Part shown: piece by piece, positions 1 through 64,000 of the stretch | Numbering within the stretch: the first letter of the stretch is position 1 | Layout of the letters: each line of letters begins with the position of its first letter | Position numbers and translations under genes: made by a program | Assembly (NCBI RefSeq): GCF_041435355.1 | Contig: NZ_CP108443.1 | Location: 434,001-498,000, forward strand | Length of the DNA: 64,000 nucleotides | Reading direction: 5' to 3' | From: Streptomyces sp. NBC_01276 | Lineage (GTDB): Bacteria; Actinomycetota; Actinomycetes; Streptomycetales; Streptomycetaceae | The notes under the pieces: model-generated | The model's input: the letters and a program-made list of their open reading frames with translations, nothing else | Told to the model about the DNA's origin: nothing | Databases searched by the model: none

Positions 1-452
1 AGCACGAGCTGGTGTGGATCGTCTCCTGGACGTCCGAGGAGTACCTACGCACCCGGAATCCGGACTTCATGCTTGCCGGGAACGGGCCCTACTTGGTAGA
101 TCGACTCGACGGAAGCCTGCACCAGATCGGCGTCGTCTCCGCGGTGATCGATGGGTGGCAGGAGGACTACAGAACCCGTATCCGGGGCCAGGTTGTGCGG
201 ACCGCGGTGGATGATCTACACGATGAGGTCCGTGGTGTTGCGGCTGCTCGTGGGCGGATCCATGCAATGCACATCCTGCATCAGAGGTTGCCGGTGCTGT
301 CTCTTGCCGAGGTCATCGAATACGTGGGCGCCTTGAAGGACGGCATTGTTCCGGATCATCTTGCAAGGATCGCCAAGAAGGAACTGGTGCCCTCTGTCGA
401 CCCGGTACTGGCTGCGACGACCATCCGTGGGGCCGCATCGAATACTGACTGA
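1..452 (+). CDS. YrhB/Imm35-like protein, 5' end cut by window edge
   Basis: The frame is open to base 1 and a GTG lies at 12, but codons before it also read well, so the gene probably starts outside the window. The visible 150 residues contain LAGNGPYLVD followed by RLDGSLHQIG, which matches the YrhB/immunity-protein-35 type domain of small Streptomyces proteins. The C-terminal half (residues ~50-146) is helical and ends in TIRGAASNTD; it is not recognised as a domain. Proteins of this family are often found near toxins or as free-standing cytoplasmic proteins. No toxin is visible downstream, so an immunity role cannot be supported here. Family assignment is fairly secure, function unknown. 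Confidence 0.6.
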   Translation, partial: HELVWIVSWTSEEYLRTRNPDFMLAGNGPYLVDRLDGSLHQIGVVSAVIDGWQEDYRTRIRGQVVRTAVDDLHDEVRGVAAARGRIHAMHILHQRLPVLSLAEVIEYVGALKDGIVPDHLARIAKKELVPSVDPVLAATTIRGAASNTD

Positions 453-486
453 CCTGGTGTCAGCTCTGCCGGCAGGTGGCGATGTA

Positions 487-517
487 GTCGAACCAGTCGA
501 ACCAGTCGAACCAGTCG
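487..517. repeat. Tandem 9-mer GTCGAACCA, about 3.4 copies
   Basis: Three full head-to-tail copies of GTCGAACCA are followed by GTCG. The tract sits between roughly complementary TGCCGGCAGG (about 470) and CCTGCCGGGCA (about 520), so it can lie in a hairpin loop. No gene is convincing between 453 and 736; the rest of that stretch shows nothing else. Confidence 0.8.
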
Positions 518-736
518 CGCCTGCCGGGCATCCGAACAACCGCTCAAGGGCGACCCTGGTACGCCACGAGTACGGAGAGGGCATCTCCGTCTCGCAAGCC
601 GCGCAGACCACCACTGCCGCACGCCCGCACGCCGCAACCCCCTGTTCTCCTCTCTTGCGCATGCCCGGACCCCGATCGGGCACGCCTCACGCGGCAGGGT
701 TGATTCATAGTTGTCGTGGCCACAGGTTGTTGCTGG

Positions 737-997
737 TCAGGGCGGCCTGAGTAGGTCGAAGGGGCGGGTGTGGGGCGCGTAGGAGACCTCGCGCAGGCCA
801 GCCGCGATGCTGCGGTTCCCGGCCTGACGGAGGGTGTCGGTGCGCGAGCCGCGCGCGGTCTGCGGTGTCCCGGTGCGACCCGCGTCCGGTCGGCGTGCCT
901 GCGGGCCTTCGGGCAAGCCGAGTGCCTGGTACAGGGCCGTGAGGTGGTCGCGGGCGGCGAGGGCGTGCCGGACGGTGCGGCAGAGCTGTTCGCTCCG
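737..997 (-). other. Open minus-strand segment without a start codon
   Basis: Read on the minus strand this stretch is open for about 86 codons, in the same frame as the gene upstream but after that gene's TAA. It contains ALAARDHLTALYQALGLPEG, which looks coding. There is no start codon or ribosome binding site. It may be the C-terminal remnant of an unrecognised gene. No function is proposed. Confidence 0.25.
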
Positions 998-1294
998 TTA
1001 CTCCGACCGCTCCGGCCAGCGCCTACCCCACCCCTTGACCACCCGGTCGCCGACGGCGAGCGACCGATACGTCCGGCTGTTCACCTCGATGCTGAGCTCC
1101 CGCCCCTCGTCGGTGCGGATGTGCATCATGTAGTGGCCCGTCGGGCCGTAGGTACCGGTCGAACTGCTCACCCCCCGGCCGGTGACCACCCCGGTGTAGG
1201 CGTCCTTGCTCTCGCCCAACCCGTGCGCGGCGATCATCGCCAGGACCATGGCGAGCGGGCCGATGGAGAGGAGCATGACAACGGTGTTCGACAT
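998..1294 (-). CDS. Small membrane-anchored protein of unknown function
   Basis: A 98-residue protein begins MSNTVVMLLS; the ATG is preceded by a GGGGG ribosome binding site about seven bases away. A longer upstream reading frame is rejected because that site points to this ATG. Residues 4-24 form one hydrophobic segment (LLSIGPLAMVLAMIAAHGLG). The rest is a compact soluble beta-rich domain (KDAYTGVVTGRGV, HYMMHIRTDEG, SRTYRSLAVGDRVV) of the small OB/SH3-like kind seen in Streptomyces DUF proteins. The predicted topology is a single N-terminal anchor with the domain on one membrane face. No partner gene is evident; neighbours are insertion-sequence debris. Confidence 0.6.
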   Translation of the reverse strand: MSNTVVMLLSIGPLAMVLAMIAAHGLGESKDAYTGVVTGRGVSSSTGTYGPTGHYMMHIRTDEGRELSIEVNSRTYRSLAVGDRVVKGWGRRWPERSE

Positions 1295-1490
1295 GTGCGA
1301 TCCCCCTGCATCGACGACGGCACAGGCCATCCACGGCAGCGTACCGGTCTTGTGGACGCCAGCCCAGAAGGCGTACCCAGAGGGCTGTTCGGCCCCGGTC
1401 CGGGGCCAGGGCTGCCTCCTGGGCCGGGTGGTGGGCGTGGTGCAGGTCACCGGAGGGTAACGGGACTGGCGAGGCCGTCACGAACGCAAG

Positions 1491-2053
1491 GAGGCTCCGG
1501 TTGACGGGGTGGCCGACCAAAGTCGCCCTGCATCACCGGAGCCTCGATGTGCCGCCAGTCTGTCACCGTCTGCCTGATCAAGTCGCCCAGCCCCGCCACA
1601 CGCGAACTGTCCGTGTTGACGGATCGGTTGACGGCTCTGCCCGACCCGCTCGACAGTCAAAGAACTACGTACTCCACCAACCACCAGGTCGTCATTGACG
1701 CGGATGCCCGCCTGGTCGTTGTGGTCGGTGAGGCTTTGCCCGGCAACCGCAACGACTGCCGGGCACGGGAGGAGTCTGGCGCGAAGGCCGCCGTTGGCAG
1801 GACCCTCACGATGGCCGACGGCGGCTATACGGGCACCGGCCTTCTCATGCCTCACCGCCGCACCCCGGGCGAAGAGTTGCCGGGCTGGAAGCGCGAGCAT
1901 AATCGCTCGCACAAACAGGTCCGGCCCGCGTCGAGGACGTCTTCGCCCGCATCAAGACGGAAGATCCTCCGTGACTGCCGTCTCAAGGGCGACGGCGTCC
2001 GACACGCCATGCTCGGCATCGCCCGACTGCACAACCTCGCTCTCACGGGATAG
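1491..2053 (+). pseudogene. IS5-type (DDE_Tnp_4) transposase remnant
   Basis: The block from about 1640 carries the DDE_Tnp_4 landmarks YSTNHQVVIDADARLVVVVG, ALPGNRNDC and MADGGYTGTGLLMPHRR, ending KILRDCRLKGDGVRHAMLG. The N-terminal helix-turn-helix region is largely deleted. A frameshift near 1920 disrupts the ARVEHVFARIK motif and the second and third catalytic acids are not in one frame. A perfect 10-bp inverted repeat, GAGGCTCCGG (1491-1500) with CCGGAGCCTC (1536-1545), lies at its 5' edge. It belongs to the same family as the element at 53136-53997 but is a separate, older copy. Not functional. Confidence 0.8.
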
Positions 2054-2120
2054 GTCCGGCCATATGTGGGACCTGAGAGGTCCCCGGGAGACGGCTCCCC
2101 CTCCCAGTCTCGGAGGAGAA

Positions 2121-2552
2121 TCAGGCGAGGCAGAACTCGTTGCCCTCGATGTCCTGCATCGTGATGCACGACTCGTTGACGCCATCGGCGCGCTGCGTCA
2201 GCACGTGTTTCGCGCCGAGCGCCATCAGCCGTGCGCATTCGGCCTCAAGTGTGGCCAGGCGCTCGTCACCCACGAGGCCGGTGCCGACCCGCACATCGAG
2301 ATGCACGCGGTTCTTGACGACCTTGCCTTCGGGAACTCGCTGGAAGAGCACGCGCGGGCCCACACCCGAGGGATCAGTGCACGCGAAGTAGATCTCATCC
2401 TCAGGCGGCAGCGAGTGGTGGTACTCCTCCCACGTGGTGAAGCCCTCCGGGACTGTCGGTACGACGTACCCCAGCACCTCGCACCAGAAGGCGGCGAGGC
2501 GCGCAGGTTCCGCGCAGTCGAAGGTCACTTGGAACTGCTTGATCATTGACAT
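2121..2552 (-). CDS. VOC-family (Glyoxalase_6-like) protein
   Basis: A 143-residue protein starts MSMIKQFQVTFDCAEPARLA, with the alternative start MIKQF two codons later. It carries the FWCEVLGY signature of the glyoxalase/bleomycin-resistance superfamily near residue 25 and the second beta-alpha-beta module with RVHLDVRVG (~85-93) and MQDIEGNEFCLA at the C-terminus. The metal-site acid of the second module would be the E of DIEGNEF. Members bind small metabolites, often with a divalent metal, and range from glyoxalases to antibiotic-binding proteins; the substrate is not predictable. It stands alone between two transposase remnants and is complete in length for the family. Confidence 0.8.
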   Translation of the reverse strand: MSMIKQFQVTFDCAEPARLAAFWCEVLGYVVPTVPEGFTTWEEYHHSLPPEDEIYFACTDPSGVGPRVLFQRVPEGKVVKNRVHLDVRVGTGLVGDERLATLEAECARLMALGAKHVLTQRADGVNESCITMQDIEGNEFCLA

Positions 2553-2837
2553 CGGCGCACGATAACAGGGGCCCTGCTCATCTCCGCGGGCGGGTGGATC
2601 CACACGTTGCCGGGAGGACGGCCCTGCCATCCGCTGCTGTGTCGTGCGGTCACAGGGGTGAACCGAGGTCGGCGCCTCTCCCAAAGGGTGGGACCCAGGA
2701 TCCGATCTCAGCCGACCAGTCTCGTGCCAAAGATCAGTTACGGCGGACAGCCCTTGCGAGCTCGTGCATGGTTGGCGGTGCGACGCTGGATCGTGATCCC
2801 TGATCATGTTCGTGTGGTGGGGAACGGGTGTCGTGCG

Positions 2838-3293
2838 GCGATCATCAGCGACCGGAGGATCACGGGGTTGTCGGCCGATGTGATCGCCGAACTCGTCGCC
2901 GAGATCGGCCCGCTATGACACGAACGGCACCAGGCGAGACTGGACTCCAAGCCACGGAATCGGGCCGTCGGCGCCGGCGCAAAGGACCGGCTGGTCTTCA
3001 TCGACGGCCTCCTGGCCACACTCGTCCACCTTCGCCACGGTGCCACCCACGACGTGCTGGCCTGCTGGTTCGGCGTCGACCGCTCCACCATCACCCGGGC
3101 GATCGGCGAAGTGCGGCCCCTGCTCGCAGCACGCGGCTGCACCATCGCGGCCGGCCTCCTGCTCCGCACCCTCGCCGAGGTCATCGGCCACCTCGGAGCC
3201 GGCGGACAGACCGGGATCATCGACGGCATCGGGTGCCCGGAGAGGGCGATCAGCCGGCGCCGCGGGGAGGTAGTGAGCACGGACGACGGGTAA
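2838..3293 (+). pseudogene. IS5-family transposase N-terminal half (HTH_Tnp_4)
   Basis: The reading frame gives ITGLSADVIAELVAEIGPL, then KDRLVFIDGLLATLVHLRHG and ACWFGVDRSTITRAIGEV, the helix-turn-helix of DDE_Tnp_4 transposases. A stop at 2918-2920 and degeneration after 3240 (where the catalytic domain should begin) show it is dead. The following 150 bases keep only scraps (TATGRPRDAHAYPTAKQAGG). It forms the left part of a three-family mosaic that continues to 4095. Confidence 0.75.
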
Positions 3294-3519
3294 ACCCGCC
3301 TGCTGGACACCGCCACCGGCCGCCCCCGCGACGCCCACGCCTATCCCACGGCCAAGCAGGCTGGCGGTTACTGGTCGAACACGGCGACCAGTCCACGGGG
3401 CAACTACCTCATGGTCGAATCCCTGGACGAGAACCTGAAGTCCAGCCTGACGGCCTGGGAAACCCGCACCAGGGGCAAAAGCTCTCGACGAGTGCCGGCG
3501 GACCCGCCTTCCTGGCGCC

Positions 3520-4095
3520 AAGCACTGGATGCACATCCTCACCGAAATCAAGAACCGCGGCGTGAACGACGTCCTCATGCTCGTCGGCGACGGCCTGAAG
3601 GGCCTGCCGGACGTGGTCGAGTACCTCTTCTTCACCGACGTCGACGTCTTGTCGGGGGCGTACCTCGGCATCCGAACACCTTCCGTCGGGGGCGTTCGCA
3701 ACCACTGGCCGCGCTTCGCAAGTCCCTCACCTGGGACCAAGGCTCGTTGTGGTTCATCGATGCCGGAAACATGATCGTTCCCGATTCCGGCGATCGTGCG
3801 GTTGCGGGAGAACGGCTGGGAGGAGTTCAAGCCGTTCCTCCGGTTCGACACCGAGATCCGTCGCATCGTCTGCACCACCAACGCGATCGAGTCCGTGAAC
3901 GCCAGGATCCGGCGGGCGGTCAAGGCCCGCGGGCACTTCCCGAACGAGACCGCAGTGTTTGAGTGCGTCTACATGGCGATCATGTCGCTCGACCCCACCG
4001 GGAATGGGGCAGGCCCACTGGAGCTGCGTTGGAAGACCGCGCTGAACGCCTTCGACATCACCTTCGGCGGCCGACTCTCCGCAGCCCGCCAGTAA
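3520..4095 (+). pseudogene. IS256-family (Mutator) transposase, two fragments
   Basis: Fragment one (3520-3610) reads KHWMHILTEIKNRGVNDVLM and GDGLKGLPDVVE, the central part of Mutator-type transposases around the second catalytic Asp. Fragment two (3796-4095) reads WEEFKPFLRFDTEIRRIVCT, TNAIESVNARIRRAVKARGH and ends ALNAFDITFGGRLSAARQ, the normal C-terminus. About 130 codons between them are missing and replaced by foreign sequence, including a short IS30 piece. The N-terminal third is absent. Not functional. Confidence 0.85.
3690..3765 (+). pseudogene. IS30-family transposase scrap inside the IS256 remnant
   Basis: In a different frame from the flanking IS256 pieces this segment reads QPLAALRKSLTWDQGS, the conserved block of IS30 transposases that carries a catalytic Asp. 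Only about 20 codons survive. It indicates that an IS30 element once landed in, or recombined with, the IS256 copy. Confidence 0.6.
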
Positions 4096-4228
4096 CTCCA
4101 ACCACCCTCGTTACACCGTTCGATTGACAAACCCTCCGGGGCGGGTGGGCGGGCGCGGTGTCGCTGAGGGGAGGGTTCGATGCCCCACGCTGTAGCAACT
4201 GCAGCGCCGGGGCGGGTTGCCGGTAGTT

Positions 4229-4279
4229 GGGTGCCGTCCTTCCCCGGCCCGGTACGCGCGGGAGGGGAGGACGGCACCC
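4229..4279 (-). terminator. Hairpin terminator of the LAETG surface protein gene
   Basis: Perfect 12-bp arms GGGTGCCGTCCT (4229-4240) and AGGACGGCACCC (4268-4279) enclose a GC-rich loop that can extend the stem. It begins 14 bases after the stop codon of the minus-strand gene at 4293. No U-tract follows, as is common in Streptomyces. Confidence 0.7.
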
Positions 4280-4292
4280 GGGAGCATGGAGC

Positions 4293-5741
4293 TCAGGCGG
4301 TGGTGCGGCGACGGCGTCCGGTTCCGGCGACGAACGCGGCTCCCATGGAAAGTGCGATGCCTGCACCGCCGAGCGCCCAGGCGGTGGCGGCGTCGGTGCC
4401 GGTTTCGGCAAGCTGGCCGCTGCCAGTGGTGCTGCCGGGTCCACCGTGGTTCGTGTTGTCCGCCGGCTTGGCACCGCCATCAGGCTTGGTCTGGTTGCCG
4501 GTGCCGGTGCCGGTGCCGCCGTCGGGCTTGTTGCCGGTGTCCGGCTTTGGGGTGCCTCCGTCTGGCGCGGGCGTCTGGGCGGAACCCGCGGCGGTCACCT
4601 TGGACGCGTGGCTCACGTCCTCGGAGTGCACCGAGCCTTCACCCCACCCGTTCTGGCCGCTCGTGTGCAGGGAGATGTCGTGCGGGGAGGTCTTGGCGTC
4701 GAACTTCAGCCTGAGCTTGAGGTCGAAGGTTTCGTTCTTCTCGATGTCCACGGTGGCCAGCTCGTGGACCCAGACCTCCTCCGATCCGTCGGACAGGACC
4801 GGGTGCCAGGCCCAGACGCCCTTGGTGTCGGGAGCGTAGACCTCGAGCTTGATGTCGCCTTCCTTGAAGAAGCCGTCCTTCACCCAGAGGGCCAGGTCGA
4901 GCTGGTAGTCGTCGATCGCGGCATGCCCGGAGTTGTCGACGTGCAGCGAGAAATCGCTCCAGTCCGCGCCCGCCTTGAAGCCGGCCTGGGGCAGCCCCGT
5001 CAGGCCGAGCTTAGGACCGGTGAAGACGGGTACTTCCTGGCCGCCGCCCTCATTGGGCTTGGCTTCGCCGACTCGGCTGTCGAAGAAGGAGTAGCGGGAG
5101 ACGACCTGACCGCCATCGTCCGTACCTTCGCCGCCGACGGAGATTTCGATCGGTGCGGCAGGGGTGTCGGCGGTGAAGCGGATCCGGAAGTCCACGGAGT
5201 AGGCCTGGCCCGGGGCGACGGACTTCTTGTCGGAGTCGATCTCGTAGTAGTTGCTGCCGCGGTCGAGCCGCAGGGTCGTGCGCTTCCACGTGCCGTCAGC
5301 CTGGCGGATCTCGGCCTGGAGGTGCTTGGCCTGGACGATGCCGTCGTACTGGGAGACGGTGACAGCGGCCACGAAGTCGTCGACCGGGAGTCCGCCCCGG
5401 TTGTCGACGTTCACCGTCAGATTCGTCCAGTCTCCACCGGGGGTGAAGCTCTTCGGAACCCCGGTCAGGGACACCGCAGGCCCGTTGTTGCGGTACCGCG
5501 GGCTCGCCACGGTCTGCTTCGCTTCCCCTGAACCCGCAGAAGGCGCCACCCTCTGTCCTGCCGGCGCCGCCTGCGGAGCGTCGTTTCGCGAACCGGACTG
5601 CGCGGTGTCCTGCGGATCGGTCTGCGGTGCCGTGTCCGGAACCGAAACGGCCGGCTTGTCCTGGGCCATGGCGGGTACTGCCAACGCCGTCGGCCCCACC
5701 ACAGCAGCGGCCGCCACGACGGCCATGCGCTTGAGCTTCAT
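4293..5741 (-). CDS. Secreted LAETG-anchored surface protein
   Basis: The 482-residue protein starts at MKLKRMAVVAAAAVVG, with an AAGGGGGT ribosome binding site eight bases upstream; an in-frame ATG 13 codons earlier lacks one. A Sec signal peptide ends near ALAVPAMAQ (~27). A Gln/Ala/Pro-rich linker (30-75) is followed by two repeated beta-sandwich units (~80-215 and ~220-375), each containing a TNLTVNVDN/SDFSLHVDN-type strand. A Gly/Pro/Lys/Asp/Thr-rich spacer leads to LAETG (444-448), a hydrophobic stretch and RRRR. LAXTG is the motif used by class E sortases of high-GC Gram-positives, so the protein is predicted to be covalently attached to the cell wall. No sortase gene lies in the window. 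The ligand is unknown. Confidence 0.85.
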   Translation of the reverse strand: MKLKRMAVVAAAAVVGPTALAVPAMAQDKPAVSVPDTAPQTDPQDTAQSGSRNDAPQAAPAGQRVAPSAGSGEAKQTVASPRYRNNGPAVSLTGVPKSFTPGGDWTNLTVNVDNRGGLPVDDFVAAVTVSQYDGIVQAKHLQAEIRQADGTWKRTTLRLDRGSNYYEIDSDKKSVAPGQAYSVDFRIRFTADTPAAPIEISVGGEGTDDGGQVVSRYSFFDSRVGEAKPNEGGGQEVPVFTGPKLGLTGLPQAGFKAGADWSDFSLHVDNSGHAAIDDYQLDLALWVKDGFFKEGDIKLEVYAPDTKGVWAWHPVLSDGSEEVWVHELATVDIEKNETFDLKLRLKFDAKTSPHDISLHTSGQNGWGEGSVHSEDVSHASKVTAAGSAQTPAPDGGTPKPDTGNKPDGGTGTGTGNQTKPDGGAKPADNTNHGGPGSTTGSGQLAETGTDAATAWALGGAGIALSMGAAFVAGTGRRRRTTA

Positions 5742-6139
5742 GTCTTGGACCCCCTTGATGATTCCCGAATGCGATGACACATCCGGCCCACCCCAACATC
5801 TTTTTGAACTTGATCAGGTTAAGTGCTCAGTCCCCTTCGCAGTCGGGGAGAAAGTCACGAACCGGCATCGATCGCATCCGGGGGATGGCGCCCTCAAAGG
5901 TCACCGAGCCCAGGCGCGACCGAGACTTCATTCTCGGTGAAAACGAGTCCACCCAGGGCATCCCTGGCATACATCTCTCCAGCTGGATGCCCTCCTGGCG
6001 CGCGTGGTGATCGGGGAGCGGGTCCATGGGCGGGGGACACTGGCCGGTGGTCGCCTGGGTTCGCCGCGCAGGAATGGGCGGCGGGTCTGGATAGTGATCC
6101 GCAACTAGTCGATCATGCAGAAGAGTTGCGGATGCAACG

Positions 6140-6628
6140 CGCATGGCGACCACGGTCGTGGCACCTGGTGACCTGCTGCCGGACGAGCTCGGTCCGTTCC
6201 AGACCGCCCACAAGCGATTGATGCGGTGGGCCGTGGACGGCACGTGGGAACGGATTCTCGCCGCTGTTCTGCCAGCCGCCCATGCCGGCGATGACATCGG
6301 CTGGATGGTGTCGGTGGACTCCACCATCTACCGGGCCCACCAGCACGCAGCCGGAGCCAGGAGGCAGGTGACGCCCCAGCGTTCGAGGCCGTCATGGCTG
6401 GCATCCGCGTTCCGCGACCAAGTCGGTCACCGTCGACGGCGAGGCAGCGCCGGCGGTCGCCCGCCGACCTTCGACGCCGAGGCGTACAAGCCGCGCAACG
6501 GGGTCGAACGATGAGTCAACCGGCTCAAGCAATGGCGCGGTCTGGCCATGCGGACGGACAAGCTCGCCATCGCCTACCAGGCCGCACTCCGCCTCGCCGG
6601 CATCCTCATGTGGATCCGAGGATCCTGA
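6140..6628 (+). pseudogene. IS5-family transposase remnant
   Basis: The frame reads LLPDELGPFQTAHKRLMRWA, VDGTWERIL and VDSTIYRAHQHAAGAR (first catalytic Asp), then after a short degenerate stretch GGRPPTFDAEAYKPRNGVER. A TGA at 6512-6514 interrupts what should continue directly into NRLKQWRGLAMRTDKLAIAY and LRLAGILMW. The N-terminal domain is missing, so there are both truncation and a nonsense mutation. This IS5 subgroup differs from the DDE_Tnp_4 copies elsewhere in the window. Confidence 0.8.
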
Positions 6629-6660
6629 ACGCCGGCCTGAGGCGGCTGCGCCTTCCCCGT

Positions 6661-7128
6661 CTACATGCCTCGCGGTGGGCCGTAGTCGGCCCACGCACCT
6701 TCCCTGCTCAGTACGGCGATCCCGTCGGGCACGCCATGGACCTGTGGCGCCAAAAAGATCATGTGCTCCTGATCGTGCCCGCGAGGGGGATGAGGCCCTC
6801 GGCCGTGCCGAAGGTGATCTCCGGAAGGCCGAGGATGACACGGGGATCGACAGGGGACTCCACACCCACCCTCACCCGCTCCTCCTGCGACCACAGCTGG
6901 GACGTACGCCGCATCCATTGCGCCGAGGTCATGCCAACCATCGCTCGGACGGTCCAGGTAGAGGTGATGGTTGATCTGGCGGGCCCCGTACGCATCAGCG
7001 ATCGCCTTGTAGTCCGCAGGCAGCGACCGTCCGAGCTCGCCTTCCAGGCGCAGCCAGGCCGCGGGGGTGGCGCCGTCGGCCTGCGGGTGGCCGAGCATGT
7101 CGATAGCGGCCTGCACGTAGTCGGTCAC
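6661..7128 (-). pseudogene. SUKH/SMI1-KNR4 family gene with two frameshifts
   Basis: A GTG start with GAGG ribosome binding site gives MTDYVQAAIDMLG, then PAAWLRLEGELGRSLPADYK and YGARQINHHLYL, the N-terminal SUKH signature. Near 6905 the coding frame moves: the neighbouring frame supplies QLWSQEERVRVGVESPVDPR and FGTAEGLIPLAGT. Near 6770 it returns to the first frame with MIFLAPQVHG and REGAWADYG. Together these make one normal SUKH domain of about 155 residues. SUKH proteins commonly act as immunity proteins against nuclease toxins or are free-standing. The two shifts compensate in frame but leave about 45 wrong residues in the middle, so this copy is probably inactive; sequencing error is possible. 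Confidence 0.7.
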
Positions 7129-7301
7129 GGCGCCTCAAGAAAGGGGAGAAGGTGCAGGGCGCCCCATCATTCGACGCCTCTTGCGTCGTCCGGCTGCCAG
7201 GGTCTGGAAGGCAGGCATCTCATCGTGCACTCGTCGGGTGCGGTGCTGACCAGGAGGCAGAACCTAGTGCTGCTCCGCAGAAGTTCATGGAGAGGTTTTG
7301 A

Positions 7302-8100
7302 TCAGGCGGCCTTGAGGGGGGGGTGCCTTCGTAGGTCCATCGGTAGGGCTTGGCGGTCTCGTTGTGCCCGATGACGTATGCCTCCAGCTTCTAGATCAGG
7401 TCGCCCCGGCTGGGGAAGTTGCCGTGCCGCAGGGCCCGGCGGGTCAGGGCGGAGAAGAACAGTTGGTGTGCTTGGCGGTGTGGGAGGAGCCGTTGTCGAG
7501 CATGACGTGGATCTCCTTGACAGGAGCGATCGCCCGGTCGAGTCGCTCCAGGAAGGCGGTGAAGGCCGCCGCGTTGTTGCGGGCGATCACCTCTGTGAGG
7601 ACCTCACCGGTGCGCACGTCGAGAGCGGCGATGAGGGAGACGGTGCCGTGACGCCGGTACGCGAACTCCTGCCGGGCGGTTTACCGGGGCGTGCTGGACG
7701 ACCGGGATGGCAGCGTGAACGGGCGGCGATGATCGGGGTCTTCTCGTCGATGGAGAGCACCACCGTTCCCTGCGGTGGATCGAGGTAGAGGGCGCACACC
7801 GCGGACGCTCGCAGCCAGAAGTCGGGGGTGTCCGGCGGGTGAGCCGGCCACGGACCTTGTGCGGGTTCAGGTCCAGACCGGCCAGGAGCCTGCCGACCTG
7901 GGAGGTGGAGAGCGACACGAAGCAGGCGCTGGCCACGTGCTGGGCGACGGCCCGGTGCGACCAGGTCGCCTCCGGGTGCGGCGGCTGTGGTCATGATCGC
8001 TATGCGGACCTCGGGCCCGTAGATCTTCGGCCGCCCCGACCGTTCGGCGTCCCGCAAGCCGTCCGGGCCCAGTGCGGCGATCCGCGCAGGATTCGCCTAC
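7302..8100 (-). pseudogene. IS630-family transposase remnant
   Basis: The minus strand reads ALGPDGLRDAERSGRPKIYG (DNA-binding part), then in a second frame SACFVSLSTSQVGRLLAGL, then PPQGTVVLSIDEKTPIIAAR with the first catalytic Asp, and IHVMLDNGSSHTAKHTKLFF with the second. The conserved block with the third acid is deleted, and the end reads LEAYVIGHNETAKPYRWTYE. At least three frame changes and a stop near 7390 show decay. The C-terminal stop lies at 7302-7304. Confidence 0.8.
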
Positions 8101-8310
8101 GTGGCACCCGAGTTGCCCGGCGAGCAGAGCCTGCCGCTGTGCCGACTGCGTTTCACCGGCGTACTACATACCTGGGGCTTCGCCCTCTATCTGGCCAGCA
8201 ACGACAGCTACCGGGACAACATCCTGTCCAGCGGACTGCCGGCCGGCTCCCCGGAGGAAGCCCTCGACTGCGCAGGCGACCTCTACCTCAACGCTCTCGC
8301 GCCGGCCATC
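8101..8310 (+). pseudogene. Unidentified coding fragment
   Basis: The frame starting with GTG reads RLRFTGVLHTWGFALYLASN, DSYRDNILSSGLPAGSPEEA and LDCAGDLYLNA, clearly coding in composition and resembling the C-terminus of small proteins seen next to Streptomyces transposases. No start signal is seen and coding character stops at about 8305 where an IS701 piece begins. The family was not identified with certainty. Confidence 0.4.
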
Positions 8311-8430
8311 CGGGTGCCGGCAGGACTCAGAAGGGCCAGTTGTATCTGCGGGGTCTGCTGCTGGACGGCCGGCGCAAGTCGATGCAGCCGATGGCCGAAC
8401 GTCTATGGGGCTGACCATCAGCGGTTGCGG
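8300..8430 (+). pseudogene. IS701-family transposase N-terminal scrap
   Basis: Reads TQKGQLYLRGLLLDGRRKSM followed by QPMAERLWG and a stop at 8412-8414, the start of IS701 transposases where a helix (ERL.V.HQ.LQQF) normally follows. In the adjacent frame ADHQRLRQFMA continues the motif, so a frameshift is also present. Confidence 0.65.
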
Positions 8431-8439
8431 CAGTTCATG

Positions 8440-8600
8440 GCCGGTGCCCCGGTACCCGGTAGCCACCGTCCGCGATCACCGTCGTCCGGCCGACGGCTAC
8501 GACGGGGCGGGTGCCGGCGTCGAGGACGACGTGGCGGTTGGTGGAGTAACGGTGATCCCTCGACCGCTCGGCGATGGCATCGCCGCGGTTGGGGACCAGG
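8440..8600 (-). pseudogene. IS5-type (DDE_Tnp_4) transposase scrap
   Basis: The minus strand reads RDHRYSTNRHVVLDAGTRPV, VAVGRT and TVIADGGYR. This is the same block as in the remnants at 1640-1840 and 53540-53720, but with the ALPGNRND segment deleted between VAVGR and TVIADGG. It is a third copy of that family. Confidence 0.65.
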
Positions 8601-9078
8601 GCACGGGCGCTGGTGTGCGAGTGCCTGCGGCGTCCGGGCGGCTGGAGACAGGGTGCCCGAGGGGACGATCGACCTGCGGTTCACGGGAGAGGGCGTGGCT
8701 CCGGGCCGAGTGAACGTCGCCTACGGCCTCTGTCCGTCCTGGAGAGGCGGTGACCCGGCCACCCGCGCGGTCCTCCCGGCATCCCGGTACGCAGCCGCTG
8801 GGGCGCGCAGGAGGCGGTGATCCAGGTCGATCCGCAGAATCCCGCAGCCGCCCGCGGGCGCGCGGCCCGCAGGATGCACTCCGAGCGGGCAACCGCACAG
8901 CAACGACGCCGCGGGCTTCGACGGGTACATCCGGGACCTGCGTGAGCACCGTCTCGGCCACCCCCGTTGAGCAGGTGCGGCCACGGCGGGCTCCGGCCGG
9001 TGCTGCCACCGGAAACGGGTTCACCGGTACGTGGACCGGCCCCGCTTCAGCGCCACACAGCCGGTGCCGGTCACGCTG
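8601..9078. other. Non-coding or decayed stretch before the P450 gene
   Basis: No start-to-stop frame with a ribosome binding site was found. A short plus-strand run near 8896-8970 (AAGFDGYIRDLREHRLGHPR) has coding character but no start, and is probably another remnant. Confidence 0.4.
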
Positions 9079-9107
9079 CGGGCGGCGGGTGTGCCGCCCG
9101 CCGCCCG
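9079..9107 (+). promoter_or_regulatory. Strong hairpin just upstream of the P450 start
   Basis: Perfect 11-bp arms CGGGCGGCGGG (9079-9089) and CCCGCCGCCCG (9097-9107) with a 7-base loop end about 10 bases before the GAGG ribosome binding site of the P450 gene. It could terminate readthrough from upstream debris, or lie in the leader RNA and modulate translation. Confidence 0.5.
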
Positions 9108-9125
9108 TCTGCGTGAGGATGCCCG

Positions 9126-10313
9126 ATGACCGAGCCCGTCGCGTTCCCCGAGGACCGCACCTGCCCCTACCACCCGCCGGCCGCCTACGACCCGCTCCGG
9201 GGCGGCGCCCCCCTCAAGCGGGTGACGTTCTTCGACGGCCGTTCGGTGTGGGCGGTGACCGGACACGCCGCCGCGAGGGCGCTGCTGGGGGACGCGCGGC
9301 TGTCCAGTGACAGCGAGAACGAGGCGTTCCCCGTGCCCTCCGAGCGCTACGTCGGGCTGCTGCGCCGACGCACGCCGCTGCTGGGCGTCGACGACCCCGA
9401 GCACAACCGCCAGCGCCGGCTCCTGATCCCGGGCTTCACGCTCAAGCGCACCCACGCGATGCGTCCGCGGATCCAGGAGATCGTCGACCAGCTGATCGAC
9501 GACATGATCGCCAGGGGCCCGAAGGTGGAACTGGTGGGCGAATTCGCCCTGCCGATGCCGTCGAAGGTCATCTGCTCGATGCTCGGCGTGCCGTACGCGG
9601 ACCACTCCTTCTTCGAGGAGCAGTCGCGCCGGCTGCTGCGCGGCCCCGAGCTGTCCGATGTGGAGGACGCGAGGGACCGGCTGGAGGACTACCTGCGGGC
9701 ACTGATCGAGGCCAAGCAGGCGGAGCCGGGCGAGGGCATGCTCGACGACATCATCCGTGAGCAGACCGCCGTGGGCGAGTTCGACGCCGGGGAACTGGCG
9801 GGGCTGGCGTTCATCCTGCTCATCGCCGGCCACGAGACCACGGCCAACATGGTCTCGCTGGGCGCCTACACCCTGCTGGAGCACCCCGAGCGGCTGGCCG
9901 AGCTGCGGGCGGACCCCTCGCTCGTACCGACGGCCGTCGAGGAGCTGATGAGGTACCTGTCGATCGTCGAAGGCATGCTGCGCGTCGCCCGCGAGGACAT
10001 CGAGATCGCGGGGGAGACGATCCGCAAGGACGACGGCGTGGTCTTCTCCCTCTCCCTCGTCAACCGCGACGAGAGCGTCTACCCCCACCCCGACGTGCTC
10101 GACTGGCAGCGCTCGGCGCGCCACCACATCGGATTCGGCTTCGGCATCCACCAGTGCCTCGGGCAGAACCTGGCCCGCGCGGAGATGGAGATCGCCCTGG
10201 GCACCCTGATCACCCGGCTTCCCGGGCTCCGGCTGGACGCTCCCGCGCAGGAGATCCCGTTCAAGCCGGGCGACACCATCCAGGGCATCGTCCAGCTCCC
10301 CGTGGCCTGGTGA
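9126..10313 (+). CDS. Cytochrome P450, CYP105-like
   Basis: A complete 395-residue class I bacterial P450. The I-helix oxygen-binding motif is AGHETT (234-239), the K-helix ExxR is EELMR (272-276), and the heme loop is FGFGIHQCLG (337-346) with the axial Cys at 344. The SSDSENEAFP and TPLLGVDDPEHNRQRRLL blocks and the N-terminal FPEDRTCPYHPP resemble the CYP105 family of Streptomyces, which hydroxylates diverse xenobiotics and secondary metabolites. The start is ATG with GAGG 6-9 bases upstream. A ferredoxin gene follows after only five bases, so the pair is an operon in which the ferredoxin supplies electrons. The substrate is unknown; no biosynthetic cluster surrounds it, so a detoxification role is plausible. 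Confidence 0.92.
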   Translation: MTEPVAFPEDRTCPYHPPAAYDPLRGGAPLKRVTFFDGRSVWAVTGHAAARALLGDARLSSDSENEAFPVPSERYVGLLRRRTPLLGVDDPEHNRQRRLLIPGFTLKRTHAMRPRIQEIVDQLIDDMIARGPKVELVGEFALPMPSKVICSMLGVPYADHSFFEEQSRRLLRGPELSDVEDARDRLEDYLRALIEAKQAEPGEGMLDDIIREQTAVGEFDAGELAGLAFILLIAGHETTANMVSLGAYTLLEHPERLAELRADPSLVPTAVEELMRYLSIVEGMLRVAREDIEIAGETIRKDDGVVFSLSLVNRDESVYPHPDVLDWQRSARHHIGFGFGIHQCLGQNLARAEMEIALGTLITRLPGLRLDAPAQEIPFKPGDTIQGIVQLPVAW

Positions 10314-10318
10314 GAGCC

Positions 10319-10522
10319 GTGCGTCCCGTCCACATCGCGATCGACACCGGCCGCTGCATCGGAGCGGGCCAGTGCGCCCTGACGGCCCCGGACGTGTTCA
10401 CCCAGGGCGACAGCGGATTCAGCGAGGTGCTGTCCGGCCGGGAGGACGGCAACGGCAACCCCCTGGTGCGCGAAGCCGCACGGGCCTGCCCGGTCGCGGC
10501 CATCGCGGTCCGCCCCCGCTGA
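10319..10522 (+). CDS. [3Fe-4S] ferredoxin partner of the P450
   Basis: A 67-residue acidic protein starts with GTG (reads MRPVHIAIDTGRCIGAGQC). It has the CX5C arrangement CIGAGQC (13-19) and the distal ACP near residue 57, the pattern of the single [3Fe-4S] ferredoxins that serve actinobacterial P450s (the missing second Cys of a 4Fe-4S motif is Ala/Gly). It begins five bases after the P450 stop; the only Shine-Dalgarno-like element is GAGAG in the P450 tail, so translation is probably coupled. It delivers electrons from a ferredoxin reductase encoded elsewhere. Confidence 0.9.
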   Translation: MRPVHIAIDTGRCIGAGQCALTAPDVFTQGDSGFSEVLSGREDGNGNPLVREAARACPVAAIAVRPR

Positions 10523-10918
10523 GAACGGCCTCCTCCCACGCACGGCGTACGCGGACGAGCGGCCCCCGGACCGGTACGTGGGCACGGCAACTGTCCGTGA
10601 CGGCGGCCATCTTCGGAACGCACGCCGTGGGAGGCCGCACCCACCCGTCGCCTCGTGCACAAGTCGCTGGCCCGCCCCGCCCCGCCCCGGCCGCCGGCTC
10701 CGCGGGGATCGCGGCCATGGCCGCCGACATGACGGGAGCACCCGCACAGGTGCCCTCCGCCGCGGAGCCCTCACTGGCGCTCCGCCTGGACGGCGCGACC
10801 CGCACCGACGCGCGCACCGCCTCGTGGGACGACACGCCTGAGCTACCACCCCGACACCGGCCCGTCCTTGCGAACCGGTCCCACGCCACCCGTAGGCTCG
10901 TAACCCCGGTTCTCCGGG
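10523..10918. other. No gene seen
   Basis: GC-rich sequence without a supported reading frame or a clear terminator for the P450 operon. Confidence 0.4.
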
Positions 10919-11210
10919 AATCAACCCGGGCGGATACTGCCGTGATCCGGGTGATGGAGGAGTCCAGCCTGGTCGAGCGGCGGGGCGACGCGTCCGACAA
11001 GCGGGTCACGCTGGTGTGCCTGACCGAAGCCGGCGCCTCCTACGTCCGGACGCGGCGCCAGGCGGGCGTCCACGCGTTCGAGCAGTTGATCGGCGAGCGC
11101 ACCGGCGACGAGCTCGAGGCGCTGGTGGCGGCCGGTCGGGTCGTGGCGCACGACGCCGGAATCGCGAAGCGCACCGTCCTGATCGAGAAGCCCGGCGCGT
11201 CGTCGCCGAC
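10919..11210 (+). pseudogene. MarR-family regulator, C-terminal fragment
   Basis: The frame reads RVMEESSLVERRGDASDKRV, TLVCLTEAGASYVRTRRQAG and GDELEALVAAGRVV, that is, the beta-wing and dimerisation helices of a MarR-type winged helix protein. The N-terminal helices and recognition helix are missing, and the end is degenerate. Two direct copies of CGCATGCCCCGTCTCG lie just downstream at 11227-11258. Confidence 0.65.
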
Positions 11211-12281
11211 CGCAAGTACGGGCGCGCGCATGCCCCGTCTCGCGCATGCCCCGTCTCGCGCAGTCCCGCCGCAGCCCGGCCACGACTCCGAGCGCGCTGA
11301 CGGTGGCCACGGGCGGCCACTCATCGACCAGGTGCCGCCGGCCGAGGCGGGTTCCCGGGCGGGGCGAGGGAGGCGAGAGCGGACGTGGGCTTCTCCTGAC
11401 GGGTGCGTAGACGAGCCGACGAGCCTTACGGGCCAGAAGCTACCCATGCTTGTCACGGCATGCAATACAGCTGCGAAAATTTTCTGCAACCACGTCATTC
11501 ACCTGGTGCAAGCCGACGGTTGGTCCAAGGCTGCTCGCGCTGCGGCAGGTGCGGTCACTCCGCCCCGGCTGCCTCGGAGGCGCAGATGTCCTCCGGGCGA
11601 TTCGAGCCGCTGACCTGCAGATACGGCAGTCGCCGAGGCCGACGCCATCGGGTCCGGGGGCGTCGAGGCGACGCGCCCGGACCGGGATGCCCGGCCGGCG
11701 CGCGAGCGAAGCCGACGCGATCGACCTCAACGCAACCATTGACATCGCTCATCAAGAGGCAACACAGTTCAACTTCTTCCAACATGCCGTTCGATGAAAG
11801 GAGTTACGAGTCTCCCGCCGCGGAGTCCGTCGCGGTGGCCGCTGTTCCCTCTCCCGCGCCCCTTGGCACAGGCACCCCGAGGGTCGTGAGGAACCCCCTC
11901 GATGCCCGTGCTGCTCGTCGTCCCGATCCTTCCGGCCCCGCGATGGCGGACGCGAAGCAGCGGCGGCAGAACGCGAGCGCCCGCGTCCACGGCTCAGGTG
12001 ACCTCGTCCGGCCAGAGGCACCCCGGCCGTGCTTCGGCATGGAAGCGATCGGAGGCGGTCGCACCGCACTCACGCTGACAGGGCTCCGGAGGCGCCCCGC
12101 CGCCCGGTCGGGTGACTTCCGGGACAACGTGATCGGCGGCATGCGCGAAAGCGCGTGGCCCGGACCGCCGACAGCCGCCGGGACTGCTCTGGCCCGGCAT
12201 GTTCCACGCCGCCACGGACGGGCGGTCGACACTGGCCGCCCCCGAATGAAACACCCCCCCACTGGAGAGGACCAATCACAC
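11211..12281. other. About 1 kb upstream of the glycosidase gene without a supported gene
   Basis: No frame has coding character. It contains an A/T-rich perfect palindrome GAAAATTTTC at 11475-11484 inside otherwise GC-rich DNA, and a GGAGAGG ribosome binding site at 12264-12270 for the gene that follows. The long leader might hold the promoter and operator of that gene. Confidence 0.4.
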
Positions 12282-15200
12282 ATGCGTCGACTCGCCTGTG
12301 TACTGTCCGCCGTGCTCGCAACAGCCGGCACCGCGATCGCCATCCCCAGCACTCCTGCGATGGCGGGGTCGCTGGCAGGGCCCTACGTATTCGAGATCGA
12401 GAACATGTCGCTGACCAATTTCGCGACAGAAACCGTGAACCACACCTGGAACGGCACATCGGTCGACAACGTCACCTATGCCCGGGGCACCTCAGGGCAG
12501 ACGAGCACCGCCAGAACAACCTTCAGTGGCGCTGACGGAGACTACGACCTCATCACGCGCTACAACGGCAATGTGGCGAACGGAGTGACCTACAAGCTCT
12601 CCGTGAACTCCAACCCCGTGGATTCCTGGGCCACGTCCCAGCGGTACGGCCGTGACTACACCGACCCGATGAGCATCGACACGCGTACGTCGAGCAAAGT
12701 GGCGCTCAAGGCCGGTGACACCATCGAGCTGACGGCCACGTCCACCGGCGAGGTGCCGCGCGTCGACAGGATCACGGTCCAGAGATACGTGGGGGCGCCC
12801 ACCAGCACCCTGACCCTGAATTCTCCGAACGCGACACTGAACGACGGCTTCAAATGGGGCAAGGACCGGGCCCTGGGCATGACGTTCTACCCGGGGAACC
12901 CGATGATGGGGCACGAACCCGAGTGGTGGCGCCTCAAGAATTCCACGCACACGACGGTGCAGCCCGGCTACTGGGGCGCTTACACCAACCGGGAGTCCTA
13001 CTACAACCGCGACATCTCCCACCAGTCGGACGGCGCGCACGCGCTCGGCCTGGACGCCGAGACGTTCAACATGGTGAAGACGTTCGCCGCCGATGCCGAC
13101 GATCCGGGTCAGAACGGCTGGCCGCTGTGGGCGCACAGCCCCTACGGAGCCATGTACTACATCGATGGCACCGGATTCCGGGAACTGCCGTCGCCGTTCA
13201 ACCTGATGGCCAAGGCTTACAAGCAGTACCAGTGGACCGGGAACTCGGACTGGATCAACGATCCGACGCTTTCCGCGTACTACGATTCGACGATGGGGTC
13301 CTTCCTGGACGGCCACGAGGTGAAGTGGAACGACGCCGACCCGGCCCGCGAGCAGCCGGTTTCGAAGAAGCAGCCGGGGGAGTACACGGCGACCTACTTC
13401 GAGTTCCCGAACGAGAACCTCGTCTCCGCGGGCGATTCGCTCGGGTACCAGTACCAGTCGATGCTGGCCTATTCGGAGATCCTGAAGGCGAAGGGTGACA
13501 ACGCCAACAGCACGAAGTGGGCCGATCGCGCGCAGCGGGTGCGTGACCAGTTCGAGAAGAACTGGTGGGACGCCTCGAACAACCGCTACATGCGTGGCAA
13601 GAACGCCGCCGGCACGGGATACAGCAGTTGGGGGCACGAAGCCAGCTTCCTGATGATGCTGACCGGGCTGGGCGACCACGGCCCCAGGACCGAGAGCTAC
13701 CTCGACTTCATCGCCGCCAACGATGACGATCTCAACGTCGAGGCGACCTCCTACCTGCCGGAGATGTACTACCAGTACAACCGGTCCGCGGAGGGCTGGG
13801 CGTGGCTCAAGAAGCTCATGACCGGCAAGAACACCTACCCGGAGATCTCGTTCCTGGCGGTCAGCAGCGTCATCGACGGCATGATGGGAGTGCAGCCGGA
13901 CGCCCCGAAGGACAAGGTGGCCACCATCTCGCGGCTGACGTCCGAGACGCCGTGGGCGGAGGTCGACCACATCAAGGTCGGTGACAACGACCTGAAGCTC
14001 AAGCACACCGGTACGACCGGTTCCACACTGACCAACAACTCCGGTGGCACCGTCAACTGGGAAGCCCAGTTCTACGGCACCCCCGCCAGCATCACCGTGA
14101 ACGGCACCGCGTACACGCCGCAGACCAAGTCGCTGTACGGCAAGACCGTGTCCTACGTGACCGTGCCGGTGGCCGGGGGCGCGACGGTGACCGCGACCGC
14201 CGGGACCTCGGAGGTCGACACCGAGGCCCCCACGGCGCCGGCCGACCTCGCATCGAGCAACGTGACGTCGAACAGCGTGGACCTGAAGTGGACGGCCTCG
14301 ACCGACAACGTCGGCGTGACCGGCTACAACATCTACCGCGGCACCACGCTCGTCGGCTCGTCGACGGGTACGAGCTTCACCGCGACGGGGCTGTCGGCCT
14401 CGACGCCCTACACGTTCACGGTGAAGGCGGTTGACGCCGCCGGGAATTCCTCCGGGGCCGGAAGTGCCGTCGACGTCACCACCGCCACCAGCGGAAACGG
14501 ACAGACGGCCGATCTGAGCGATCTCACCTGGAGCGACGCGAGAAGCGACTTCGGTACCGTTCAGAAGGACAAGAGCGTCGACTCGAACCCCATCAAGCTG
14601 AACGGCACCGCGTACGCGAAGGGCATCGGCACGCACGCGAACAGCACGATCACCTACTCCCTGAACGGCGGCTACTCGCGGTTCCGGTCGGACATCGGTG
14701 TCGATGACGAGGTCGCGGCGAACGCGACGGTCAAGTTCGAGGTGTGGGGTGACGGCGTCAAGCTGTACGAGAGCCCGTCGGTGATGACGCCGTCGAGCGC
14801 CACGCAGTCCGTCGACGTCAGCGTTGCCGGTGTGAAGTCGCTGGTGCTGAAGGTGACGGACGCGGGTGACGGCATCAACAGCGACCACGCCGACTGGGCC
14901 GGCGCCAAGCTCATCGGGAACCCGCAGGCGCCGACGGCCCTGAGCGACCTGAACTGGACGGGTACGCCCACGGCCGGATCGGGCACCGTTCAGAAGGACA
15001 AGAGCGTCGACTCGAACCCCATCAAGCTGAACGGCACCGCGTACGCGAAGGGCATCGGCACGCACGCGAACAGCACGATCACCTACTCCCTGAACGGCGG
15101 CTACTCGCGGTTCCGGTCGGACATCGGTGTCGATGACGAGGTCGCGGCGAACGCGACGGTCAAGTTCGAGGTGTGGGGTGACGGCGTCAAGCTGTACGAG

Positions 15201-15350
15201 AGCCCGTCGGTGATGACGCCGTCGAGCGCCACGCAGTCCGTCGACGTCAGCGTTGCCGGTGTGAAGTCGCTGGTGCTGAAGGTGACGGACGCGGGTGACG
15301 GCATCAACAGCGACCACGCCGACTGGGCCGACGCCAAGCTGGTGCGGTAG
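12282..15350 (+). CDS. Large secreted modular glycoside hydrolase (six-hairpin type) with FN3 and two NPCBM domains
   Basis: The 1022-residue protein starts at ATG with GGAGAGG 11 bases upstream; longer in-frame extensions are rejected. A Sec signal peptide (MRRLACVLSAVLATAGTAIA) ends at about SMA-G near residue 28-30. Residues ~32-170 form a CBM6/35-like beta-sandwich (VFEIENMSLTNF, GVTYKLSVNSNPVDSW). Residues ~190-640 are rich in Trp/Tyr and helices (GHEPEWWRLKNS, NRESYYNRDISHQSDGAHAL, YQYQSMLAYSEILKAKGD, YSSWGHEASFLMML) and look like an (alpha/alpha)6 catalytic domain; the GH family and substrate are not identified. FN3 covers ~646-737. Two NPCBM domains follow (~743-881 and ~886-1022), identical over 346 bases of DNA. 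It probably cleaves an extracellular polysaccharide or glycan. No transporter or regulator lies beside it. Confidence 0.85.
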   Translation: MRRLACVLSAVLATAGTAIAIPSTPAMAGSLAGPYVFEIENMSLTNFATETVNHTWNGTSVDNVTYARGTSGQTSTARTTFSGADGDYDLITRYNGNVANGVTYKLSVNSNPVDSWATSQRYGRDYTDPMSIDTRTSSKVALKAGDTIELTATSTGEVPRVDRITVQRYVGAPTSTLTLNSPNATLNDGFKWGKDRALGMTFYPGNPMMGHEPEWWRLKNSTHTTVQPGYWGAYTNRESYYNRDISHQSDGAHALGLDAETFNMVKTFAADADDPGQNGWPLWAHSPYGAMYYIDGTGFRELPSPFNLMAKAYKQYQWTGNSDWINDPTLSAYYDSTMGSFLDGHEVKWNDADPAREQPVSKKQPGEYTATYFEFPNENLVSAGDSLGYQYQSMLAYSEILKAKGDNANSTKWADRAQRVRDQFEKNWWDASNNRYMRGKNAAGTGYSSWGHEASFLMMLTGLGDHGPRTESYLDFIAANDDDLNVEATSYLPEMYYQYNRSAEGWAWLKKLMTGKNTYPEISFLAVSSVIDGMMGVQPDAPKDKVATISRLTSETPWAEVDHIKVGDNDLKLKHTGTTGSTLTNNSGGTVNWEAQFYGTPASITVNGTAYTPQTKSLYGKTVSYVTVPVAGGATVTATAGTSEVDTEAPTAPADLASSNVTSNSVDLKWTASTDNVGVTGYNIYRGTTLVGSSTGTSFTATGLSASTPYTFTVKAVDAAGNSSGAGSAVDVTTATSGNGQTADLSDLTWSDARSDFGTVQKDKSVDSNPIKLNGTAYAKGIGTHANSTITYSLNGGYSRFRSDIGVDDEVAANATVKFEVWGDGVKLYESPSVMTPSSATQSVDVSVAGVKSLVLKVTDAGDGINSDHADWAGAKLIGNPQAPTALSDLNWTGTPTAGSGTVQKDKSVDSNPIKLNGTAYAKGIGTHANSTITYSLNGGYSRFRSDIGVDDEVAANATVKFEVWGDGVKLYESPSVMTPSSATQSVDVSVAGVKSLVLKVTDAGDGINSDHADWADAKLVR
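14556..15330 (+). repeat. 346-bp perfect direct repeat encoding the NPCBM domains
   Basis: Bases 14556-14901 and 14985-15330 are identical throughout, with a period of 429 bases (143 codons); the 83-base spacer between them encodes the divergent linker. A single G/A difference ends the match before a further run of nine shared bases. The lack of synonymous differences implies recent duplication or ongoing gene conversion. Confidence 0.95.
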
Positions 15351-15356
15351 CACCGA

Positions 15357-15400
15357 CCCCCGGCCGACGGGAACCCTCCAGGTGACCCGTCGGCTCGGGG
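15357..15400 (+). terminator. Hairpin terminator after the glycosidase gene
   Basis: CCCCGGCCGACGGG pairs with CCCGTCGGCTCGGGG with one bulge, starting seven bases after the stop codon. Confidence 0.55.
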
Positions 15401-15960
15401 CCAGGGCACGCGCAACTCCGCAGTCGGGCGCGGGTGCCGCCCTGGGCCGTGGTTCGAACATGGCTGGATGCCCTTGACCCGCGTCGTGGTGATCTCGGCG
15501 TGGGGTGAGGGCGTCTTCTTTTGGACACAAGCGGATGGAATCGGATGGCTGGATCCCGTTCGGCGCGGGACGGTTCCCGTGGCGGTACCACGAGCGGCCC
15601 ATCGCCCCTGACGGCTGAGGGACGGCGGCACTCCGCGTCGGCCGGTGTCCGCTGTCCACGGCCCGGAACGCTTTGCGATCACGGTCGATGTCCGGTGCTA
15701 CGGGCTGGTGACGTACGACGCGGACACGGACGAGGACGCCCTGGGGCGCCGCGCCGCGAAGGAACAGCCGGCGAAGGACCGGCCGGCGAAGGACCGGGCT
15801 GCCGAGGACGTGGCCGCCGAGGGGTGTGCCGCGCAGGAGTCGGAGCCGCTCTCCACGCCCACCCCGTGACGAAACGGTCACATTCCCGTCATTCTCCGCG
15901 CACGTAGGCCGCGGAGGGTGGGGGGAGACCGGTACGCACGCGGCAGGTGAGGAGAACGAG
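15401..15960. other. Intergenic, with one doubtful 74-codon frame
   Basis: A plus-strand frame at 15645-15869 begins MSAVHGPERFAITVDVRCYG and ends in Lys/Glu/Asp/Ala-rich repeats made by a duplicated GCCGGCGAAGGACCG near 15768-15797. No ribosome binding site is seen, so it is not called as a gene. Otherwise nothing is seen. Confidence 0.35.
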
Positions 15961-16386
15961 ATGAACAAGGGTGCGCGGCACGCGGCCGTCACCGCGGTCG
16001 TCGGCCTGGCGGCCGGGGCCCTGTCCGCCTGGATCGCGGTCGCGGGCGACGGGGACGGGCTGAACGTGACCGCGGCGAGTCGCTTCGCCTCCGGGTACGT
16101 GCCGTACGCGGCCGTCGTACTGCTGGTCTCGGCCACGGCACCGACGGCGGTGCACGCCGTCCTGCGCGCCGTGCTCTCCCAGCTGATCATGGTCTGGGGC
16201 TACTACACGTGGGGTCCGATGATCACCTTCGAGCGCACCCCCACGCAAGCCGCGCACTACGCGCGCGAGTGGGCCGCCGTCGCCGTCACGGCCGTCCCGG
16301 CGGCGGCCCTGGGCACGTACGCCCTGGCCCGCGGAGCCCGGCGGCTCGTCACGCCGCGCGCGGGCCGGGCCGGCGCGGTCAGCTAG
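15961..16386 (+). CDS. Small integral membrane protein, unknown function
   Basis: A 141-residue protein with ATG start and GAGGAG ribosome binding site seven bases upstream. Hydrophobic segments lie at about residues 9-27 (VTAVVGLAAGALSAWIAVAG), 45-66 (YVPYAAVVLLVSATAPTAVH), 69-85 and 103-122 (AAVAVTAVPAAALGTYALAR), giving about four transmembrane helices, with an Arg-rich C-terminus that is probably cytoplasmic. There is no recognised domain and no coupled neighbour. Confidence 0.7.
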   Translation: MNKGARHAAVTAVVGLAAGALSAWIAVAGDGDGLNVTAASRFASGYVPYAAVVLLVSATAPTAVHAVLRAVLSQLIMVWGYYTWGPMITFERTPTQAAHYAREWAAVAVTAVPAAALGTYALARGARRLVTPRAGRAGAVS

Positions 16387-16421
16387 GGAGTGTTCGGCGC
16401 CGGGTCCCTGGGCCGCCGCGT

Positions 16422-16665
16422 ATGCGGGCGGTCGCCGGCTTCCGGCGGCGCACCCCGCGGGCGTCCCTGCTGCACGCGGAGTGTTCGTGCGGCTGGACGG
16501 GCCCGGAGCGCAGTCTCGGCTGGGAGCTGATCGAGGGAGAACGCCTGGAGGTGGCGGGGGATGGACAGGCGTCCGACTGCGAGCGGGACTGGGACGGCCA
16601 CACCGTCCGGGTCGAGGCGAGCACCGTCCCGCTCCCGGAATCGGTGACGATCGCAGACGCGTGCC
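16422..16665 (+). pseudogene. Truncated conserved Streptomyces hypothetical protein
   Basis: The frame from ATG 16422 reads SLLHAECSCGWTGPERSLGW, then DWDGHTVRVEASTVPLPESV, a Cys-containing N-terminal motif recalled from short Streptomyces proteins that continue with a helical region. Here coding character stops right after PESVTI and the frame runs into Arg-rich nonsense, so the C-terminal half is lost. Confidence 0.5.
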
Positions 16666-16899
16666 GTACCGGCCGTGGCCGGCCCCGGTTACAGCCTGTA
16701 CGCCCGGCGCGCAGGCCCGCACCGAGGGGGACCGGTCGGTGCGCGCGGAGGCGTTCGACGCGATGGCGTCCCGGCCGGTGGGACCTCGCGGCCGCCGTAC
16801 CTCCACCTGCGTCCGCGGTGACGACGACGGCCATCATCAGGACCAGCGCATCCCGACCTCGGACAGGGTCCCGCTTCGCCGCTGAACGTCCCGGTGCTC

Positions 16900-17127
16900 T
16901 CAGGGTTCGCCGTCTTCGCCCCCGGTTTCCGGGCTGCTTTGATCGTCCTGGTGATTCCGGCGATTCCGGCGGTTCTCGCGATCGGCCTCGTCGAGCTCTC
17001 GCATGCGGCGCTCGACGCCTTCCTTCAGGCTCTCCTGCTCCGGAGGCTCGGGCTTGGCCCCGGGCCGCTGGATCATCTCGCGCAGGCGATCCGCGCGCTC
17101 CTTGCGTTGCTGGGCGTCCTCACTCAC
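16900..17127 (-). CDS. Small charged coiled-coil-like protein
   Basis: A 75-residue protein starts with GTG, with GGGAGG six bases upstream. It is dominated by Glu, Arg, Gln and Asp (SEDAQQRKERADRLREMIQR) with heptad-like spacing and a disordered C-terminal tail (QDDQSSPETGGEDGEP). It looks like the short helical conserved hypothetical proteins common in Streptomyces. It lies 52 bases downstream of the larger minus-strand gene that ends at 17180 and may be cotranscribed with it. Confidence 0.65.
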   Translation of the reverse strand: MSEDAQQRKERADRLREMIQRPGAKPEPPEQESLKEGVERRMRELDEADRENRRNRRNHQDDQSSPETGGEDGEP

Positions 17128-17179
17128 GACGGCCTCCCTGGCAGGCGGGCCGAGGGCCGTCGGGGAACGATCGTCCTTC

Positions 17180-18070
17180 TCACTTCGCCTTCTTCCCCTT
17201 GGCCTTGTCCTTGGCCTTGAAGGCCTTCGCCGCCGGGTTCGCCCCCTTCAGCCGCTCGATCTGGGCGCGCCAATCGTCGGCCCGGGCGCCGGTGGATTCC
17301 TTGACGTGGGCCGTGAGGGTACGCGCGGCCAGGAAGGGCTTGGAGGAAGGGCCGCTGGCGGCCAGGCGGCTGACGGTCTTGGTCTGGGCGTCGATGGCCT
17401 CGCGGATGCTGCCGCTGCCCGACAGTTTGCCGAGTCTGCGGAACGTCGGCTCCTTGCCCTCGAACCAGGTCTGCTGCCACCACTCGCCCGTGGCCGCGTC
17501 CTCCCAGCTGATGTATCCGCCGCGCAGGATCGTCCGGGGCGCCGCGATGTGTCCGCCGAAGCTGTAGCGCGTGCCCGGGACGGTGACCGGATCGTAGAAG
17601 TGCGGGGTGAAGAAGTCGGAGACGAGCAGCCCGTTGACGGTGTAGCCGAACTCATCGGCCTCCGAGGGGTCGGCGACCTCGACGAGGAACCGGGCCTGTC
17701 CCTGCTCGGGGTGGGGAGACTTGCCGGACACCAGGCGGTTCCCGAACGGGTCGGCCAGCATTTCCAGCATCTCGTGGCTGGCGGTCAGCGACCAGCTGTC
17801 GCTGAACTCGATCAGGGAGAAGGGCTGGCCGTTCTCGTCCGTGTGGTACCCCGCCGCGTCAGGTACGTCGTCGACCACGATCAGCGGCCAGTACCCGACG
17901 GGAACGTCCTCCAGCCTGTCGAAGGCGTCCACCGTCGCGTTCACTTGCCACAGTGGTCCGAAGTCGCGAGTCGCCTGTTTCTGGAGCGCGGCGGCGACCC
18001 GGGTGATCTGTGAGGGGTTGATCTTGTTGATCTTGGTCTCGGACACGAGCGCGAGCTGGTTGATGAGCAT
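17180..18070 (-). CDS. Conserved protein with HExxE-like motif, putative metallopeptidase
   Basis: A 296-residue protein starts MLINQLALVSETKINKI; GAAGG lies about 12 bases upstream, and a possible longer start lacks a site. Residues ~40-110 contain NATVDAFDRLEDVPVGYWPL and the block SDSWSLTASHEMLEMLADPF. SHExxE followed by DP resembles zinc-peptidase-like motifs such as SHExxEAxTDP in secreted and phage-associated proteins. This is an inference from the motif only. A central beta-rich part follows (FLVEVADPSEADEFGYTVNG, DFFTPHFYDP), then a Lys-rich tail ending AKGKKAK. There is no signal peptide, so it is probably cytoplasmic or exported by an unusual route. Confidence 0.65.
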   Translation of the reverse strand: MLINQLALVSETKINKINPSQITRVAAALQKQATRDFGPLWQVNATVDAFDRLEDVPVGYWPLIVVDDVPDAAGYHTDENGQPFSLIEFSDSWSLTASHEMLEMLADPFGNRLVSGKSPHPEQGQARFLVEVADPSEADEFGYTVNGLLVSDFFTPHFYDPVTVPGTRYSFGGHIAAPRTILRGGYISWEDAATGEWWQQTWFEGKEPTFRRLGKLSGSGSIREAIDAQTKTVSRLAASGPSSKPFLAARTLTAHVKESTGARADDWRAQIERLKGANPAAKAFKAKDKAKGKKAK

Positions 18071-18612
18071 GGTCGCGGCTGACCTTCCGTTTCGGGACAG
18101 CGGCGGCTCGGAACCACTCCGGCTCCCCACGGCCGCCAGTCTCGTCGAGCTTCACAGAGCGGCGGCCCGATGATGCGCGCACACGTCCGAACGCGGGGAG
18201 ATTCCAGTCGAATGGCGGTTTACGAAAAGCGGTCCGCTCACGCGGGCGACCCCGTACCGGGTTGCCGCCCCCGCCCGCCACACCGCCGCGGGCTGTCGCG
18301 GCCCGGACGGCCGAATAGTCCCGGCAGGGTGATGCCGACTCCGGCTGTCATCGCGGCCCCCGCGGCGCGGTGTGGCGCCATTGCGGCCGTCAAAGTGCCG
18401 TCTGGCTCGGCCCACCTGCCCGGCACCCGTTCGAAAGGGGGCCGGGCAGGCGGACCCCAGGGCGAGACGTCATGGCAGAGCCTGCGCTCCGAACCCGTTC
18501 GCCCGCAGCGGTCCTGGCTCCTCGTACGGCCCATGCCGCGCTGCGGACCGTGCCCGGACACCGGATGCTGGGCGCGACCCCTGATCTGCCCGCGAGTGAC
18601 CTAGGAGGCACG
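18071..18612. other. Divergent promoter region, no gene
   Basis: Lies between the minus-strand gene starting at 18070 and the plus-strand TCD1 gene. No supported frame. AGGAGG at 18603-18608 is the ribosome binding site of the TCD1 gene. Confidence 0.4.
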
Positions 18613-18930
18613 GTGACACCTCTGGCACGGATTCCACTGGATGGCGGGGGCTCTGTACTGGTGGAGACGACAGCCGGCATCGAGGAGCCGGTGAAAGCAG
18701 GCCGCATCGGGGACGCCGTGCGTGAGGTACCGCAGACCTTGCAGGAAGCTCTGGAGCCGGTCACCCGGGTCGCGCAGGTGGCCCTCGACCAGCTGCGCAA
18801 GGCCCGGCCCGACCAGATCACCATCGAGTTCGGCGTGGACCTCGCCGTCGAAGCCGGCGCGGTGATCACCAAGAGCAGGGCGAACTGTCATCTGCAGGTG
18901 TCGGCGTCCTGGCAGAACGACGATGGCTAG
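18613..18930 (+). CDS. Trypsin-co-occurring domain 1 (TCD1, CU044_2847-type) protein
   Basis: A 105-residue protein starts with GTG, with AGGAGG five bases before it. It reads TPLARIPLDGGGSVLVETTA, then VPQTLQEALEPVTRVAQVAL and ITIEFGVDLAVEAGAVITKS, the signature of the CU044_2847/TCD1 family. Comparative-genomics work links this domain to trypsin-like proteases fused to STAND NTPases in predicted biological-conflict systems. The next gene starts at ATG 18923, inside this gene's last codons (8-base overlap), and is exactly such a trypsin/STAND gene, though broken. TCD1 itself appears intact, so it is now an orphan. Its biochemical role is not established. Confidence 0.85.
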   Translation: MTPLARIPLDGGGSVLVETTAGIEEPVKAGRIGDAVREVPQTLQEALEPVTRVAQVALDQLRKARPDQITIEFGVDLAVEAGAVITKSRANCHLQVSASWQNDDG

Positions 18931-19815
18931 CACCGGGAAAGGGGGCGGAGGGCGGCACGCCGTCCGACCTGCAGGCAGCGGTGGCGCAGATCCTCGGCGC
19001 GGGACGGGCAGGTGGCGGGTGCGGGCTTCCTGGTGGCCGAGGACGTACTGGTCACGTGTGCGCACGTGGTTCGGGCGGCCGGATCCGGTGCGGGCGACCC
19101 GGTGTGGGCGACCTTCCCTCATGTGGCCGGTGCGGACGGGCTGGAGGGACGCGTAGAGGAGTGGCGTGCACCCGAGGCCGAGGACGTGGCCTTCGTCCGG
19201 CTGCGGGAAACGCCACGGAGTACACGGGTGCTGTCACTGGGTTCCGCAGAAGGACGCGGCGGTCACCCTGTTCGGTCGTTCGGCTTTCCGGCCCAGGCAA
19301 GCAATCGCTGCTGCGGCCGCCCGCAAGCTGGCGAGCGAGCCCCACTACCAGCGGGTCCTCCTGGTCATCGACCAGTTCGAAGAGCTCCTGGTGCAGGGCG
19401 CCGACGGCCGGCCGCAGGAGTTCCCGGCCCTGCTCGACGACATCACCACGGCAGCCGGCGAGCACGGCCCGCTCAGCGTGATCCTGGTCATGCGCGACGA
19501 CTTCTACCACCGACTGGCAGCTCTTGTTCCGAAGCTGCCGGCAGCGGCGACGCCCGGTCTGCTCAACGTGACCGGCGAGCTGACCACGGAGGACCTCCAC
19601 GACATCATCGTGGAGCCCGCCCGGGTCGTAGGACTCCACTTCCAGCCGGGTCTGCCCGAGCAGATCGTCAGCGATGTCCTGGCGAGCAGCCCCGATCGGA
19701 AGGAGACACTCCGGGCTCCGGTCACCGTGCTGCCTCTGCTGGAGTTGACGCTCGACCAGCTGTGGCGCAGGCGGAAGGACGGTTTCCTCACCCACGAGGC
19801 ATACCGACGTATCGG
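18923..19815 (+). pseudogene. Trypsin-like protease/STAND NTPase gene, internally deleted and frameshifted
   Basis: Starts ATG 18923 overlapping the TCD1 stop. One frame gives DLQAAVAQILGAG; after a shift near 19009 another gives GAGFLVAEDVLVTCAHVVRA (catalytic His) and EAEDVAFVRLRE (catalytic Asp). Near 19290 the protease breaks off at FGFPAQ, and a third frame gives YQRVLLVIDQFEELLVQGAD (Walker B region of an nSTAND1-type NTPase), VILVMRDDFYHRLAALVPKL, LTTEDLHDIIVEPARVVGLH and LPLLELTLDQLWRRRKDGFL. Missing are the protease Ser half, the Walker A loop and any C-terminal WD40 or TPR repeats. The normal product would be a roughly 1,000-residue cytoplasmic sensor protease. This copy is dead. 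Confidence 0.8.
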
Positions 19816-19822
19816 AGGGGTT

Positions 19823-19985
19823 CTGCCGATGGGCCGAGGCGCTTGCCGAGCCGGGATATGCCGATGTGGTCGGCTGCGGCGAAACGGCGGGCGTCGATCC
19901 GCCCGTCGAAGAGGGGATGACCGCTGCGGGCGATGCCGACCAGCGGCCTCCGACCGTGTTGCAGAACCACAGGTCGTCCAGTCGT
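19823..19985 (-). pseudogene. LysR-type regulator fragment (effector domain)
   Basis: The minus strand reads VVLQHGRRPLVGIARSGHPL and FDGRIDARRFAAADHIGISR, typical of the LysR substrate-binding domain. Only about 55 codons survive. It abuts the broken STAND gene in opposite orientation, marking a recombination junction near 19815. Confidence 0.55.
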
Positions 19986-20067
19986 GACCCGCTCTGGCGG
20001 ATCCGAGGGCGGTCCGTTCGACGGTACGGCGGGCGCGTTCGCCGTTTTCAGCTGTTCCTGTGCGGGG

Positions 20068-20580
20068 TCACGTGTAGTAGGTGTCGAACGAGGCGATCCA
20101 GAGCGCCGACAACGGCAGGACGGTCAGCTGGACGGCCGTGGTGGTCCAGCACCTTCCGAGGATCGCGGCGGAGGCGCTCCACCAGGCCGTCGTACGCAGC
20201 AGATCCACAACCCCGGCCTGATAGCCCCGCCCGCCGGGATCCATCATTCCGGGGTATCCCATCCACTCCTCGGTGAAGATTCCATCCGCGCCGAACACCA
20301 GGACCCCCGACACCAGCCACACGTCGGCCAGCAGCGCTGCCACGGCGAGTGTCCTGTCGAAGCGGAGGTACGCGGGGGCTGGGAGCAACAGCCGGACGAG
20401 CGGACGCCCGTGGATCCGCGCCCACTCCTGCCCGCGGCTTCGCCACAGCACCGAGCAGGCGTACCCGAGACCGGCAAGAGCCACGGCCCAGCCGACCATG
20501 AAGAACAGACCGAAGAACAAGATCACAACGCCCATGCCCCACCAGATGCCCGCACATCCGGAGCGGTTCCCTCCGCCCAT
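20068..20580 (-). CDS. Integral membrane protein, unknown function
   Basis: About 170 residues from ATG 20580 (MGGGNRSGCAGIWWGMGVVI); the start is uncertain because no strong ribosome binding site is present and GTG 20598 is possible. Hydrophobic segments lie at about 14-38 (WGMGVVILFFGLFFMVGWAV), 75-95 (LAVAALLADVWLVSGVLVFG), 120-145 and 150-165. It is likely a three- or four-helix membrane protein with a conserved RxxGQEWARIHGRPLVRLLL loop. It was not recognised as a named family. Confidence 0.6.
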   Translation of the reverse strand: MGGGNRSGCAGIWWGMGVVILFFGLFFMVGWAVALAGLGYACSVLWRSRGQEWARIHGRPLVRLLLPAPAYLRFDRTLAVAALLADVWLVSGVLVFGADGIFTEEWMGYPGMMDPGGRGYQAGVVDLLRTTAWWSASAAILGRCWTTTAVQLTVLPLSALWIASFDTYYT

Positions 20581-20842
20581 GACCAGTGCTCGGGCCACGT
20601 CCGAGAGGATCAACCCGAAGGCACGGAAGTGCCTGGAGCTCCGGACGGATGTGTTTCGGGGTCGACGGCCTGCGACGGTCCTCATGACCGAGGTTGGGAC
20701 ACGCGCGGCCAATCGGCTCCGGCCGCTTGACGCCGTTCTGCGGCATGAGCCGGCCCGTCGACGCACTTGGAGGCTGGACCCGGGGCGGGTCCCGCCGGGC
20801 CCCGGCGGGTCCGCGGTTCACTCCGGACCTGGCCGCGCCGGT

Positions 20843-21106
20843 TCAGGGCGTGTCGCCCTCCCAGCGGAAGGGGCCGTCCGGGTCGGCTTCGGAAGGGCTG
20901 TACAGGGATCGGCCGCCGGGCCCGTACAGCCCGCGGTCGGTGATCAGGAGTACGCCCTCCGCCCACTCCCGCAGGGACAGGCTGGTCACGTCAAGGAGCT
21001 GACCGTCCAGGGGGCCACCCGCCAGCCTCACGTACACCCGGCCCGGGGCGCGCCGGACCACGTGGCCCTCGTCGCCGCAGTACACCCGGTCATCAGTCGT
21101 GCTCAT
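20843..21106 (-). CDS. Small conserved hypothetical protein
   Basis: An 87-residue soluble protein starts MSTTDDRVYCGDEGHVVRRA. It contains VYVRLAGGPLDGQLLDVTSL and REWAEGVLLITDRGLYGPGG, a compact beta-rich layout seen in short Streptomyces proteins of unknown role (AGGPLDGQ is typical of a family often located near phage-like or accessory regions). GGGCAGG lies about ten bases before the ATG. Complete but not functionally assignable. Confidence 0.65.
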   Translation of the reverse strand: MSTTDDRVYCGDEGHVVRRAPGRVYVRLAGGPLDGQLLDVTSLSLREWAEGVLLITDRGLYGPGGRSLYSPSEADPDGPFRWEGDTP

Positions 21107-21439
21107 CCCGCTGCCTGCCCTTTCCCGTCCCGGGTCCACTGCCCGAGCATGAATCCCCGTACTCCGCTTCCGGTGGACGGCCGACAGGGGAACGCCAGAC
21201 CACTTCGGGCCATCATCGCGTACCCGGGCGGGCTGGTGTGTTCGGGCCGCGTACTGGGAGGTGCAGGGCCGGTCTGGCGCGTGGGGGAGCCCGGACGTGG
21301 AGACAGGTCATGGGCGGGCCGAGTGGCCGGCCGCACCGCGTCGACAGCGGCCTGGGGCACCGCCGTCGGGCCCGGAGCCGGGCGGATGGCCGCCGCCCGG
21401 ACATGTTCCTCGTGAGCGCCGAGGAGGCGTCCGGCTGCT

Positions 21440-21860
21440 TCGTTGCTGATCAGCAGGCCCGTGCTGAGGGAGGGTCTGCAGGAGGAAGCACCGAAGGAGT
21501 TCGGGGTCGGTGGACAGGTCCAGGGGATCGGTTGTCGGCTCACCGACGTACGTGGGTGCCGGCGCGGCGTGGGCCTCCACCTGTCCGGCGAGCTCGCGCA
21601 GCCCGTCGGACAGGGCTCGGGCCCGGCGGCGGTGCTCGGCGCACGGTTCGCTCTGGGGGGCGGACAGGAGCGCGGGGTTCCGCCCCGCTGAGGGTCGTAG
21701 CCGCGGGGACCGGCCCGGCGCGGGGTTGGGAGGACGGCGTCGGCCAGCGGTTCGAGGAGGGGTTCGCGGCGCCGGGCGTGCTCGGCGAGGTAGCGCACGG
21801 TTTCGTGGAAGACACCGGCGCGGTGCGCCCACTGCACCCTCGCGGCCCGGATGCCTGACG
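21440..21860 (-). pseudogene. Frameshifted hypothetical gene
   Basis: One minus frame reads VFHETVRYLAEHARRREPLL and EPLADAVLPTPRRAGPRGYD. After a shift near 21690 another reads EPCAEHRRRARALSDGLREL, VEAHAAPAPTYVGEPTTDPL and DPELLRCFLLQTLPQHG. Together they look like one helical protein of about 130 residues; no start with a ribosome binding site was found. The family is not recognised. Confidence 0.35.
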
Positions 21861-21907
21861 CGGCGGGAACGTGACTGCGTGCCCGCACCGGCCGTTCCCT
21901 GCGGGCG

Positions 21908-22234
21908 TCAGGGTGTGCAGAGCGGCATGCGCGTACTTCGATCCCGGTCACTTCGGTCCCTTGCACTCGTGGTCCTTCCCTGCCGGCCGGCAGTTCGACG
22001 CACGCCCAGTGGCTTGCCGCAGATCGCCTCGGCGCGCGCGCCGTACTCGCCGAACGGACCCTGCTCCCCCTGGATCACCACCGCTCCGATCGTGCTGGTC
22101 AGGCTGCTGCCGTGCCCGCCCGGGCTCATCCGCTCCAGGGCGGTACGGCGCAGCGCGGTGAGGTCTTGCGCGGGCAGGTCGCCGCTCCCCGGGCCCAGTA
22201 TTCGGTGCGCGCCGCGGTCACACATACTCGGCAT
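21908..22234 (-). CDS. Hypothetical protein, possibly broken at its C-terminus
   Basis: Starts ATG 22234, ten bases after the stop of the gene upstream, so the two were probably cotranscribed. The first ~75 residues (DLPAQDLTALRRTALERMSP, SLTSTIGAVVIQGEQGPFGE, YGARAEAICGKPLGVRRTAG) have clear coding character. The end (TSARDRSDRDRSTRMPLCTP) does not, so a late frameshift or fusion to debris is likely. Not recognised. Confidence 0.4.
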   Translation of the reverse strand: MPSMCDRGAHRILGPGSGDLPAQDLTALRRTALERMSPGGHGSSLTSTIGAVVIQGEQGPFGEYGARAEAICGKPLGVRRTAGRQGRTTSARDRSDRDRSTRMPLCTP

Positions 22235-22243
22235 GCCTGGTGT

Positions 22244-22999
22244 TCAGAACCGGTCGATGCGCAGAGCGGTGCAGTCAGGGCACCAGCCGATGTCGTCCGG
22301 GTATGCGGGGACGTACGCGTTCAGGCAGTCGCTGCATCCGGCGATCACGTCGAAGTCGGTGCCGCAGCAGAAGCACAGGTTGCGGCGTTCCGCGGGGGCC
22401 GCCGCGGTGCCTGCCCCCTCGACCGGCAGCGCGTGTTCGTGGCAGTCGTGGCACTCCTGTACGGTGCCGTCCAGTCCGAGGATCTCCTCGTGGTGGTGCT
22501 CGAGCGCGGATGTGAATCCCTGCTCCCAGAGCGCGCGGCAGAAGCGGCTGTCCAGCGGGTCGGCACCCTCACCGATCACCAGGGCCCACTGTTCGCAGAC
22601 CGGGCACGTCGCGGTGCGCTCCTGGACGTCCTTCAGCTCGTCGGCCAGGCGCTCGACCCGTGTGGCCATGTAGCTCTTGATTCCGCGGACCTTCGTCCCG
22701 ACCGCTTCCAGGTCACCGAAGACCGCGGCGGTCCCGGGGCCCGGCAGAGCGGGCAGCAACTCGTCGTAGACGAACGTGACGAGGAAGTCGAGGACCTGTG
22801 CGGCCGTAACCTCGACGGCGGGGGCGGGGGCTGTGAGTCCGTAGTGCTGCAGGCGGTTGCGCCACCTGGCGAGGACGGCCAGGCTCTTGGCGGGCTTGTC
22901 CCCGACGGCGACGCCGGCGATGTCCCGCAGCCGGCCGATGGCCCCGGCGGTGGTGCAGCTGTCGAAGTCGCCGGCTTCGAACCGTTCGCGCTCGGCGGT
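22244..22999 (-). pseudogene. Cys-rich (zinc-ribbon) protein with HEPN-like motif, 5' end replaced by IS debris
   Basis: About 250 residues of good coding sequence follow a junction at 22999: AGAIGRLRDIAGVAVGDKPA, then LARWRNRLQHYGL, VEVTAAQVLDFLVTFVYDEL and a helical region. The C-terminal ~120 residues carry five Cys pairs: CPVC, CHDC, CFCC, CSDC and CPDC, arranged like tandem zinc ribbons. RNRLQH fits the Rx4-6H motif of HEPN RNases, but this rests on one short motif. Upstream of the junction the frame is open but encodes transposase pieces (GLLIRLRRLHRDITLVW), so the native N-terminus and start are lost. Expression from an IS-derived start cannot be excluded. Confidence 0.6.
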
Positions 23000-23234
23000 C
23001 GACGAGGGGGCCGGTGTAGCCGCCGTCGGCCACACGAGGGTGATGTCACGGTGCAGGCGGCGCAGCCGGATCAGCAGGCCCGCCGCGCCGTCCCAGGTAG
23101 CGGATCGCGTCCAACAGCTGCCGGTGGCAGTAGCCTCCGGGCCGTCCACCCCGCCCCTGGAACCAGGCCGGCACCGGCAGCAACGGCCGGACGGCCACCC
23201 ACACCGCGTCCGTCATGTCCGACGGATACCGGCG
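23000..23234 (-). pseudogene. IS5-family transposase remnant fused to the Cys-rich gene
   Basis: Reads RRYPSDMTDAVWVAVRPLLP, then GGYCHRQLLDAIRYL, the normal N-terminus of this IS5 subgroup. The frame then jumps to GLLIRLRRLHRDITLVW and, in the next frame, ADGGYTGPLVD near the catalytic core. About 150 codons between these blocks are deleted. It replaced the 5' end of the gene at 22244-22999. Confidence 0.75.
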
Positions 23235-23369
23235 CACCCGGTCCGGATGGTCGGCCGCGTCGCCGTACGCATGCGCGAGGCAATCACACGACACGGCGGG
23301 CGAGTTGAAGTCAACGTGCCCGGGTACGTACAACAAAGACAACAGGGCCTCCGGGCCGGCAACAACCAC

Positions 23370-23873
23370 TTACATGTCGGGATGCTTCGGCAGGGCGAGC
23401 CAGTCCGACCAGGAGATCTCGCGGCCGAGGAAGCGCGGCTGCTCGAACGGCCAGTCGGCGGCGATCCACTGCGGCACCAGCGCGTCGAGGGCCTGCTCGA
23501 CCTTGCTGCCCACCAGCTCGTCCACCACCCACCAGGAGATCTCGCCGTCCGCGCCGGCCCTCTCCGGTGGGTCGATGTAGACACAGCCGAGCAGAGCTGT
23601 CTCCGCCGCGTCGAACAGCGCGTAGTTGAAGGACTGGTGCGCGGCGATCTCCTTCTCGTGCCGCAACAGGTCGGCCTGGTCGCCCTCGTAGGTCATGGTG
23701 GCCGCGGGCCAGCCCCAGGCCGGGCCGAAGATGGTCCACAGGCGCTCGCGCGAACCCATCACAGCCGGATAGTCGAGCGCGGTGTCCGCCTCCCGGATCG
23801 GCCGCAGGTGATGACCACCGCCCGGCAGCGATACCAGGACAGGGTGGACGAAGTCATCGGGAAGCCAGCTCAT
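23370..23873 (-). CDS. GNAT-like N-acetyltransferase
   Basis: A 167-residue protein starts MSWLPDDFVHPVLVSLPGGG. It has HHLRPIREADTALDYPAVMG near the N-terminus and the strand-loop FNYALFDAAETALLGCVYID followed by EISWWVVDELVGSKVEQALD, matching the beta4-beta5 splay and CoA-binding helix region of GNAT enzymes. The C-terminus ends LALPKHPDM. The canonical QxxGxG/A motif is weak, so the donor-binding assignment is inferred. The ribosome binding site is weak. It is transcribed away from the lipoprotein gene at 24380. The substrate is unknown. Confidence 0.6.
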   Translation of the reverse strand: MSWLPDDFVHPVLVSLPGGGHHLRPIREADTALDYPAVMGSRERLWTIFGPAWGWPAATMTYEGDQADLLRHEKEIAAHQSFNYALFDAAETALLGCVYIDPPERAGADGEISWWVVDELVGSKVEQALDALVPQWIAADWPFEQPRFLGREISWSDWLALPKHPDM

Positions 23874-24306
23874 GGTGCCCGACCGTAGCAGCGCGCGGCC
23901 GTCGGCTTCCCCTTGATTTTCCCCGCATACCGCCAGGCCCTGCTCTCGTGCCGGGCAGGGCCCGCGATCACCCGGTCGAGACTCCCGTTCGATCGACAGA
24001 CTCCATGATCGGTATGGCAACGGCTTCTAAAGCGTCCTGGCTGAGGCTGGTCGTGGTCACGGACGACGTTCCCGGGCCGCGGAGCTGACCGGCCGCCACG
24101 CGCGCTCGGTCACGCCCGCTGTGTGATTGTGCGCGTCAGTTGCGGCTTGACCACGCTGGCTGGCCCTTGAGCCCGGTGGCTGGTCGGTAGGGCGGCGGGT
24201 GGATGATCCCGGCCAGAGATTTTCTCGGTTCTGTGATCTCCGCCAGGTTCCGCGCGATGTCCGTGCGGGCCGGGCACGCCGGACGGGACCCCGGGGACAC
24301 CATAAA

Positions 24307-24324
24307 TTTTGAGCATGTTCAAAT
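24307..24324. promoter_or_regulatory. TetR-type operator-like palindrome
   Basis: TTTTGAGCATGTTCAAAT in a GC-rich region contains TTGA-GCATGT-TCAA, 12 of 14 positions symmetrical. It lies 56 bases before the lipoprotein start, and shape and composition fit operators of TetR-family repressors. The surrounding stretch 23874-24306 holds no gene. Confidence 0.4.
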
Positions 24325-24379
24325 ATGGGTGTCCGGCGGCGGACCTGCCGTCCGGTCTCGGGGAAGCGGGTGCGTGGAC

Positions 24380-24811
24380 ATGGGGGTCAAGAGCATGAGG
24401 GCGAGGAAGAGGGGCAGAGGCGGTTTCGTCGCCGCGCTGATCGTGTCCGCGGCGGTGTTCGCGACGGCCTGTGCGAGTCCAGGGGCGGTCAACGTCGATG
24501 CGGACGACCTGCCCGGGACGTATCGCGACGGCAAGACGGGCGGGGAGATTCTGCTGGACGTCAACGGGCGGTTTTCCGCCAAGGGCATCTCGAAGAGCGA
24601 CGCCATGGGGCGCGGAGGTACCGTCCCCGTCGACTTCGGCGGTACCTGGAGTGCCACCCCCTCGAACTTCGTGTACCTGGAGCCCGACGACGGCGGGGGC
24701 CGGGACATGGAGGACATCCAGCTCTGGACGGCGAGCGCGGGGAAGGTGTTCCTGCACCCGGACGTGGACGGACCGATAACGCTGAAGCTCATCAGGGTCA
24801 CCAATCCCTGA
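24380..24811 (+). CDS. Small secreted lipoprotein
   Basis: A 143-residue protein starts MGVKSMRARKRGRGGFVAAL; ATG 24395, five codons later, has a better GGGGGTC site and is an alternative. A charged N-terminus and hydrophobic core lead to the lipobox-like FATAC at about residue 30-34, then an immunoglobulin-sized beta-rich domain (DDLPGTYRDGKTGGEILLDV, GGTWSATPSNFVYLEPDDGG, GKVFLHPDVDGPITLKLIRV). The Gly-Thr-Tyr then strand pattern resembles lipocalin-like or META-like small domains but is not assignable. Probably anchored on the outer face of the membrane. Confidence 0.7.
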   Translation: MGVKSMRARKRGRGGFVAALIVSAAVFATACASPGAVNVDADDLPGTYRDGKTGGEILLDVNGRFSAKGISKSDAMGRGGTVPVDFGGTWSATPSNFVYLEPDDGGGRDMEDIQLWTASAGKVFLHPDVDGPITLKLIRVTNP

Positions 24812-24871
24812 CCCGGGCGAACGGGCGATCTCCCTCGCCGCGCCCTGAACGGGTTCCATCTGGCTTTTGCC

Positions 24872-25414
24872 GTGCTGCGGTTCCGTGCGCTGCACCTGGT
24901 GGCAGTGCCGGCTGTCCCGAATCGCGCCTGGGGAAAGTCCGTGATCGACATGGCGTCCCTCCTCGGCCGCCTGGGCAGCGTCGCCGAACCGGCTGCGGAT
25001 GTCCTGGTCCCGCTCGCCGCACGGAACCCGGACCAGGACGACGACCATGCGGACCGGGCCCTGGCCGCGCTCGTACGCGTCCCGCCCGCACGGGCGCTTC
25101 CCCCTCTGGCAGCAGCCCTCGGACGGCGCCCGCGGGCCCTGGACTCTGCGGCCGGGCTCGGACACCCGGCCGACTGCGCCTTCCCCTTCGACACCGCCAT
25201 GCCTGCGCTGGACTCCGTCTTCGCCCGTGCGGAACAGAACGCATGGTTCCGGTGGTCGGTGGCACGGGCCGCCCGCCACCTTGCACGCCGACCTGACGTC
25301 CGAAAAGCGCCGGGTACAGCCCAGAGAGCTCCCCCTCCTTTCCTTCTGGCGAGCGCATTCGGCGTCCACCTCGACGGCGCGGACAGGGCAGCCCTCGTCG
25401 CCCGCTACACATGA
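24872..25414 (+). pseudogene. HEAT-like repeat protein remnant
   Basis: A frame of 180 codons from GTG reads MASLLGRLGSVAEPAADVLV, then DDDHADRALAALVRVPPARA and LPPLAAALGRRPRALDSAAG, two or three helix pairs of HEAT-repeat type. There is no ribosome binding site, and the first 25 and last 40 codons look non-coding. Probably an internal fragment of a longer repeat protein; it could also be a genuine short gene. Confidence 0.35.
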
Positions 25415-26274
25415 CCCCCGGCCGGAGGGTGCAACCGGTGTGCCCGCTCCGGGTGCGCGGCACCGCCGACTCGGCGTCCCGGGCCGTCCGGCACGGCGTA
25501 GTCCTGGTCCACTCCGGCCTCGGCGAAGCGGGCTCATACACTGGGATTGCCTGCGGCGGCGGTCGGGAGACGGAGGCCGAGTCCGCGGCCGAGCAATCGC
25601 TCGTGGCGCTGATCCCGATGCGATGGCCGCATCGAGTACACGTTGGGGCTTGACCAGCAGGCATGGGCGGCCCAGTTACGGAACGCAGCCCTCGCCTTGA
25701 CGTCGTCCCCACCGGCGACCCCGGATGCTGACTGGCCGGGGCTGGGGGAATCGGAGTGGGGCTGTCCCGCCTGCGAAACCGCGGAAGATCGCCTCGACCT
25801 GCTTTCGCGGCGGCCACGTCCCTCCTCGTTCCGGGAGGTGGATCGGCGCGGTGCAGCTGATCGGCCGCCCCGCCTTCCCGAAGATGCCGGGCCCGGCCAT
25901 GGTCAACGGCATGCACATACGTGCGGATTTGATACGGGTGCGCGAAGAAATCCGGCGAACAGCCGTTACGGAATACGATACTCCGCTTGGGTGGTGGGCT
26001 TTCCGGGTGCGCCGGGTGGTGCGCCGGTGCGCGCGGATCGCCGGACCGTTGAGGTGGGCGGGTGGGTGCAGGGAGCACCGGTTGTCAGGGCCGCGGCGGC
26101 GGGATATGCGTGCAGCATGCAGGCGAGCGTGACGGTAATGTCCGCTTCCGGTAACCGGCCTGGGCGCGGGCTGCAGTGGGACGGGCGGCGGGTCGAGAGT
26201 GTGGCCCTCGGCTCACTCCGGGCCGGGAAGCCGCAACGCCGCCACCACCTGTTTCGGCGGGTGGGGCGTGGTTC
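25415..26274. other. About 860 bases without a supported gene
   Basis: Several open frames exist on both strands, but none combines a start signal with recognisable coding content. Short runs such as RPAFPKMPGPAMVNGMHIRA (plus strand, near 25865-25930) may be remnants. Nothing else seen. Confidence 0.4.
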
Positions 26275-26291
26275 TTGAGGGAGCGTCACCC

Positions 26292-26756
26292 ATGTCGTCT
26301 GTTTCTTCCTCCGTCCGCCGTATCGCCGCGACCGTTCTGGCCGCCGGAGCCGTCGTCGGCGCTGCCGCGCTGCCGGCCACCGCTCAGGACCACGACCGGC
26401 GCCAGCACCCGCGGGTGGAGATCAGCCGGGTCCAGGCCGACAGCCCCGGACGCGACGACCACTCCAACCGCTCCCTGAACAACGAGTGGGTCGAGATCAC
26501 CAACACCACCCGCGACGCCATCAACCTCCGTGGCTGGACCCTGCGCGACGCGGACGGCAACCGCTACCGCTTCGACAACATCCGCATCAACAGCCACGCC
26601 ACCCTCCGCATCCACACCGGAAGCGGCCGCAACACTCGTACCGACCTCTACCAGGGCAGCCGCGAGTACATCTGGGGCAACAAGGCCGACACCGCCACCC
26701 TGCGCGACGACCGCAACCGCGTCGTCGACACCGAGACCTGGGGGCGCCGCCACTGA
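26292..26756 (+). CDS. Secreted lamin-tail-domain (LTD) protein
   Basis: A 154-residue protein with ATG start and GAGGGAG ribosome binding site about 11 bases upstream. A Sec signal peptide (SVRRIAATVLAAGAVVGAAA) ends at LPATAQ near residue 32. The mature part is a single LTD Ig-like fold: NNEWVEITNTTRDAINLRGW, TLRDADGNRYRF, ATLRIHTGSGRNTRT and DTATLRDDRNRVVDT. The WVEIxNTxxxxxNLxGWxLRD core is diagnostic. Extracellular LTD proteins in Streptomyces are small adhesive or structural modules, sometimes fused to nucleases; here the domain stands alone. Complete. Confidence 0.85.
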   Translation: MSSVSSSVRRIAATVLAAGAVVGAAALPATAQDHDRRQHPRVEISRVQADSPGRDDHSNRSLNNEWVEITNTTRDAINLRGWTLRDADGNRYRFDNIRINSHATLRIHTGSGRNTRTDLYQGSREYIWGNKADTATLRDDRNRVVDTETWGRRH

Positions 26757-26837
26757 CCCCGCTTTCAGGCACGGGTAGCCCTGCGGCAATCCGCTCGGCA
26801 GGCCTGACCATGGAGAACCGCTGACCGGTCCACAGCC

Positions 26838-26870
26838 GCGGGCCGCCACCCTCACCAGGTGGCGGCCCGC
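26838..26870 (+). terminator. Hairpin terminator after the LTD gene
   Basis: Perfect 13-bp arms GCGGGCCGCCACC (26838-26850) and GGTGGCGGCCCGC (26858-26870) with loop CTCACCA, 82 bases past the stop. Confidence 0.8.
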
Positions 26871-27410
26871 ACTGCTGTACTTCGGGCTCCAGCGGTGTCC
26901 GGGTCCCCACTGTCTGTCTGCCGGTGACGGGGGTGAGCATCTGCCGCTCGCTCCAGTCGAGGAAGCAGGCAGTCGCCGATCTCCCACACGACGTCGGCCG
27001 TCAGCTGATCGGCGTACCGCGGACGACTCCCCACAGGATCGTCAATGCTCGTCACATTGCCCCCTCTGGCCTGGCCTTGGTGTGCAGAACCCGTCGCCTC
27101 ATCCGAAGGTGGCGTCGTACGCGTGCTGGAGTGCGTGCCGGTCCCAAGCGGGGGCTCGGGCGAACCAGGGCAGAACGACTCCGCTGGCGATGCCCGGAGC
27201 AGGCGCCCTGCCGTACCGGCGGAGGGGGACCAGGGCGACGGTCACGACAGCCGCGCCGATGTGGGCGCCCCACGAGTCGAGTGACGCAGCCTCGCGTGCC
27301 CCGCTGCGTTCGGCCGCTCTGCGGCGAAGCGCCGCCGTGGCCACGCCGGCCCCGACGTTGCACCCCCCCTCAACGGGCTCCGGCTGCACGGGTCGGAGCC
27401 GCAGGCTCCC
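26871..27410. other. Intergenic with two doubtful minus-strand fragments
   Basis: A minus-strand frame 26852-27055 begins with GTG after AGAGGGG and reads MTSIDDPVGSRPRYADQLTA, then DVVWEIGDCLLPRLER before losing coding character; it may be a truncated gene. Another minus frame (27099-27389) contains YGRAPAPGIASGVVLPWFAR. Neither could be assigned. Confidence 0.3.
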
Positions 27411-27800
27411 TCAGTGGCTGGTGGGTGCGTTCCAGTCGACCAGTTGGACGATGACGCCATTGGGGTCGCGGACCTGGAAGGCGCGCTCGCCCCACTCCTC
27501 GTCGGTCAGCGGCATGGTGATCTCGACGCCTTCGGAGCGCAGGCGCGTCAGCTCGCCTTCGAGGTCCTCGACGACGAAGGCGAGGATCAGACCAGCGGCG
27601 TGCTCGTCGCGCTGGTCTGCCGGGAGGCTGTCCAGCCCCCGCCGCAGGAAGATGACGTTCATGCCGGCGTCGTCGCGCGTCAGGGACGCGAAGCCGTCGG
27701 CGGCCATCTCCTCGCGGAACCCGAAGTGCTCGACGAGGAAGGTGCTGGAGGCGGGGACATCGTCGACGTTGAGCGACACGGCGCTAGAGGTGATCTTCAT
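27411..27800 (-). CDS. VOC-family protein, divergent from TetR regulator
   Basis: A 129-residue glyoxalase/bleomycin-resistance fold protein. The first module has AVSLNVDDVPASSTFLVEHF and GMNVIFLRRG; the second has LAFVVEDLEGELTRLRSEGV and QVRDPNGVIVQLVDW, where the conserved DPxGxxxxLxxW end is clear. AGGAG lies six bases before the ATG. It is divergently transcribed from the TetR gene at 27886, with a near-perfect palindrome between them, so it is very likely the repressor's target. Such pairs often give inducible resistance or detoxification; the ligand is unknown. Confidence 0.85.
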   Translation of the reverse strand: MKITSSAVSLNVDDVPASSTFLVEHFGFREEMAADGFASLTRDDAGMNVIFLRRGLDSLPADQRDEHAAGLILAFVVEDLEGELTRLRSEGVEITMPLTDEEWGERAFQVRDPNGVIVQLVDWNAPTSH

Positions 27801-27830
27801 GAAAGCTCCTCCGAGATCGTGAGCATTTTA

Positions 27831-27861
27831 TCTGTACGCCGTACAATGTACATCGTACAGA
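27831..27861. promoter_or_regulatory. 31-bp TetR operator between the VOC and tetR genes
   Basis: Outer arms TCTGTACG (27831-27838) and CGTACAGA (27854-27861) and inner arms GTACA (27841-27845) and TGTAC (27847-27851) are exactly symmetrical; only the two-base spacers and the centre base differ. It lies 30 bases upstream of the VOC start and 24 bases upstream of the tetR start, so one site can silence both. Confidence 0.8.
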
Positions 27862-27885
27862 GTTAGATCGCGAGAGGATTTCCCC

Positions 27886-28698
27886 GTGCCAACGGAACGA
27901 ACCAGCTCGGGCGACCCGGCCCGCACCCTGCAACTGCTGTGGCGTGACCCCTCCACCAACCGTCGCCGAGGACCGCGACGGGGGCTGAGCATCGACGCGG
28001 TGGTCGATGCCGCCACCGCCATCGCCGACGCCGAAGGCCTGGACGCGGTGACCATGCGCGGGGTGGCCAAGGAACTCGGCGTGGTGCCGATGACGCTGTA
28101 CACCTACGTCCCCAGCAAGGCGGAGCTACTCGACCTCATGCTCGACGCCGCCTACGCCCGCATGCCCCGCACCGGCACCGCCGGACAGCCCTGGCGCCAG
28201 CGCGTCACCGCTGTCGCCGAGGAGAACAAGGCCCTCTACGAACGCCACCCCTGGGCCGCGGCCGTCTCCACCGCCAGGCCTCCGCTGGGACCGGGGCAGA
28301 TGTCGAAGTACGAGCACGAACTGTCCGGGCTCGACGGCCTCGGCCTCAGCGACGTCGAGATGGACGACTGCCTGACCCACCTGCTCACCTTCGTGCAGGC
28401 ATGCGCCCGCGCCGACGCGGACGTCCGCGCCGTACGGCACGACAGCGCCCTGGACGACCAGCAATGGTGGGAGCTGAACGCCCCGCTCCTCGCCCGGGTC
28501 CTCGACGAGAACGCCTACCCCACCGCCGTCCGCGTCGGCGCAGCCGCAGGCGCAGCACACGGCAGCGCCTACGACCCCGCCCACGCCTACTCCTTCGGCC
28601 TGCAACGCGTCCTCGACTCCTTCGCCGCACTGATCGGCCGAAGCGCAGACGTGAAGACACCGACTTCACCGCACGGGCCCGACGTCACCGCCCCGTGA
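27886..28698 (+). CDS. TetR/AcrR-family repressor
   Basis: A 270-residue protein starts with GTG with GAGAGGA nine bases upstream. After a 30-residue basic leader (RRGPRRGLS) the DNA-binding domain spans ~36-82: DAVVDAATAIADAEGLDAVT, MRGVAKELGVVPMTLYTYVP and SKAELLDLMLDAAY. The long C-terminal helical domain (~95-250: WRQRVTAVAEENKALYERHP, LTHLLTFVQACARADADV) is of the TetR_C_1 type found with TetR-class efflux regulators. It should bind the palindrome at 27831-27861 and release it on ligand binding, controlling itself and the VOC gene. Confidence 0.9.
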   Translation: MPTERTSSGDPARTLQLLWRDPSTNRRRGPRRGLSIDAVVDAATAIADAEGLDAVTMRGVAKELGVVPMTLYTYVPSKAELLDLMLDAAYARMPRTGTAGQPWRQRVTAVAEENKALYERHPWAAAVSTARPPLGPGQMSKYEHELSGLDGLGLSDVEMDDCLTHLLTFVQACARADADVRAVRHDSALDDQQWWELNAPLLARVLDENAYPTAVRVGAAAGAAHGSAYDPAHAYSFGLQRVLDSFAALIGRSADVKTPTSPHGPDVTAP

Positions 28699-28880
28699 GC
28701 CGGAGCACCCGTCGCCGATGCACCGGCAGGCGAACTCGGTGAGGAGTCCCGTGACCCTCGAACTGACCGGCACCCGGTACCCGTGGCGCAGGCCAGAACG
28801 GCGTGCTGTCGGTCGCGATGGCCGATCTTGGCCGAAGGCGGACCCTGTTCCCCGGTGGACGCCTGCGCCATAGTCGGGCC

Positions 28881-29651
28881 ATGACGTACGACATCCCCGC
28901 CCACGAACGCGCTCTGGCCTTTGACCGGGCCGCCGACGCGTACGCCGCGTACCGGCCGCAGTACCCTGCGGCCGTCTTCGAGACCGTGGAGGAGTTCAGC
29001 GGGCGGCGTCTTGCCGGGGCCCGGGTGGCCGATGTGGGCACCGGGACGGGGATCGCCGCCCGGGAACTGCGCGAGCGCGGGGCCCGGGTGGTGGGCGTCG
29101 AGCCGGGCGCCGGGATGGCGGCGCAGTTCCGTCGCGAGCTGCCGGGGATCCCGCTCGTGCGCGGGGACGGCAACCGGCTGCCGCTGGCCGACGGCTCGCT
29201 CGACCTCGTCTCGTACGCCCAGTCCTGGCACTGGACCGACCCCGTACGCGCCGTCCCGTCCGCCCTGCGGGTCCTGCGCCCCGGGGGCGCTCTCGCGCTG
29301 TGGTGGAACGACCCGGACCTGTCCGTGCCTTGGGTGGCGGAGCAGGCGGCCAGGATCGAGCAGTGGCTGGGGCCCGGCTTCTACGTCTCCAACGTGGAAA
29401 CACCGGCCGGGCTCTGCTGGAAGACCCGCACACTGCACTGGTCGCGCCGGGTCTCCGTCGATGTCCACCTAGCGAAGCTGGCCACCCATTCAGCCTTCAT
29501 CCTGCTCGGCGGGCGCAGGGCCTCGGCCTTCCTCGCGGCTGAGCAGAAGCACCTCGCGGGGCACTTCCCCGACGGCGAGCTGGACGAGCCGTACGCGACC
29601 TCGGTGGCGGTGGCCCTACGCCCCGCCCAGGGTCCGCCCGTGTCCGGATGA
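28881..29651 (+). CDS. Class I SAM-dependent methyltransferase
   Basis: A 256-residue cytoplasmic enzyme. It starts MTYDIPAHERALAFDRAADA and has motif I VADVGTGTGIAARELRERGA (~53-72), the acidic end of strand 2 in VVGVEPGAGM, motif II RGDGNRLPLADGSLDLVSYA (~94-113) with the downstream WHWTDP typical of UbiE/type-11 methyltransferases, and LRPGGALALWW. No ribosome binding site is visible near the ATG, so the mRNA may be leaderless or the start slightly different. The final ~60 residues are more divergent. The substrate is unknown; it follows the tetR gene by 182 bases but need not be part of that regulon. Confidence 0.85.
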   Translation: MTYDIPAHERALAFDRAADAYAAYRPQYPAAVFETVEEFSGRRLAGARVADVGTGTGIAARELRERGARVVGVEPGAGMAAQFRRELPGIPLVRGDGNRLPLADGSLDLVSYAQSWHWTDPVRAVPSALRVLRPGGALALWWNDPDLSVPWVAEQAARIEQWLGPGFYVSNVETPAGLCWKTRTLHWSRRVSVDVHLAKLATHSAFILLGGRRASAFLAAEQKHLAGHFPDGELDEPYATSVAVALRPAQGPPVSG

Positions 29652-29993
29652 GGGGTGTGGTCCCGTGGTGGAACCGGGAACACACCCTGCCGGGGTGACG
29701 TCGATACCGCGGCGTCAGGCCCCGTCGCCCCCTATTCCGATTCCGAGATGGTGCCGGTGTCGTCCGACTCCGCAGGGGCGGGCGCGTCCTGGGGCGGCCC
29801 GTCGTTGGTGGTGGAGAGCGCCTGGTGGTGCGTCATCTCCTGAAACCCGTACGGCAACGCCCGGCGCCGCCCGGCGGCCTGGGTCGCACCGCTCGGCGGG
29901 GGACCTCGGGCCGGCGCGGGGGAGACGGCTGGGAAGACGGCCGGCCTGGCGGCCCTCGGCTCCCGCCCCCTGCGGCCGGGCCGGAAGCCGATC
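29652..29993. other. Intergenic; contains a 34-codon acidic minus-strand frame
   Basis: On the minus strand 29732-29836 reads MTHHQALSTTNDGPPQDAPA then PAESDDTGTISESE and stops, preceded in frame by LPYGFQE and with GGAG touching the ATG. Its very acidic Ser/Glu/Asp tail resembles C-termini of some short actinobacterial peptide precursors. It is not called as a gene. Nothing else seen. Confidence 0.3.
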
Positions 29994-30518
29994 TCAGTGT
30001 GTCGGGCGCTTCGGGGGGCTGGCCACCCCGGTCTCCCGGCCGCTGAGCGCGGCGTCCAGAGTCTCCTGGGCCGTACGCATCGCCTCGGCGTACTTGGGCT
30101 CGGACATCCGCTGCCAGGCAAGGTCCGGTGCGACGTGCTCGACGTGGCTCATCACCCACCAGATGTTGTCGAACGGGTCCCGCACCCTGCCGCCGCGATC
30201 CCCCCACGCGCTGTCGGCAGCCTCGGTGATCACCTGTGCCCCGTGCGCAACAGCGGCAGCCATGGCGGCATCTGCGTCCGGGACGTAGACCCGCAACAGC
30301 GAGGGCATCGGCGGCCAGTCGGGCCGCCGGTCGAAGGCCAGGACCACCGTGTCGCCGACTCGGATCTCGCCGTGGCCGATGGTGCCGTCCTGTACCGCTA
30401 CCCGTGCGATCTCCTCGCCGCCGAACGCGACGGTGATGAAGTCGAGCAGTGCGCCGGTGTCATCGGTGACCACCCACGGCGCGACGCTCGTGTAGCCCTC
30501 GGGTGCAGTGTGACTCAT
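29994..30518 (-). CDS. VOC-family (PhnB-like) protein
   Basis: A 174-residue protein starts MSHTAPEGYTSVAPWVVTDD, with GAGGGG about ten bases before the ATG. It shows the PhnB/3-demethylubiquinone-methyltransferase-like VOC arrangement: ALLDFITVAFGGEEIARVAV, GHGEIRVGDTVVLAFDRRPD, LRVYVPDADAAMAAAVAHGA and WGDRGGRVRDPFDNIWWVMS. The DPFGNxW-type motif is DPFDNIW. The C-terminal ~45 residues are an extra helical tail. The function of such proteins in actinomycetes is mostly unknown. It stands alone. Confidence 0.85.
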   Translation of the reverse strand: MSHTAPEGYTSVAPWVVTDDTGALLDFITVAFGGEEIARVAVQDGTIGHGEIRVGDTVVLAFDRRPDWPPMPSLLRVYVPDADAAMAAAVAHGAQVITEAADSAWGDRGGRVRDPFDNIWWVMSHVEHVAPDLAWQRMSEPKYAEAMRTAQETLDAALSGRETGVASPPKRPTH

Positions 30519-30737
30519 CGACGTCGTCCCCTCGTTGGTGTCTCTCCTTGATGTGACGACATTAGCGATCATCTGGGACAGATCCGGTCCTAGATGAGGC
30601 GCGAATCAGCGCCCCGTCGTCACCGCCAGACGGCTTGAACAGGACGGATCCGCGATAGACCGCTCGCCCCGGCCCCGGCCAGTACTCCGGCGGTTCCCGC
30701 TGCCGGCGCAGCCCGCCCTACCGGCAAGTGGCATGCC

Positions 30738-30960
30738 TCACCGGCCCACCGCAGCTGATGGCAGTCGCTGCGCGACCTTGTCCGCGAGCGCCTCGAACTC
30801 CGCGCGCAGGAAGGGCTCGGCGAATCCGGCAAGGCCCTTGAACCGCAGCGAAGCGGTGTAGCTCAAGCGGGTGGCCAGCGCCGACTGCGACTCGAAACGC
30901 ATGTCGTCAGTCGCGGTCACGGTCTTGTTCACTCCGATGAACACCAGCTGTTGCGGTCCG
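30738..30960 (-). pseudogene. SRPBCC (polyketide-cyclase-like) protein, C-terminal half
   Basis: The minus strand reads PQQLVFIGVNKTVTATDDMR, FESQSALATRLSYTASLRFK and GLAGFAEPFLRAEFEALADK, ending PSAAVGR. This is the last two strands and long C-terminal helix of an SRPBCC/START-like fold, in which NKTVTATD is typical. The first half and start codon are missing; upstream sequence is the regulatory region of the ABC transporter. Confidence 0.7.
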
Positions 30961-30986
30961 CCGGCCTGATCGTCTCCCACACCCAC

Positions 30987-31115
30987 ATGACCCTGAACCG
31001 CCTGGGTATATTCGTGCACGATGAATATATTTTGGCGGAGGCGGCCGCCCGGCTCCGTGCCGCGCAGCCGGAAGCGGCCGTGCGGGCGAACGTGAGCGAA
31101 GGCGACCGGACATGA
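30987..31115 (+). CDS. Possible 42-codon ORF coupled to the ABC transporter
   Basis: ATG 30987 opens a frame (MTLNRLGIFVHDEYILAEAA) whose TGA at 31113-31115 overlaps the ATPase start in ATGA. The overlap suggests translational coupling, but there is no good ribosome binding site and the AT-rich dyad at 31007-31029 lies inside it, so it may be leader sequence only. Confidence 0.25.
   Translation: MTLNRLGIFVHDEYILAEAAARLRAAQPEAAVRANVSEGDRT
31007..31029. promoter_or_regulatory. AT-rich dyad upstream of the ABC transporter
   Basis: Arms TATATTC (31007-31013) and GAATATA (31023-31029) flank CGTGCACG (31013-31020). Seven exact base pairs of A/T-rich symmetry in a >70% GC region, about 80 bases before the ATPase start, suggest an operator, possibly overlapping a -10 element. 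No regulator gene is adjacent. Confidence 0.5.
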
Positions 31116-31831
31116 GTGAAGAGGCGGACACCGTCCCGGCGACCGTGCTGCGGGCCACCGGCATCCACATCGCCTACGGTGACGAGGCCGTGCTCGACGG
31201 CGTGGACCTGGACCTGCGAGCGGGCCACTGCCTGGCCCTCGCCGGCGCCAACGGCTCCGGCAAGTCGACGCTGCTGCGGGTCTGCGTCGGCCGGCAACAA
31301 GCCGACGAAGGGGAGGTGTTCTTCGCCGACCGGCCACCGCGCGAGGCGGACGCCGCCTTCCGGCGCGACGTCGCGCTGCTGCTCGACGGGGCCGAGTGCT
31401 TTCCCGACCTGACGGTCGGTGAGCACATCCGCATGGTCGCCACCGCGCACGGCATGGGCGAGGACGCCGGGTCCGCCACGGAGCGGGTGCTGGCGGAACT
31501 CGGACTGGACCACCGGACCGACGCGTTCCCCGACGCGTTGTCAGCGGGACAGCGCCAGATGCTTCTGCTCGCCGCGGTCCTGGTGCGTCCGGCCCGTCTG
31601 ATCGTCGTGGACGAGCCCGAACAGAGACTGGACACCGGTGCCCGGCGCCGACTCGCCACCGCACTGCGGGCGGCGAAAGCGGCCGGCACGGCGGTCCTGC
31701 TGGCGTCGCACGACCGGGCGACCGTGGAGGAGGCCGCCGACCGGGTCCTGCTCCTGGACCGGGGACGCGTCGCGGCCCTCGGCACGCCCGCCGAAGTGAC
31801 CGGTGCGGCGGTGGCTTCGCCATGGCGGTGA
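31112..31831 (+). CDS. ABC transporter ATP-binding protein
   Basis: A 239-residue nucleotide-binding protein. Walker A is GANGSGKST (45-53), the signature is LSAGQ (143-147), and Walker B is LIVVDEPE (163-170). The Q-loop region is replaced by VALLLDGAECFPDLTVGEHI, common in exporter-type ATPases. GAAGG lies about ten bases before the ATG. Its last four codons overlap the start of the permease gene, so the two are translated together and form one transporter, probably an exporter because there is no binding protein. The transported substance is unknown. Confidence 0.9.
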   Translation: MSEEADTVPATVLRATGIHIAYGDEAVLDGVDLDLRAGHCLALAGANGSGKSTLLRVCVGRQQADEGEVFFADRPPREADAAFRRDVALLLDGAECFPDLTVGEHIRMVATAHGMGEDAGSATERVLAELGLDHRTDAFPDALSAGQRQMLLLAAVLVRPARLIVVDEPEQRLDTGARRRLATALRAAKAAGTAVLLASHDRATVEEAADRVLLLDRGRVAALGTPAEVTGAAVASPWR

Positions 31832-33465
31832 CCACCGGCCTCGCGAGGGACGAGGAGAAGGCCACCGCCGACGCCATGGCACAGGTGGCGCGTGCCCGGC
31901 GGGCACGCGGTTCGGGACGCCCGCGTTTCGACGACGTGTGGTCGTGGGCGTGCGTCGCCGTCTCGGCCGTCGTGGTGCTCGCCGGTCTGGTACGGACCGC
32001 CCCCGCCATCGGCCACGCCCTCGACACCCCCGGAGGCGCCGCCACCCGCGCCGTCCTGGTCGCCTCGGGTCTGCTGCTGTGGGCGGGCCAACTGGCCACG
32101 TGCGTACGGCTGGGCCCGGTACTGCTGGGCACGGCCGAGATCACCTGGCTGCTGCCGCTGCCCGGCGACCGGGGACGGCTGCTGCGCCCCCGCCTGGCCC
32201 GCGCCGTGGTCGTCGCCACCGTCGTGGGTCTGCTCACCGGCACCCTGACGGCCGCCCTCGCGCTGCTGCTCGAAGGCCGCCCGCGGTTCACCGCACTGCC
32301 CGTGGCCCTCGGCGCGCATCTGGCCCTTGCCTGGCTCGCGGTGGCCGTGGGGACGCTGATCGAGGTACGGCCGGCCCTGGCCGGGCGGGCCCGCGCCCTC
32401 GGCACCTGTTCGGCCGCCGTCGGCTGCGCGATCCTCTTCATCGGTCCGGCCGTTCCCGCCGCCACCCCCCTGGCCGCCCTCTGCGGGCCCGGGGGCTGGG
32501 CGGCCTGGGCGACGGCCGGCGCGGCCCAAGGGGACGTGCTCGCCTGGTCGGTGGCGCTCGGTGCCCTCCTGCTCTGCGCGGCCGTCGCGCTGCGGGCGGC
32601 CTTCGGAGCGGCCGCGGCCATCCCGACGGCCGAGTTGCTCCTGCGCAGCCGCACCAGCCGCCAGGCAGCCCAGGGCGCGACCCTGCTGGACCTGCGCGCG
32701 CTGACGCTCGTCCTGCAGTCCGCCGGACGGCGACGGGGCCGCCTGCGCATGCCGCGGTCGCGGTGGGCGGTGATCGTGTGGCGGGACGCCGTCGTCCTCC
32801 TGCGCCACCCCGGGCGGCTGATCGCGTCCCTCGCGGCCCTGGGCGCCGGCGCCACCGCGACCCACCTGCTCGCCCGGTGGCTCACCGAAAGCCCCCACGG
32901 CCCGGTCGGGCCGCTCCGGTCCACGGCGATGGGCCTGATCCTGGTCGTGCCCCTCTACCTGGCGGCGGTCGCCCTCGCCGAGCCCGCCTACCAGGACACC
33001 GACCGGCCACAGCGCGCCCTCCTGCTTCCCTTCCCGCCCGGCGTGCTCGCGGTCGGACACCTGGCGGTACCCGTGCTCCTGCTGTGGGCGGCGGCCGCGG
33101 CGACCTGGTCGGTCGCCCAACTCCCGGGCATGCCCACCGATGACCTCGCCGCCTACGCGACGGCCCTGCTCCTGGCGGGACCGTCGCTCGTGGGCAGCAC
33201 ACTGGTCGGCGCCTATCGGGGCGCGCCCCGCTACGACCTGCTGGCCCTGTCCCTCGACTGGTACGCCGCGGTGCCCTTCGTCCTGTGGCGGCTCGCCCCG
33301 GCCCTGGCGGCCGGCTTCGTGATCGCCCCGTGGCTGTGGCACACGGTGTCCGCCGCGCCCGGCGCCTCGGACGGCTCCGCGATCCTGTGGCTCGCCGCCC
33401 GCTCGGCCGCGGTACTCGCCTGGTCGGCCCACCGCGTCAGCCGCCAGGCGCGCGACCTGTCCTGA
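31822..33465 (+). CDS. ABC transporter permease, DUF6297-like
   Basis: A 547-residue membrane protein overlaps the ATPase gene by ten bases. After a ~45-residue cytoplasmic leader there are about ten to twelve hydrophobic segments, for example VWSWACVAVSAVVVLAGLVR (~46-65), AVLVASGLLLWAGQLATCVR, AVVVATVVGLLTGTLTAALA, MGLILVVPLYLAAVALAEPA and AVPVLLLWAAAAATW. The layout fits the large DUF6297-type permeases that pair with a single ATPase in actinobacteria. Coding bias on this strand is so strong that the opposite strand also reads open for long distances, but those frames lack domain content. Confidence 0.8.
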   Translation: MAVTTGLARDEEKATADAMAQVARARRARGSGRPRFDDVWSWACVAVSAVVVLAGLVRTAPAIGHALDTPGGAATRAVLVASGLLLWAGQLATCVRLGPVLLGTAEITWLLPLPGDRGRLLRPRLARAVVVATVVGLLTGTLTAALALLLEGRPRFTALPVALGAHLALAWLAVAVGTLIEVRPALAGRARALGTCSAAVGCAILFIGPAVPAATPLAALCGPGGWAAWATAGAAQGDVLAWSVALGALLLCAAVALRAAFGAAAAIPTAELLLRSRTSRQAAQGATLLDLRALTLVLQSAGRRRGRLRMPRSRWAVIVWRDAVVLLRHPGRLIASLAALGAGATATHLLARWLTESPHGPVGPLRSTAMGLILVVPLYLAAVALAEPAYQDTDRPQRALLLPFPPGVLAVGHLAVPVLLLWAAAAATWSVAQLPGMPTDDLAAYATALLLAGPSLVGSTLVGAYRGAPRYDLLALSLDWYAAVPFVLWRLAPALAAGFVIAPWLWHTVSAAPGASDGSAILWLAARSAAVLAWSAHRVSRQARDLS

Positions 33466-33793
33466 ACGGCCCCGAACCGGTGCGTCACCGCTCCCGGACC
33501 ACCTCACGGCATACGCGGTCAGAGTGCCGGGGAGACCTCGGCGGAACGCAGACGCCGACTGCCGGACCAGACCTGACAGGCGGACGGGATCGACCGGGAA
33601 CGTTTGCCGGGCCGGGTGGTCAGGGCGTTGCCGGTAGTGGTCTGCCGCCCCAGCGCGCCGGTACCTGCTTCAGGCCGTCTCGTGTGCTGGTCGGCTGCCG
33701 GCGGAACCGGGCGGCCCTGCCGCCCCACTGGACGCGTTGGCAGCCGTCGTCGTACCGAGAGGTTCGCTTGGTGGTCGATCCGGGCGGCGCCGC
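33466..33793. other. No gene seen
   Basis: Degenerate sequence between the permease gene and a decayed ATPase; no clear terminator. Confidence 0.4.
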
Positions 33794-34100
33794 CGGGTCG
33801 CCGCAGCCACGGTCCTCGCCATGGAGCCGGAGATCCTCGTCCCCGACGAGTCGTCCTCCAACCCGGACCCGGCCTCGCGCCGCGAGCTCGTCAACATCCT
33901 GCGCTCCCTGGACGTCACTGTCCTGATGGTCACCCACGACGAGCCGTACGCCCTGGAGCTCTGTCCGCGCTCTGTCGTCCTCAGCGAGGGCGCCATCGCC
34001 CGCCGACGGGCCGACGGGCGGGATCGTCGCCGACGAGGAGCTCAAGGCCCAGCATCGCCTGGAACTTCCGTTCGGCTTCGTGCCGAGCTCTGCCGCCTGA
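33794..34100 (+). pseudogene. CbiO/ECF-type ABC ATPase, C-terminal fragment
   Basis: Reads RVAAATVLAMEPEILVPDES, SSNPDPASRRELVNILRSLD, VTVLMVTHDEPYALELCPRS and VVLSEG, then after a frameshift near 34010 PTGGIVADEELKAQHRLELP and FGFVPSSAA stop. Walker B normally reads LVLDEPSSNLDP; here it is LVPDESSSNPDP, three damaging substitutions. Walker A and the signature are lost. It derives from a cobalt/nickel or energy-coupling-factor transporter ATPase. Confidence 0.75.
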
Positions 34101-34244
34101 AATTGGTCCGACCGGCTGGATGTGCCGGTGGTTCGTGCAGGTGTGCTCCGTGCGGCGGCGGAGTCGAGGCTATGAAGGGAATCGAACGGAATCGGATGGA
34201 AGTTCATCATCCGGTCATTCCCGAACATCAACCTCAGGAGTCGC

Positions 34245-34745
34245 ATGATGCGCCCCATCAGAGCGGCCTGCCTCGGCACGGCCACGCTGGTCACCCTCCT
34301 CGCCTGCACCCCCGTCGCGGCCGCCGCGACGGACACCGGTTCCGCCCAGGCCGGGGACAAGGCCCGGACCATCACACTCCTGGCCGAGGTGCAGCAACTG
34401 ACCCGCTTCCCCGTCACCCCTGGCAGCGTCTCGCAGGGCGATCAGGTCGTGATCCGCTCGGACCTCTTCGACGAGGCGCACAACAAGGTCGGCGAGACCC
34501 ACGGCACCTGCACCACCACCCGGGGCGGCGCCGATGAAGCAGAGCAGTGCGTCGTGACCTACACCCTCCCGGGCGGCCAGCTCACCGTGCAGGGAATGTA
34601 CTTCAACTACCTCGACCAGGGCCCCTTCGACAACGCGATCACCGGCGGCACCGGGGAGTACAAGAAGGCCCGCGGCTCGGTCCACTCCGACACGATCGCC
34701 ACGAACCCCAAGGTCGTGAGGCGCTTCACGATCCACCTCGTCTGA
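34245..34745 (+). CDS. Secreted allene-oxide-cyclase-barrel-like protein
   Basis: A 166-residue protein starts with ATG 34245 (a second ATG follows directly) with AGGAG five bases upstream. A signal peptide ([20 protein letters not shown]) ends near AAAATD; LLAC could also act as a weak lipobox. The mature domain carries [40 protein letters not shown] and [20 protein letters not shown], the pattern of the AOC/dirigent-like beta-barrel found in secreted Streptomyces proteins. GGTGEYxxARG is the most characteristic piece. These may act as non-catalytic or isomerase-like barrels on phenolics; the role here is unknown. Confidence 0.8.
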
Positions 34746-34860
34746 CGGACCCCGACGTCCACCTGACCTCGGAATCCGGCCTTCTCCGCTCGCGCTGCAC
34801 CATTGGAGACGGTCGTACGAAAGGAAATGTGGGTCAAGGGGACGTCCAGGGCGGCTCACC

Positions 34861-35094
34861 CTTCAGATCGTCAAACGCACCGACGACATGAGCGGGTTCG
34901 TGGTGCTTGCACGCAGGTGGGTGGTGGAGAGGACACTGAGCCGGCTGATGCGCTCGCGGCGCTTTGCCCGGGACTACGGGACCCGGCCCGAAAGCAGCGA
35001 AGCCGCCGTCCTGTGGTCGATGACCATGCTCATGGGACGCCGCCTCGCCCGCCACCGGAGCCGAAACGTCACCCGGCAGCCCGCCTCGGCGTGA
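34861..35094 (+). pseudogene. IS5-family transposase C-terminal fragment
   Basis: Reads [40 protein letters not shown] and [20 protein letters not shown], the conserved C-terminal block with the final catalytic Glu (VVER). The N-terminal two thirds are absent. Confidence 0.8.
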
Positions 35095-35100
35095 ACGCTC

Positions 35101-35366
35101 CGGGACGCTCCTCGGCCGGCCAGCCCCGCTCCACCAGCCGCTTCACCTTCGACCGCACCCCCGCGACCTTCGCCGGCACCGACTCCAGGCCCAGCCGTCC
35201 GGCCAGCTCCCGCGCCCGCAGCCCGGACCCGCCGGCCTCCGACTCCGGCCCGGACAGGGCCCCGGCCGGCTCCGACCGGGATTTCGTGGACGTGCGGGAG
35301 ACGGGCCAGACGGGCCGACGTGAGTCCGCCGAGTCCCGCGCCGATGACCACGACAGGGTTGCGCAC
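35101..35366 (-). pseudogene. FAD-dependent monooxygenase 5' end fused to an unrelated fragment
   Basis: A GTG start with AAGGAG five bases upstream reads MRNPVVVIGAGLGGLT, the Rossmann GxGxxG start of TetX-like FAD monooxygenases. After about 16 codons the homology ends. In a neighbouring frame the rest reads LRARELAGRLGLESVPAKVA and GVRSKVKRLVERGWPAEERP, a winged-helix-like tail often seen next to Streptomyces transposases. The enzyme gene was truncated by rearrangement. Confidence 0.6.
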
Positions 35367-35439
35367 GAGGGCTCCTTGGTGTCAGGGGCGCCCGACCTTC
35401 GGCAGCCGTGTCTGAAAGGTCCCGGCACCTGCCGGCAAG

Positions 35440-35640
35440 CCACTGACATTGATGCTGGTACTCAGGTTCCGGCGGTCGTGGCCCAGCCACTGACTGACGC
35501 CCTGCTGGGCTGTCTTCCCGCTGTTCTGCCCGGCCGCCGGAACCTGTTCTCATGGCTCCGGCCGGGCGGAACATGACCTGATAGGAGCTTGGCCAGAAGC
35601 CCCCTCAATGTCCTGTCTGCGCCACCCGGCCGGCGCCCAC
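35440..35640 (+). ncRNA. Candidate IS110 bridge RNA in the left end
   Basis: Perfect 13-bp arms CAGGTTCCGGCGG (35463-35475) and CCGCCGGAACCTG (35534-35546) close a domain holding an inner hairpin GCCCAGC (35481-35487)/GCTGGGC (35504-35510). CCCGGCCG near 35529 and CGGCCGGG near 35557 offer an alternative fold. IS110-group elements encode a bridge RNA in the non-coding left end that pairs with donor and target DNA; position and structure fit, but loop assignment was not attempted. The limits are approximate. Confidence 0.45.
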
Positions 35641-35665
35641 CTCCGGTAGGGAAGGCACCATCAGC

Positions 35666-36880
35666 ATGACATCGCAGGTCGCAGAGAAGACCGCGGACCA
35701 GGACGTTTTCGGCGGGGTCGACTCCCACGCCGACACCATCCACGTCGCGGTCATCGGTGACAACGGCGGCCACCTCGCAGACGCCGAGTTCGCCACCACC
35801 GCCGCCGGATACGCCGCAGCCCTGGCCTTCGTGACCGCCCACGGCCACGTGATCGCCATCGGTGTGGAGGGCACCGCCTCCTACGGCGCCGGATTAACCC
35901 GTGCCGCCCGCTCGCACGGGCACCGGGTCATCGAGGTGAACCGGCCCGACCGGGCCGAACGCCGCCGCATCGGCAAGTCCGACCCCATCGACGCCTACGC
36001 CGCGGCCCGCGCGGCCCTGTCCGGACGGGCCACCGGCGCACCCAAGGACGACACCGTCGCCGGCATACGCGCCCTGCACAACGCCGCCCGCTCCGCGGTC
36101 AAGGCCCGCACCGCCGCCCTGAACCAGATCACCCACATCCTCTTCACCGCGCCCGAGAGCATCCGTGCCAAGTACGGACAGCTCAAAGGAGCCGACCGCA
36201 CCGACGCACTGGCCCGGCTGCGGCCGGCCGGGGACGCGGTCCACGTCGCGGTCCTCACCGCACTGAAGAGCCTCGCCCGGCGCGTCAAAGAGCTGACCGC
36301 CGAGCACACGGCCCTGACCAAAGCCTTGGACGGCGAGGCCACCGTCCACAATCCCGGCCTGCGGGCCGCCCACTGAGTCGGCCCCGACACCGCCGCCCAG
36401 CTGCTGATCACCGCCGGAGGCAACCCGGAACGCATGCGGACCGAGGCTTCGTTCGCCGCGCTCTGCGGAGCCGCACCGGTCCCCGCCTCCAGCGGCAGGA
36501 CCAACCGGCACCGTCTCTCACGAGGCGGGGACCGGGCAGCCAACGCCGCCCTCTACCGCATCGCCCTGGTCCGCATGTCCAGCGACTCCCGCACCCGCGA
36601 ATACGTCGCGCGCCAGACCGCCGCCGGCCGGACGAAAAGGGAGATCATCCGGCTGCTGAAACGGGCCATTGCCCGGGAGATGTTCCGCTGCCTGACCGCC
36701 ACGGTCACCGTCCCCGACATCGCCGACCTGCGACCGCTGCGGCAGTCCAAGAACATCACCCTCACCGCCGCAGCCCGGCACTTCGGGGTGTGGCCCACCG
36801 CCACCTCCACCCTCGAACGCGGCATCCGCCGAGACGACGACCTCGCCCACACCTACCGCAACTGGCTCACCGCCGCTTGA
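35666..36880 (+). pseudogene. IS110-family DEDD transposase with one in-frame TGA
   Basis: A 404-codon frame is interrupted once, by TGA at 36374-36376 after 236 codons. The N-terminal RuvC-like DEDD domain is intact: D19 in GGVDSHADTI, E68 in IGVEGTASYG, and D106/D109 in IGKSDPIDAY. The C-terminal Transposase_20 domain continues directly in frame: GPDTAAQLLITAGGNPERMR, ALCGAAPVPASSGRTNRHRL (catalytic-Ser region), SRGGDRAANAALYRIALVRM and a coiled tail. At the stop, relatives usually have a small residue (GVGPDTA), so a single GGA-to-TGA change would explain it. Otherwise it looks undamaged, unlike all other transposases here. Recent inactivation or low-level readthrough are both possible. 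Confidence 0.85.
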
Positions 36881-37324
36881 TCACGCGCGAGGCCATACGA
36901 CGTCCGGCACATCGGGCCACGGCCGGCCGTCGGGGGAAACACCCGACGGCCGGCCGGCGCGCACGAAGTCGCCGTACTCGTCCTGGACGATGCCCTCGTT
37001 GACCCACCGGCCCCGCTCGGCTCCAGCGCGTTGCTCGGCAACCGCCAGCGCAGCCAGCGGATCCTCAGCCATGCCCAGGAGCCGGCCGAACTCGCCGGCC
37101 TCGTCATCGGGGTCGAACGGCGGGAACTCACCCAGATCGAAAAAGCTCTCACCGCCGACGTCCTCGACCGCGTGGAGGAAAACCTCGTAGCAAGTCTTCA
37201 TCGCACGGACCTCGACATAACGCACCCCCGGGCGCTCCGCCGAGCCGCACGGCCCAAGGAACTGCTCGACCGAACGGCCACGCCGCAAGGCCCCGAGAAT
37301 GAACGACTCCGCCAGATAACGCAC
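36881..37324 (-). CDS. Conserved hypothetical protein
   Basis: A 147-residue acidic protein starts with GTG (reads MRYLAESFILGALRRGRSVE). It has QFLGPCGSAERPGVRYVEVR, CYEVFLHAVEDVGGESFFDL and EEFPP/DPDD-rich segments, then DPLAALAVAEQRAGAERGRW and WVNEGIVQDEYGDFVRAGRP. It looks like a soluble alpha/beta protein of the kind encoded near polymorphic-toxin immunity genes in Streptomyces, but no named domain was recognised. The ribosome binding site is weak. Its stop codon directly adjoins the transposase stop, so the insertion element may have clipped its extreme C-terminus. Confidence 0.6.
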   Translation of the reverse strand: MRYLAESFILGALRRGRSVEQFLGPCGSAERPGVRYVEVRAMKTCYEVFLHAVEDVGGESFFDLGEFPPFDPDDEAGEFGRLLGMAEDPLAALAVAEQRAGAERGRWVNEGIVQDEYGDFVRAGRPSGVSPDGRPWPDVPDVVWPRA

Positions 37325-37474
37325 CCGGCCACGATACGGCGCTCATCCCGCAGACAAGACTTGACGATCAATAGGAGCATCATCGGCGCGCCGGTCGGCG
37401 ACAGATGACCTCCAGGCGCTGAGCCGTCGGTCCGGACAGCGGGGCCCGTGGTCTCCGCGGCCGCCGTCCCCGGC

Positions 37475-38050
37475 TCAGGGCGCAGTGGCTTCCCAGGCCG
37501 CCTCGATCATCCGGAAGACCTCGTCCACCGTGGCCCCGGGATCGTCCGCCCAACAGGCCAGCGCGTAGGCGTCGATGGCGAACCGAGCGGTCGCCCGGCA
37601 GGCCGTTGTGCTCCGGGACAGGCGGGGATCGGCGGCCATCGCCTCTGCCAGCGCCTGCGCGTGACGCAGGCTCATCGACTCCTCGTACTCCCGCAGGGCG
37701 GGTGAACCCTCGATCATGCGGCGGACGGGGGCAGTGCCCTCCGCCGTGCAGTGGCGTACCAGGGCCTGGACCTCGCGGTGCAGCGCCGGGATGAGCGGCT
37801 CGTGCGGAGCCCGGTCGGTCACCGCCCGCGTGAGGCGCTGCTCGAAGTCCTGGTCACGTTCGAACACCAGGGCTTCTTTCGAGACGAAGTGGGCGAAGAC
37901 GGTGGTGACGGCCACGTCTGCCTCGGCCGCCACGTCACGGATGCCCACGGCGTCGTACCCGCGCTCCAGGAAGAGGCGCAGCGCGGTGTCAGCGATCTTC
38001 TGGCGGGTCGCGGCCTTCTTGCGTTCGCGGCGTCCGGACGGCTCGATCAT
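37475..38050 (-). CDS. TetR-family repressor
   Basis: A 191-residue regulator. The N-terminal domain is RERKKAATRQKIADTALRLF (6-25), RDVAAEADVAVTTVFAHFVS (~38-57) and KEALVFERDQDF, a standard TetR helix-turn-helix. The C-terminal domain (~75-185) is helical. It is divergently transcribed from the quinone oxidoreductase at 38121 with a perfect inverted repeat between them, so it very probably represses both. The inducer is likely an electrophile or quinone, inferred from the target enzyme only. Confidence 0.9.
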   Translation of the reverse strand: MIEPSGRRERKKAATRQKIADTALRLFLERGYDAVGIRDVAAEADVAVTTVFAHFVSKEALVFERDQDFEQRLTRAVTDRAPHEPLIPALHREVQALVRHCTAEGTAPVRRMIEGSPALREYEESMSLRHAQALAEAMAADPRLSRSTTACRATARFAIDAYALACWADDPGATVDEVFRMIEAAWEATAP

Positions 38051-38075
38051 GCCCTGACACTACCAGGTATGAATA

Positions 38076-38105
38076 CCTAACCGTTGTGAAACCCTAACGG
38101 TTAGG
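38076..38105. promoter_or_regulatory. TetR operator: perfect 10-bp inverted repeat
   Basis: CCTAACCGTT (38076-38085) and AACGGTTAGG (38096-38105) with a ten-base spacer. An overlapping imperfect palindrome GGTATGAATACC lies at 38066-38077. The sites cover the whole gap between the divergent starts at 38050 and 38121. Confidence 0.8.
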
Positions 38106-38120
38106 ATTAGTGTCGGCCGC

Positions 38121-39014
38121 ATGAGGAAAATCAGCTTCGCCGAGTTCGGCGGTCCCGAGGTCCTGCAACTGGTGGAAGCCGAGGAGCCCCAGGCGGACCC
38201 CGGCCGGATACGCATCGCCGTGCGGGCGGCGGGTGTCAACCCCGTCGACTGGAGGATTCGGGAGGGACAGGTACTTGGAGCCCATCCGGTCGAACTGCCC
38301 GCCGGGGTCGGGCTGGACGCCGCCGGGGTGGTGGATCAGGTCGGCGAGGGCGTGGAGGGTGTCGAGGTCGGTGACCGCGTGTTCGGTGAAGGCTCCGACA
38401 CGTACGCCGAGTTCGCCGTGCTGTCGGCCTGGGCCCGGATGCCCGAGGGGCTGGCTTTCGCGGAGGCTGCCGGGTACCCGTCGGTGGTGGAGACCGCCCT
38501 GCGCATCATCCGCGAGGTCGGCGTGCGACCCGGGCAGAGCCTGCTGGTCAGCGGCGCGTCCGGCGGTGTCGGGTCGGCCGTGCTGCAGATCGCCCGCGCG
38601 CGCGGCATCAGGGTGATCGGCACGGCCGGGGCTGCGAACCAGGACTACCTGCGCGGCATGGGCGCCCTCGCCACGACGTACGACGAGGGCTGGGTCGAAC
38701 GGGTGCGGCAACTGGGCCGTGTCGACGCGGCCCTCGACCTGGCCGGCTCGGGCGTGATCCGCGAACTCGTCGAGTTGACCGGAGATCCGCGCAGGGTCGT
38801 TTCCATCGCCGACCTCGATGCGCCACGGCTGGGCGTCCGGTTCTCGGGCGTGGTCGGGAGCGTACCGGACGCGCTCGCCGAGGCCGTCGACCTCATCAGC
38901 CGGGGCAGGCTCCACATCCCTGTCGAGAAGTCGTACTCGCTCACCGAGGCGGCGGCTGCGCACACCGACAGCCGCGCCGGCCACACCCGGGGACGCCGGG
39001 TCTTGGTCATCTGA
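38121..39014 (+). CDS. NADP-dependent quinone oxidoreductase (zinc-free MDR family)
   Basis: A 297-residue medium-chain dehydrogenase/reductase. It starts MRKISFAEFGGPEVLQLVEA, has the GroES-like domain with VRAAGVNPVDWRIREGQVLG and PAGVGLDAAGVVDQVGEGVE, and the Rossmann motif VSGASGGVGSAVLQIARARG (~139-158). The catalytic-zinc Cys and the structural-zinc cysteines are absent, which places it with zeta-crystallin-like quinone reductases rather than alcohol dehydrogenases. It reduces quinones or reactive enones with NADPH. It is regulated by the adjacent TetR through the palindrome before the start. Complete. Confidence 0.9.
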   Translation: MRKISFAEFGGPEVLQLVEAEEPQADPGRIRIAVRAAGVNPVDWRIREGQVLGAHPVELPAGVGLDAAGVVDQVGEGVEGVEVGDRVFGEGSDTYAEFAVLSAWARMPEGLAFAEAAGYPSVVETALRIIREVGVRPGQSLLVSGASGGVGSAVLQIARARGIRVIGTAGAANQDYLRGMGALATTYDEGWVERVRQLGRVDAALDLAGSGVIRELVELTGDPRRVVSIADLDAPRLGVRFSGVVGSVPDALAEAVDLISRGRLHIPVEKSYSLTEAAAAHTDSRAGHTRGRRVLVI

Positions 39015-39117
39015 GCCGCGACCCACCCGCCAGGTCCACGCGGTGAACAACCTCGTGCGGGTCTATGGGAGTCCTGCATCCCTGGGGCCTGTCTGGCAAA
39101 TGATCATCTGCTGGCTC

Positions 39118-39287
39118 GCGGAGCCAGTGGGAGGAGTCCGACGCGGAGCCCCGGTCCGCAGCCGCCACAGCGCGCCGGTCACCACCTGGCGATGATCACG
39201 CAACGGACGGCCACGCCCGTCCACCCGCGGCAACAGTCGCTCTATTCGCGCCCACGCCGCGTCCGTCAACTCACCTCGCCCCGCCAC
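39118..39287 (-). pseudogene. IS5-family transposase N-terminal fragment
   Basis: Reads GELTDAAWARIERLLPRVDG, RGRPLRDHRQVVTGALWRLR and TGAPRRTPP, the DUF4096-type DNA-binding domain that starts many IS5 transposases. It breaks off before the catalytic core. Confidence 0.75.
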
Positions 39288-39689
39288 AAGATCAATTGTC
39301 TGACACGCCTCAACCGCGTGGAAGAGTCGTATAGATGGTGGCCGGTTCAGGTGGCGTGGTCCGGTCTGGTCGAAACTGCGGCAGATCGTACTCGGGAATC
39401 AGGAAGCTGCTGTAGTCGGCGGGCGAGGAGCTCTCTCGACCAACAGGCGCTTCGGCGTTACGCGAAGCCGGTGGCCACGAAGCAGTTGAAGCGGCGCCAC
39501 TCTACCCCTGGGCGCTCGGACGTGGGTCACCCCGTGAGCATTCATCAGACAGGTCCTGGAAACGCAGCGGCGGCCGGTGGCGCGCAGGCCGAACTGGCCG
39601 GCGGCGTGCCGCTGGGCGGCCGGCATCCGGTCGACGGTGGAAGGCGAGCGCCACGTTCGCCGAGGACACGGCCCGCACCGCGGCGGGGG
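39288..39689. other. Degenerate stretch, no gene
   Basis: Mixed-frame debris between a transposase fragment and an ATPase fragment; locally lower GC near 39280-39420. Confidence 0.4.
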
Positions 39690-39967
39690 AGCGGTGGTTG
39701 CTGGACGGGCAGGGGCCGGAGGTGGTCCGGGACCTCATGTGGGAGCGGGCCGACGCCGTGGTGCGGCTCGACTTCCCGCGGCCCGTGGTGATGCTGCGGG
39801 TCCTGCGGCGCTCACTGCGCCGGAGCCCGCTCCGGGAGCGCCTGTTCGGAGGGAACCGCGAGCGGTGGCGCGCGTGGCTGCGCGGCCCGTCCGGTGTGGC
39901 GGGCCTGGTCCCGGCGCGCCGAGCGACGGGCCGAGATCGGCCGCAGGGCAGGATCGAGTCGACGTAG
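39690..39967 (+). pseudogene. P-loop kinase/topology-modulation protein fragment
   Basis: Reads WLLDGQGPEVVRDLMWERAD, AVVRLDFPRPVVMLRVLRRS and GGNRERW, the central part of small adenylate-kinase-like (FlaR/topology modulation) P-loop proteins, where D-x-P-R-P-V and NGNREPW are typical. The N-terminal Walker A and the C-terminus are lost. Confidence 0.6.
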
Positions 39968-40135
39968 CGGCCGTCGCCCGTACGGCCCCGCCCGTGGTGG
40001 CCGAGGCCGCAGGCCTGCCCGCAGCAGCCGGGCGACCACGAGCGGGGAGAGCGTGAAGACCAGCTGGTCTCGGTGGTGGCCGGGCCGCTCGGCCGCCCGG
40101 AACCCGGGCAGGTCCGGAGCCAGAGTGGGGGCCGG

Positions 40136-42097
40136 TCAGCCCACGAGGTCCGGCGCCCGGAGTACGGCGGACGGAACGCCCCAGGCGTCGACGAGGTCGA
40201 CGGCGAGCGGACGCACCTTGCGGCAGAGGTCGTTCACCTCGCGGCTGATCGCCTTGGAACGCTGGACGGTCAGCCGCCCGTGCTCCATGAACCAAGCCCG
40301 GTCAGCCTCGATCGCCGACAGGGCGAACAGGTCGCACAGCAGGCCCAGGGCGGCTTTCCCGCCCCCCTCGGGCAGGGCGCGCACCTGGTCCACGAAGGCC
40401 TCCGCGACCAGCCGCTCGACATGCGCGCGGGCGAGTGCGATGACGTGGTCCTGGACCTGCGAGAACACGGCGCCCGCCGCGCGCTCCTGGTCGATCCCGC
40501 GCTTGATCCGCCGGGCCAGCCCGGCGAGCAGGTGCTCCTCACGGAAGCGGAACATGGCCAACTGGTACTCCGGGTCGAGCAGGCCGGCTTCTCGGTCCCA
40601 GTCGTCGCCGCCGGGCAGCAGATCGCGTACCCGTTCGAGCAGTTTGTGCGCCGAGGTCCGCTCGATGACCGTTTCGACGGCCAGGCCGGTGACGTAGCGG
40701 ACCATGCCGAGCTGGTCGAGCCCCTCGAACTCGCTCGCGTGATCGGTGAGCAGCCCCTTGGCCACGAGCTGCAGCAGGACGTGGTTGTCGCCTTCGAAGG
40801 TGGTGAAGACGTCGCTGTCGCCCTTCAGTGCGGCGAACCGGTTGACGGCGAGATAGCCGGCGCCGCCGCACGCCTCGCGGCACTCCTGGACGACGCGGGT
40901 GGCGTGCCAGGTGCTGAGTGCCTTCATGCCCGCCGCCCGTGCCTCCAGCCGGCGTCGCGCCCGCGCGTCGTCCTCGATGCCGGAGAAGACCTCGTGCAGC
41001 TGGGTGCGCACGACGTCCTGCGCCGCGTGCAGGGCGTAGGTCCGGGCGATCAGCGGCAGCAAGCGGCGCTGGTGCAGCCCGTAGTCGAGGAGAACCTGCT
41101 CCTCGGAGCCCTGCCCCACCCCGAACTGCCGGCGCCGCGCCGCGTACTTCGTGGCGACCGTCAGCGCCACCTTGGCGACGCCGGTCCCGGCACCGGCGAC
41201 ACTGACCCGGCCCTGCACCAGGGTGCCGAGCATGGTGAAGAAGCGCCGGTTGGGATCGTCGATCGCGCTCTCGTAGCCGCCCTCCGGCGTGACGTCGGCG
41301 AACCTGTTGAGCAGCGCCTCGCGCGGTACCCGTACGCCGTCGAACCAGATGCGGCCGTTGTCCACGCCGTTGAGCCCCATCTTGCGGCCGTCGTCCTCGA
41401 TCCGGACGCCGGGCGCCGTCCTGCCACCGGTCCGCAGCGGTACGACGAAGGCGTGCACGCCCCGGGACCTGCCGTCCACCTCCAGCTGGGCGAAGACGAG
41501 CGCCAGTTCGGCGTGGCGGGCCGCGTTGCCGATGTAGTCCTTGCGGGCGTCGTCGTCGGGGGTGGTGATGACGAACTCCCCGGTCGCGCCGTCGTACGTC
41601 GCGACCGTGCCGAGCGACTGGACGTTGGAGCCGTGGCCGGTCTCGGTCATCGCGAAGCAGCCCATGAGCTCGCCGGTGATCAGGTCCCGGAGATGGGCCT
41701 CGTGGTGGCGCCGGGTCCCCAGGTGCAGGATCGCGCCGCCGAAGAGGCCGAATTGGACGCCCACCTTCACCAGGACGGAGAGATCGCCGAAGGCCAGGGT
41801 CTCGAACGCGGCGATCGATGCCCCGACGTCCCCGCCCCCGCCGTACTCGGCGGGGAAGCCCATGCCGGTCTGGCCGGTCGCGGCCATCTTGACGACGATC
41901 TCCCGCACCCGCTCGCGATACGCGTCGATGCCGAGTTCGTCGGCCTCGTCGAGGATGGAGGAGTACGTCGTCAGGTTGCCGCGGACCAGGTCGCGGATCC
42001 CGGCGTACTCCCCGTCGAGGACGGCCGTCAGCGAGGGGACATCGATCTCGGGCTGTACGTAAGCGGTCGCGGGTGCGGAAGAGTTCTCGAGTGCCAT
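40136..42097 (-). CDS. Acyl-CoA dehydrogenase/oxidase family enzyme
   Basis: A 653-residue flavoenzyme, much longer than ordinary acyl-CoA dehydrogenases (~380) and in the size class of acyl-CoA oxidases. It has GMGFPAEYGGGGDVGASIAA, FAMTETGHGSNVQSLGTVAT (FAD/substrate-binding block), DYIGNAARHAELALVFAQLE, RKMGLNGVDNGRIWFDGVRV, YAARRRQFG, and CREACGGAGYLAVNRFAALK followed by SDVFTTFEGDNHVLLQLVAK. FEGDN carries the acyl-CoA-oxidase-type catalytic Glu. It should oxidise acyl-CoA at the alpha-beta bond and pass electrons to oxygen or an acceptor. A P450 gene lies 76 bases upstream on the same strand, so the two may form an operon. Confidence 0.9.
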   Translation of the reverse strand: MALENSSAPATAYVQPEIDVPSLTAVLDGEYAGIRDLVRGNLTTYSSILDEADELGIDAYRERVREIVVKMAATGQTGMGFPAEYGGGGDVGASIAAFETLAFGDLSVLVKVGVQFGLFGGAILHLGTRRHHEAHLRDLITGELMGCFAMTETGHGSNVQSLGTVATYDGATGEFVITTPDDDARKDYIGNAARHAELALVFAQLEVDGRSRGVHAFVVPLRTGGRTAPGVRIEDDGRKMGLNGVDNGRIWFDGVRVPREALLNRFADVTPEGGYESAIDDPNRRFFTMLGTLVQGRVSVAGAGTGVAKVALTVATKYAARRRQFGVGQGSEEQVLLDYGLHQRRLLPLIARTYALHAAQDVVRTQLHEVFSGIEDDARARRRLEARAAGMKALSTWHATRVVQECREACGGAGYLAVNRFAALKGDSDVFTTFEGDNHVLLQLVAKGLLTDHASEFEGLDQLGMVRYVTGLAVETVIERTSAHKLLERVRDLLPGGDDWDREAGLLDPEYQLAMFRFREEHLLAGLARRIKRGIDQERAAGAVFSQVQDHVIALARAHVERLVAEAFVDQVRALPEGGGKAALGLLCDLFALSAIEADRAWFMEHGRLTVQRSKAISREVNDLCRKVRPLAVDLVDAWGVPSAVLRAPDLVG

Positions 42098-42173
42098 GCC
42101 GATCCGCTACCCCGCCGAAGGGCGCTCAACCAGGGGGACGAGCGGCGGCCCCGGGAGGGGGCAACGCCGCCGC

Positions 42174-43418
42174 TCAGGCCGTGGGCGGGGTGAAGTCCAC
42201 GAGGAGGGACCTCGGGCCGCGGGTGAAGACGCCCTGTTCGGCCGGGTCGTAGCCGGAGGCCGGCCGCAGGTCCGGCATGGCGTCCAGGAGCTGGTTCGTG
42301 GCGATCTCGACCTCGGCCCTGGCCAGCAGGGCGCCGACGCAGAAGTGCCGTCCGAGCGCGAACGCCAGATGGTCCGCAGCCGCGGAGAAGGCCGTGGTCG
42401 CCGTCAGGTCGTCCCGGAAGACGTCGAAGCGGTCCGGATCCTTGTAGCGCCCGGGGTCGCGGTTGGCCGCACCGATCAGGCAGGTGACGGTGGCACCGGC
42501 CGGGACGGTGCCACCGCTGAGCGCGACGTCGACGGCGGCCTGACGCATGATCATGTGTACGGGCGGGCTGTGGCGCAGCGTCTCCGCGAAGGCCCGGTCG
42601 ATCAGCGTCCGGTCCTGCCGGACGGCCGCGAGCTGCCGCGGATCGGCGAGCAGGTTCGAGAAGAGTCCTGCGATGGCCTTGTCCGTGGTCTCGGCGCCCG
42701 CGGTCAGCAGCAGGCTGCAGAACGCCTTGATGTCCCCGTCGCTCATGCGCACCCCGTCGACCTCGGCGGTGCAGAGCGCCGAGAGCAGGTCGTCACCGAG
42801 GTCATCGCGCCGGTCCCTGATGACCGGCAGCATGTACGCGGCGAACTCGGCCTGGGCCCGCGCCCCGGCCGCCGCGCACTCGGGATCCCCGGCCAGGTTG
42901 CCGGTGAACGCCACGAAGGCCCGGTACCAGCCGCTGATGCGTTCCTGGCCGGAGCGGTCCAGTCCGAACATGTCGGCGATGACGGTGATGGGGAAGTGGG
43001 AGGCGAAGCCGCTCACCAGGTCCACCGAGCCGGCGTCGCGGAAGACGTCGATCAGCTCCCGGGCGTTGCGCTCGATGAGCGGAACGACCTTCTCCCGCAG
43101 GTCGTTGCCGCGGAAGGCCGGGGCCACCAGTGCGCGCCGGGTGGCGTGCTCGCGGCCGCTCATCTGGAGGAGGGTCTTGCCGTGGACGGGCTCGGCCTGC
43201 CAGGCGTAGTTGTCCGTGGTGAAGAGCGAATCCTTGTCCTTGAAGGCCCGCGCGACGTCCTCGTAGCGCGAGATGAGGTAGCTCTGCGTCGGCTCGTGCC
43301 AGACGAGGGGCGCGCTCTCGCGCAGGGCCCGGTAGGTGGGGTACGGGTCGTCGGCGAACTCCTGGGACAGGATGTCGGGGACGTCGGGGATATCGGGGAC
43401 GTCGTGAGCGGCGGTCAT
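42174..43418 (-). CDS. Cytochrome P450 with atypical heme loop
   Basis: A complete 414-residue P450. It starts MTAAHDVPDIPDVPDILSQE. The I-helix motif is AGAETT (240-245), where Ala replaces the usual Gly/His-type position. ExxR is ETLR (279-282). The heme-binding loop is FALGRHFCVG (353-362) with axial Cys360; the usual FGxGxHxCxG has Ala at the second position. The upstream part (FADDPYPTYRALRESAPLVW, QMSGREHATRRALVAPAF) is a standard bacterial class I sequence. No ferredoxin is adjacent, so electrons must come from elsewhere. Together with the downstream acyl-CoA oxidase-like gene it may act on a fatty-acyl or terpenoid substrate; this is a guess from context. Confidence 0.9.
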   Translation of the reverse strand: MTAAHDVPDIPDVPDILSQEFADDPYPTYRALRESAPLVWHEPTQSYLISRYEDVARAFKDKDSLFTTDNYAWQAEPVHGKTLLQMSGREHATRRALVAPAFRGNDLREKVVPLIERNARELIDVFRDAGSVDLVSGFASHFPITVIADMFGLDRSGQERISGWYRAFVAFTGNLAGDPECAAAGARAQAEFAAYMLPVIRDRRDDLGDDLLSALCTAEVDGVRMSDGDIKAFCSLLLTAGAETTDKAIAGLFSNLLADPRQLAAVRQDRTLIDRAFAETLRHSPPVHMIMRQAAVDVALSGGTVPAGATVTCLIGAANRDPGRYKDPDRFDVFRDDLTATTAFSAAADHLAFALGRHFCVGALLARAEVEIATNQLLDAMPDLRPASGYDPAEQGVFTRGPRSLLVDFTPPTA

Positions 43419-43940
43419 GGAATTCCCCCGTCAGCTTGGCTTCCGTCGCGCCGACACCGTCGGCGCGGTGGCCCCCGGCCTCTTTCTGCAAGGAAACACC
43501 ACACTGCCTGCGGTGGCCAGGGTCTCGACACCCACGCCGAGTTCCCCGGTGCCGCGCTGGACACCACTGTCCCGGAGACCTCACCATCCCCTCGGTGACC
43601 TGCGGAGTCGGCAGGCACGCGGGAAACGGGAGTCGCATTTCACGCCCGCTCGGAATGGCGCCGAAAGGGCTTGTGGAAATGGGAGACCGGTGTGAATTCC
43701 GCGCGCCGGGCGCCGGCCGGGTCCCGTTCGATTCGGGATCCCCTGCTCTCCGAGGAGCCGTGAGCCGGCCCGAGCCGAACCAGCCCCTGTTGCTCCCCGG
43801 GCAGCCGGTCCGGAAGTGATCCCGACCGGGCGGAGACCATCGCCACCGGCCTCCGCCCCCGGAGATCGTTGCACGGGCTTCCGCCCTCGGCCGCCCGCTT
43901 CGTGCTCCGGGCCTCGCGCCCCCGGCACAGCGCCCTCGGC
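43419..43940. other. Promoter region of the P450 operon; no gene
   Basis: No supported frame on either strand. It lies between the P450 start and the end of the SDR gene, both transcribed leftward. No strong hairpin was found. Confidence 0.4.
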
Positions 43941-44765
43941 TCAGCCCTGCGCCAGGTCGGCCACGGGCTGCCACTTCTCCCACACCGCGAGACGCTGCTC
44001 GTAGTCGGCCTTGGCGATGCCGAGCGGGGCCGAACCGAAGAAGCAGCGCAGCGGCGGCTCGTCGGCATCGACGATCTTCAGCACGGCCGCGGCGGACGCG
44101 GTCGGATCGCCCGGCGTACCGACGCGCTTGCGGCGCTGCTCCTGCACCTCCTGGTGGAGGTCGGCGTACGCGGGCAGCGGCTCGGACGTGCTGGACGAGG
44201 AACCCGCCCAGTCGGTGGCGAACCCGCCGGGCTCGATCAGCGTGACCTTGATGCCGAACGGTGCCACCTCCTGGGCCAGCGCCTGGCTCATGCCTTCGAG
44301 TGCCCACTTCGACGCGTGGTAGATCCCGACCAGCGGGAAGGCGCTGATGCCCCCGATGGAGGAGACCTGGAGGATGTGGCCGCTGCCCTGCTCGCGCAGG
44401 AACGGCAGCGCCGCCTGCGTGACCCACAGGGCACCGAACAGGTTGGTCTCCAGTTGCGCGCGCGCCTCGGCCTCGGTGAGTTCCTCGATCATGCCGAAGT
44501 GGCCGTAACCGGCGTTGTTGACCACCACGTCGAGGCGCCCGAACCGCTCGTGCGCCTGCCGCACGGCGGCGAAGTCCGCGTCACGGTCGGTCACGTCGAG
44601 GCGCAGGGGCAGCAGTCGCTCCCCGTACTTGTCGCGGAGGTCGCCCAGCGTGGAGAGGTCGCGCGCGGTCGCGGCCACCGAATCGCCGCGTTCGAGGGCG
44701 GCGATGGCCCACTCCCTGCCGAAGCCGCGCGAGGCACCGGTGATGAACCAGATCTTCTGCGTCAT
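43941..44765 (-). CDS. Short-chain dehydrogenase/reductase
   Basis: A 274-residue classical SDR starts MTQKIWFITGASRGFGREWA with GAGGAG eight bases upstream. It shows TGASRGFG (cofactor binding, ~9-16), NNAGYG (~87-92), the catalytic Ser in ILQVSSIGGI and YHASK (Tyr and Lys), then the LIEPGGFATDWAG loop typical of SDRs acting on ketones. The Arg at the end of strand 2 (TARDLSTL) indicates NADP(H). It is complete and transcribed alone. The natural substrate is unknown. Confidence 0.92.
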   Translation of the reverse strand: MTQKIWFITGASRGFGREWAIAALERGDSVAATARDLSTLGDLRDKYGERLLPLRLDVTDRDADFAAVRQAHERFGRLDVVVNNAGYGHFGMIEELTEAEARAQLETNLFGALWVTQAALPFLREQGSGHILQVSSIGGISAFPLVGIYHASKWALEGMSQALAQEVAPFGIKVTLIEPGGFATDWAGSSSSTSEPLPAYADLHQEVQEQRRKRVGTPGDPTASAAAVLKIVDADEPPLRCFFGSAPLGIAKADYEQRLAVWEKWQPVADLAQG

Positions 44766-45166
44766 GGTGTGCTCCTCGAGGAAACTCGTCATCCGTATGG
44801 TCAGCACGTCGCGGTGTTTCCCCACCAGCCAACACCATCGAGTCGACTCGAAGGCAACTCCGGCACCGGGGCGAGCCCGTCGTACGGGGCCCGGCCCCGT
44901 CGGCGCAACCCCCCGGCGGCGCCTGCTCGGTGGCGGCTCGGCCGGCACGCGGATCCGGTGGGCGCGTACGGGATCCGCGCGGGGCGGGGGTTCAGCGGCG
45001 CAGGACCGGCGGGGCTTCTCGGCGACCGCACGGGTACCGGAGGCCGGTGCCGTTCGGCCTTCCGGCGCAATCCTGGGCGCTCCCCCCGCCCCCTCCCGGG
45101 AGGCGGGCGTTGCGGCGCCTAGGTTGGTCGGCCGAAGCAGCGTTCGTCGACCATCGGAGTCCTTGC
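44766..45166. other. Divergent promoter region; no gene
   Basis: Separates the SDR gene (minus) and the CDP-diacylglycerol diphosphatase gene (plus). GGAG at 45156 serves the latter. ACACCATCGAGTCGACTCGA near 44830 contains the palindrome TCGAGTCGACTCGA (44837-44850). Confidence 0.45.
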
Positions 45167-46081
45167 ATGAATGCGACCGGCACGCCGAACGGCATGCCCC
45201 GGCGTCAGTTCGTGGCGCTTTCCGGTGCCCTGGGTGCGGGCGCCCTGCTGGCCGGGGCGGCCGGCAGCGCGTCCGCTGCGGCGTGTCCGCCGCCCGGCTC
45301 CGGCGGTACACCGGGCTGTCCCTGCCCGACGGAACCGCCCCCTCCCGGCGGCCCGAGCCCGTGCCCGCCGGCCCAGATGCAGCCCCTCTGCGGCAGTCCC
45401 GCGGACACCGACCCGCTGTGGCAGGACGTGCAGTACTGCACGCAGGGGATCGTCCCGCCCAGCGGGCACAAGGCGGACTGCCTCAAGACCGCCCCCAATT
45501 ACGTGGTACTGCACGGCCGGCCCGCGTCGACGCACAACTACCTGACCGTGCCGGCCTGCCGGATCACGGGCATCGAGTGCCCGTTCCTGCTGAACCCCAA
45601 CGTCGCGAACTACTGGCACGAGGCCTGGGAGAACGCCCGCGGGGGCGGTGACGTTCCCGTGCAGTACCGCTACATCGGGCTGGGGATCAACTCGCAGTCC
45701 GCCCGGCAGCTCAACCAGCTGCACATCCACATGGCCGGGGTCCGGGACAGCACGCAGCTGCGGCTGCAGGCCCTGGACGCTGCGGGACGGGTCGCGACGC
45801 ACCCGTCGCAATGGGGGGACACCCAGTACCAGGCGCCGGTGACGGGAACGGGAGGGGACCGCACCTACCGGATCCTGCGGCTCCCCGCGTTGACGCCGAA
45901 CCTGTTCGCCCTGCTGAACACGAACGTGGTGCGACCGTTCGGACTCCAGATGGCGGGCCAGACGCTGATCGTCGTGCCGAGGATGACCCCGACCGCCTTC
46001 GACGGCGCCTTCTACGTCCTCAACAGCGACGCCTCGCTCCCCAGCGGCACCATCACCTGCGACCGCCTCCTCGTGTACTGA
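45167..46081 (+). CDS. CDP-diacylglycerol diphosphatase-like protein, Tat-exported
   Basis: A 304-residue protein starts with ATG after GGAG. PRRQFVALSGALGAGALLAG (residues 11-30) is a twin-arginine signal followed by an Ala-rich cleavage region. A Cys/Pro/Gly-rich linker (~38-75) precedes the CDP-diacylglycerol pyrophosphatase domain: NYVVLHGRPASTHNYLTVPA, NVANYWHEAWENARG, SQSARQLNQLHIHMAGVRDS (HIH, HIT-like active site) and DRTYRILRLPALTPNLFALL. The family hydrolyses CDP-diacylglycerol to phosphatidate and CMP. An extracellular enzyme with a HIT-type motif could act on other nucleoside diphosphate esters. It is a single gene. Confidence 0.85.
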   Translation: MNATGTPNGMPRRQFVALSGALGAGALLAGAAGSASAAACPPPGSGGTPGCPCPTEPPPPGGPSPCPPAQMQPLCGSPADTDPLWQDVQYCTQGIVPPSGHKADCLKTAPNYVVLHGRPASTHNYLTVPACRITGIECPFLLNPNVANYWHEAWENARGGGDVPVQYRYIGLGINSQSARQLNQLHIHMAGVRDSTQLRLQALDAAGRVATHPSQWGDTQYQAPVTGTGGDRTYRILRLPALTPNLFALLNTNVVRPFGLQMAGQTLIVVPRMTPTAFDGAFYVLNSDASLPSGTITCDRLLVY

Positions 46082-46106
46082 CGCCGGTCCGCGGGCGCCC
46101 GGCGGC

Positions 46107-46134
46107 CGGGCCGTCGCCTGCCTACGACGGCCCG
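46107..46134. terminator. Bidirectional hairpin between convergent genes
   Basis: CGGGCCGTCG (46107-46116) and CGACGGCCCG (46125-46134), ten perfect pairs with an 8-base loop, midway between the stops at 46081 and 46161. Confidence 0.75.
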
Positions 46135-46160
46135 CACCTCGTCCGCCGCCCCGAGGCCCC

Positions 46161-46823
46161 TCAGGGGCGGCGTCCGGCCCAGGCCACCAGCCGGTCGATG
46201 GCCGGGGCCCCGGCGTCCACGGCGACCACCTCGGCGAAGGGGATCCGCCCGCCACGGGTCTCGGCCGGCAGTGCGCGACGTACGACGTCGATCACCCGCT
46301 CGATCAGGCCCTGGTCCCACTCCGGGTCCTGTCCGGTCGCCCTGGCCAGGTCCCAGGTGTGCACCGTGAGCTCGTGGGTGTAGACGGCCGCGGCGGCCGC
46401 ACCCGGCAGGACGCCCATCGGCAGGCGCAGCTGCCGCCCCAGGACGCCCGGATCCGCCCACACCTCCGCGACCTCGCGGGCACCCGGCTCCCAGGCCGCC
46501 GCCCATCCGCCGTCGGGGATCTCGTCGGCGAAGGACGGCACGCCGAACGGGTCCTCGCCGCGCCCGATCACCGAGATCCGGCGGACGACGGCGACGAGGT
46601 GGCTGGACAGCCGCCGCACGTCGAACTCCTCGCAAGGGGTCGGGTCGTCGTACTGCTCGGGCCGGACGGCGGCCAGCGTACGGCCCGCCAGCTCGACGGC
46701 CGCGGCGAGGTCGGCCCGCGGATCGAAGGAAGAAGGGGAGGCGGCGGAAGCGGGGTCGGAGGGGGCTGCGGCGGTACCGGTGGAGCCGGACGGGGTCTCG
46801 ATGAGCTGCTCGGTGTTGTTCAT
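46161..46823 (-). CDS. TIGR03086-family metal-binding (DinB/MDMPI-like) protein
   Basis: A 220-residue protein starts MNNTEQLIETPSGSTGTAAA with AGGATGG ahead of the ATG. After a 35-residue flexible leader it has the mycothiol-dependent-maleylpyruvate-isomerase-like four-helix bundle: DLAAAVELAGRTLAAVRPEQ, PTPCEEFDVRRLSSHLVAVV (first His) and YTHELTVHTWDLARATG (HxxxH), which together bind a divalent metal. Such proteins are thought to be thiol-dependent transferases in actinobacteria. It is divergent from the WYL regulator at 46923, with a 27-bp dyad between them, so the regulator probably controls it. Confidence 0.85.
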   Translation of the reverse strand: MNNTEQLIETPSGSTGTAAAPSDPASAASPSSFDPRADLAAAVELAGRTLAAVRPEQYDDPTPCEEFDVRRLSSHLVAVVRRISVIGRGEDPFGVPSFADEIPDGGWAAAWEPGAREVAEVWADPGVLGRQLRLPMGVLPGAAAAAVYTHELTVHTWDLARATGQDPEWDQGLIERVIDVVRRALPAETRGGRIPFAEVVAVDAGAPAIDRLVAWAGRRP

Positions 46824-46840
46824 ACGTCCATCCTGGAAGC

Positions 46841-46867
46841 AAAAGTGGCCATCCTCCGGCCACTTTT
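46841..46867. promoter_or_regulatory. 27-bp operator dyad between TIGR03086 and WYL genes
   Basis: AAAAGTGGCC (46841-46850) and GGCCACTTTT (46858-46867) are exact inverted repeats around ATCCTCC. It lies 18 bases from the minus-strand start and 56 bases from the plus-strand start. Confidence 0.8.
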
Positions 46868-46922
46868 CCGTGGAAAAATGCGAAGGCGACGACGAGCCCG
46901 CCCACGCAGGAGGAAAGAACGC

Positions 46923-47894
46923 ATGAGAGCCGACCGGCTGGTGGCGACCCTGCTCTTCCTCCAGGAGCGCGGCCGCGTCACCGTCCCCGAAGTGGCCGCC
47001 GAACTGGAGGTGTCCCAGCGCACCGCGCGCCGCGACCTGGAGGCCCTGGCCACGTCCGGCATCCCCGTCTACTCGCAACGCGGCCGCGGCGGCGGCTGGT
47101 CCCTCGTCGGCGGCGCCCGTACCGACCTCACCGGGCTGACGGCCGAGGAGATCCGGGCGCTCTTCCTGATCACCGGCCCCCTGTCGGCCACCCCCGAACT
47201 GCGCACCGCCCTGCGCAAGCTGGTCCGGGCCCTGCCGCCGACCCTGAGGCCGCAGGCCGAGGCCGCGACCCGCGCGGGGGTCGTCGACGCCACGGACTGG
47301 TCCCGCAACGCCGTCACCGCCGATGCCGTCCACCGTTCCGCGCTCCAGGCCGCCGTCGTGGACGGGATCCGAGTCCGCCTCGGGTACGCGGGCCTCGGCA
47401 AACCCGCCGGCGAGCGTACCGTCGACCCGCTCGGGCTCGTGGCCAAGGCGGGGGTGGACTACCTGGTCGCCGGTACGGAGAGCGGCCTGCGCACCTTTCG
47501 GCTCAGCCGGGTCACCTCCGTCGAGCCGACCGGTGAACCGGTGGTCCGGCCGCCCGACTTCGACCTCGGCACGGCGTGGCGGGCGTTGTCCGGGGCCTTC
47601 CAGGACGGCATGTACGCGGTGACCGCCCGGGCCCGCGTCCGCCCCGACACGCTGCCCCTGCTGCAACGGTTCCTCGGCGGCCGTGTGCGCGTCGGTGGTC
47701 CGCTGCCCGACGGCTGGACCGAGGTCTGGGTGTCCGGCCCGGCCGCCAAGGCCCTGGCGGGCCACCTGGCCGGACTGGGGGCGGGGGTCGAGGTGCTGGA
47801 GCCGCCCGAGGTACGGCAGTGGCTGGCCCGGATCGGCGCCGAACTCACGGACACGTACCCGGGGGAGGAACCGCCCGCTCCACCCGGCCCGTAG
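46923..47894 (+). CDS. WYL-domain transcriptional regulator (YafY type)
   Basis: A 323-residue protein starts with ATG, with AGGAGG upstream. An HTH_11 domain spans ~3-60: ADRLVATLLFLQERGRVTVP, EVAAELEVSQRTARRDLEAL and GIPVYSQRGRGGGWSLVGGA (wing). The WYL domain (~140-215) contains ALQAAVVDGIRVRLGYAGLG, TVDPLGLVAKAGVDYLVAGT and GLRTFRLSRVTSVEPTGEPV. A WCX-like C-terminal domain follows (VTARARVRPDTLPLLQRFLG). WYL regulators sense small ligands or nucleic acids. It probably binds the AAAAGTGGCC dyad and regulates the divergent gene and itself. Confidence 0.9.
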   Translation: MRADRLVATLLFLQERGRVTVPEVAAELEVSQRTARRDLEALATSGIPVYSQRGRGGGWSLVGGARTDLTGLTAEEIRALFLITGPLSATPELRTALRKLVRALPPTLRPQAEAATRAGVVDATDWSRNAVTADAVHRSALQAAVVDGIRVRLGYAGLGKPAGERTVDPLGLVAKAGVDYLVAGTESGLRTFRLSRVTSVEPTGEPVVRPPDFDLGTAWRALSGAFQDGMYAVTARARVRPDTLPLLQRFLGGRVRVGGPLPDGWTEVWVSGPAAKALAGHLAGLGAGVEVLEPPEVRQWLARIGAELTDTYPGEEPPAPPGP

Positions 47895-47896
47895 GG

Positions 47897-47902
47897 TATA
47901 TT
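47897..47902 (+). promoter_or_regulatory. Putative -10 element of the tRNA-like gene
   Basis: TATATT stands out from the GC-rich surroundings seven bases after... the preceding gene's stop region, about 42 bases before the RNA fold. A 5-bp hairpin CCGGG-ACT-CCCGG lies in the leader (about 47920-47932). No convincing -35 was found. Confidence 0.4.
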
Positions 47903-47943
47903 CGATCTTGTGCTCGCAGCCGGGACTCCCGGTCGCGGGGCTC

Positions 47944-48012
47944 GCGTTGGTGGTCCAAGGAAAGACACCCCACTTCCCGTGGGGGAATGCAGGTGCAAGG
48001 CCTGCCCAGCGC
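47944..48012 (+). ncRNA. Non-canonical tRNA-Gly(UCC)-like RNA
   Basis: The sequence folds as a cloverleaf. The acceptor is GCGTTGG (47944-47950) with CCAGCGC (48006-48012), seven pairs with one G-T. The D arm is GTC (47953-47955)/GAC (47964-47966) with loop CAAGGAAA. The anticodon stem is CCCCA (47968-47972)/TGGGG (47980-47984) with loop CTTCCCG, giving T33 and anticodon TCC. The variable loop is GAAT. The T arm is GCAGG (47989-47993)/CCTGC (48001-48005) with loop TGCAAGG. G1-C72, C2-G71, G3-C70 and T73 are bacterial tRNA-Gly identity elements. The T loop lacks T55 (G instead) and the D stem has only three pairs. CCA is not encoded. It could be a specialised tRNA, a tRNA-like regulatory RNA or a degenerating tRNA. 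Confidence 0.65.
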
Positions 48013-48018
48013 TCGATC

Positions 48019-48052
48019 AGGGCCCCGGCCTCCTCACGGAGGCCGGGGCCCT
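48019..48052 (+). terminator. Strong terminator of the tRNA-like gene
   Basis: Perfect 15-bp arms AGGGCCCCGGCCTCC (48019-48033) and GGAGGCCGGGGCCCT (48038-48052), loop TCAC, followed by TTT; it begins six bases after the RNA fold. Confidence 0.9.
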
Positions 48053-48069
48053 TTGACGTTTCACCGCCT

Positions 48070-48290
48070 CACAGGACGGTGACCACGCCGCTCGCCGGGT
48101 CGTGGCAGCAGCCGTGGACAGGCAGGCGGTCATGTCCGAGGGGTCCCTCCCGTCGGGGACGAAACCACCCGGGATGCGGAGTTCGAAGACCTCGCCGGGG
48201 AGGGAGCCCACGATGGACGCCGCGTGCAGACGCGGGTCCGTGCAGGCGATGAGCAGCACGTCGGGGCGGAGGGCGCCGGCCACACCGGCT
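48070..48290 (-). pseudogene. Beta-carbonic-anhydrase-like fragment
   Basis: The minus strand reads AGALRPDVLLIACTDPRLHA then ASIVGSLPGEVFELRIPGGF, matching the LFIACSDSR zinc-ligand motif of beta-carbonic anhydrases with Thr replacing Ser. After a frameshift near 48130 it ends CCHDPASGVVTVL stop. The first ~90 and most C-terminal residues are missing. Confidence 0.6.
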
Positions 48291-49071
48291 GCGCGACCTG
48301 GGCGTCCACCGGAGCGCCCCGCGCCCGCCCTTCGTCGATCGGCCCTTGCACCAGGGACCGCCGCCGCGGCGGCGGTACGGGCGGACCCGTACCGGGACGC
48401 CTGCTGCGGACGTCCACGGGCACGCACGTCCCGACCACCGTAGGAGGCCCGGACACCCCGGCTCCTCTGATCGGCTGATGCCCGGGGTGAGCGCTGCGCG
48501 TGAGCGCGTGTCCGAGGTCCGTGGGCGTAGGGGTCCGTGGGCCGGGACGCACGCCTGCCCACGCACAGCGGTCACACGGCGCGGCGAGGAAGAGCTGTGT
48601 CCGCCGGTCTGCCGGGCGTACGCGCGGGCCCCTCGTCGGAGGTGACCGCCGCGCCCGTGCGTACCTCGCCGTTCAGCGCACCCCGCGTTCCAGCCGCGCT
48701 GCCGGCCGGCGGTTCGGCCGCGGAGATGCGCCGGGCGATCCTGAGGCCGTCCACCACGGGCCGGCTGTCGTCCTCGTCCTCGTCCTCGTCCTCGTCGGCG
48801 GAGTGCCGGAGGCCCAGCACGTGGCTCGACCTCCGGGCCGGCGCTCGTCAGGTCGACGCGGCCGCCCCCCCCTCACCGGCGGTCCACACCGCGCCGGTCA
48901 GGCCCCGGACGGCGCCGCCGCGAGGGCGTACGCACAACGCGGCAGGACCGCGAGACGGCCGCACGGGGAACACCGGCACGATCGCTGACGGTGCCCCACC
49001 CGGCCCGGGGCGCTGCTCCGCTCGGCCCATGCCGGGCTGCGAACCCCCTTGAGCCTCCCTACCGTGGCCGG
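48291..49071. other. Intergenic region with a TCCTCG tandem repeat
   Basis: No supported gene. At 48768-48797 TCCTCG is repeated four times between two TCG units; on the minus strand this would encode an Asp/Glu run (ADEDEDEDEDD) in an unassigned 82-codon frame. The plus-strand frame would be poly-Ser. Just before 49072 TACCGT may be the -10 of the carboxypeptidase gene. Confidence 0.45.
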
Positions 49072-50298
49072 ATGGCCCTCAGTCCGTCAGCACGCAGGCT
49101 CCTCGCCCGGGCGACCGCCCTGGCAGCCGGCGCGAGCGTCGTCCTCATGCCCCCGCTCACCGGCGCCGCGGCGCGGGCCGAGCCCGCTCCGCCGCGCGCC
49201 GAGGCCCCGCCGGACCCCGCCCTGCTACACCGCCCCGGGGTCCAGGTCCGGCCCCACCCGGGCGCCCCTGCCCTGCCCGACGACCTGTCCGCACTGTCCT
49301 GGCTGGTGGCCGACTCCGGAAGCGGGGAGGTGCTCGCCGCCCACGACGCCCACCTGGGACTGCCGCCCGCCAGCACCATGAAGACCCTCTTCGCGCTCAC
49401 GGCCCTGCCCCACCTGCCGCGCGGCGGCACCCACACCGTCACCGACGCCGAACTCGCCGACGTGGGCGAGGGCAGCAGCCTCGTCGGGCTCGACGCCGGC
49501 CTGACGTACCGGATCCCCGACCTGTGGCGGGGCGTCTTCCTCAGCTCCGGCAACGACGCCGTCCACGTCCTGGCCTCCATGAACGGCGGCTGGACGCAGA
49601 CGGCCGCCCAGATGCAAGCCCGAGCCCGCGCCTTGGGCGCGACCGACACCCACGTCGTCTCCCCGGACGGCTACGACGCCGAAGGCCAGGTGTCCTCCGC
49701 CTACGACCTCGCCGTCTTCGGCCGGGCCGGGCTCGCCGACCCAGACTTCGCCCGCTACGCGGCCCTCACCGACGCGCAGTTCCCCGGGGATACGGACGCC
49801 GAGGGGCGGCCGGCCTGGACGTACGGCATCGAGAACACCAACCGGCTGCTGACCGGCGAGGACGGCGTCGGCGTCTACCCGGGCATCGTCGGCGTCAAGA
49901 ACGGCTACACCTCCGAAGCCGGATACACCCTGGTCACGGCCGCACGACGGGACGGCCGCACCCTCCTCGTCACCGTCATGAACCCCCAGCGGGGCGGCGC
50001 CTTCGCGGTGTACGAGGAGACGCGGGCCCTGCTGGACTGGGGCTTCGCCGCCGCCGGCCGGGTGGAGCCGGTCGGCTCGCTCCTACCGCCGCCCCGGCCC
50101 CAACGAGCCGGAACGGCCGCCCCGCCCGCCGCCCCGCCGCCCCCGGCGTCCGCCGCCGGCACCGGGACCGCCTACGCCTGGCCGGCCGGCCTCCTCGCCG
50201 GCACCGGCGCAGCCGCGGCGGCCTGGTACCACCTCCGGCGCCGACGGCCGCGCCCCGCTCCGCCGTCGCAGACCGCCGGCCCCGGGCCGACGCCCTGA
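49072..50298 (+). CDS. D-alanyl-D-alanine carboxypeptidase (S11 family)
   Basis: A 408-residue penicillin-binding protein. It starts MALSPSARRLLARATALAAG; no ribosome binding site precedes the ATG, so a leaderless mRNA is possible. A signal segment (~8-37) is followed by the catalytic domain: STMK (101-104, nucleophile Ser101), SGN (159-161) and KNG in VGVKNGYTS (276-278), the position of KTG. A Pro/Ala-rich linker and a C-terminal membrane helix (TAYAWPAGLLAGTGAAAAAW) with an Arg-rich cytoplasmic tail follow. It trims the terminal D-Ala of peptidoglycan stem peptides outside the cell. KNG is seen in several actinobacterial relatives, so activity is expected. Confidence 0.9.
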   Translation: MALSPSARRLLARATALAAGASVVLMPPLTGAAARAEPAPPRAEAPPDPALLHRPGVQVRPHPGAPALPDDLSALSWLVADSGSGEVLAAHDAHLGLPPASTMKTLFALTALPHLPRGGTHTVTDAELADVGEGSSLVGLDAGLTYRIPDLWRGVFLSSGNDAVHVLASMNGGWTQTAAQMQARARALGATDTHVVSPDGYDAEGQVSSAYDLAVFGRAGLADPDFARYAALTDAQFPGDTDAEGRPAWTYGIENTNRLLTGEDGVGVYPGIVGVKNGYTSEAGYTLVTAARRDGRTLLVTVMNPQRGGAFAVYEETRALLDWGFAAAGRVEPVGSLLPPPRPQRAGTAAPPAAPPPPASAAGTGTAYAWPAGLLAGTGAAAAAWYHLRRRRPRPAPPSQTAGPGPTP

Positions 50299-50340
50299 AG
50301 CTCCCGGGCAGACGCCCCACCCGGCCCGCCTGAGGCGGGG

Positions 50341-50445
50341 ATGCTGCTCTTCACCCACGAGCTCCAGAGACGGCTGACGCAGGCCGGATCCCGCCTGCCG
50401 GCGCACGCGGTCCACCCCGGTTACGCCGCCACCAGCCTGCGCGGC
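50341..50445 (+). pseudogene. SDR oxidoreductase fragment
   Basis: Reads MLLFTHELQRRLTQAGSRLP then AHAVHPGYAATSLRGPT, the segment after the catalytic YxxxK in protochlorophyllide-reductase-like SDRs (SKxANxLFTxELxRRL, HPGYAxTxL). Only 35 codons remain. A small hairpin CCCGCC-TGA-GGCGGG (50325-50339) precedes it and may terminate the carboxypeptidase transcript. Confidence 0.6.
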
Positions 50446-50573
50446 CCGACGCTGCCGCCACCTCGACCGCTTGACAAGAACGATTGGGAACCAGTCACAG
50501 GTACGCCGCTGATGCGTGGCGGGAGTGTCGGCCGATCCGTGGTTCCCACGTCGGGCCTGGTGATGCTGCCGCC

Positions 50574-51197
50574 ATGGGTTTGGATCTCATGCTGTTCATG
50601 GCGGACTGGAAGTGTTTGAGCGCGATACCCGTCGAGAAGCGGATTGAGGCACTGGCGGATGCCGCCCTCTGGCCGCCGGAGCTTGACAGCGCGAACGACG
50701 CCGGCGGGCGGAGCGGCGGCTGGGTGTGGCTACCGGACCGGGAGTCCGCATGGTGCGCCGAGTACGACTTCTTCACCACCACTGGTGCCTTCCGCCCGCA
50801 TGCCCGCGCGGGGGATGCGTGGGCTGACATGCGGCCTCTCGTCGACGTGTGCGTGCGCGATGCGATGGACACCTTTCTCATCGATCTGATCTGGGATGCG
50901 AACCCGGAAGACGATCCTGCGCTGACCGGCGGCGGAGAGTTCTTCCCGGCGCCCACCGACCGCTGGCACCCGCGTGTCCTTCTGGTGTGCCCGCCTGAGG
51001 CCCTGCCGGGCAAGGCCCGCGCCTGGACGCAGGTGGCGTCCCGCCTCGAGGAGCTACGCGACCCGTTCGCCGCCGAGTGCGAGGGCTGGGCAGGCCGCCC
51101 GGACACCTTCGAGGACTTCACCGCGCTTCTGCGTGAATGGGGCGACGTGACCACCGAGGCTGCGCGCCGCGGTTGGGGACTGGTGGGTCTGCCCTAG
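50574..51197 (+). CDS. Hypothetical protein of accessory type
   Basis: A 207-residue soluble protein starts MGLDLMLFMADWKCLSAIPV. It is rich in Trp, Asp and Arg with good coding bias throughout: EKRIEALADAALWPPELDSA, GGWVWLPDRESAWCAEYDFF, MRPLVDVCVRDAMDTFLIDL, RVLLVCPPEALPGKARAWTQ and GRPDTFEDFTALLREWGDVT. The start MGLDLMLF resembles Streptomyces proteins encoded near immunity or toxin loci, but no named domain is recognised. No clear ribosome binding site was found. Confidence 0.65.
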   Translation: MGLDLMLFMADWKCLSAIPVEKRIEALADAALWPPELDSANDAGGRSGGWVWLPDRESAWCAEYDFFTTTGAFRPHARAGDAWADMRPLVDVCVRDAMDTFLIDLIWDANPEDDPALTGGGEFFPAPTDRWHPRVLLVCPPEALPGKARAWTQVASRLEELRDPFAAECEGWAGRPDTFEDFTALLREWGDVTTEAARRGWGLVGLP

Positions 51198-51477
51198 CGG
51201 TCACCCGCGAGAGGCGCCTGGCCCGCATGCGTCGCGCACCCCGAACTGAGCGGCACAACTGGCGAACTGCGCCCAGCGAAGTTTCGCGGTGGCGGATGCC
51301 GCCGAGCTAACGGTTCTTCCCGGGGGCGGGCCGCTCGCGCGGGCGGAGCTCCACGCCGCGGCCGTCAGGGCGTTGGCGGCCGCCGGGGACCGGCCGGGGG
51401 TGGGGGTACGGGCGGAGCTTGTCGCCGCGCGCGCCGGGTGCGCCGTGCGGCCGTCGCGCTCGGCGTGGCGGTCCCCG
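51198..51477. other. Intergenic; possible short coding remnant
   Basis: A plus-strand run AELTVLPGGGPLARAELHAA then AVRALAAAGDRPGVGVRAEL (51298-51430) has coding character but no start signal or continuation. Confidence 0.3.
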
Positions 51478-51715
51478 TCATGCCCTGACCTGGGCTAGTT
51501 CCTCCACAGCGAGGGCGGCCGGTCGTTCCAGCACCCCCATGGCGGTGTCGGGACGGCAGGCCGGGCAGGCTTCCACGCCCTCGGAAAGGGCGCACCGGGC
51601 AAGATCGGCGGTGGCGGCCTTGCAGCGGGTTCGGGTATCCCGGCAGCTGCCGACGTGCACCCGCGCAGCCGGCCGTCTGGCACCGATCTTGTACTCGGTC
51701 AGCCAAGGTCCAACA
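51478..51715 (-). pseudogene. DUF6233-like protein, C-terminal fragment
   Basis: The minus strand reads WLTEYKIGARRPAARVHVGS, CRDTRTRCKAATADLARCAL and EGVEACPACRPDTAMGVLE, the conserved VHxGxC...CPxCRPDTxLG end of DUF6233-type Streptomyces proteins. The N-terminal half is missing; opposite-strand coding begins at the junction near 51715. Confidence 0.6.
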
Positions 51716-52013
51716 TCGCGGAGCGCAACGCCGTCGCCCCGGTCGGTACCCGCATCATCACCGAAGCGACCATGGCAACTCTGGGCCAGGCCGTCCGCAA
51801 GGCGATGATCGCTCTGGCAGACGCCGACGCATGGCGCGCGCCGGGCGCCATCGAAACGCAGTTCCAAGCACACCGCCTCCTGGCCGCAGGGAACGCGTCC
51901 AGACCACCATCTCCGAGGCCGAGCTGATCCGCCGCAACAACGAGACCCTCGCCGCCCAGCGCGCAACCGAGCAGGCCCCACAGAACCCGCCGCAGCCCGC
52001 GCCGACCAAGTGA
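51715..52013 (+). pseudogene. Frameshifted accessory gene remnant
   Basis: Reads TRIITEATMATLGQAVRKAM, IALADADAWRAPGAIETQFQ and AHRLLAAG, then after a shift near 51890 VQTTISEAELIRRNNETLAA and QRATEQAPQNPPQPAPTK stop. It looks like one helical protein of about 95 residues of the kind carried by actinomycete integrative elements. Not identified. Confidence 0.4.
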
Positions 52014-52114
52014 AATCCAGCCACCCAGACGGGGTGTCGTATCAGCCATCCCAGGCGTAACGTAAGCCGTCCTGGAGGGGTACCAGCGCCTCCCCGCTAC
52101 TGCGCTGGCCGCCC

Positions 52115-52150
52115 GAGCCCTGCCGTCGCCCCCCCCGTGCGGCAGGGCTC
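52115..52150 (+). terminator. Hairpin terminator with T-rich tail
   Basis: GAGCCCTGCCG (52115-52125) and CGGCAGGGCTC (52140-52150), 11 perfect pairs, followed by TTCTCC. Confidence 0.7.
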
Positions 52151-52185
52151 TTCTCCTGCACGGCCGCACCACAGACGAGGAGCGT

Positions 52186-52541
52186 ATGAACGACGACGCC
52201 CCCACCGTCGGAGAGACCATCACCGAGATCGCCGCCCGTTCCGGGCGCGCCAGATCCACCGTCAGGAGCCTGACTGGCCCGCCGCCATCGGGCGGCGCGG
52301 CCAGGCTTGGCTGTACGACCCGACTGCCGTCGATGCCTGGCTCACACGCCGTGTGCATCGGGGAATCGCCGTCGACTGGATGCCTGAGGGCCTCTACTCG
52401 CTGCGGGACATCGTGGCCGCAACGGGCCTACCTCTCAGCACCCTTCGGTCTCGGGTACAGGTCGGCCTGCTGCCGCGCCGGCGGACGACACATCCGGGCA
52501 GTCACACCTGTGGTTCGGGGCGACCAGCGCCGCGGCCATGA
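52186..52541 (+). pseudogene. Excisionase/HTH_17-type DNA-binding protein, frameshifted
   Basis: ATG 52186 with GAGGAG upstream reads VGETITEIAARSGRARSTVR; near 52260 the frame shifts to EPDWPAAIGRRGQAWLYDPT, AVDAWLTRRVHRG and then GLYSLRDIVAATGLPLSTLR with RVQVGLLP, a second helix-turn-helix of the same MerR/AlpA kind. Two tandem wHTH units suit a replication-initiator accessory or excisionase of an integrative element. One frameshift makes it inactive as read. Confidence 0.55.
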
Positions 52542-52715
52542 AGCGCAGCCCCTACCCCCGCAAGTGCATCTCGTCGCAAAACCGGTCGGCGTGCCCCGTC
52601 CTGGGGGCATGTCCGGCGTGCACGGACACAAGCCCCGCCCACCCGCCGGGCTTTCGCGCGTCACAGGACGGTCACACAGCAGACGTGGACGGCGACCGCT
52701 GGCCACCATGGCGCT

Positions 52716-53078
52716 ATGCGCACACTCCACCTCGCCACCGTCTTCGCCGCGGCCACCCTGCTCACTCTCACCGGGTGCAGCTCCAGCAGCCCCAAAGCCG
52801 CCACTGACGTCCAGGTCTCACCCGCGCCCGGCCAGCAAGCCACCTACCTCGCCGCCCTCAACGCCATCGACCCCGAGATCGTCAATGGCAAGGACGACAA
52901 GGCCATCAGCCGCGGCCTCGACCAGTGCACCGCGATGAAGACCGAGACGAACCCCAACAGGCGCGTCACTCAGGTAGAGGAGCGATTCATCAGCCCGCAC
53001 CACCCGGGCGGCTTCGGCCCCGCCAAGAGCTCCCTCATCCTCGGCGCCGTACAGAAGAACCTCTGCCCCACCCTCTGA
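52716..53078 (+). CDS. Small lipoprotein (DUF732-like)
   Basis: A 120-residue protein starts MRTLHLATVFAAATLLTLTG with the lipobox LTGC at residues 18-21 and a Ser-rich tether. The mature part (YLAALNAIDPEIVNGKDDKA, ISRGLDQCTAMKTE, RVTQVEERFISPHHPGGFGP) resembles the DUF732 helical secreted domain: LxxIDPEIVNGKDxxAISRGLxxC with a C-terminal Cys (KNLCPTL) that probably pairs with the first. Homologues are common in actinomycetes and of unknown function. The start site lacks a good ribosome binding site. Confidence 0.75.
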   Translation: MRTLHLATVFAAATLLTLTGCSSSSPKAATDVQVSPAPGQQATYLAALNAIDPEIVNGKDDKAISRGLDQCTAMKTETNPNRRVTQVEERFISPHHPGGFGPAKSSLILGAVQKNLCPTL

Positions 53079-53135
53079 CCAACCCCACAAGCCACTCGGT
53101 GCGAGTGGATGCGGGTGCGGCCGCCCGGGACCAAC

Positions 53136-53997
53136 GGGTGTCGCAGAAGGCTCAGTGCCGGGCATTGCTCCTGTATAGGTGGGGTGTTGCGGGCTGAGCC
53201 GGTGTGGGTCGAGACGTTGCCGGCCTTGCGAATCGACCGGTTCGCGAAGCTGGTGAAAGCAGTGAAGGAGCGGGGCGGGAACGGTCCCGGTGGCGACAGG
53301 CCGTGGTGCCTGCCGCTGGCCGACCGGGTCCTGCTGGTTGCCGTCTACTACCGCACCGACCTCACCATGCGGCAGCTCGCCCCGAACTCGTGATCTCTCC
53401 GGCCACCGTCTGACGGGTCGTCCAACGCCTGCGTCCGTTGCCGGCCCTGGAGCCCGCCCCGCGGCCGGTCGCCGACGTGGACCGGCTGTGGATCGTGGAC
53501 GCAACCTTGATCCCGGTCCGCGACCGTACCGTCGGAGCCTCCTCCCGCAACCACCGGCTCTCGGCGAACGTGCAGGTCATCATCGACGCAGGCAGCCGCC
53601 TGGTCATCGCCTCGGCCCGGCCCGCGCCGGGCAACAAGGCCGACGCCCACGTGTGGCGGGAGTCGGGCCTGCCGGCCGTGGCGGCCGGGACGACTGTGAT
53701 CGCGGAAGGCGCCTGCCTCGGCACCGGCCTGATCGTCCCGCACCGCAGAAGAGCCGGACGTCCCCTCCTGCGCGGGCAGGAAGAGGACAACGCCGAACAC
53801 CGCCGGGTCCGTGCACGCGTCGAGCACACCTTCGCCCGGATGGAGAACGGGAAGATCCTCCGCGACTGCCGCCAGAAGGGAGACGGCCTCCACCACGCGG
53901 TCCAGGCCATCGCCGCCATGCACAACCGCCATGACACGGCGAAACAGCAGGTCAGGCGCCACTTCGACCTGCCGAAACCGGACCTTCTGCAACACCC
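53136..53997 (+). mobile_element. IS5-type element with 15-bp terminal inverted repeats
   Basis: The left end GGGTGTCGCAGAAGG (53136-53150) and right end CCTTCTGCAACACCC (53983-53997) match at 14 of 15 positions when inverted. They enclose a DDE_Tnp_4 transposase gene, giving an 862-bp element. No target duplication is evident from the flanks (AAC on the left, TTC on the right). The same family occurs as older remnants at 1491-2053 and 8440-8600. Confidence 0.75.
53184..53960 (+). pseudogene. DDE_Tnp_4 transposase, frameshifted
   Basis: GTG 53184 opens LRAEPVWVETLPALRIDRFA, then LPLADRVLLVAVYYRTDLTM and RQLAP, and stops at 53391-53393. In the next frame ISPATV and RLRPLPALEPAPRPVADVDR lead to LWIVDATLIPVRDRTVGASS (first catalytic Asp), NVQVIIDAGSRLVIASARPA, PGNKADAHVWRESGLPAVAA, TTVIAEGACLGTGLIVPHRR and RVRARVEHTFARMENGKILR (third acid Glu). 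In IAEGACLG, Glu replaces the usual catalytic Asp (IADGAYLG). Thus both a frameshift plus stop near 53390-53413 and an active-site change exist. The C-terminus ends near AAMHNRHDTAKQQ. Confidence 0.85.
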
Positions 53998-54052
53998 TTC
54001 AGAGGGCGTTTCGCGCGCGCGGCAACGCGGTACTGCTGGGTCCCTTGCGTGA

Positions 54053-54431
54053 CGTCACCACTTCAGGGATGCCGCCGGTCCACCCGACGGAGCTGTCTCC
54101 CACGGCTACTGCGGACACTGGTGGACGAATTCCCGGTACTTCCGCCAGGGGTGCTCGGTGGTCCCGGCCGGTGGGGACGAGTGCTATCGGGTATCCCGGG
54201 GGTGCGTGCCATGCCGTGGGGACCGGGTCGGCGACGGCAATCACCCCTGGACATACGCCACTTGGCGTCACGTCACCAGCGTGAGGCGGTGCAGTCCCGC
54301 GCCCTCTCACACACATCAGGGGGCCACCGTGTGGTCCCCGGGAGGGAAAGCCATGCCGGCGTACCAGAACACGGGTCGCGGCCCAGGCGGGGCTGGAAAG
54401 GGCTGAAGAGGGCCGGACTGCAGGCCCGACG
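54053..54431. other. No gene seen
   Basis: Mixed sequence between the IS5-type element and a small membrane-protein frame. No supported start or terminator. Confidence 0.4.
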
Positions 54432-54641
54432 ATGCCGCAGGCGGTGATCATCGGCACGATCGTCAGCGCGGTTCTCGCCTTGGCGGTGGTGCCGCGGCTG
54501 AACGGGATCCTGATGGCCGAGACACTGCAGATACTGAGCGGGGCCGGCGGGATCGGTGTGGGCGTCGTCCTCGCCGTGACGCCCGGCGGCCGCGGCCGCG
54601 TGACCACCATGGCCCGCGCCGCCCTGCACGCCGCCCGCTGA
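54432..54641 (+). CDS. Small membrane protein of a mobile-element type pair
   Basis: A 69-residue protein starts MPQAVIIGTIVSAVLALAVV and has two hydrophobic stretches (1-24 and ~34-52, LQILSGAGGIGVGVVLAVTP) with an Arg-rich C-terminus. It ends 11 bases before an apparent start of a helix-turn-helix gene, so the two look like one unit. The ribosome binding site is weak (GCAGG). Such short membrane proteins occur in actinomycete integrative elements; the function is unknown. Confidence 0.5.
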   Translation: MPQAVIIGTIVSAVLALAVVPRLNGILMAETLQILSGAGGIGVGVVLAVTPGGRGRVTTMARAALHAAR

Positions 54642-54652
54642 GAAAGGGGACG

Positions 54653-55272
54653 ATCACGGGACGCCCTGAACAACCCGTCGACCACACCGTTCCGAACGCG
54701 CCGAACTCGCTACAGCCCTACGACGATGCCGCGCCACGGCAGGCCTGAGCTACGACGAACTCGCCGACATGACCGGCCTGTCTGCGGGCACCTTCAAGCG
54801 CGCCACGTCGGGCGAGACCGTGCCGACCGAGGAGACACTCAGGAAGTCCGCCTGCACCTGCGGAGTAGATCTGAAGGGCAAGCGCACACTGGGCACGCTC
54901 TGGATCGATGCCCGAATCGCCGACCGGGGCCGGCTTGCGCGGCTACGCAAGCCGCCGCAACCGCGGTTCACGAACGGCCGCCATGAGCTGAGCGCAGCAC
55001 TGGAGTACTTCTACGAAGCGGCCCGCGCACCGCCGCTGCGCCGTCTCACAGAACTCGCCGGCGGCAGCCGCCTGCTGCCGGTCAGCTCGGCCGCCAGGAT
55101 CGTCAACCGACAGGCGTTGCCCGCCAGCCGCCAGCAGATGATCGCCTTTCTGACAGCCTGCGGCCTCACGGAGTGGGCTCGTGCGATATGGGGAGAAGCC
55201 TTCGAAGAGATCACCGAAAGCCACGACCACGCAGAGGCCGGTCCATTGATAAGGACGGCGGCACTAGAGTAA
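54653..55272 (+). pseudogene. XRE-type helix-turn-helix protein, start codon lost and frameshifted
   Basis: AAAGGGGA (54643-54650) is placed as a ribosome binding site, but the codon that follows is ATC (54653), then TGRPEQPVDHTVP in one frame. Near 54690 the coding frame moves to SERAELATALRRCRATAGLS, YDELADMTGLSAGTFKRATS and GETVPTEETLRKSACTCGVD, a standard XRE helix-turn-helix with the GETVPTxETL hinge. The remainder (FTNGRHELSAALEYFYEAAR, LPASRQQMIAFLTACGLTEW and an acidic tail) is intact to the stop at 55272. With ATG 54769 used internally the DNA-binding domain would be incomplete. Probably a decayed regulator of a mobile element. Confidence 0.6.
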
Positions 55273-55507
55273 TTCGCCGCACCACGCCCCAGTCTCCGCT
55301 GATGAACCGCGGAGGAGGATCCGCAAGATACGTCAACCCCGAGTTCTGGCCACTCATTCATACCAGCACCACCCCGAGCCGGGTGGGCTGGACAGCCTGA
55401 TGCTCGTGCACAGCCTGGCCGGAGCGATGCACTGGCCGGGCGGCCCCGAAACCTTGAGTGCTCTCCCGCTGCACCGACGGGAGTGGAACCGCCCCTGAAC
55501 GCCCCGC
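55273..55507. other. No gene seen
   Basis: Short non-coding stretch between the decayed regulator and an IS630 remnant. Confidence 0.4.
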
Positions 55508-56184
55508 TCACGTGCTCCGGCCCCGCCGCGCCCGTCCCCGGAGGGTGTTGTCGGTGGTGGGGGTGAGCATGGGGAGATGAGCGCCGGTAGGGCGCCTGTC
55601 GGACGCCGCCGAGCTCCAGGCCCGGATGTCGCGTTCGAGGGCCTGGACGGAGCGGTGCACGCCGCGTTTGAGCTTCTTCTGGGCCAGCCCGGCGAACCAC
55701 CGCTCGACCAGGTTCAACCAGGGTGCTCTGGTCGGCGTGAAGTGCAGGTGGAACCGTGAGTGGGCTGGCAGCCATCGTTTGACGCTGGGTGTCCTGTGGG
55801 TCGCACAGTTGTCCGGGATCAGGTGAACCTGCAGGTCAGCCGGGGCTTCTGTGTCGAGCTTGGTGAGGAATTTCTTACTCCGCTGCCCGGTGACGCGGTG
55901 CAGGGAACTGTGATCTTCCGTGGGACACCGGGCCGCGGGTCGTCGCACAAGCCGTCCAGTCCCCACTCGATGAAGCAGCGCCGCCAGGTGCGGACCGTGT
56001 CCGGAGCGATCCGCAGCCGGAGCGACACCTCCATGATCGAGTGGCCTCCGGCGCACTCCAGCACGATCCGCGACCGCTGAGCCGAAGCCTGAGCCGTCGG
56101 ACGGCGACGTAACCAGCCCTCCAGCACTGCCCGCTGGGCATCAGTGACCGACAACGGCGGAATCATCGGACCCGGACGACGCAT
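55508..56184 (-). pseudogene. IS630-family transposase with internal deletion
   Basis: The minus strand starts MRRPGPMIPPLSVTDAQRAV, with the helix-turn-helix RSRIVLECAGGHSIMEVSLR and RIAPDTVRTWRRCFIEWGLD. At about 55900 it jumps, in a new frame, to RSKKFLTKLDTEAPADLQVH, LIPDNCATHRTPSVKRWLPA (second Asp) and TPTRAPWLNLVERWFAGLAQ (third acid). The segment with the first catalytic Asp and HTH-linker is deleted. It is from a different IS630 lineage than the remnant at 7302-8100. Confidence 0.85.
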
Positions 56185-56318
56185 GCTCGACTGACAACGA
56201 GTCTCTGCCTCAGGTCACTGGGCCGCCCCCTTCGGATCCGCACAAGCGGCCCCCTCCTTTCTCACATACGACTCCCTGCCTCCCCAGCGCCCCTGCCGCC
56301 GATCGTGCGCCCGCCTGG

Positions 56319-58007
56319 CTAGGCGAAGGAGAACCAGTTGACGTTGACGAAGTCGGAGGGCTGGCCGCTGTCGAAGGTCAGGTAGACGTCGTGGGTTCCG
56401 GTGGTGCGGCGGATGTCGGCGGGGACCGTGCGCCAGGCCTGCCAGCCGCCGGTGTTGGCGATGGCGAAGCCGCCGACCGGGGTGGCTGTGGGGCTGTCGA
56501 GGCGTACCTGGACCAGGCCGCTGACTCCGCCGGCGGCCCCGGAAGCGACGCGGGCGTCGAAGCGGGTGGCGCCGGTGGGGCCGAAGGCGACGGCCGAGAA
56601 CTTGAGCCAGTCGCCGTTGGACAGATGGCCGACGTCGGATCCGCCGCCGCCGTCGGAGCAGGCCTCGACCTGTGCTCCGGACTGGGCGTTGAACGTCTCG
56701 GCCTGGAGGGTGGTGAAGGCGCTGACCCCGCCGCCCGGAGCGGTGGCGGTCGGCGTCGGGGCCGGTGTGCCGCCGCCGGCCAGACCGCCGACCGTGATGG
56801 TCCAGCGGCCGGGGGTGCCGGACTGCACCTTGCCCTCGAAGTCGACTCCGGCCGGGTGCACGTCGTCGTACGGGAAGGCGTACCCGAGATGGTCGGGGGT
56901 GGTGTTGTGCAGGATGCGGGCGTAATGGTTGGTGCGCGGTCGGGTGTAGAACGCGGCGGGATTCTCGGCGGTCGGCTGGTGGGGGTTGTCCAGCAGGGTG
57001 GTGCGGTTGAAGGCGGCGGCGAGCCGTGCGCTGAGATTGCCCATCAGGTCGTTGCCCGTGGTGAAGGGCGTGTCGCTGCAGGAGAAGATCGAAAGGGTGG
57101 ACGGCTTGGCGAAGCTGCCGACTCCGGGGAAGGCGAGGACGTCGCCGTTCACCCGGCCGGTGACGGTTCCCCAGGTGAACTGGGTGTCGATGCGCAGGTC
57201 GGTGGAGCGGTACTTGTTCCACACCTCGTCCACGTAGCTGTCGAAGTAGCCTCGGAACAAGGCGCTGTTGCCGCGGATCGCCAGGTTGGGGCTGAGTACG
57301 CGCACGTCGCGACCGCCCGCGGTGACGATCAGTCGGCTCCAGTCGCTGCCGTCGGCGGCGGACTGGGCCCGCAGCGCGGCGGCGACCCGGGACAGTCCGT
57401 CGGCGGGCAGCCCGCGTACGGTCTGGGTGCCCTGCTCGGTCTCCAGTTCGAAGGCGATCGGCAGCGAGACCATGTCGACGAACGTGATGTTGGCGTACAA
57501 CTGGTCGCTGTTGAAGGTGAATTCGCAGAAGTCGTGAGCGACGTTCGCGTTGGGGTCGGTGGGGTTGCTCACCGACGGCAGGGCCAGACCGCCGCCGCGG
57601 TTCACCAGGAAGGTGAGCTTCGCGCCGACGGAGAAGTAGATACGGCCGCTGTCCAGGCGCGGCAGCGTCACCCTCCGCGCTCCGGCGCCGGACGCGTTGA
57701 GCGGGATGGCACAGTCGACCCCGAGCGGGGTCTGATCGTCGGCCGGAGCCGGCGGGTGGTACAGGCTGGAGCCGTTGGCCCGGACGAAGGCCCAGGTGCC
57801 ACCGGCCGCGGGGTCACGGCCGAGCACGTAGGCGTACACCGTGTTGTTGCCGGTGGTGTTCACCAGGTCCAGGGGGAGCGTGGCGGTGGTGGACGCGTTG
57901 GCGCCCATCTCGAGCCACGCTGCCGCGGCGGGCACCGCCAGGGCCAGGCCCGCCGTCACGGCGAGGAGTTTTCTACGGGACATGGTGCGTTGGTGGCGAG
58001 CCGTCAC
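56319..58007 (-). CDS. Secreted GH64 endo-beta-1,3-glucanase with CBM6
   Basis: A 562-residue protein from GTG 58007 (ATG nine codons in is an alternative). SRRKLLAVTAGLALAVPAAA is a Tat-type signal ending near residue 39. Residues ~42-410 are a thaumatin-like GH64 domain: ANITFVDMVSLPIAF and HDFCEFTFN supply Glu162 and Asp178, separated by 16 residues exactly as the catalytic pair of the laminaripentaose-producing glucanase of S. matensis. A Pro/Thr-rich linker (~415-435) leads to a CBM6 (~440-562: TTLQAETFNAQSGAQVEACS, VGHLSNGDWLKFSAVAFGPT). It cleaves beta-1,3-glucan into oligosaccharides outside the cell. It lies 123 bases downstream of the GH16 gene on the same strand and probably shares its operator-controlled promoter. 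Confidence 0.92.
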   Translation of the reverse strand: MTARHQRTMSRRKLLAVTAGLALAVPAAAAWLEMGANASTTATLPLDLVNTTGNNTVYAYVLGRDPAAGGTWAFVRANGSSLYHPPAPADDQTPLGVDCAIPLNASGAGARRVTLPRLDSGRIYFSVGAKLTFLVNRGGGLALPSVSNPTDPNANVAHDFCEFTFNSDQLYANITFVDMVSLPIAFELETEQGTQTVRGLPADGLSRVAAALRAQSAADGSDWSRLIVTAGGRDVRVLSPNLAIRGNSALFRGYFDSYVDEVWNKYRSTDLRIDTQFTWGTVTGRVNGDVLAFPGVGSFAKPSTLSIFSCSDTPFTTGNDLMGNLSARLAAAFNRTTLLDNPHQPTAENPAAFYTRPRTNHYARILHNTTPDHLGYAFPYDDVHPAGVDFEGKVQSGTPGRWTITVGGLAGGGTPAPTPTATAPGGGVSAFTTLQAETFNAQSGAQVEACSDGGGGSDVGHLSNGDWLKFSAVAFGPTGATRFDARVASGAAGGVSGLVQVRLDSPTATPVGGFAIANTGGWQAWRTVPADIRRTTGTHDVYLTFDSGQPSDFVNVNWFSFA

Positions 58008-58033
58008 GGTGGGGGTCCGTTCTTCGTGAGGTC

Positions 58034-58118
58034 GGGCGGGGGAGCGGTCGGACGCAGGGACCGGGGGGGAGGGGGAAGGGAGGGAGGCGTGGCCGGGGGA
58101 GGGAGAGGGGAGCGCGGC
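58034..58118 (+). promoter_or_regulatory. G-rich tract in the GH64 leader
   Basis: The plus strand (template strand for GH64) carries many GGG/GGGG runs between 58034 and 58118, spaced to allow G-quadruplexes. A similar tract precedes GH16. Whether it has a function is unknown. Confidence 0.35.
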
Positions 58119-58130
58119 TGGGCCGGTGGG

Positions 58131-59396
58131 TCAGCCGACCGTCCACTTCTGGTTGGCGGCGCCGGTGCAGGTCCAGGTCTGCAAGCGGGTGCCGTCGGCG
58201 GAGGAGTTGCCCTTGGCGTCCAGGCACTTGCCCGCACCGGTGTTGGTGAGGTCACGGGCGGCGGTGTACGTCCACTTCTGGGCGTTGGTGCCGTTGCAGG
58301 TGTAGAGCTGGACGACGGCGCCGTCGGCGGTGGAGCCGCCCGCGACGTCCAGGCACTTGCCGAGGGCGCGGACGGTGCCGTCGCCCGCTATGGTCCACTG
58401 CTGGGCCGCGCTGCCGGTGCAGTCGTGCAGCTGGATGGGGGTGCGGTCGGCGTCGGAGCCGCCGGCGACGTCGACGCACATGCCGCCGATGCCACGGATC
58501 GGGCGTGCGGCAGGGGCGCCGGCGGAGGAGGCGCGGACGTAGTCGACGGTCATCGTCTGCGGGAAGGACGTGGAGGCGTCCGGGCTGCCGGGCCAGTCCC
58601 CACCGACCGCCAGGTTGAGGATGACGAAGAACGGGTGGTCGAAGACCCACTTGTTGCCGCCGGTGTCGGCCGGCGTGAGGGTCTTGTACGTGGTGCCGTC
58701 CACCGACCAGACGAGGGAGTTCGGGCTCCAGTCGACGGCGAACACGTGGAAGTCGTCGGCGAAGGCGCGGCCGCCGGGCAGGTTGTACGCGGCGCCGAGG
58801 CCGCCCGCTCCGGAATAGCCGGGGCCGTGCACCGTACCGTGCACGGTGCTGGGTTCGCGGCCGATGTTCTCCATGATGTCGATCTCGCCGCTGTTGGGCC
58901 AGCCCACGCTGCCGAGGTCGTTGCCGAGCATCCAGAAGGCGGGCCAGATGCCCTGGCCGCGCGGGATTTTGATGCGGGCCTCGAAGCGGCCGTACGCCTG
59001 GGTGAAGGTTTTGGCGGTGTTCAGCCGGGCCGAGGTGTACTGGCACTGCCCGTACCAGCAGCCGAGGCCGGCGTCGGTGTTCTTCCGCGCGGTGATGACG
59101 AGGTTGCCCTGGCCGTCGAGCGCGGCGTTCGACGTGCTGTTCGTGTAGTACTGCAGCTCGTGGTTGCCGAAGCCCGAACCACCCGTTTCCAGGGTCCACT
59201 TGGCGGAGTCAGGGGCGCGGCCGGCCGCACCGTCGAACTCGTCGGACCAGGTCTGCGCGACACCTGCGGCCTCGGCGGGCGGGGCGACCGAACGGGTGAA
59301 GGACATGAGCACCGCCGCGACCAGGGCGGTGGTCACGAGGAGCACCACTCCGCCGAGAGAGCGGCGACGTGCGCGATGAGCAGCAGCCATGGGCAT
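58131..59396 (-). CDS. Secreted GH16 beta-1,3-glucanase with ricin-type lectin domain
   Basis: A 421-residue protein starts at ATG 59396 with AAGGAA just upstream. A long signal/anchor segment (RRSLGGVVLLVTTALVAAVL) ends near EAAG (~45). The GH16 domain (~48-285) shows WSDEFDGAAG, RFEARIKIPRGQGIWPAFWM and the catalytic GEIDIMENIG (ExDxxE), with HVFAVDWSPNSLVWSVDG. The C-terminal ~130 residues (292-421) form a beta-trefoil CBM13 with three repeats, each ending in QQW or QKW. It hydrolyses laminarin-type glucans; the lectin binds sugar polymers. A GAGAGCGCTCTC palindrome lies about 90 bases upstream, indicating LacI-type control. It is the first gene of a unit with GH64. Confidence 0.93.
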   Translation of the reverse strand: MPMAAAHRARRRSLGGVVLLVTTALVAAVLMSFTRSVAPPAEAAGVAQTWSDEFDGAAGRAPDSAKWTLETGGSGFGNHELQYYTNSTSNAALDGQGNLVITARKNTDAGLGCWYGQCQYTSARLNTAKTFTQAYGRFEARIKIPRGQGIWPAFWMLGNDLGSVGWPNSGEIDIMENIGREPSTVHGTVHGPGYSGAGGLGAAYNLPGGRAFADDFHVFAVDWSPNSLVWSVDGTTYKTLTPADTGGNKWVFDHPFFVILNLAVGGDWPGSPDASTSFPQTMTVDYVRASSAGAPAARPIRGIGGMCVDVAGGSDADRTPIQLHDCTGSAAQQWTIAGDGTVRALGKCLDVAGGSTADGAVVQLYTCNGTNAQKWTYTAARDLTNTGAGKCLDAKGNSSADGTRLQTWTCTGAANQKWTVG

Positions 59397-59408
59397 GGTT
59401 CCTTGTCT

Positions 59409-59452
59409 GGGTGGGGGAGGGGAGGGGAGGAGGAGGGGGAGGAGGGGGGCCA
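59409..59452 (+). promoter_or_regulatory. G-rich tract in the GH16 leader
   Basis: GGGTGGGGGAGGGGAGGGG followed by further GGAGG and GGGGGG runs, on the strand opposite the GH16 mRNA, between the operator and the ribosome binding site. Confidence 0.35.
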
Positions 59453-59487
59453 GGCCGGGCGAGCCGTGAAGAGTGAAGGCGGGGTAC

Positions 59488-59499
59488 GAGAGCGCTCTC
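59488..59499. promoter_or_regulatory. LacI-type operator upstream of GH16
   Basis: GAGAGCGCTCTC is a perfect 12-bp palindrome with the central CG typical of LacI-family sites (compare the CebR consensus TGGGAGCGCTCCCA). It lies 91 bases from the GH16 start. The identical core recurs at 61047-61058. Confidence 0.8.
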
Positions 59500-59501
59500 A
59501 A

Positions 59502-59848
59502 ACGTGACGCAATGTCACCCGAGGCAGTGAGTATTACGGAGGGGCAACTGCCATGGCAACGTCAGGCGCCACTCCTCGCACGCCTCTGAGCTGGGGTTTT
59601 CTCTTGCGGTCTTCGGCTTAACGATCTCTTAAGGCTGGCTTGATGCAGAGAGGTGTGAATCGGAGCCTCACGTGAGCGTCGGCCGGACGGCCGCCGCGGG
59701 TACTCCGCGCCGGCGTCCGGACCGCGTGCTCCCGGCCACGTACCGGGCCCCGGCCGACGGTTCCTCGTTCATGCGCCGGTGTCCGGCGCCGCGCGGGACC
59801 TGGTGCCGCGCCGACCTCAGGCGTGTGCAGGGTCAGGCGTGTCCGGCG
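59502..59848. other. Intergenic; no gene
   Basis: Promoter-proximal region of the GH16 unit and 3' flank of the protease gene. It contains AT-richer sequence at 59580-59650 and imperfect GTGTGCAG/GTCAGGC repeats at 59822-59872, but no supported gene. Confidence 0.45.
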
Positions 59849-61015
59849 TCAGGCGGTGTGCAGCGTCAGGCCGTAGCGGCTGAGGATTTCGTTGACCGGC
59901 TGGAACCACGTCTGGCCGCCGGACGAGCAGTTGCCCCAGCCGCCGGAGGTGACGCCCTGGGCCTGGTCCCCGCTGAGGAACGAGCCGCCGGAGTCGCCTC
60001 CCTCGGCGCAGACGCTGGTCTTCGTCATCTGGTAGACCGGGCCCTGGCTGTAGTTGACGGTCTCGTTCTTGGCGAGCACGGTGCCGCAGTGCCAGTGCGT
60101 CGTGGACCCCGACCGGCAGATCGAGGCGCCCACGGGTGCCTCGGCGGAGCCGCGTACCAGCTGGTCCGGGATGGTGCCCCAGCCGAGCACCACCGGTACG
60201 GTCCACCAGCCGCTGTGGATGCCGACGTACGCGTAGTCGTCGCCGGGGAACGAGGATCCCTGGAAGGTGCCCATCGCGGACCCGTCCCAGCCGCGCACGG
60301 CGGCCCCCGCCTGCCCGCAGTGCCCGGCCGTCACGAAGCCGCCGTACACGGAGAAGCCGATCGAACAGCGGACGTTGCCGGTGTGGTACGGGTCGCCGCC
60401 GACGGTGCCCGCGGCGTAGGTGCGGGGCGGCTGCGCCGTCTCGGCGACGGTGACGGGGCCGCCGGCCCGGGCCCGAGCGACGAACGCCCGTACGTCGGGG
60501 GCTTCCCGCTCGGTACCCACGACCGTGACGACGACGCTGTTGGTCCGCGGGTCGACGTGCCAGCCGGCCACCCCGGCGGGGGCGTGCAGCGTGTCCAGGC
60601 GCGCTTTGGCGCGGTCCAGCGCGGCGGCGCTGTGCCTGACGAGGCGGGTGTCGGCGCCCAGTGCCCGCACCTCGGACTCCTCCGCGCGGTCGGTCACCGC
60701 GACGACGAGCCGGCCGGTGGACGGCTCGTACCACGAGCCGCCGTAGGCACCACCCGCGGCCTGCCGTGCGGTCTTCTCCACGACCGCGGCGGCCTTTTCT
60801 GCACTCAGCCGTTCCTCGGCCTGGGAAGCGGTGAGCCCGAGGTCCCGGCGCATCGCGTCGACCAGTCCGGCCGAGGCGGACGGCGCTGAGGCGGACGATG
60901 CCGCGGTGGGCTCCGGAAGCGGGACGGCGCTCGCCACGCCGGCATGGGCGGCGCCCAGGCCGACGGTCAGGAGTAGGGCGGCGAGGGTGGCGCGTAAGGG
61001 GGTGGTGTGTTTCAC
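59849..61015 (-). CDS. Streptogrisin-type secreted serine protease (S1E)
   Basis: A 388-residue preproenzyme starts with GTG, with AGGAGG five bases upstream (an in-frame ATG 15 codons earlier lacks a site). The signal peptide is TLAALLLTVGLGAAHAGVAS (~11-30). The alpha-lytic-protease-type propeptide (~50-200) contains AGLVDAMRRDLGLTASQAEE and GWHVDPRTNSVVVTVVG, which folds and inhibits the protease until autocleavage near residue 201. The catalytic triad is H232 (TAGHCG), D260 (GDDYAYVG) and S342 (EGGDSGGS). Cys217/233, 300/310 and 336/363 probably pair. The palindrome TGAGAGCGCTCTCA 31 bases upstream ties it to the GH16 gene. It likely strips glycoproteins from fungal walls to expose glucan. 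Confidence 0.93.
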   Translation of the reverse strand: MKHTTPLRATLAALLLTVGLGAAHAGVASAVPLPEPTAASSASAPSASAGLVDAMRRDLGLTASQAEERLSAEKAAAVVEKTARQAAGGAYGGSWYEPSTGRLVVAVTDRAEESEVRALGADTRLVRHSAAALDRAKARLDTLHAPAGVAGWHVDPRTNSVVVTVVGTEREAPDVRAFVARARAGGPVTVAETAQPPRTYAAGTVGGDPYHTGNVRCSIGFSVYGGFVTAGHCGQAGAAVRGWDGSAMGTFQGSSFPGDDYAYVGIHSGWWTVPVVLGWGTIPDQLVRGSAEAPVGASICRSGSTTHWHCGTVLAKNETVNYSQGPVYQMTKTSVCAEGGDSGGSFLSGDQAQGVTSGGWGNCSSGGQTWFQPVNEILSRYGLTLHTA

Positions 61016-61045
61016 GAGACCTCCTGGTGTGGGGGATTGAACGCT

Positions 61046-61059
61046 TGAGAGCGCTCTCA
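61046..61059. promoter_or_regulatory. LacI-type operator upstream of the protease
   Basis: TGAGAGCGCTCTCA is a perfect 14-bp palindrome whose 12-bp core equals the site upstream of GH16. Confidence 0.8.
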
Positions 61060-61182
61060 CGGAGTGTCGGGCGCTACGCTAGCCCATGCCACTTGTCAGG
61101 TCCATACCAAAGCCGCTTCCGCCGCGGCGGGACCCGCGCGACCACTCGGTCACCGAGGACTGCCCCCGGCGCCGAGGGCTGA

Positions 61183-61713
61183 CACCAGTACTCGGTGTGG
61201 GCCGAGGCCGCCGAGGCCCTGCGTTCGGTGGGCATCGAGCCGCGTGTGCTCAGCGGCGGGTCGACGCCGACGGTCGGGCAGTGGAGGCCGGGGTTCGTGA
61301 ACGAGCAGCGGCCCGGGGTGTATGCCTTCAACGACGCTACGCAGTTGGCCATCGGATCGTGCGGGCCCGAGGATCTGGCCCTGGTGACGGCGGCCACGGT
61401 CGTCAGCGTCCCGGACCCGAACAGGTTCGTGCTGGACGCCGGAAGCAAGGTCTTGGGCTCGGACCAGTCTCCCTGGGTGTCCGGGCGCGGATACCTGCCG
61501 GACTTCCCGGACGCGACGATCACCGCCATGTGGGAGCACCACGCGGTCGTCCGCGTAGCCGAAGGCACGAGCGTGCCGCAGATCGGCTCCGTGGTCGCGG
61601 TTGTGCCCAACCACGTGTGCACGCCGGTCAACCTCGCCGACGAGCTGCTGGCCGTTCAAGGCGGCAGGCTCGTCGACCGCTGGCCGGTCGCCGCGAGGGG
61701 AGCCAACACCTGA
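61183..61713 (+). pseudogene. D-threonine-aldolase/D-serine-dehydratase-like C-terminal fragment
   Basis: Open from a stop at 61180-61182: SVWAEAAEALRSVGIEPRVL, SGGSTPTVGQ, NEQRPGVYAFNDATQLAIGS and the C-terminal domain EHHAVVRVAEGTSVPQIGSV with VPNHVCTPVNLADELLAVQG. The C-P-V/H motif with H and C (NHVCTPV) is the metal-binding part of the family. The N-terminal alanine-racemase-like PLP barrel with its Lys (about 190 residues) is absent, so translation from GTG 61195 would give a cofactorless stub. Confidence 0.75.
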
Positions 61714-62355
61714 CACCCGCCGAAGCCGGAGCGGTTCGAAACCACGGCGGGCAGCGAGAGCCACCCGCGTACCTCTCTGGGATCCGCCCACCAACGCTCT
61801 GGCCGACCGTGCCGCTCCTCGGGGAGGCACGCGTATCCGCCCCCGACGGTCTCGGCCGCTCGCGGGGGTGTGCTGATGGGGGACCCGTAGTCTGCGGGCA
61901 TGTCCGATGTCCTGTCCGCCCGCATGCCGTCGACGCTCTTCGACGGGTTGCGGACCGCTACACCGGGCAGGACGTCGCCACCGCCGCGCAGGCCGCGGGC
62001 CTTTGGGTACAGCAGGTATTCACCGCCACACAGTGTCCCTTGACCGACTGAGTGATCCCGGCCCGAGACGCACACTCGTGGTGGCTGTCCTGTTCTCGAT
62101 CACCGGCGTCCGCCCGGACGAGCACGACAAGCTCACGCGGCCCGTCCCGGCGAACCACGGCCGAGGTCCCGGCCGCCTCCGCCGCGCCTTCCACCGTCGA
62201 CGACCAGGACGCTGCCCTCCTACGGGCGGAGCCGGGCGGATCCGCGCGAACACGCTTTGGCCATGGCCCATTCCGAGTACGGCGGACCAGCGCCGGTCGC
62301 CGCGTCTCCCTTGCCGCCTCGTGTCCCGGCCCGCCCGTGCGCGGGTGATGCGTTG
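61714..62355. other. Intergenic, some coding scraps
   Basis: The plus strand at 61927-62048 reads HAVDALRRVADRYTGQDVAT then AAQAAGLWVQQVFTATQCPL, with coding character but no start; ATG 61901 lies in another frame (MSDVLSARMPSTLFDG). Possibly a frameshifted short gene. Nothing else was found. Confidence 0.35.
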
Positions 62356-63036
62356 TCAGGGCTGGTCGGTGGTGAGGTGGCGGAGGTAGGCGGCGGCGGT
62401 GGGGTAGGCGTGGTCCTGGGCACCGTGGCGGTGGAGTTCGAGCCGGCCGTCGGGGTGGATGCGCACGGTGGTGGTGGCGCGCCGTGGAGCCCGGGTTTCC
62501 TCGTGCCGACCGGTGAGGGTGTCCGAGGTGAGGACGGGGACGGGCGGCGGGAACATGGCGGTCGCGTCGGAGGCCGTGGCGGCGGGCGGCCGGCCGGTGC
62601 GGTTGGCGCTGCTGACGTAGAGCAGCGGACAGCCGGCGAGGACGGGCAGCAGGGGGGTCCAGCGGGCGCCGAACAGCAGGGCCCAGCCGTCGCGGACGGC
62701 GGGTGAGAGCCACCCGGGGCAGGGCACGTCCCGGCGGAGCGGAACCAGCAGGGTGAGGAGTTCCTCCTCCAGGAGCCGGCGGGCTGTCCGCGCGTGGCCC
62801 GCGTCGAGCGCCGAGGACGCGTCGAAGGCGGTGAGGGTGTCCGGGTGGTGGGCCCACAAGGCGACGGCCTGGCCGGCCGGCCGGCCTTTGGCCGTGTTCA
62901 CGGCGCCCGGAACGGTCCCGGCGAGGACGTAGGTCAGCGGTGCGGGGTTGGGCAGCACCACCGCCGTTCCCTCGCCCAGGGCCCGCCGCGCTTCGGCGAC
63001 ACCGGTGAAGGGGCCGCGGGGTGCGGTCGCGGTCAC
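62356..63036 (-). CDS. Sua5/YciO-domain protein
   Basis: A 226-residue protein starts with GTG in GTGA, overlapping the stop of the upstream gene by four bases, so it is translationally coupled to it. It has the Sua5/YciO/YrdC fold: ARRALGEGTAVVLPNPAPLT (strand with substrate-binding Pro), VNTAKGRPAGQAVALWAHHP (KxR motif, KGRP), LLVPLRRDVPC, and PLLYVSSANRTGRPPAATAS with SSAN-TG. KxRxxxQPxxxxW and SSANxSG are the diagnostic motifs. Housekeeping TsaC/Sua5 makes threonylcarbamoyl-AMP; this copy, in an operon with an HMGL enzyme, is more likely specialised (carbamoyl-adenylate chemistry or RNA binding). It lacks the Sua5 C-terminal domain. Confidence 0.85.
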   Translation of the reverse strand: MTATAPRGPFTGVAEARRALGEGTAVVLPNPAPLTYVLAGTVPGAVNTAKGRPAGQAVALWAHHPDTLTAFDASSALDAGHARTARRLLEEELLTLLVPLRRDVPCPGWLSPAVRDGWALLFGARWTPLLPVLAGCPLLYVSSANRTGRPPAATASDATAMFPPPVPVLTSDTLTGRHEETRAPRRATTTVRIHPDGRLELHRHGAQDHAYPTAAAYLRHLTTDQP

Positions 63037-64000
63037 CGGGTGTCTCCGGCCGGTGCGTGGGCGAGACCGTCGAGGTAGGCGGCGAACGCCGCGTCGTCGA
63101 CGACGGCCCGGCCGCTGCGGTAGGCCCGCGACTTCACCCACCGCATCGCCGCCCGTGCCCGTTGCTGGTCGAGGGCGTGTCCCAGCCGGGCGGCGACGGC
63201 GGTGACGACGCGGGCGCTGGCCAAGTGGGTCAGGACCACGGCCGGTTCGACACCCAGCACCTCGTGGGGGTCGTAGGGCTGGAACAGCTGCGGATGCACG
63301 AAGGGGGTTCCCGTCGAGAGGGTGCCGACCCCGGGGCCGACGATGGGTGTGGTCACGCTCAGCGGTACGCCGGTCTCCTCGGCCACCGCCCGCGCGATCG
63401 GCGTCAGAGCGGTCAGGTCCGGGGCGGTCCACCACGGTGCCGCATCAGGACCGAGGACCTCCTCGGGGTGACGGTCCAGGAGGAACACCAGCTGTTCGGT
63501 GGCCACCATCCCGGCCCGCTCCGCGATACCCAGCCACGCAGCGGAGACCACCCTCACCCCCGCCGAGAGTGCCTGCAGCGTGTTGGCCAGGCCCAGACCG
63601 AGATCGTTGTGCAGGTGCGCGCCCAGCACCACGCCCTCACCGGCCCCGGCCGCCACCGCGTCGAACATCGACCGGCAGCCGGCGGGCAACTGACCGCCGA
63701 CGGTGTCGGCCAGCAGCACCACGCCCGCCCCGGCCCCCGTCATCGCCCGCGCGTACGCGGCCATCAGTCCGGAGTCGGCGCGGGAGGCATCCGCCAGGCA
63801 CACGTCCACCGCGACCGACGCGTCGAGGTCACGGGCCCGCTTGACGCACGCGACGCCCTCCTCCAACGCCGCCCGCGCGCCGCGGTGCACCATCACCCGC
63901 GCCATGGCCTCCGACGCCGGCACCACCACCATCACCCGCGCGTGCGTACTGCCGCGCACCGACGCAACGGCCTGCACCACGTCCTGGGCGGCGCCCCGGC
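63033..64000 (-). CDS. HMGL-like enzyme (isopropylmalate/homocitrate synthase superfamily), 5' end beyond the window
   Basis: More than 320 residues are visible and the frame is open to the right edge. The TIM-barrel motifs seen are VMVVVPASEAMARVMVHRGA, KRARDLDASVAVDVCLADAS, GVVLLADTVGGQLPAG (strand with D-T-x-G) and LGAHLHNDLGLGLANTLQAL, where HxH binds the divalent metal, then VSAAWLGIAERAGMVATEQL in place of the usual G-G-E-R-A-G-N. After ~210 the sequence becomes a helical region (HPQLFQPYDPHEVLGVEPAV). Superfamily members condense or cleave 2-oxo acids with acetyl-CoA or pyruvate. The C-terminal regulatory domain of LeuA is absent. It is coupled to the Sua5-like gene by a GTGA overlap, suggesting a small biosynthetic operon. 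Confidence 0.85.
   Translation of the reverse strand, partial: RGAAQDVVQAVASVRGSTHARVMVVVPASEAMARVMVHRGARAALEEGVACVKRARDLDASVAVDVCLADASRADSGLMAAYARAMTGAGAGVVLLADTVGGQLPAGCRSMFDAVAAGAGEGVVLGAHLHNDLGLGLANTLQALSAGVRVVSAAWLGIAERAGMVATEQLVFLLDRHPEEVLGPDAAPWWTAPDLTALTPIARAVAEETGVPLSVTTPIVGPGVGTLSTGTPFVHPQLFQPYDPHEVLGVEPAVVLTHLASARVVTAVAARLGHALDQQRARAAMRWVKSRAYRSGRAVVDDAAFAAYLDGLAHAPAGDTR

Follow-up and report, generated by a model that had tools for sequence, protein, structure and literature searches.

Staphylococcus has non-proteinogenic tRNA-Gly species whose hallmarks, in the consulted part of PMC4052509, are the change of G18 G19 to UU or CU and the weak EF-Tu pairs A49-U65 and A51-U63. The element that we describe here is, like the isoacceptors of Staphylococcus aureus, tRNA-Gly-like and presumed to act outside translation, and it shares A51-U63 with them; it differs in having G49-C65 rather than A49-U65, in keeping G18 G19, and in being dispersed, multicopy, optional and without an observed link to FemAB (PMC4052509, in part). 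An earlier note on this DNA had drawn the staphylococcal parallel, and two of the three hallmarks tested speak against it: G18 G19 is kept and 49-65 is G-C (once G-U), which leaves A51-U63 as one of the two weak EF-Tu pairs. The tRNA-Other of Bacillus cereus, compared by description alone, is the tRNA-like part of a longer, non-translating transcript, as the element is predicted to be, but it comes from one locus beside a genomic island, whereas the element is a dispersed family (PMC3399842, in part).

The canonical Streptomyces tRNA-Gly(UCC), of which one copy was found in the same genome (C1:5091550-5091620), shares with the element the cloverleaf, UCC, the pairs G1-C72, C2-G71 and G3-C70, and U73. 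It has an ordinary T loop and a 7-nt anticodon loop with A37 and is recognised by Rfam's tRNA model, whereas the element, present in several copies, combines the T loop UGCAAGG with an anticodon arm that varies and a 5' hairpin of its own. We found a second atypical tRNA-Gly(UCC) at C1:3679260-3679332 on the plus strand (L307 1350-1422; L322 7761-7833), where it lies by two tRNA-Gly(GCC) genes. Like the element, it has UCC, a glycine acceptor and G55 in the T loop (UGCAAU); unlike the element, it is recognised by Rfam's tRNA model, has the T loop UGCAAUC and, in the sequences of five genomes, shows a bulged T stem and a D loop without GG. It matched 132/132 Streptomyces sampled and is mostly single copy (one copy in 125, two or three in 7). 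Among the open-access full-text matches listed, and in the consulted parts of PMC11678152, PMC3765725, PMC11109978, PMC8388888 and PMC4705527, there is no description of the element family, though an sRNA at these coordinates may already have been published.

The tRNA-like element and its surroundings

ARAGORN called a single tRNA gene, tRNA-Gly(tcc), in the window (the whole 64-kb stretch of DNA that was analysed); its position and those of the accompanying features are given in Table 1. The RNAfold minimum-energy structure of the body was a cloverleaf (-33.4 kcal/mol, z -2.66, with 3/200 shuffles equally good) with an acceptor stem of 7 bp, a D stem of 3 bp, and anticodon and T stems of 5 bp each. 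Two closing pairs were added by RNAfold: C32-G38 in the anticodon loop and U54-G60 in the T loop. The acceptor pairs are G1-C72, C2-G71 and G3-C70, U73 is at 48013, and the 3' end reads TCGA, leaving CCA unencoded. CCA itself was encoded in just 81/229 copies, and other tRNA genes here often lack it too. The terminator stem starts six bases after C72, and its T run is weak (TTTG). The description in the earlier note, which listed the cloverleaf, the anticodon TCC, the glycine pairs and U73 as well as TATATT, a 15-bp terminator six bases downstream, the T loop TGCAAGG and the missing CCA, agrees with the sequence throughout. A chance origin of the cloverleaf is excluded by conservation and covariation (see below), not by folding energy alone.

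Table 1. Coordinates of the element and neighbouring genes in the window.
Feature	Position	Strand	Remarks
WYL-domain regulator gene	46923-47894		neighbour of the element
-10 box TATATT	47897..47902	+	without recognisable -35
GATCTT	47904..47909	+	matches Gbn site GATCWT; near expected transcription start; putative site
5' leader hairpin	47913..47939	+	predicted fold; sequence varies among copies, structure kept
tRNA-Gly-like body, 71 nt	47944..48014	+	includes U73 and C74; ARAGORN, RNAfold, family pairing
Anticodon-like UCC in loop CUUCCCG	47975..47977	+	position 37 is a pyrimidine; sequence reading, ARAGORN
T loop UGCAAGG (G55, G59, G60)	47994..48000	+	invariant across family
U73 and C74	48013..48014	+	both in 229/229 copies; positions outside the search regular expression
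Intrinsic terminator: 15-bp stem, 4-nt loop, TTTG	48019..48055 (stem 48019-48052)	+	predicted fold
D-alanyl-D-alanine carboxypeptidase gene	49072-50298		neighbour of the element

The Rfam tRNA model (RF00005) gave no match at E<=10 in 46500-49500 around the window copy, and none of its 79 matches at E<=0.1 in the whole genome was any of the five copies of the element. When 4227 Rfam families, tmRNA among them, were run against 46500-49500, eight matches were obtained at E<=10, none of them above the gathering score. ARAGORN detected only some of the copies.

Other sequences were observed alongside. A fragment resembling beta-carbonic anhydrase (ACTDPRLHAASIVGSLPGEVFELR; 48070-48320, minus strand, inside a larger ORF, read by eye) looks like a gene remnant in the interval from the element to the carboxypeptidase gene. 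Low-scoring tRNA-like genes at C3:5147, C1:606118, C1:5691176 and C1:7817574 have ordinary T loops and a D arm that is odd in a similar way (CAGAGGTCGTCGC or nearly so), and are possibly another accessory tRNA group. A tRNA-Gly(UCC)-like gene of genome G343 (L105 1501-1572 and L385 213-284, the same place) has an ordinary T loop and the acceptor GCGCCGG/TCGGCGC; it may be an intermediate between normal tRNA-Gly and the element family.

A dispersed family in Streptomyces

Five intact, near-identical copies of the element were found in the genome: the window copy, on a 583-kb contig, and four on the main contig at C1:241077 (-), 263266 (-), 264887 (-) and 7491137 (+). The word stand-alone, used in the earlier note, fits the element as a transcription unit and not as a gene, since it is one of five. 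The 583-kb contig may be a plasmid; it also carries a tRNA-Met(CAU) gene (C2:336203-336276, minus strand) identical to the chromosomal copies.

The element is found almost only in Streptomyces, in roughly half of those sampled. BLAST with 47930-48056 gave matches in 117/199 genomes of the genus, many of them multicopy, and many of the listed hits had only the 71-nt body in common. This tally is too high, since 7/36 genomes rechecked with a covariance model gave no match; all seven had weak BLAST hits. A search with strict filters, which lose weak matches, found the element in 159/293 genomes, a count that includes at least four genomes matched solely via the other atypical tRNA-Gly (L106-L109) and one via L105. 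An exact D/T-arm pattern was present in 16/28 Streptomyces versus 2/93 genomes of other genera in the family, with a reversed control pattern matching none. Among the matches listed for 246 genomes of the class, every one above 60 bits fell in Streptomyces; four candidate matches, of 38.6-40 bits, lay in other genera. The pattern scan of named genomes returned at least 120 stretches, and the 80 listed comprised 79 from Streptomyces and one from Actinacidiphila. Streptomyces lavendulae CCM 3239 (L127) carries at least two copies. In plasmids, 67/72,556 records matched (65 Streptomyces, 2 Streptantibioticus) at 133 places, with a maximum of eight in one record. No genome had more than six intact copies among 30 that were selected for carrying multiple copies of subtype I.

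A covariance model built from subtype I detected two diverged forms, subtypes II and III. The three share the acceptor ends, the D and T arms and the variable loop, and the anticodon arm is swapped. The anticodon loop could be parsed in 228/229 copies, one being unparsable. Subtype I has 7-nt loops, CUUCCUG or CUUCCCG (CUUCCGG in one copy), and the others have 6-nt loops: CAACCG, CAGCCG, CUGCCG or CAUCCG in subtype II and CUCCAA or AUCCAA in subtype III. The T loop TGCAAGG was seen in 227/228 parsed copies; the selection regular expression fixes most of this loop, and loci found by the model agree. Pattern-derived loci have most of the D and T loops fixed, so that loci obtained with BLAST or the model give the best measure of how constant these loops are. 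By score and length, the 30 genomes with several subtype I copies held no intact copy of subtype II or III, and one decayed subtype II-like relic (L377) occurred among them. Damaged copies were also observed: L376-L380 are shortened or mutated, some consisting of the 3' half and terminator alone, in genomes that also hold intact copies, and L148 (2978-3042, minus strand), 3.4 kb from an intact copy, has kept its promoter and terminator and lost GGAAA of the D loop. L381 is a weak match to the element.

Covariation was assessed on 108 matches (51 distinct) fitted to the model, many of them at pattern-derived loci. Standard pairs filled 99.7% of 1004 cells versus 91.5% in shuffles, and sliding the partner by 1-3 columns reduced pairing to 35-50%. 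Two-sided changes were found in 6/20 pairs (shuffle mean 3.4, 1/500) and in 79 cells versus 15.7 in shuffles. Further pair types showed no excess (20 versus 19.1 in shuffles, 198/500). Comparison of the copies shows, at this level, a gene family with a common predicted structure.

The anatomy around the body was analysed in 229 distinct copies (198 of subtype I, 23 of II and 8 of III), collected with a regular expression on fetched loci; 115 of them come from the pattern scan of named genomes. TAnnnT stood at the best-scoring site, picked within 40 positions, in 224/229 copies, and in 146/198 copies of subtype I this box lay 46-48 nt ahead of the body. The leader had a mean folding z of -1.94, with 64% of the 229 copies below -1.5, versus -0.08 and 10% for the upstream control; the mean z of the terminator was -6.84. 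GATC was present within -55..-25 in 197/229 copies and GATCWT in 155/229 (68%; 130/198 in subtype I, 22/23 in II and 3/8 in III). Control counts of GATCWT were 7/229 further upstream, 0/229 downstream and 3/61 in other tRNA leaders of the genome, the 61 including any element copy, which was then skipped. GATCWT has been reported as the site of Gbn, a nucleoid protein that tends to reduce the expression of genes to which it binds (PMC9239103, in part); most element promoters carry such a putative Gbn-type site. A shared promoter and terminator layout is apparent from comparison of these sequences.

Selection was examined at a tsaD-linked site (Pfam TsaD, 2.7e-96), where the element directly follows a small adjacent gene. 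This site was used because the window locus offered no clean empty site: in the six relatives read, the DNA downstream of the WYL gene is unrelated to the window. Among the best 30 loci from 150 genomes searched, the element was present in 9 and missing in 21. Across the nine orthologous copies, the core had a mean pairwise identity of 0.99, the promoter 0.97 and the leader 0.82; at the same nine loci the adjacent gene reached 0.81, the terminator 0.66 and the downstream DNA 0.37. In twelve genomes, cores were 99.4% identical within a genome (41 pairs) versus 92.3% between genomes (554 pairs), and leaders were 75% and 65% identical, while far-upstream DNA stayed near the 58% shuffled baseline. 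The duplicated unit accordingly runs from promoter through terminator, and the copies of any one genome, though their leaders differ, seem to give almost identical RNAs. Judged from these comparisons, the element is a selected RNA and not tRNA decay. The earlier note had allowed for a lack of conservation or covariation in related genomes and for random decay of a normal tRNA-Gly; both conservation, including that at an orthologous site, and covariation are present in Streptomyces, and together they rule out decay of an ordinary tRNA, though decayed copies exist (L376-L380).

Glycine identity and decoding

The bacterial glycine identity set consists of U73, G1-C72, C2-G71, G3-C70, C35 and C36 (Table 1 of PMC9976931, consulted in part). 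The three acceptor pairs were invariant in 50 distinct rows, and CC was found in the anticodon loop of 228/228 parsed copies, despite the changing loop length and other letters. The identity set read by bacterial GlyRS is, in its letters, present in the element and conserved across the copies compared, with C35/C36 in the 6-nt loops numbered by analogy. Thermus GlyRS further reads U16 and C50-G64, according to the same excerpt of PMC9976931. U16 is absent from the element, and C50-G64 is U-G in 8/51 rows. The elbow positions U8, A14, A15, G18, G19, U48, U54, C56 and A58, numbered as we take them to correspond, are kept in nearly all copies. Elbow anatomy was compared with that in the available part of PMC4810234. 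GG was found in the D loop of 228/228 parsed copies, a count largely presupposed by the regular expression; it is also kept in model-found loci of subtypes I-III, one copy having lost GGAAA (L148).

Decoding tRNAs have a 7-nt anticodon loop with U33 and a purine at position 37, and an ordinary T loop has U54 U55 C56 R57 A58. In subtype I the loop has 7 nt with U33, but position 37 is a pyrimidine in 196/197 copies. Loops of 6 nt were present in 31/228 copies (subtypes II and III), and U33 is lost in subtype II. The T loop UGCAAGG departs from the ordinary one by G55. Four points make decoding unlikely: the 6-nt loops, the pyrimidine at 37, the absence of U33 from subtype II, and the canonical tRNA-Gly(UCC) that the genome also carries. 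The element has the fold of a tRNA for glycine, with the marks that let such a tRNA be loaded, yet appears unable to decode.

Possible roles of the element

We give about an even chance to the reading that the element is a tRNA-like RNA that can be glycylated but does not decode, is produced from several gene copies and acts outside translation. A dedicated RNA gene at dispersed sites would yield a transcript of about 150 nt comprising the 5' hairpin, the tRNA-like body and the terminator. The body would adopt the tRNA L-shape with a near-normal elbow, and tRNA-maturation enzymes would probably trim it. Ordinary GlyRS would probably charge it with glycine, since all three subtypes retain the glycine identity set of bacteria. 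The RNA would not decode, its anticodon arm being replaced wholesale between subtypes, with 6-nt loops in two and pyrimidine 37 in the third, and would therefore act outside translation. It would most likely resemble glycyl-tRNA and either be used by a factor that handles glycyl-tRNA or titrate that factor, and the amount of the RNA would be set by copy number and by the promoters, most of them with a Gbn-type GATCWT site. Transcription, maturation, glycylation and lack of decoding are here all inferred from sequence, and the choice between glycine donor and decoy is a guess. The suggestion in the earlier note of a non-translational tRNA-Gly or tRNA-like RNA gains from the selection, the kept glycine identity and the improbable decoding; the role in peptidoglycan that came with it does not.

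Several points weaken the glycylatable reading. Glycine identity could persist partly by descent. G55, G59 and G60 may impair maturation or EF-Tu use, and the U54-G60 pair predicted by RNAfold would compete with the normal T loop. U16 is absent, C50-G64 is partly U-G and one copy is without GGAAA; CCA is mostly unencoded, though this is common for tRNA genes of this genome; and one covariation measure, that of further pair types, was no better than shuffles. An essential-donor role is ill-suited to an RNA present in about half of Streptomyces with limited copy numbers.

The element might instead be a decoy or regulator that occupies GlyRS, or an enzyme attacking or using the glycyl-tRNA acceptor end, with charging incidental or absent; we regard this as possible, though rather unlikely. 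The acceptor end, the elbow and CC are the constant parts, as such a role would favour. Accessory functions gather in Streptomyces chromosome arms, and copies of the element lie on plasmids and are crowded in the arms: of 52 copies in 16 single-contig genomes, which were non-randomly drawn and mostly had rounded lengths, 30 were in the outer 10% on either side versus 10.4 expected (p = 2.6e-9). Both U73 and G71, which specify the Gly-tRNA acetylating toxin TacT in the consulted part of PMC9976931, are in the element. However, no linked toxin or target gene was seen among 51 neighbour contexts. The 266 neighbouring proteins from these 51 sequences (some overlapping) gave no cluster over 4/51 contexts, and the clusters were either orthologous sites or common families (by eye, short-chain dehydrogenases for example) shared by two or three loci. 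Six annotated plasmid contexts, with incomplete gene tables, had nothing in common; one IS5 transposase was noted. A seventh plasmid context carried no annotation.

A base-pairing small RNA, in which the tRNA fold is a scaffold exposing the loop (CUUCCY in subtype I) to Shine-Dalgarno-like sequences, is improbable. Read as sequence, the loop of subtype I complements purine-rich ribosome-binding sites, but loops of subtypes II and III such as CAACCG/CAGCCG and CUCCAA break most of this pairing, although they retain CC and the acceptor is unchanged. An anti-Shine-Dalgarno small RNA was rejected on this loss of complementarity in subtypes II and III.

We consider it just as improbable that the element has no host function, being a selfish dispersed repeat derived from a tRNA or a set of tRNA copies in decay. 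A mobile element or repeat would be expected several times per genome in unrelated surroundings, as the element is found, and the family is dispersed, multicopy and present in plasmids, with a unit running from promoter to terminator and with decayed copies (L376-L380). Against this, core identity exceeds that of the adjacent gene at the orthologous site, compensatory changes occur and the promoter is conserved. In addition, 0/50,697 phage records and no viral contigs (exact pattern) matched, and no protein cluster exceeded 4/51 contexts. A phage origin was rejected on the same absence from phage records and viral contigs.

A tRNA-Gly serving the peptidoglycan glycine bridge in staphylococcal style is the least credible reading: glycine identity is kept, the T loop is atypical and FemX of Streptomyces coelicolor uses aminoacyl-tRNA (PMC4052509, in part), but FemAB genes were present in 40/40 genomes, element-bearing or not, the element is missing in many Streptomyces that have FemAB, its neighbour is unconserved and the other atypical tRNA-Gly(UCC) is in every Streptomyces sampled. 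A second FemAB gene was no commoner with the element (9/20 genomes) than without (10/20; Fisher p = 1), the counts being made by hand from split matches and the 20 genomes without it defined by the strict-filter search. The nearby DD-carboxypeptidase, mentioned in the earlier note, is not a shared neighbour of the copies, and among the 51 contexts no other common neighbour ties the element to the cell wall. For a cell-wall donor used by FemX, the second atypical tRNA-Gly(UCC) would be the better candidate on its sequence and distribution.

The glycylatable, non-decoding reading can be carried further, to a Streptomyces RNA class that is a glycine-charged look-alike of tRNA, never decodes, exists in up to eight dispersed or plasmid copies that stay alike in each genome, is timed by Gbn and donates glycine outside the ribosome; in this full form we find it doubtful. 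The three natural subtypes, in which the anticodon arm, the elbow and the identity elements have evolved independently, make charging, maturation and EF-Tu avoidance directly testable. In Streptomyces, the chief producers of antibiotics, this RNA family is widespread and under strong selection, and it appears to be nameless. If the element is glycine-charged yet non-decoding, it would be a tRNA gene family that left translation and multiplied, and it would point to a further, novel glycyl-tRNA user or regulator in Streptomyces.
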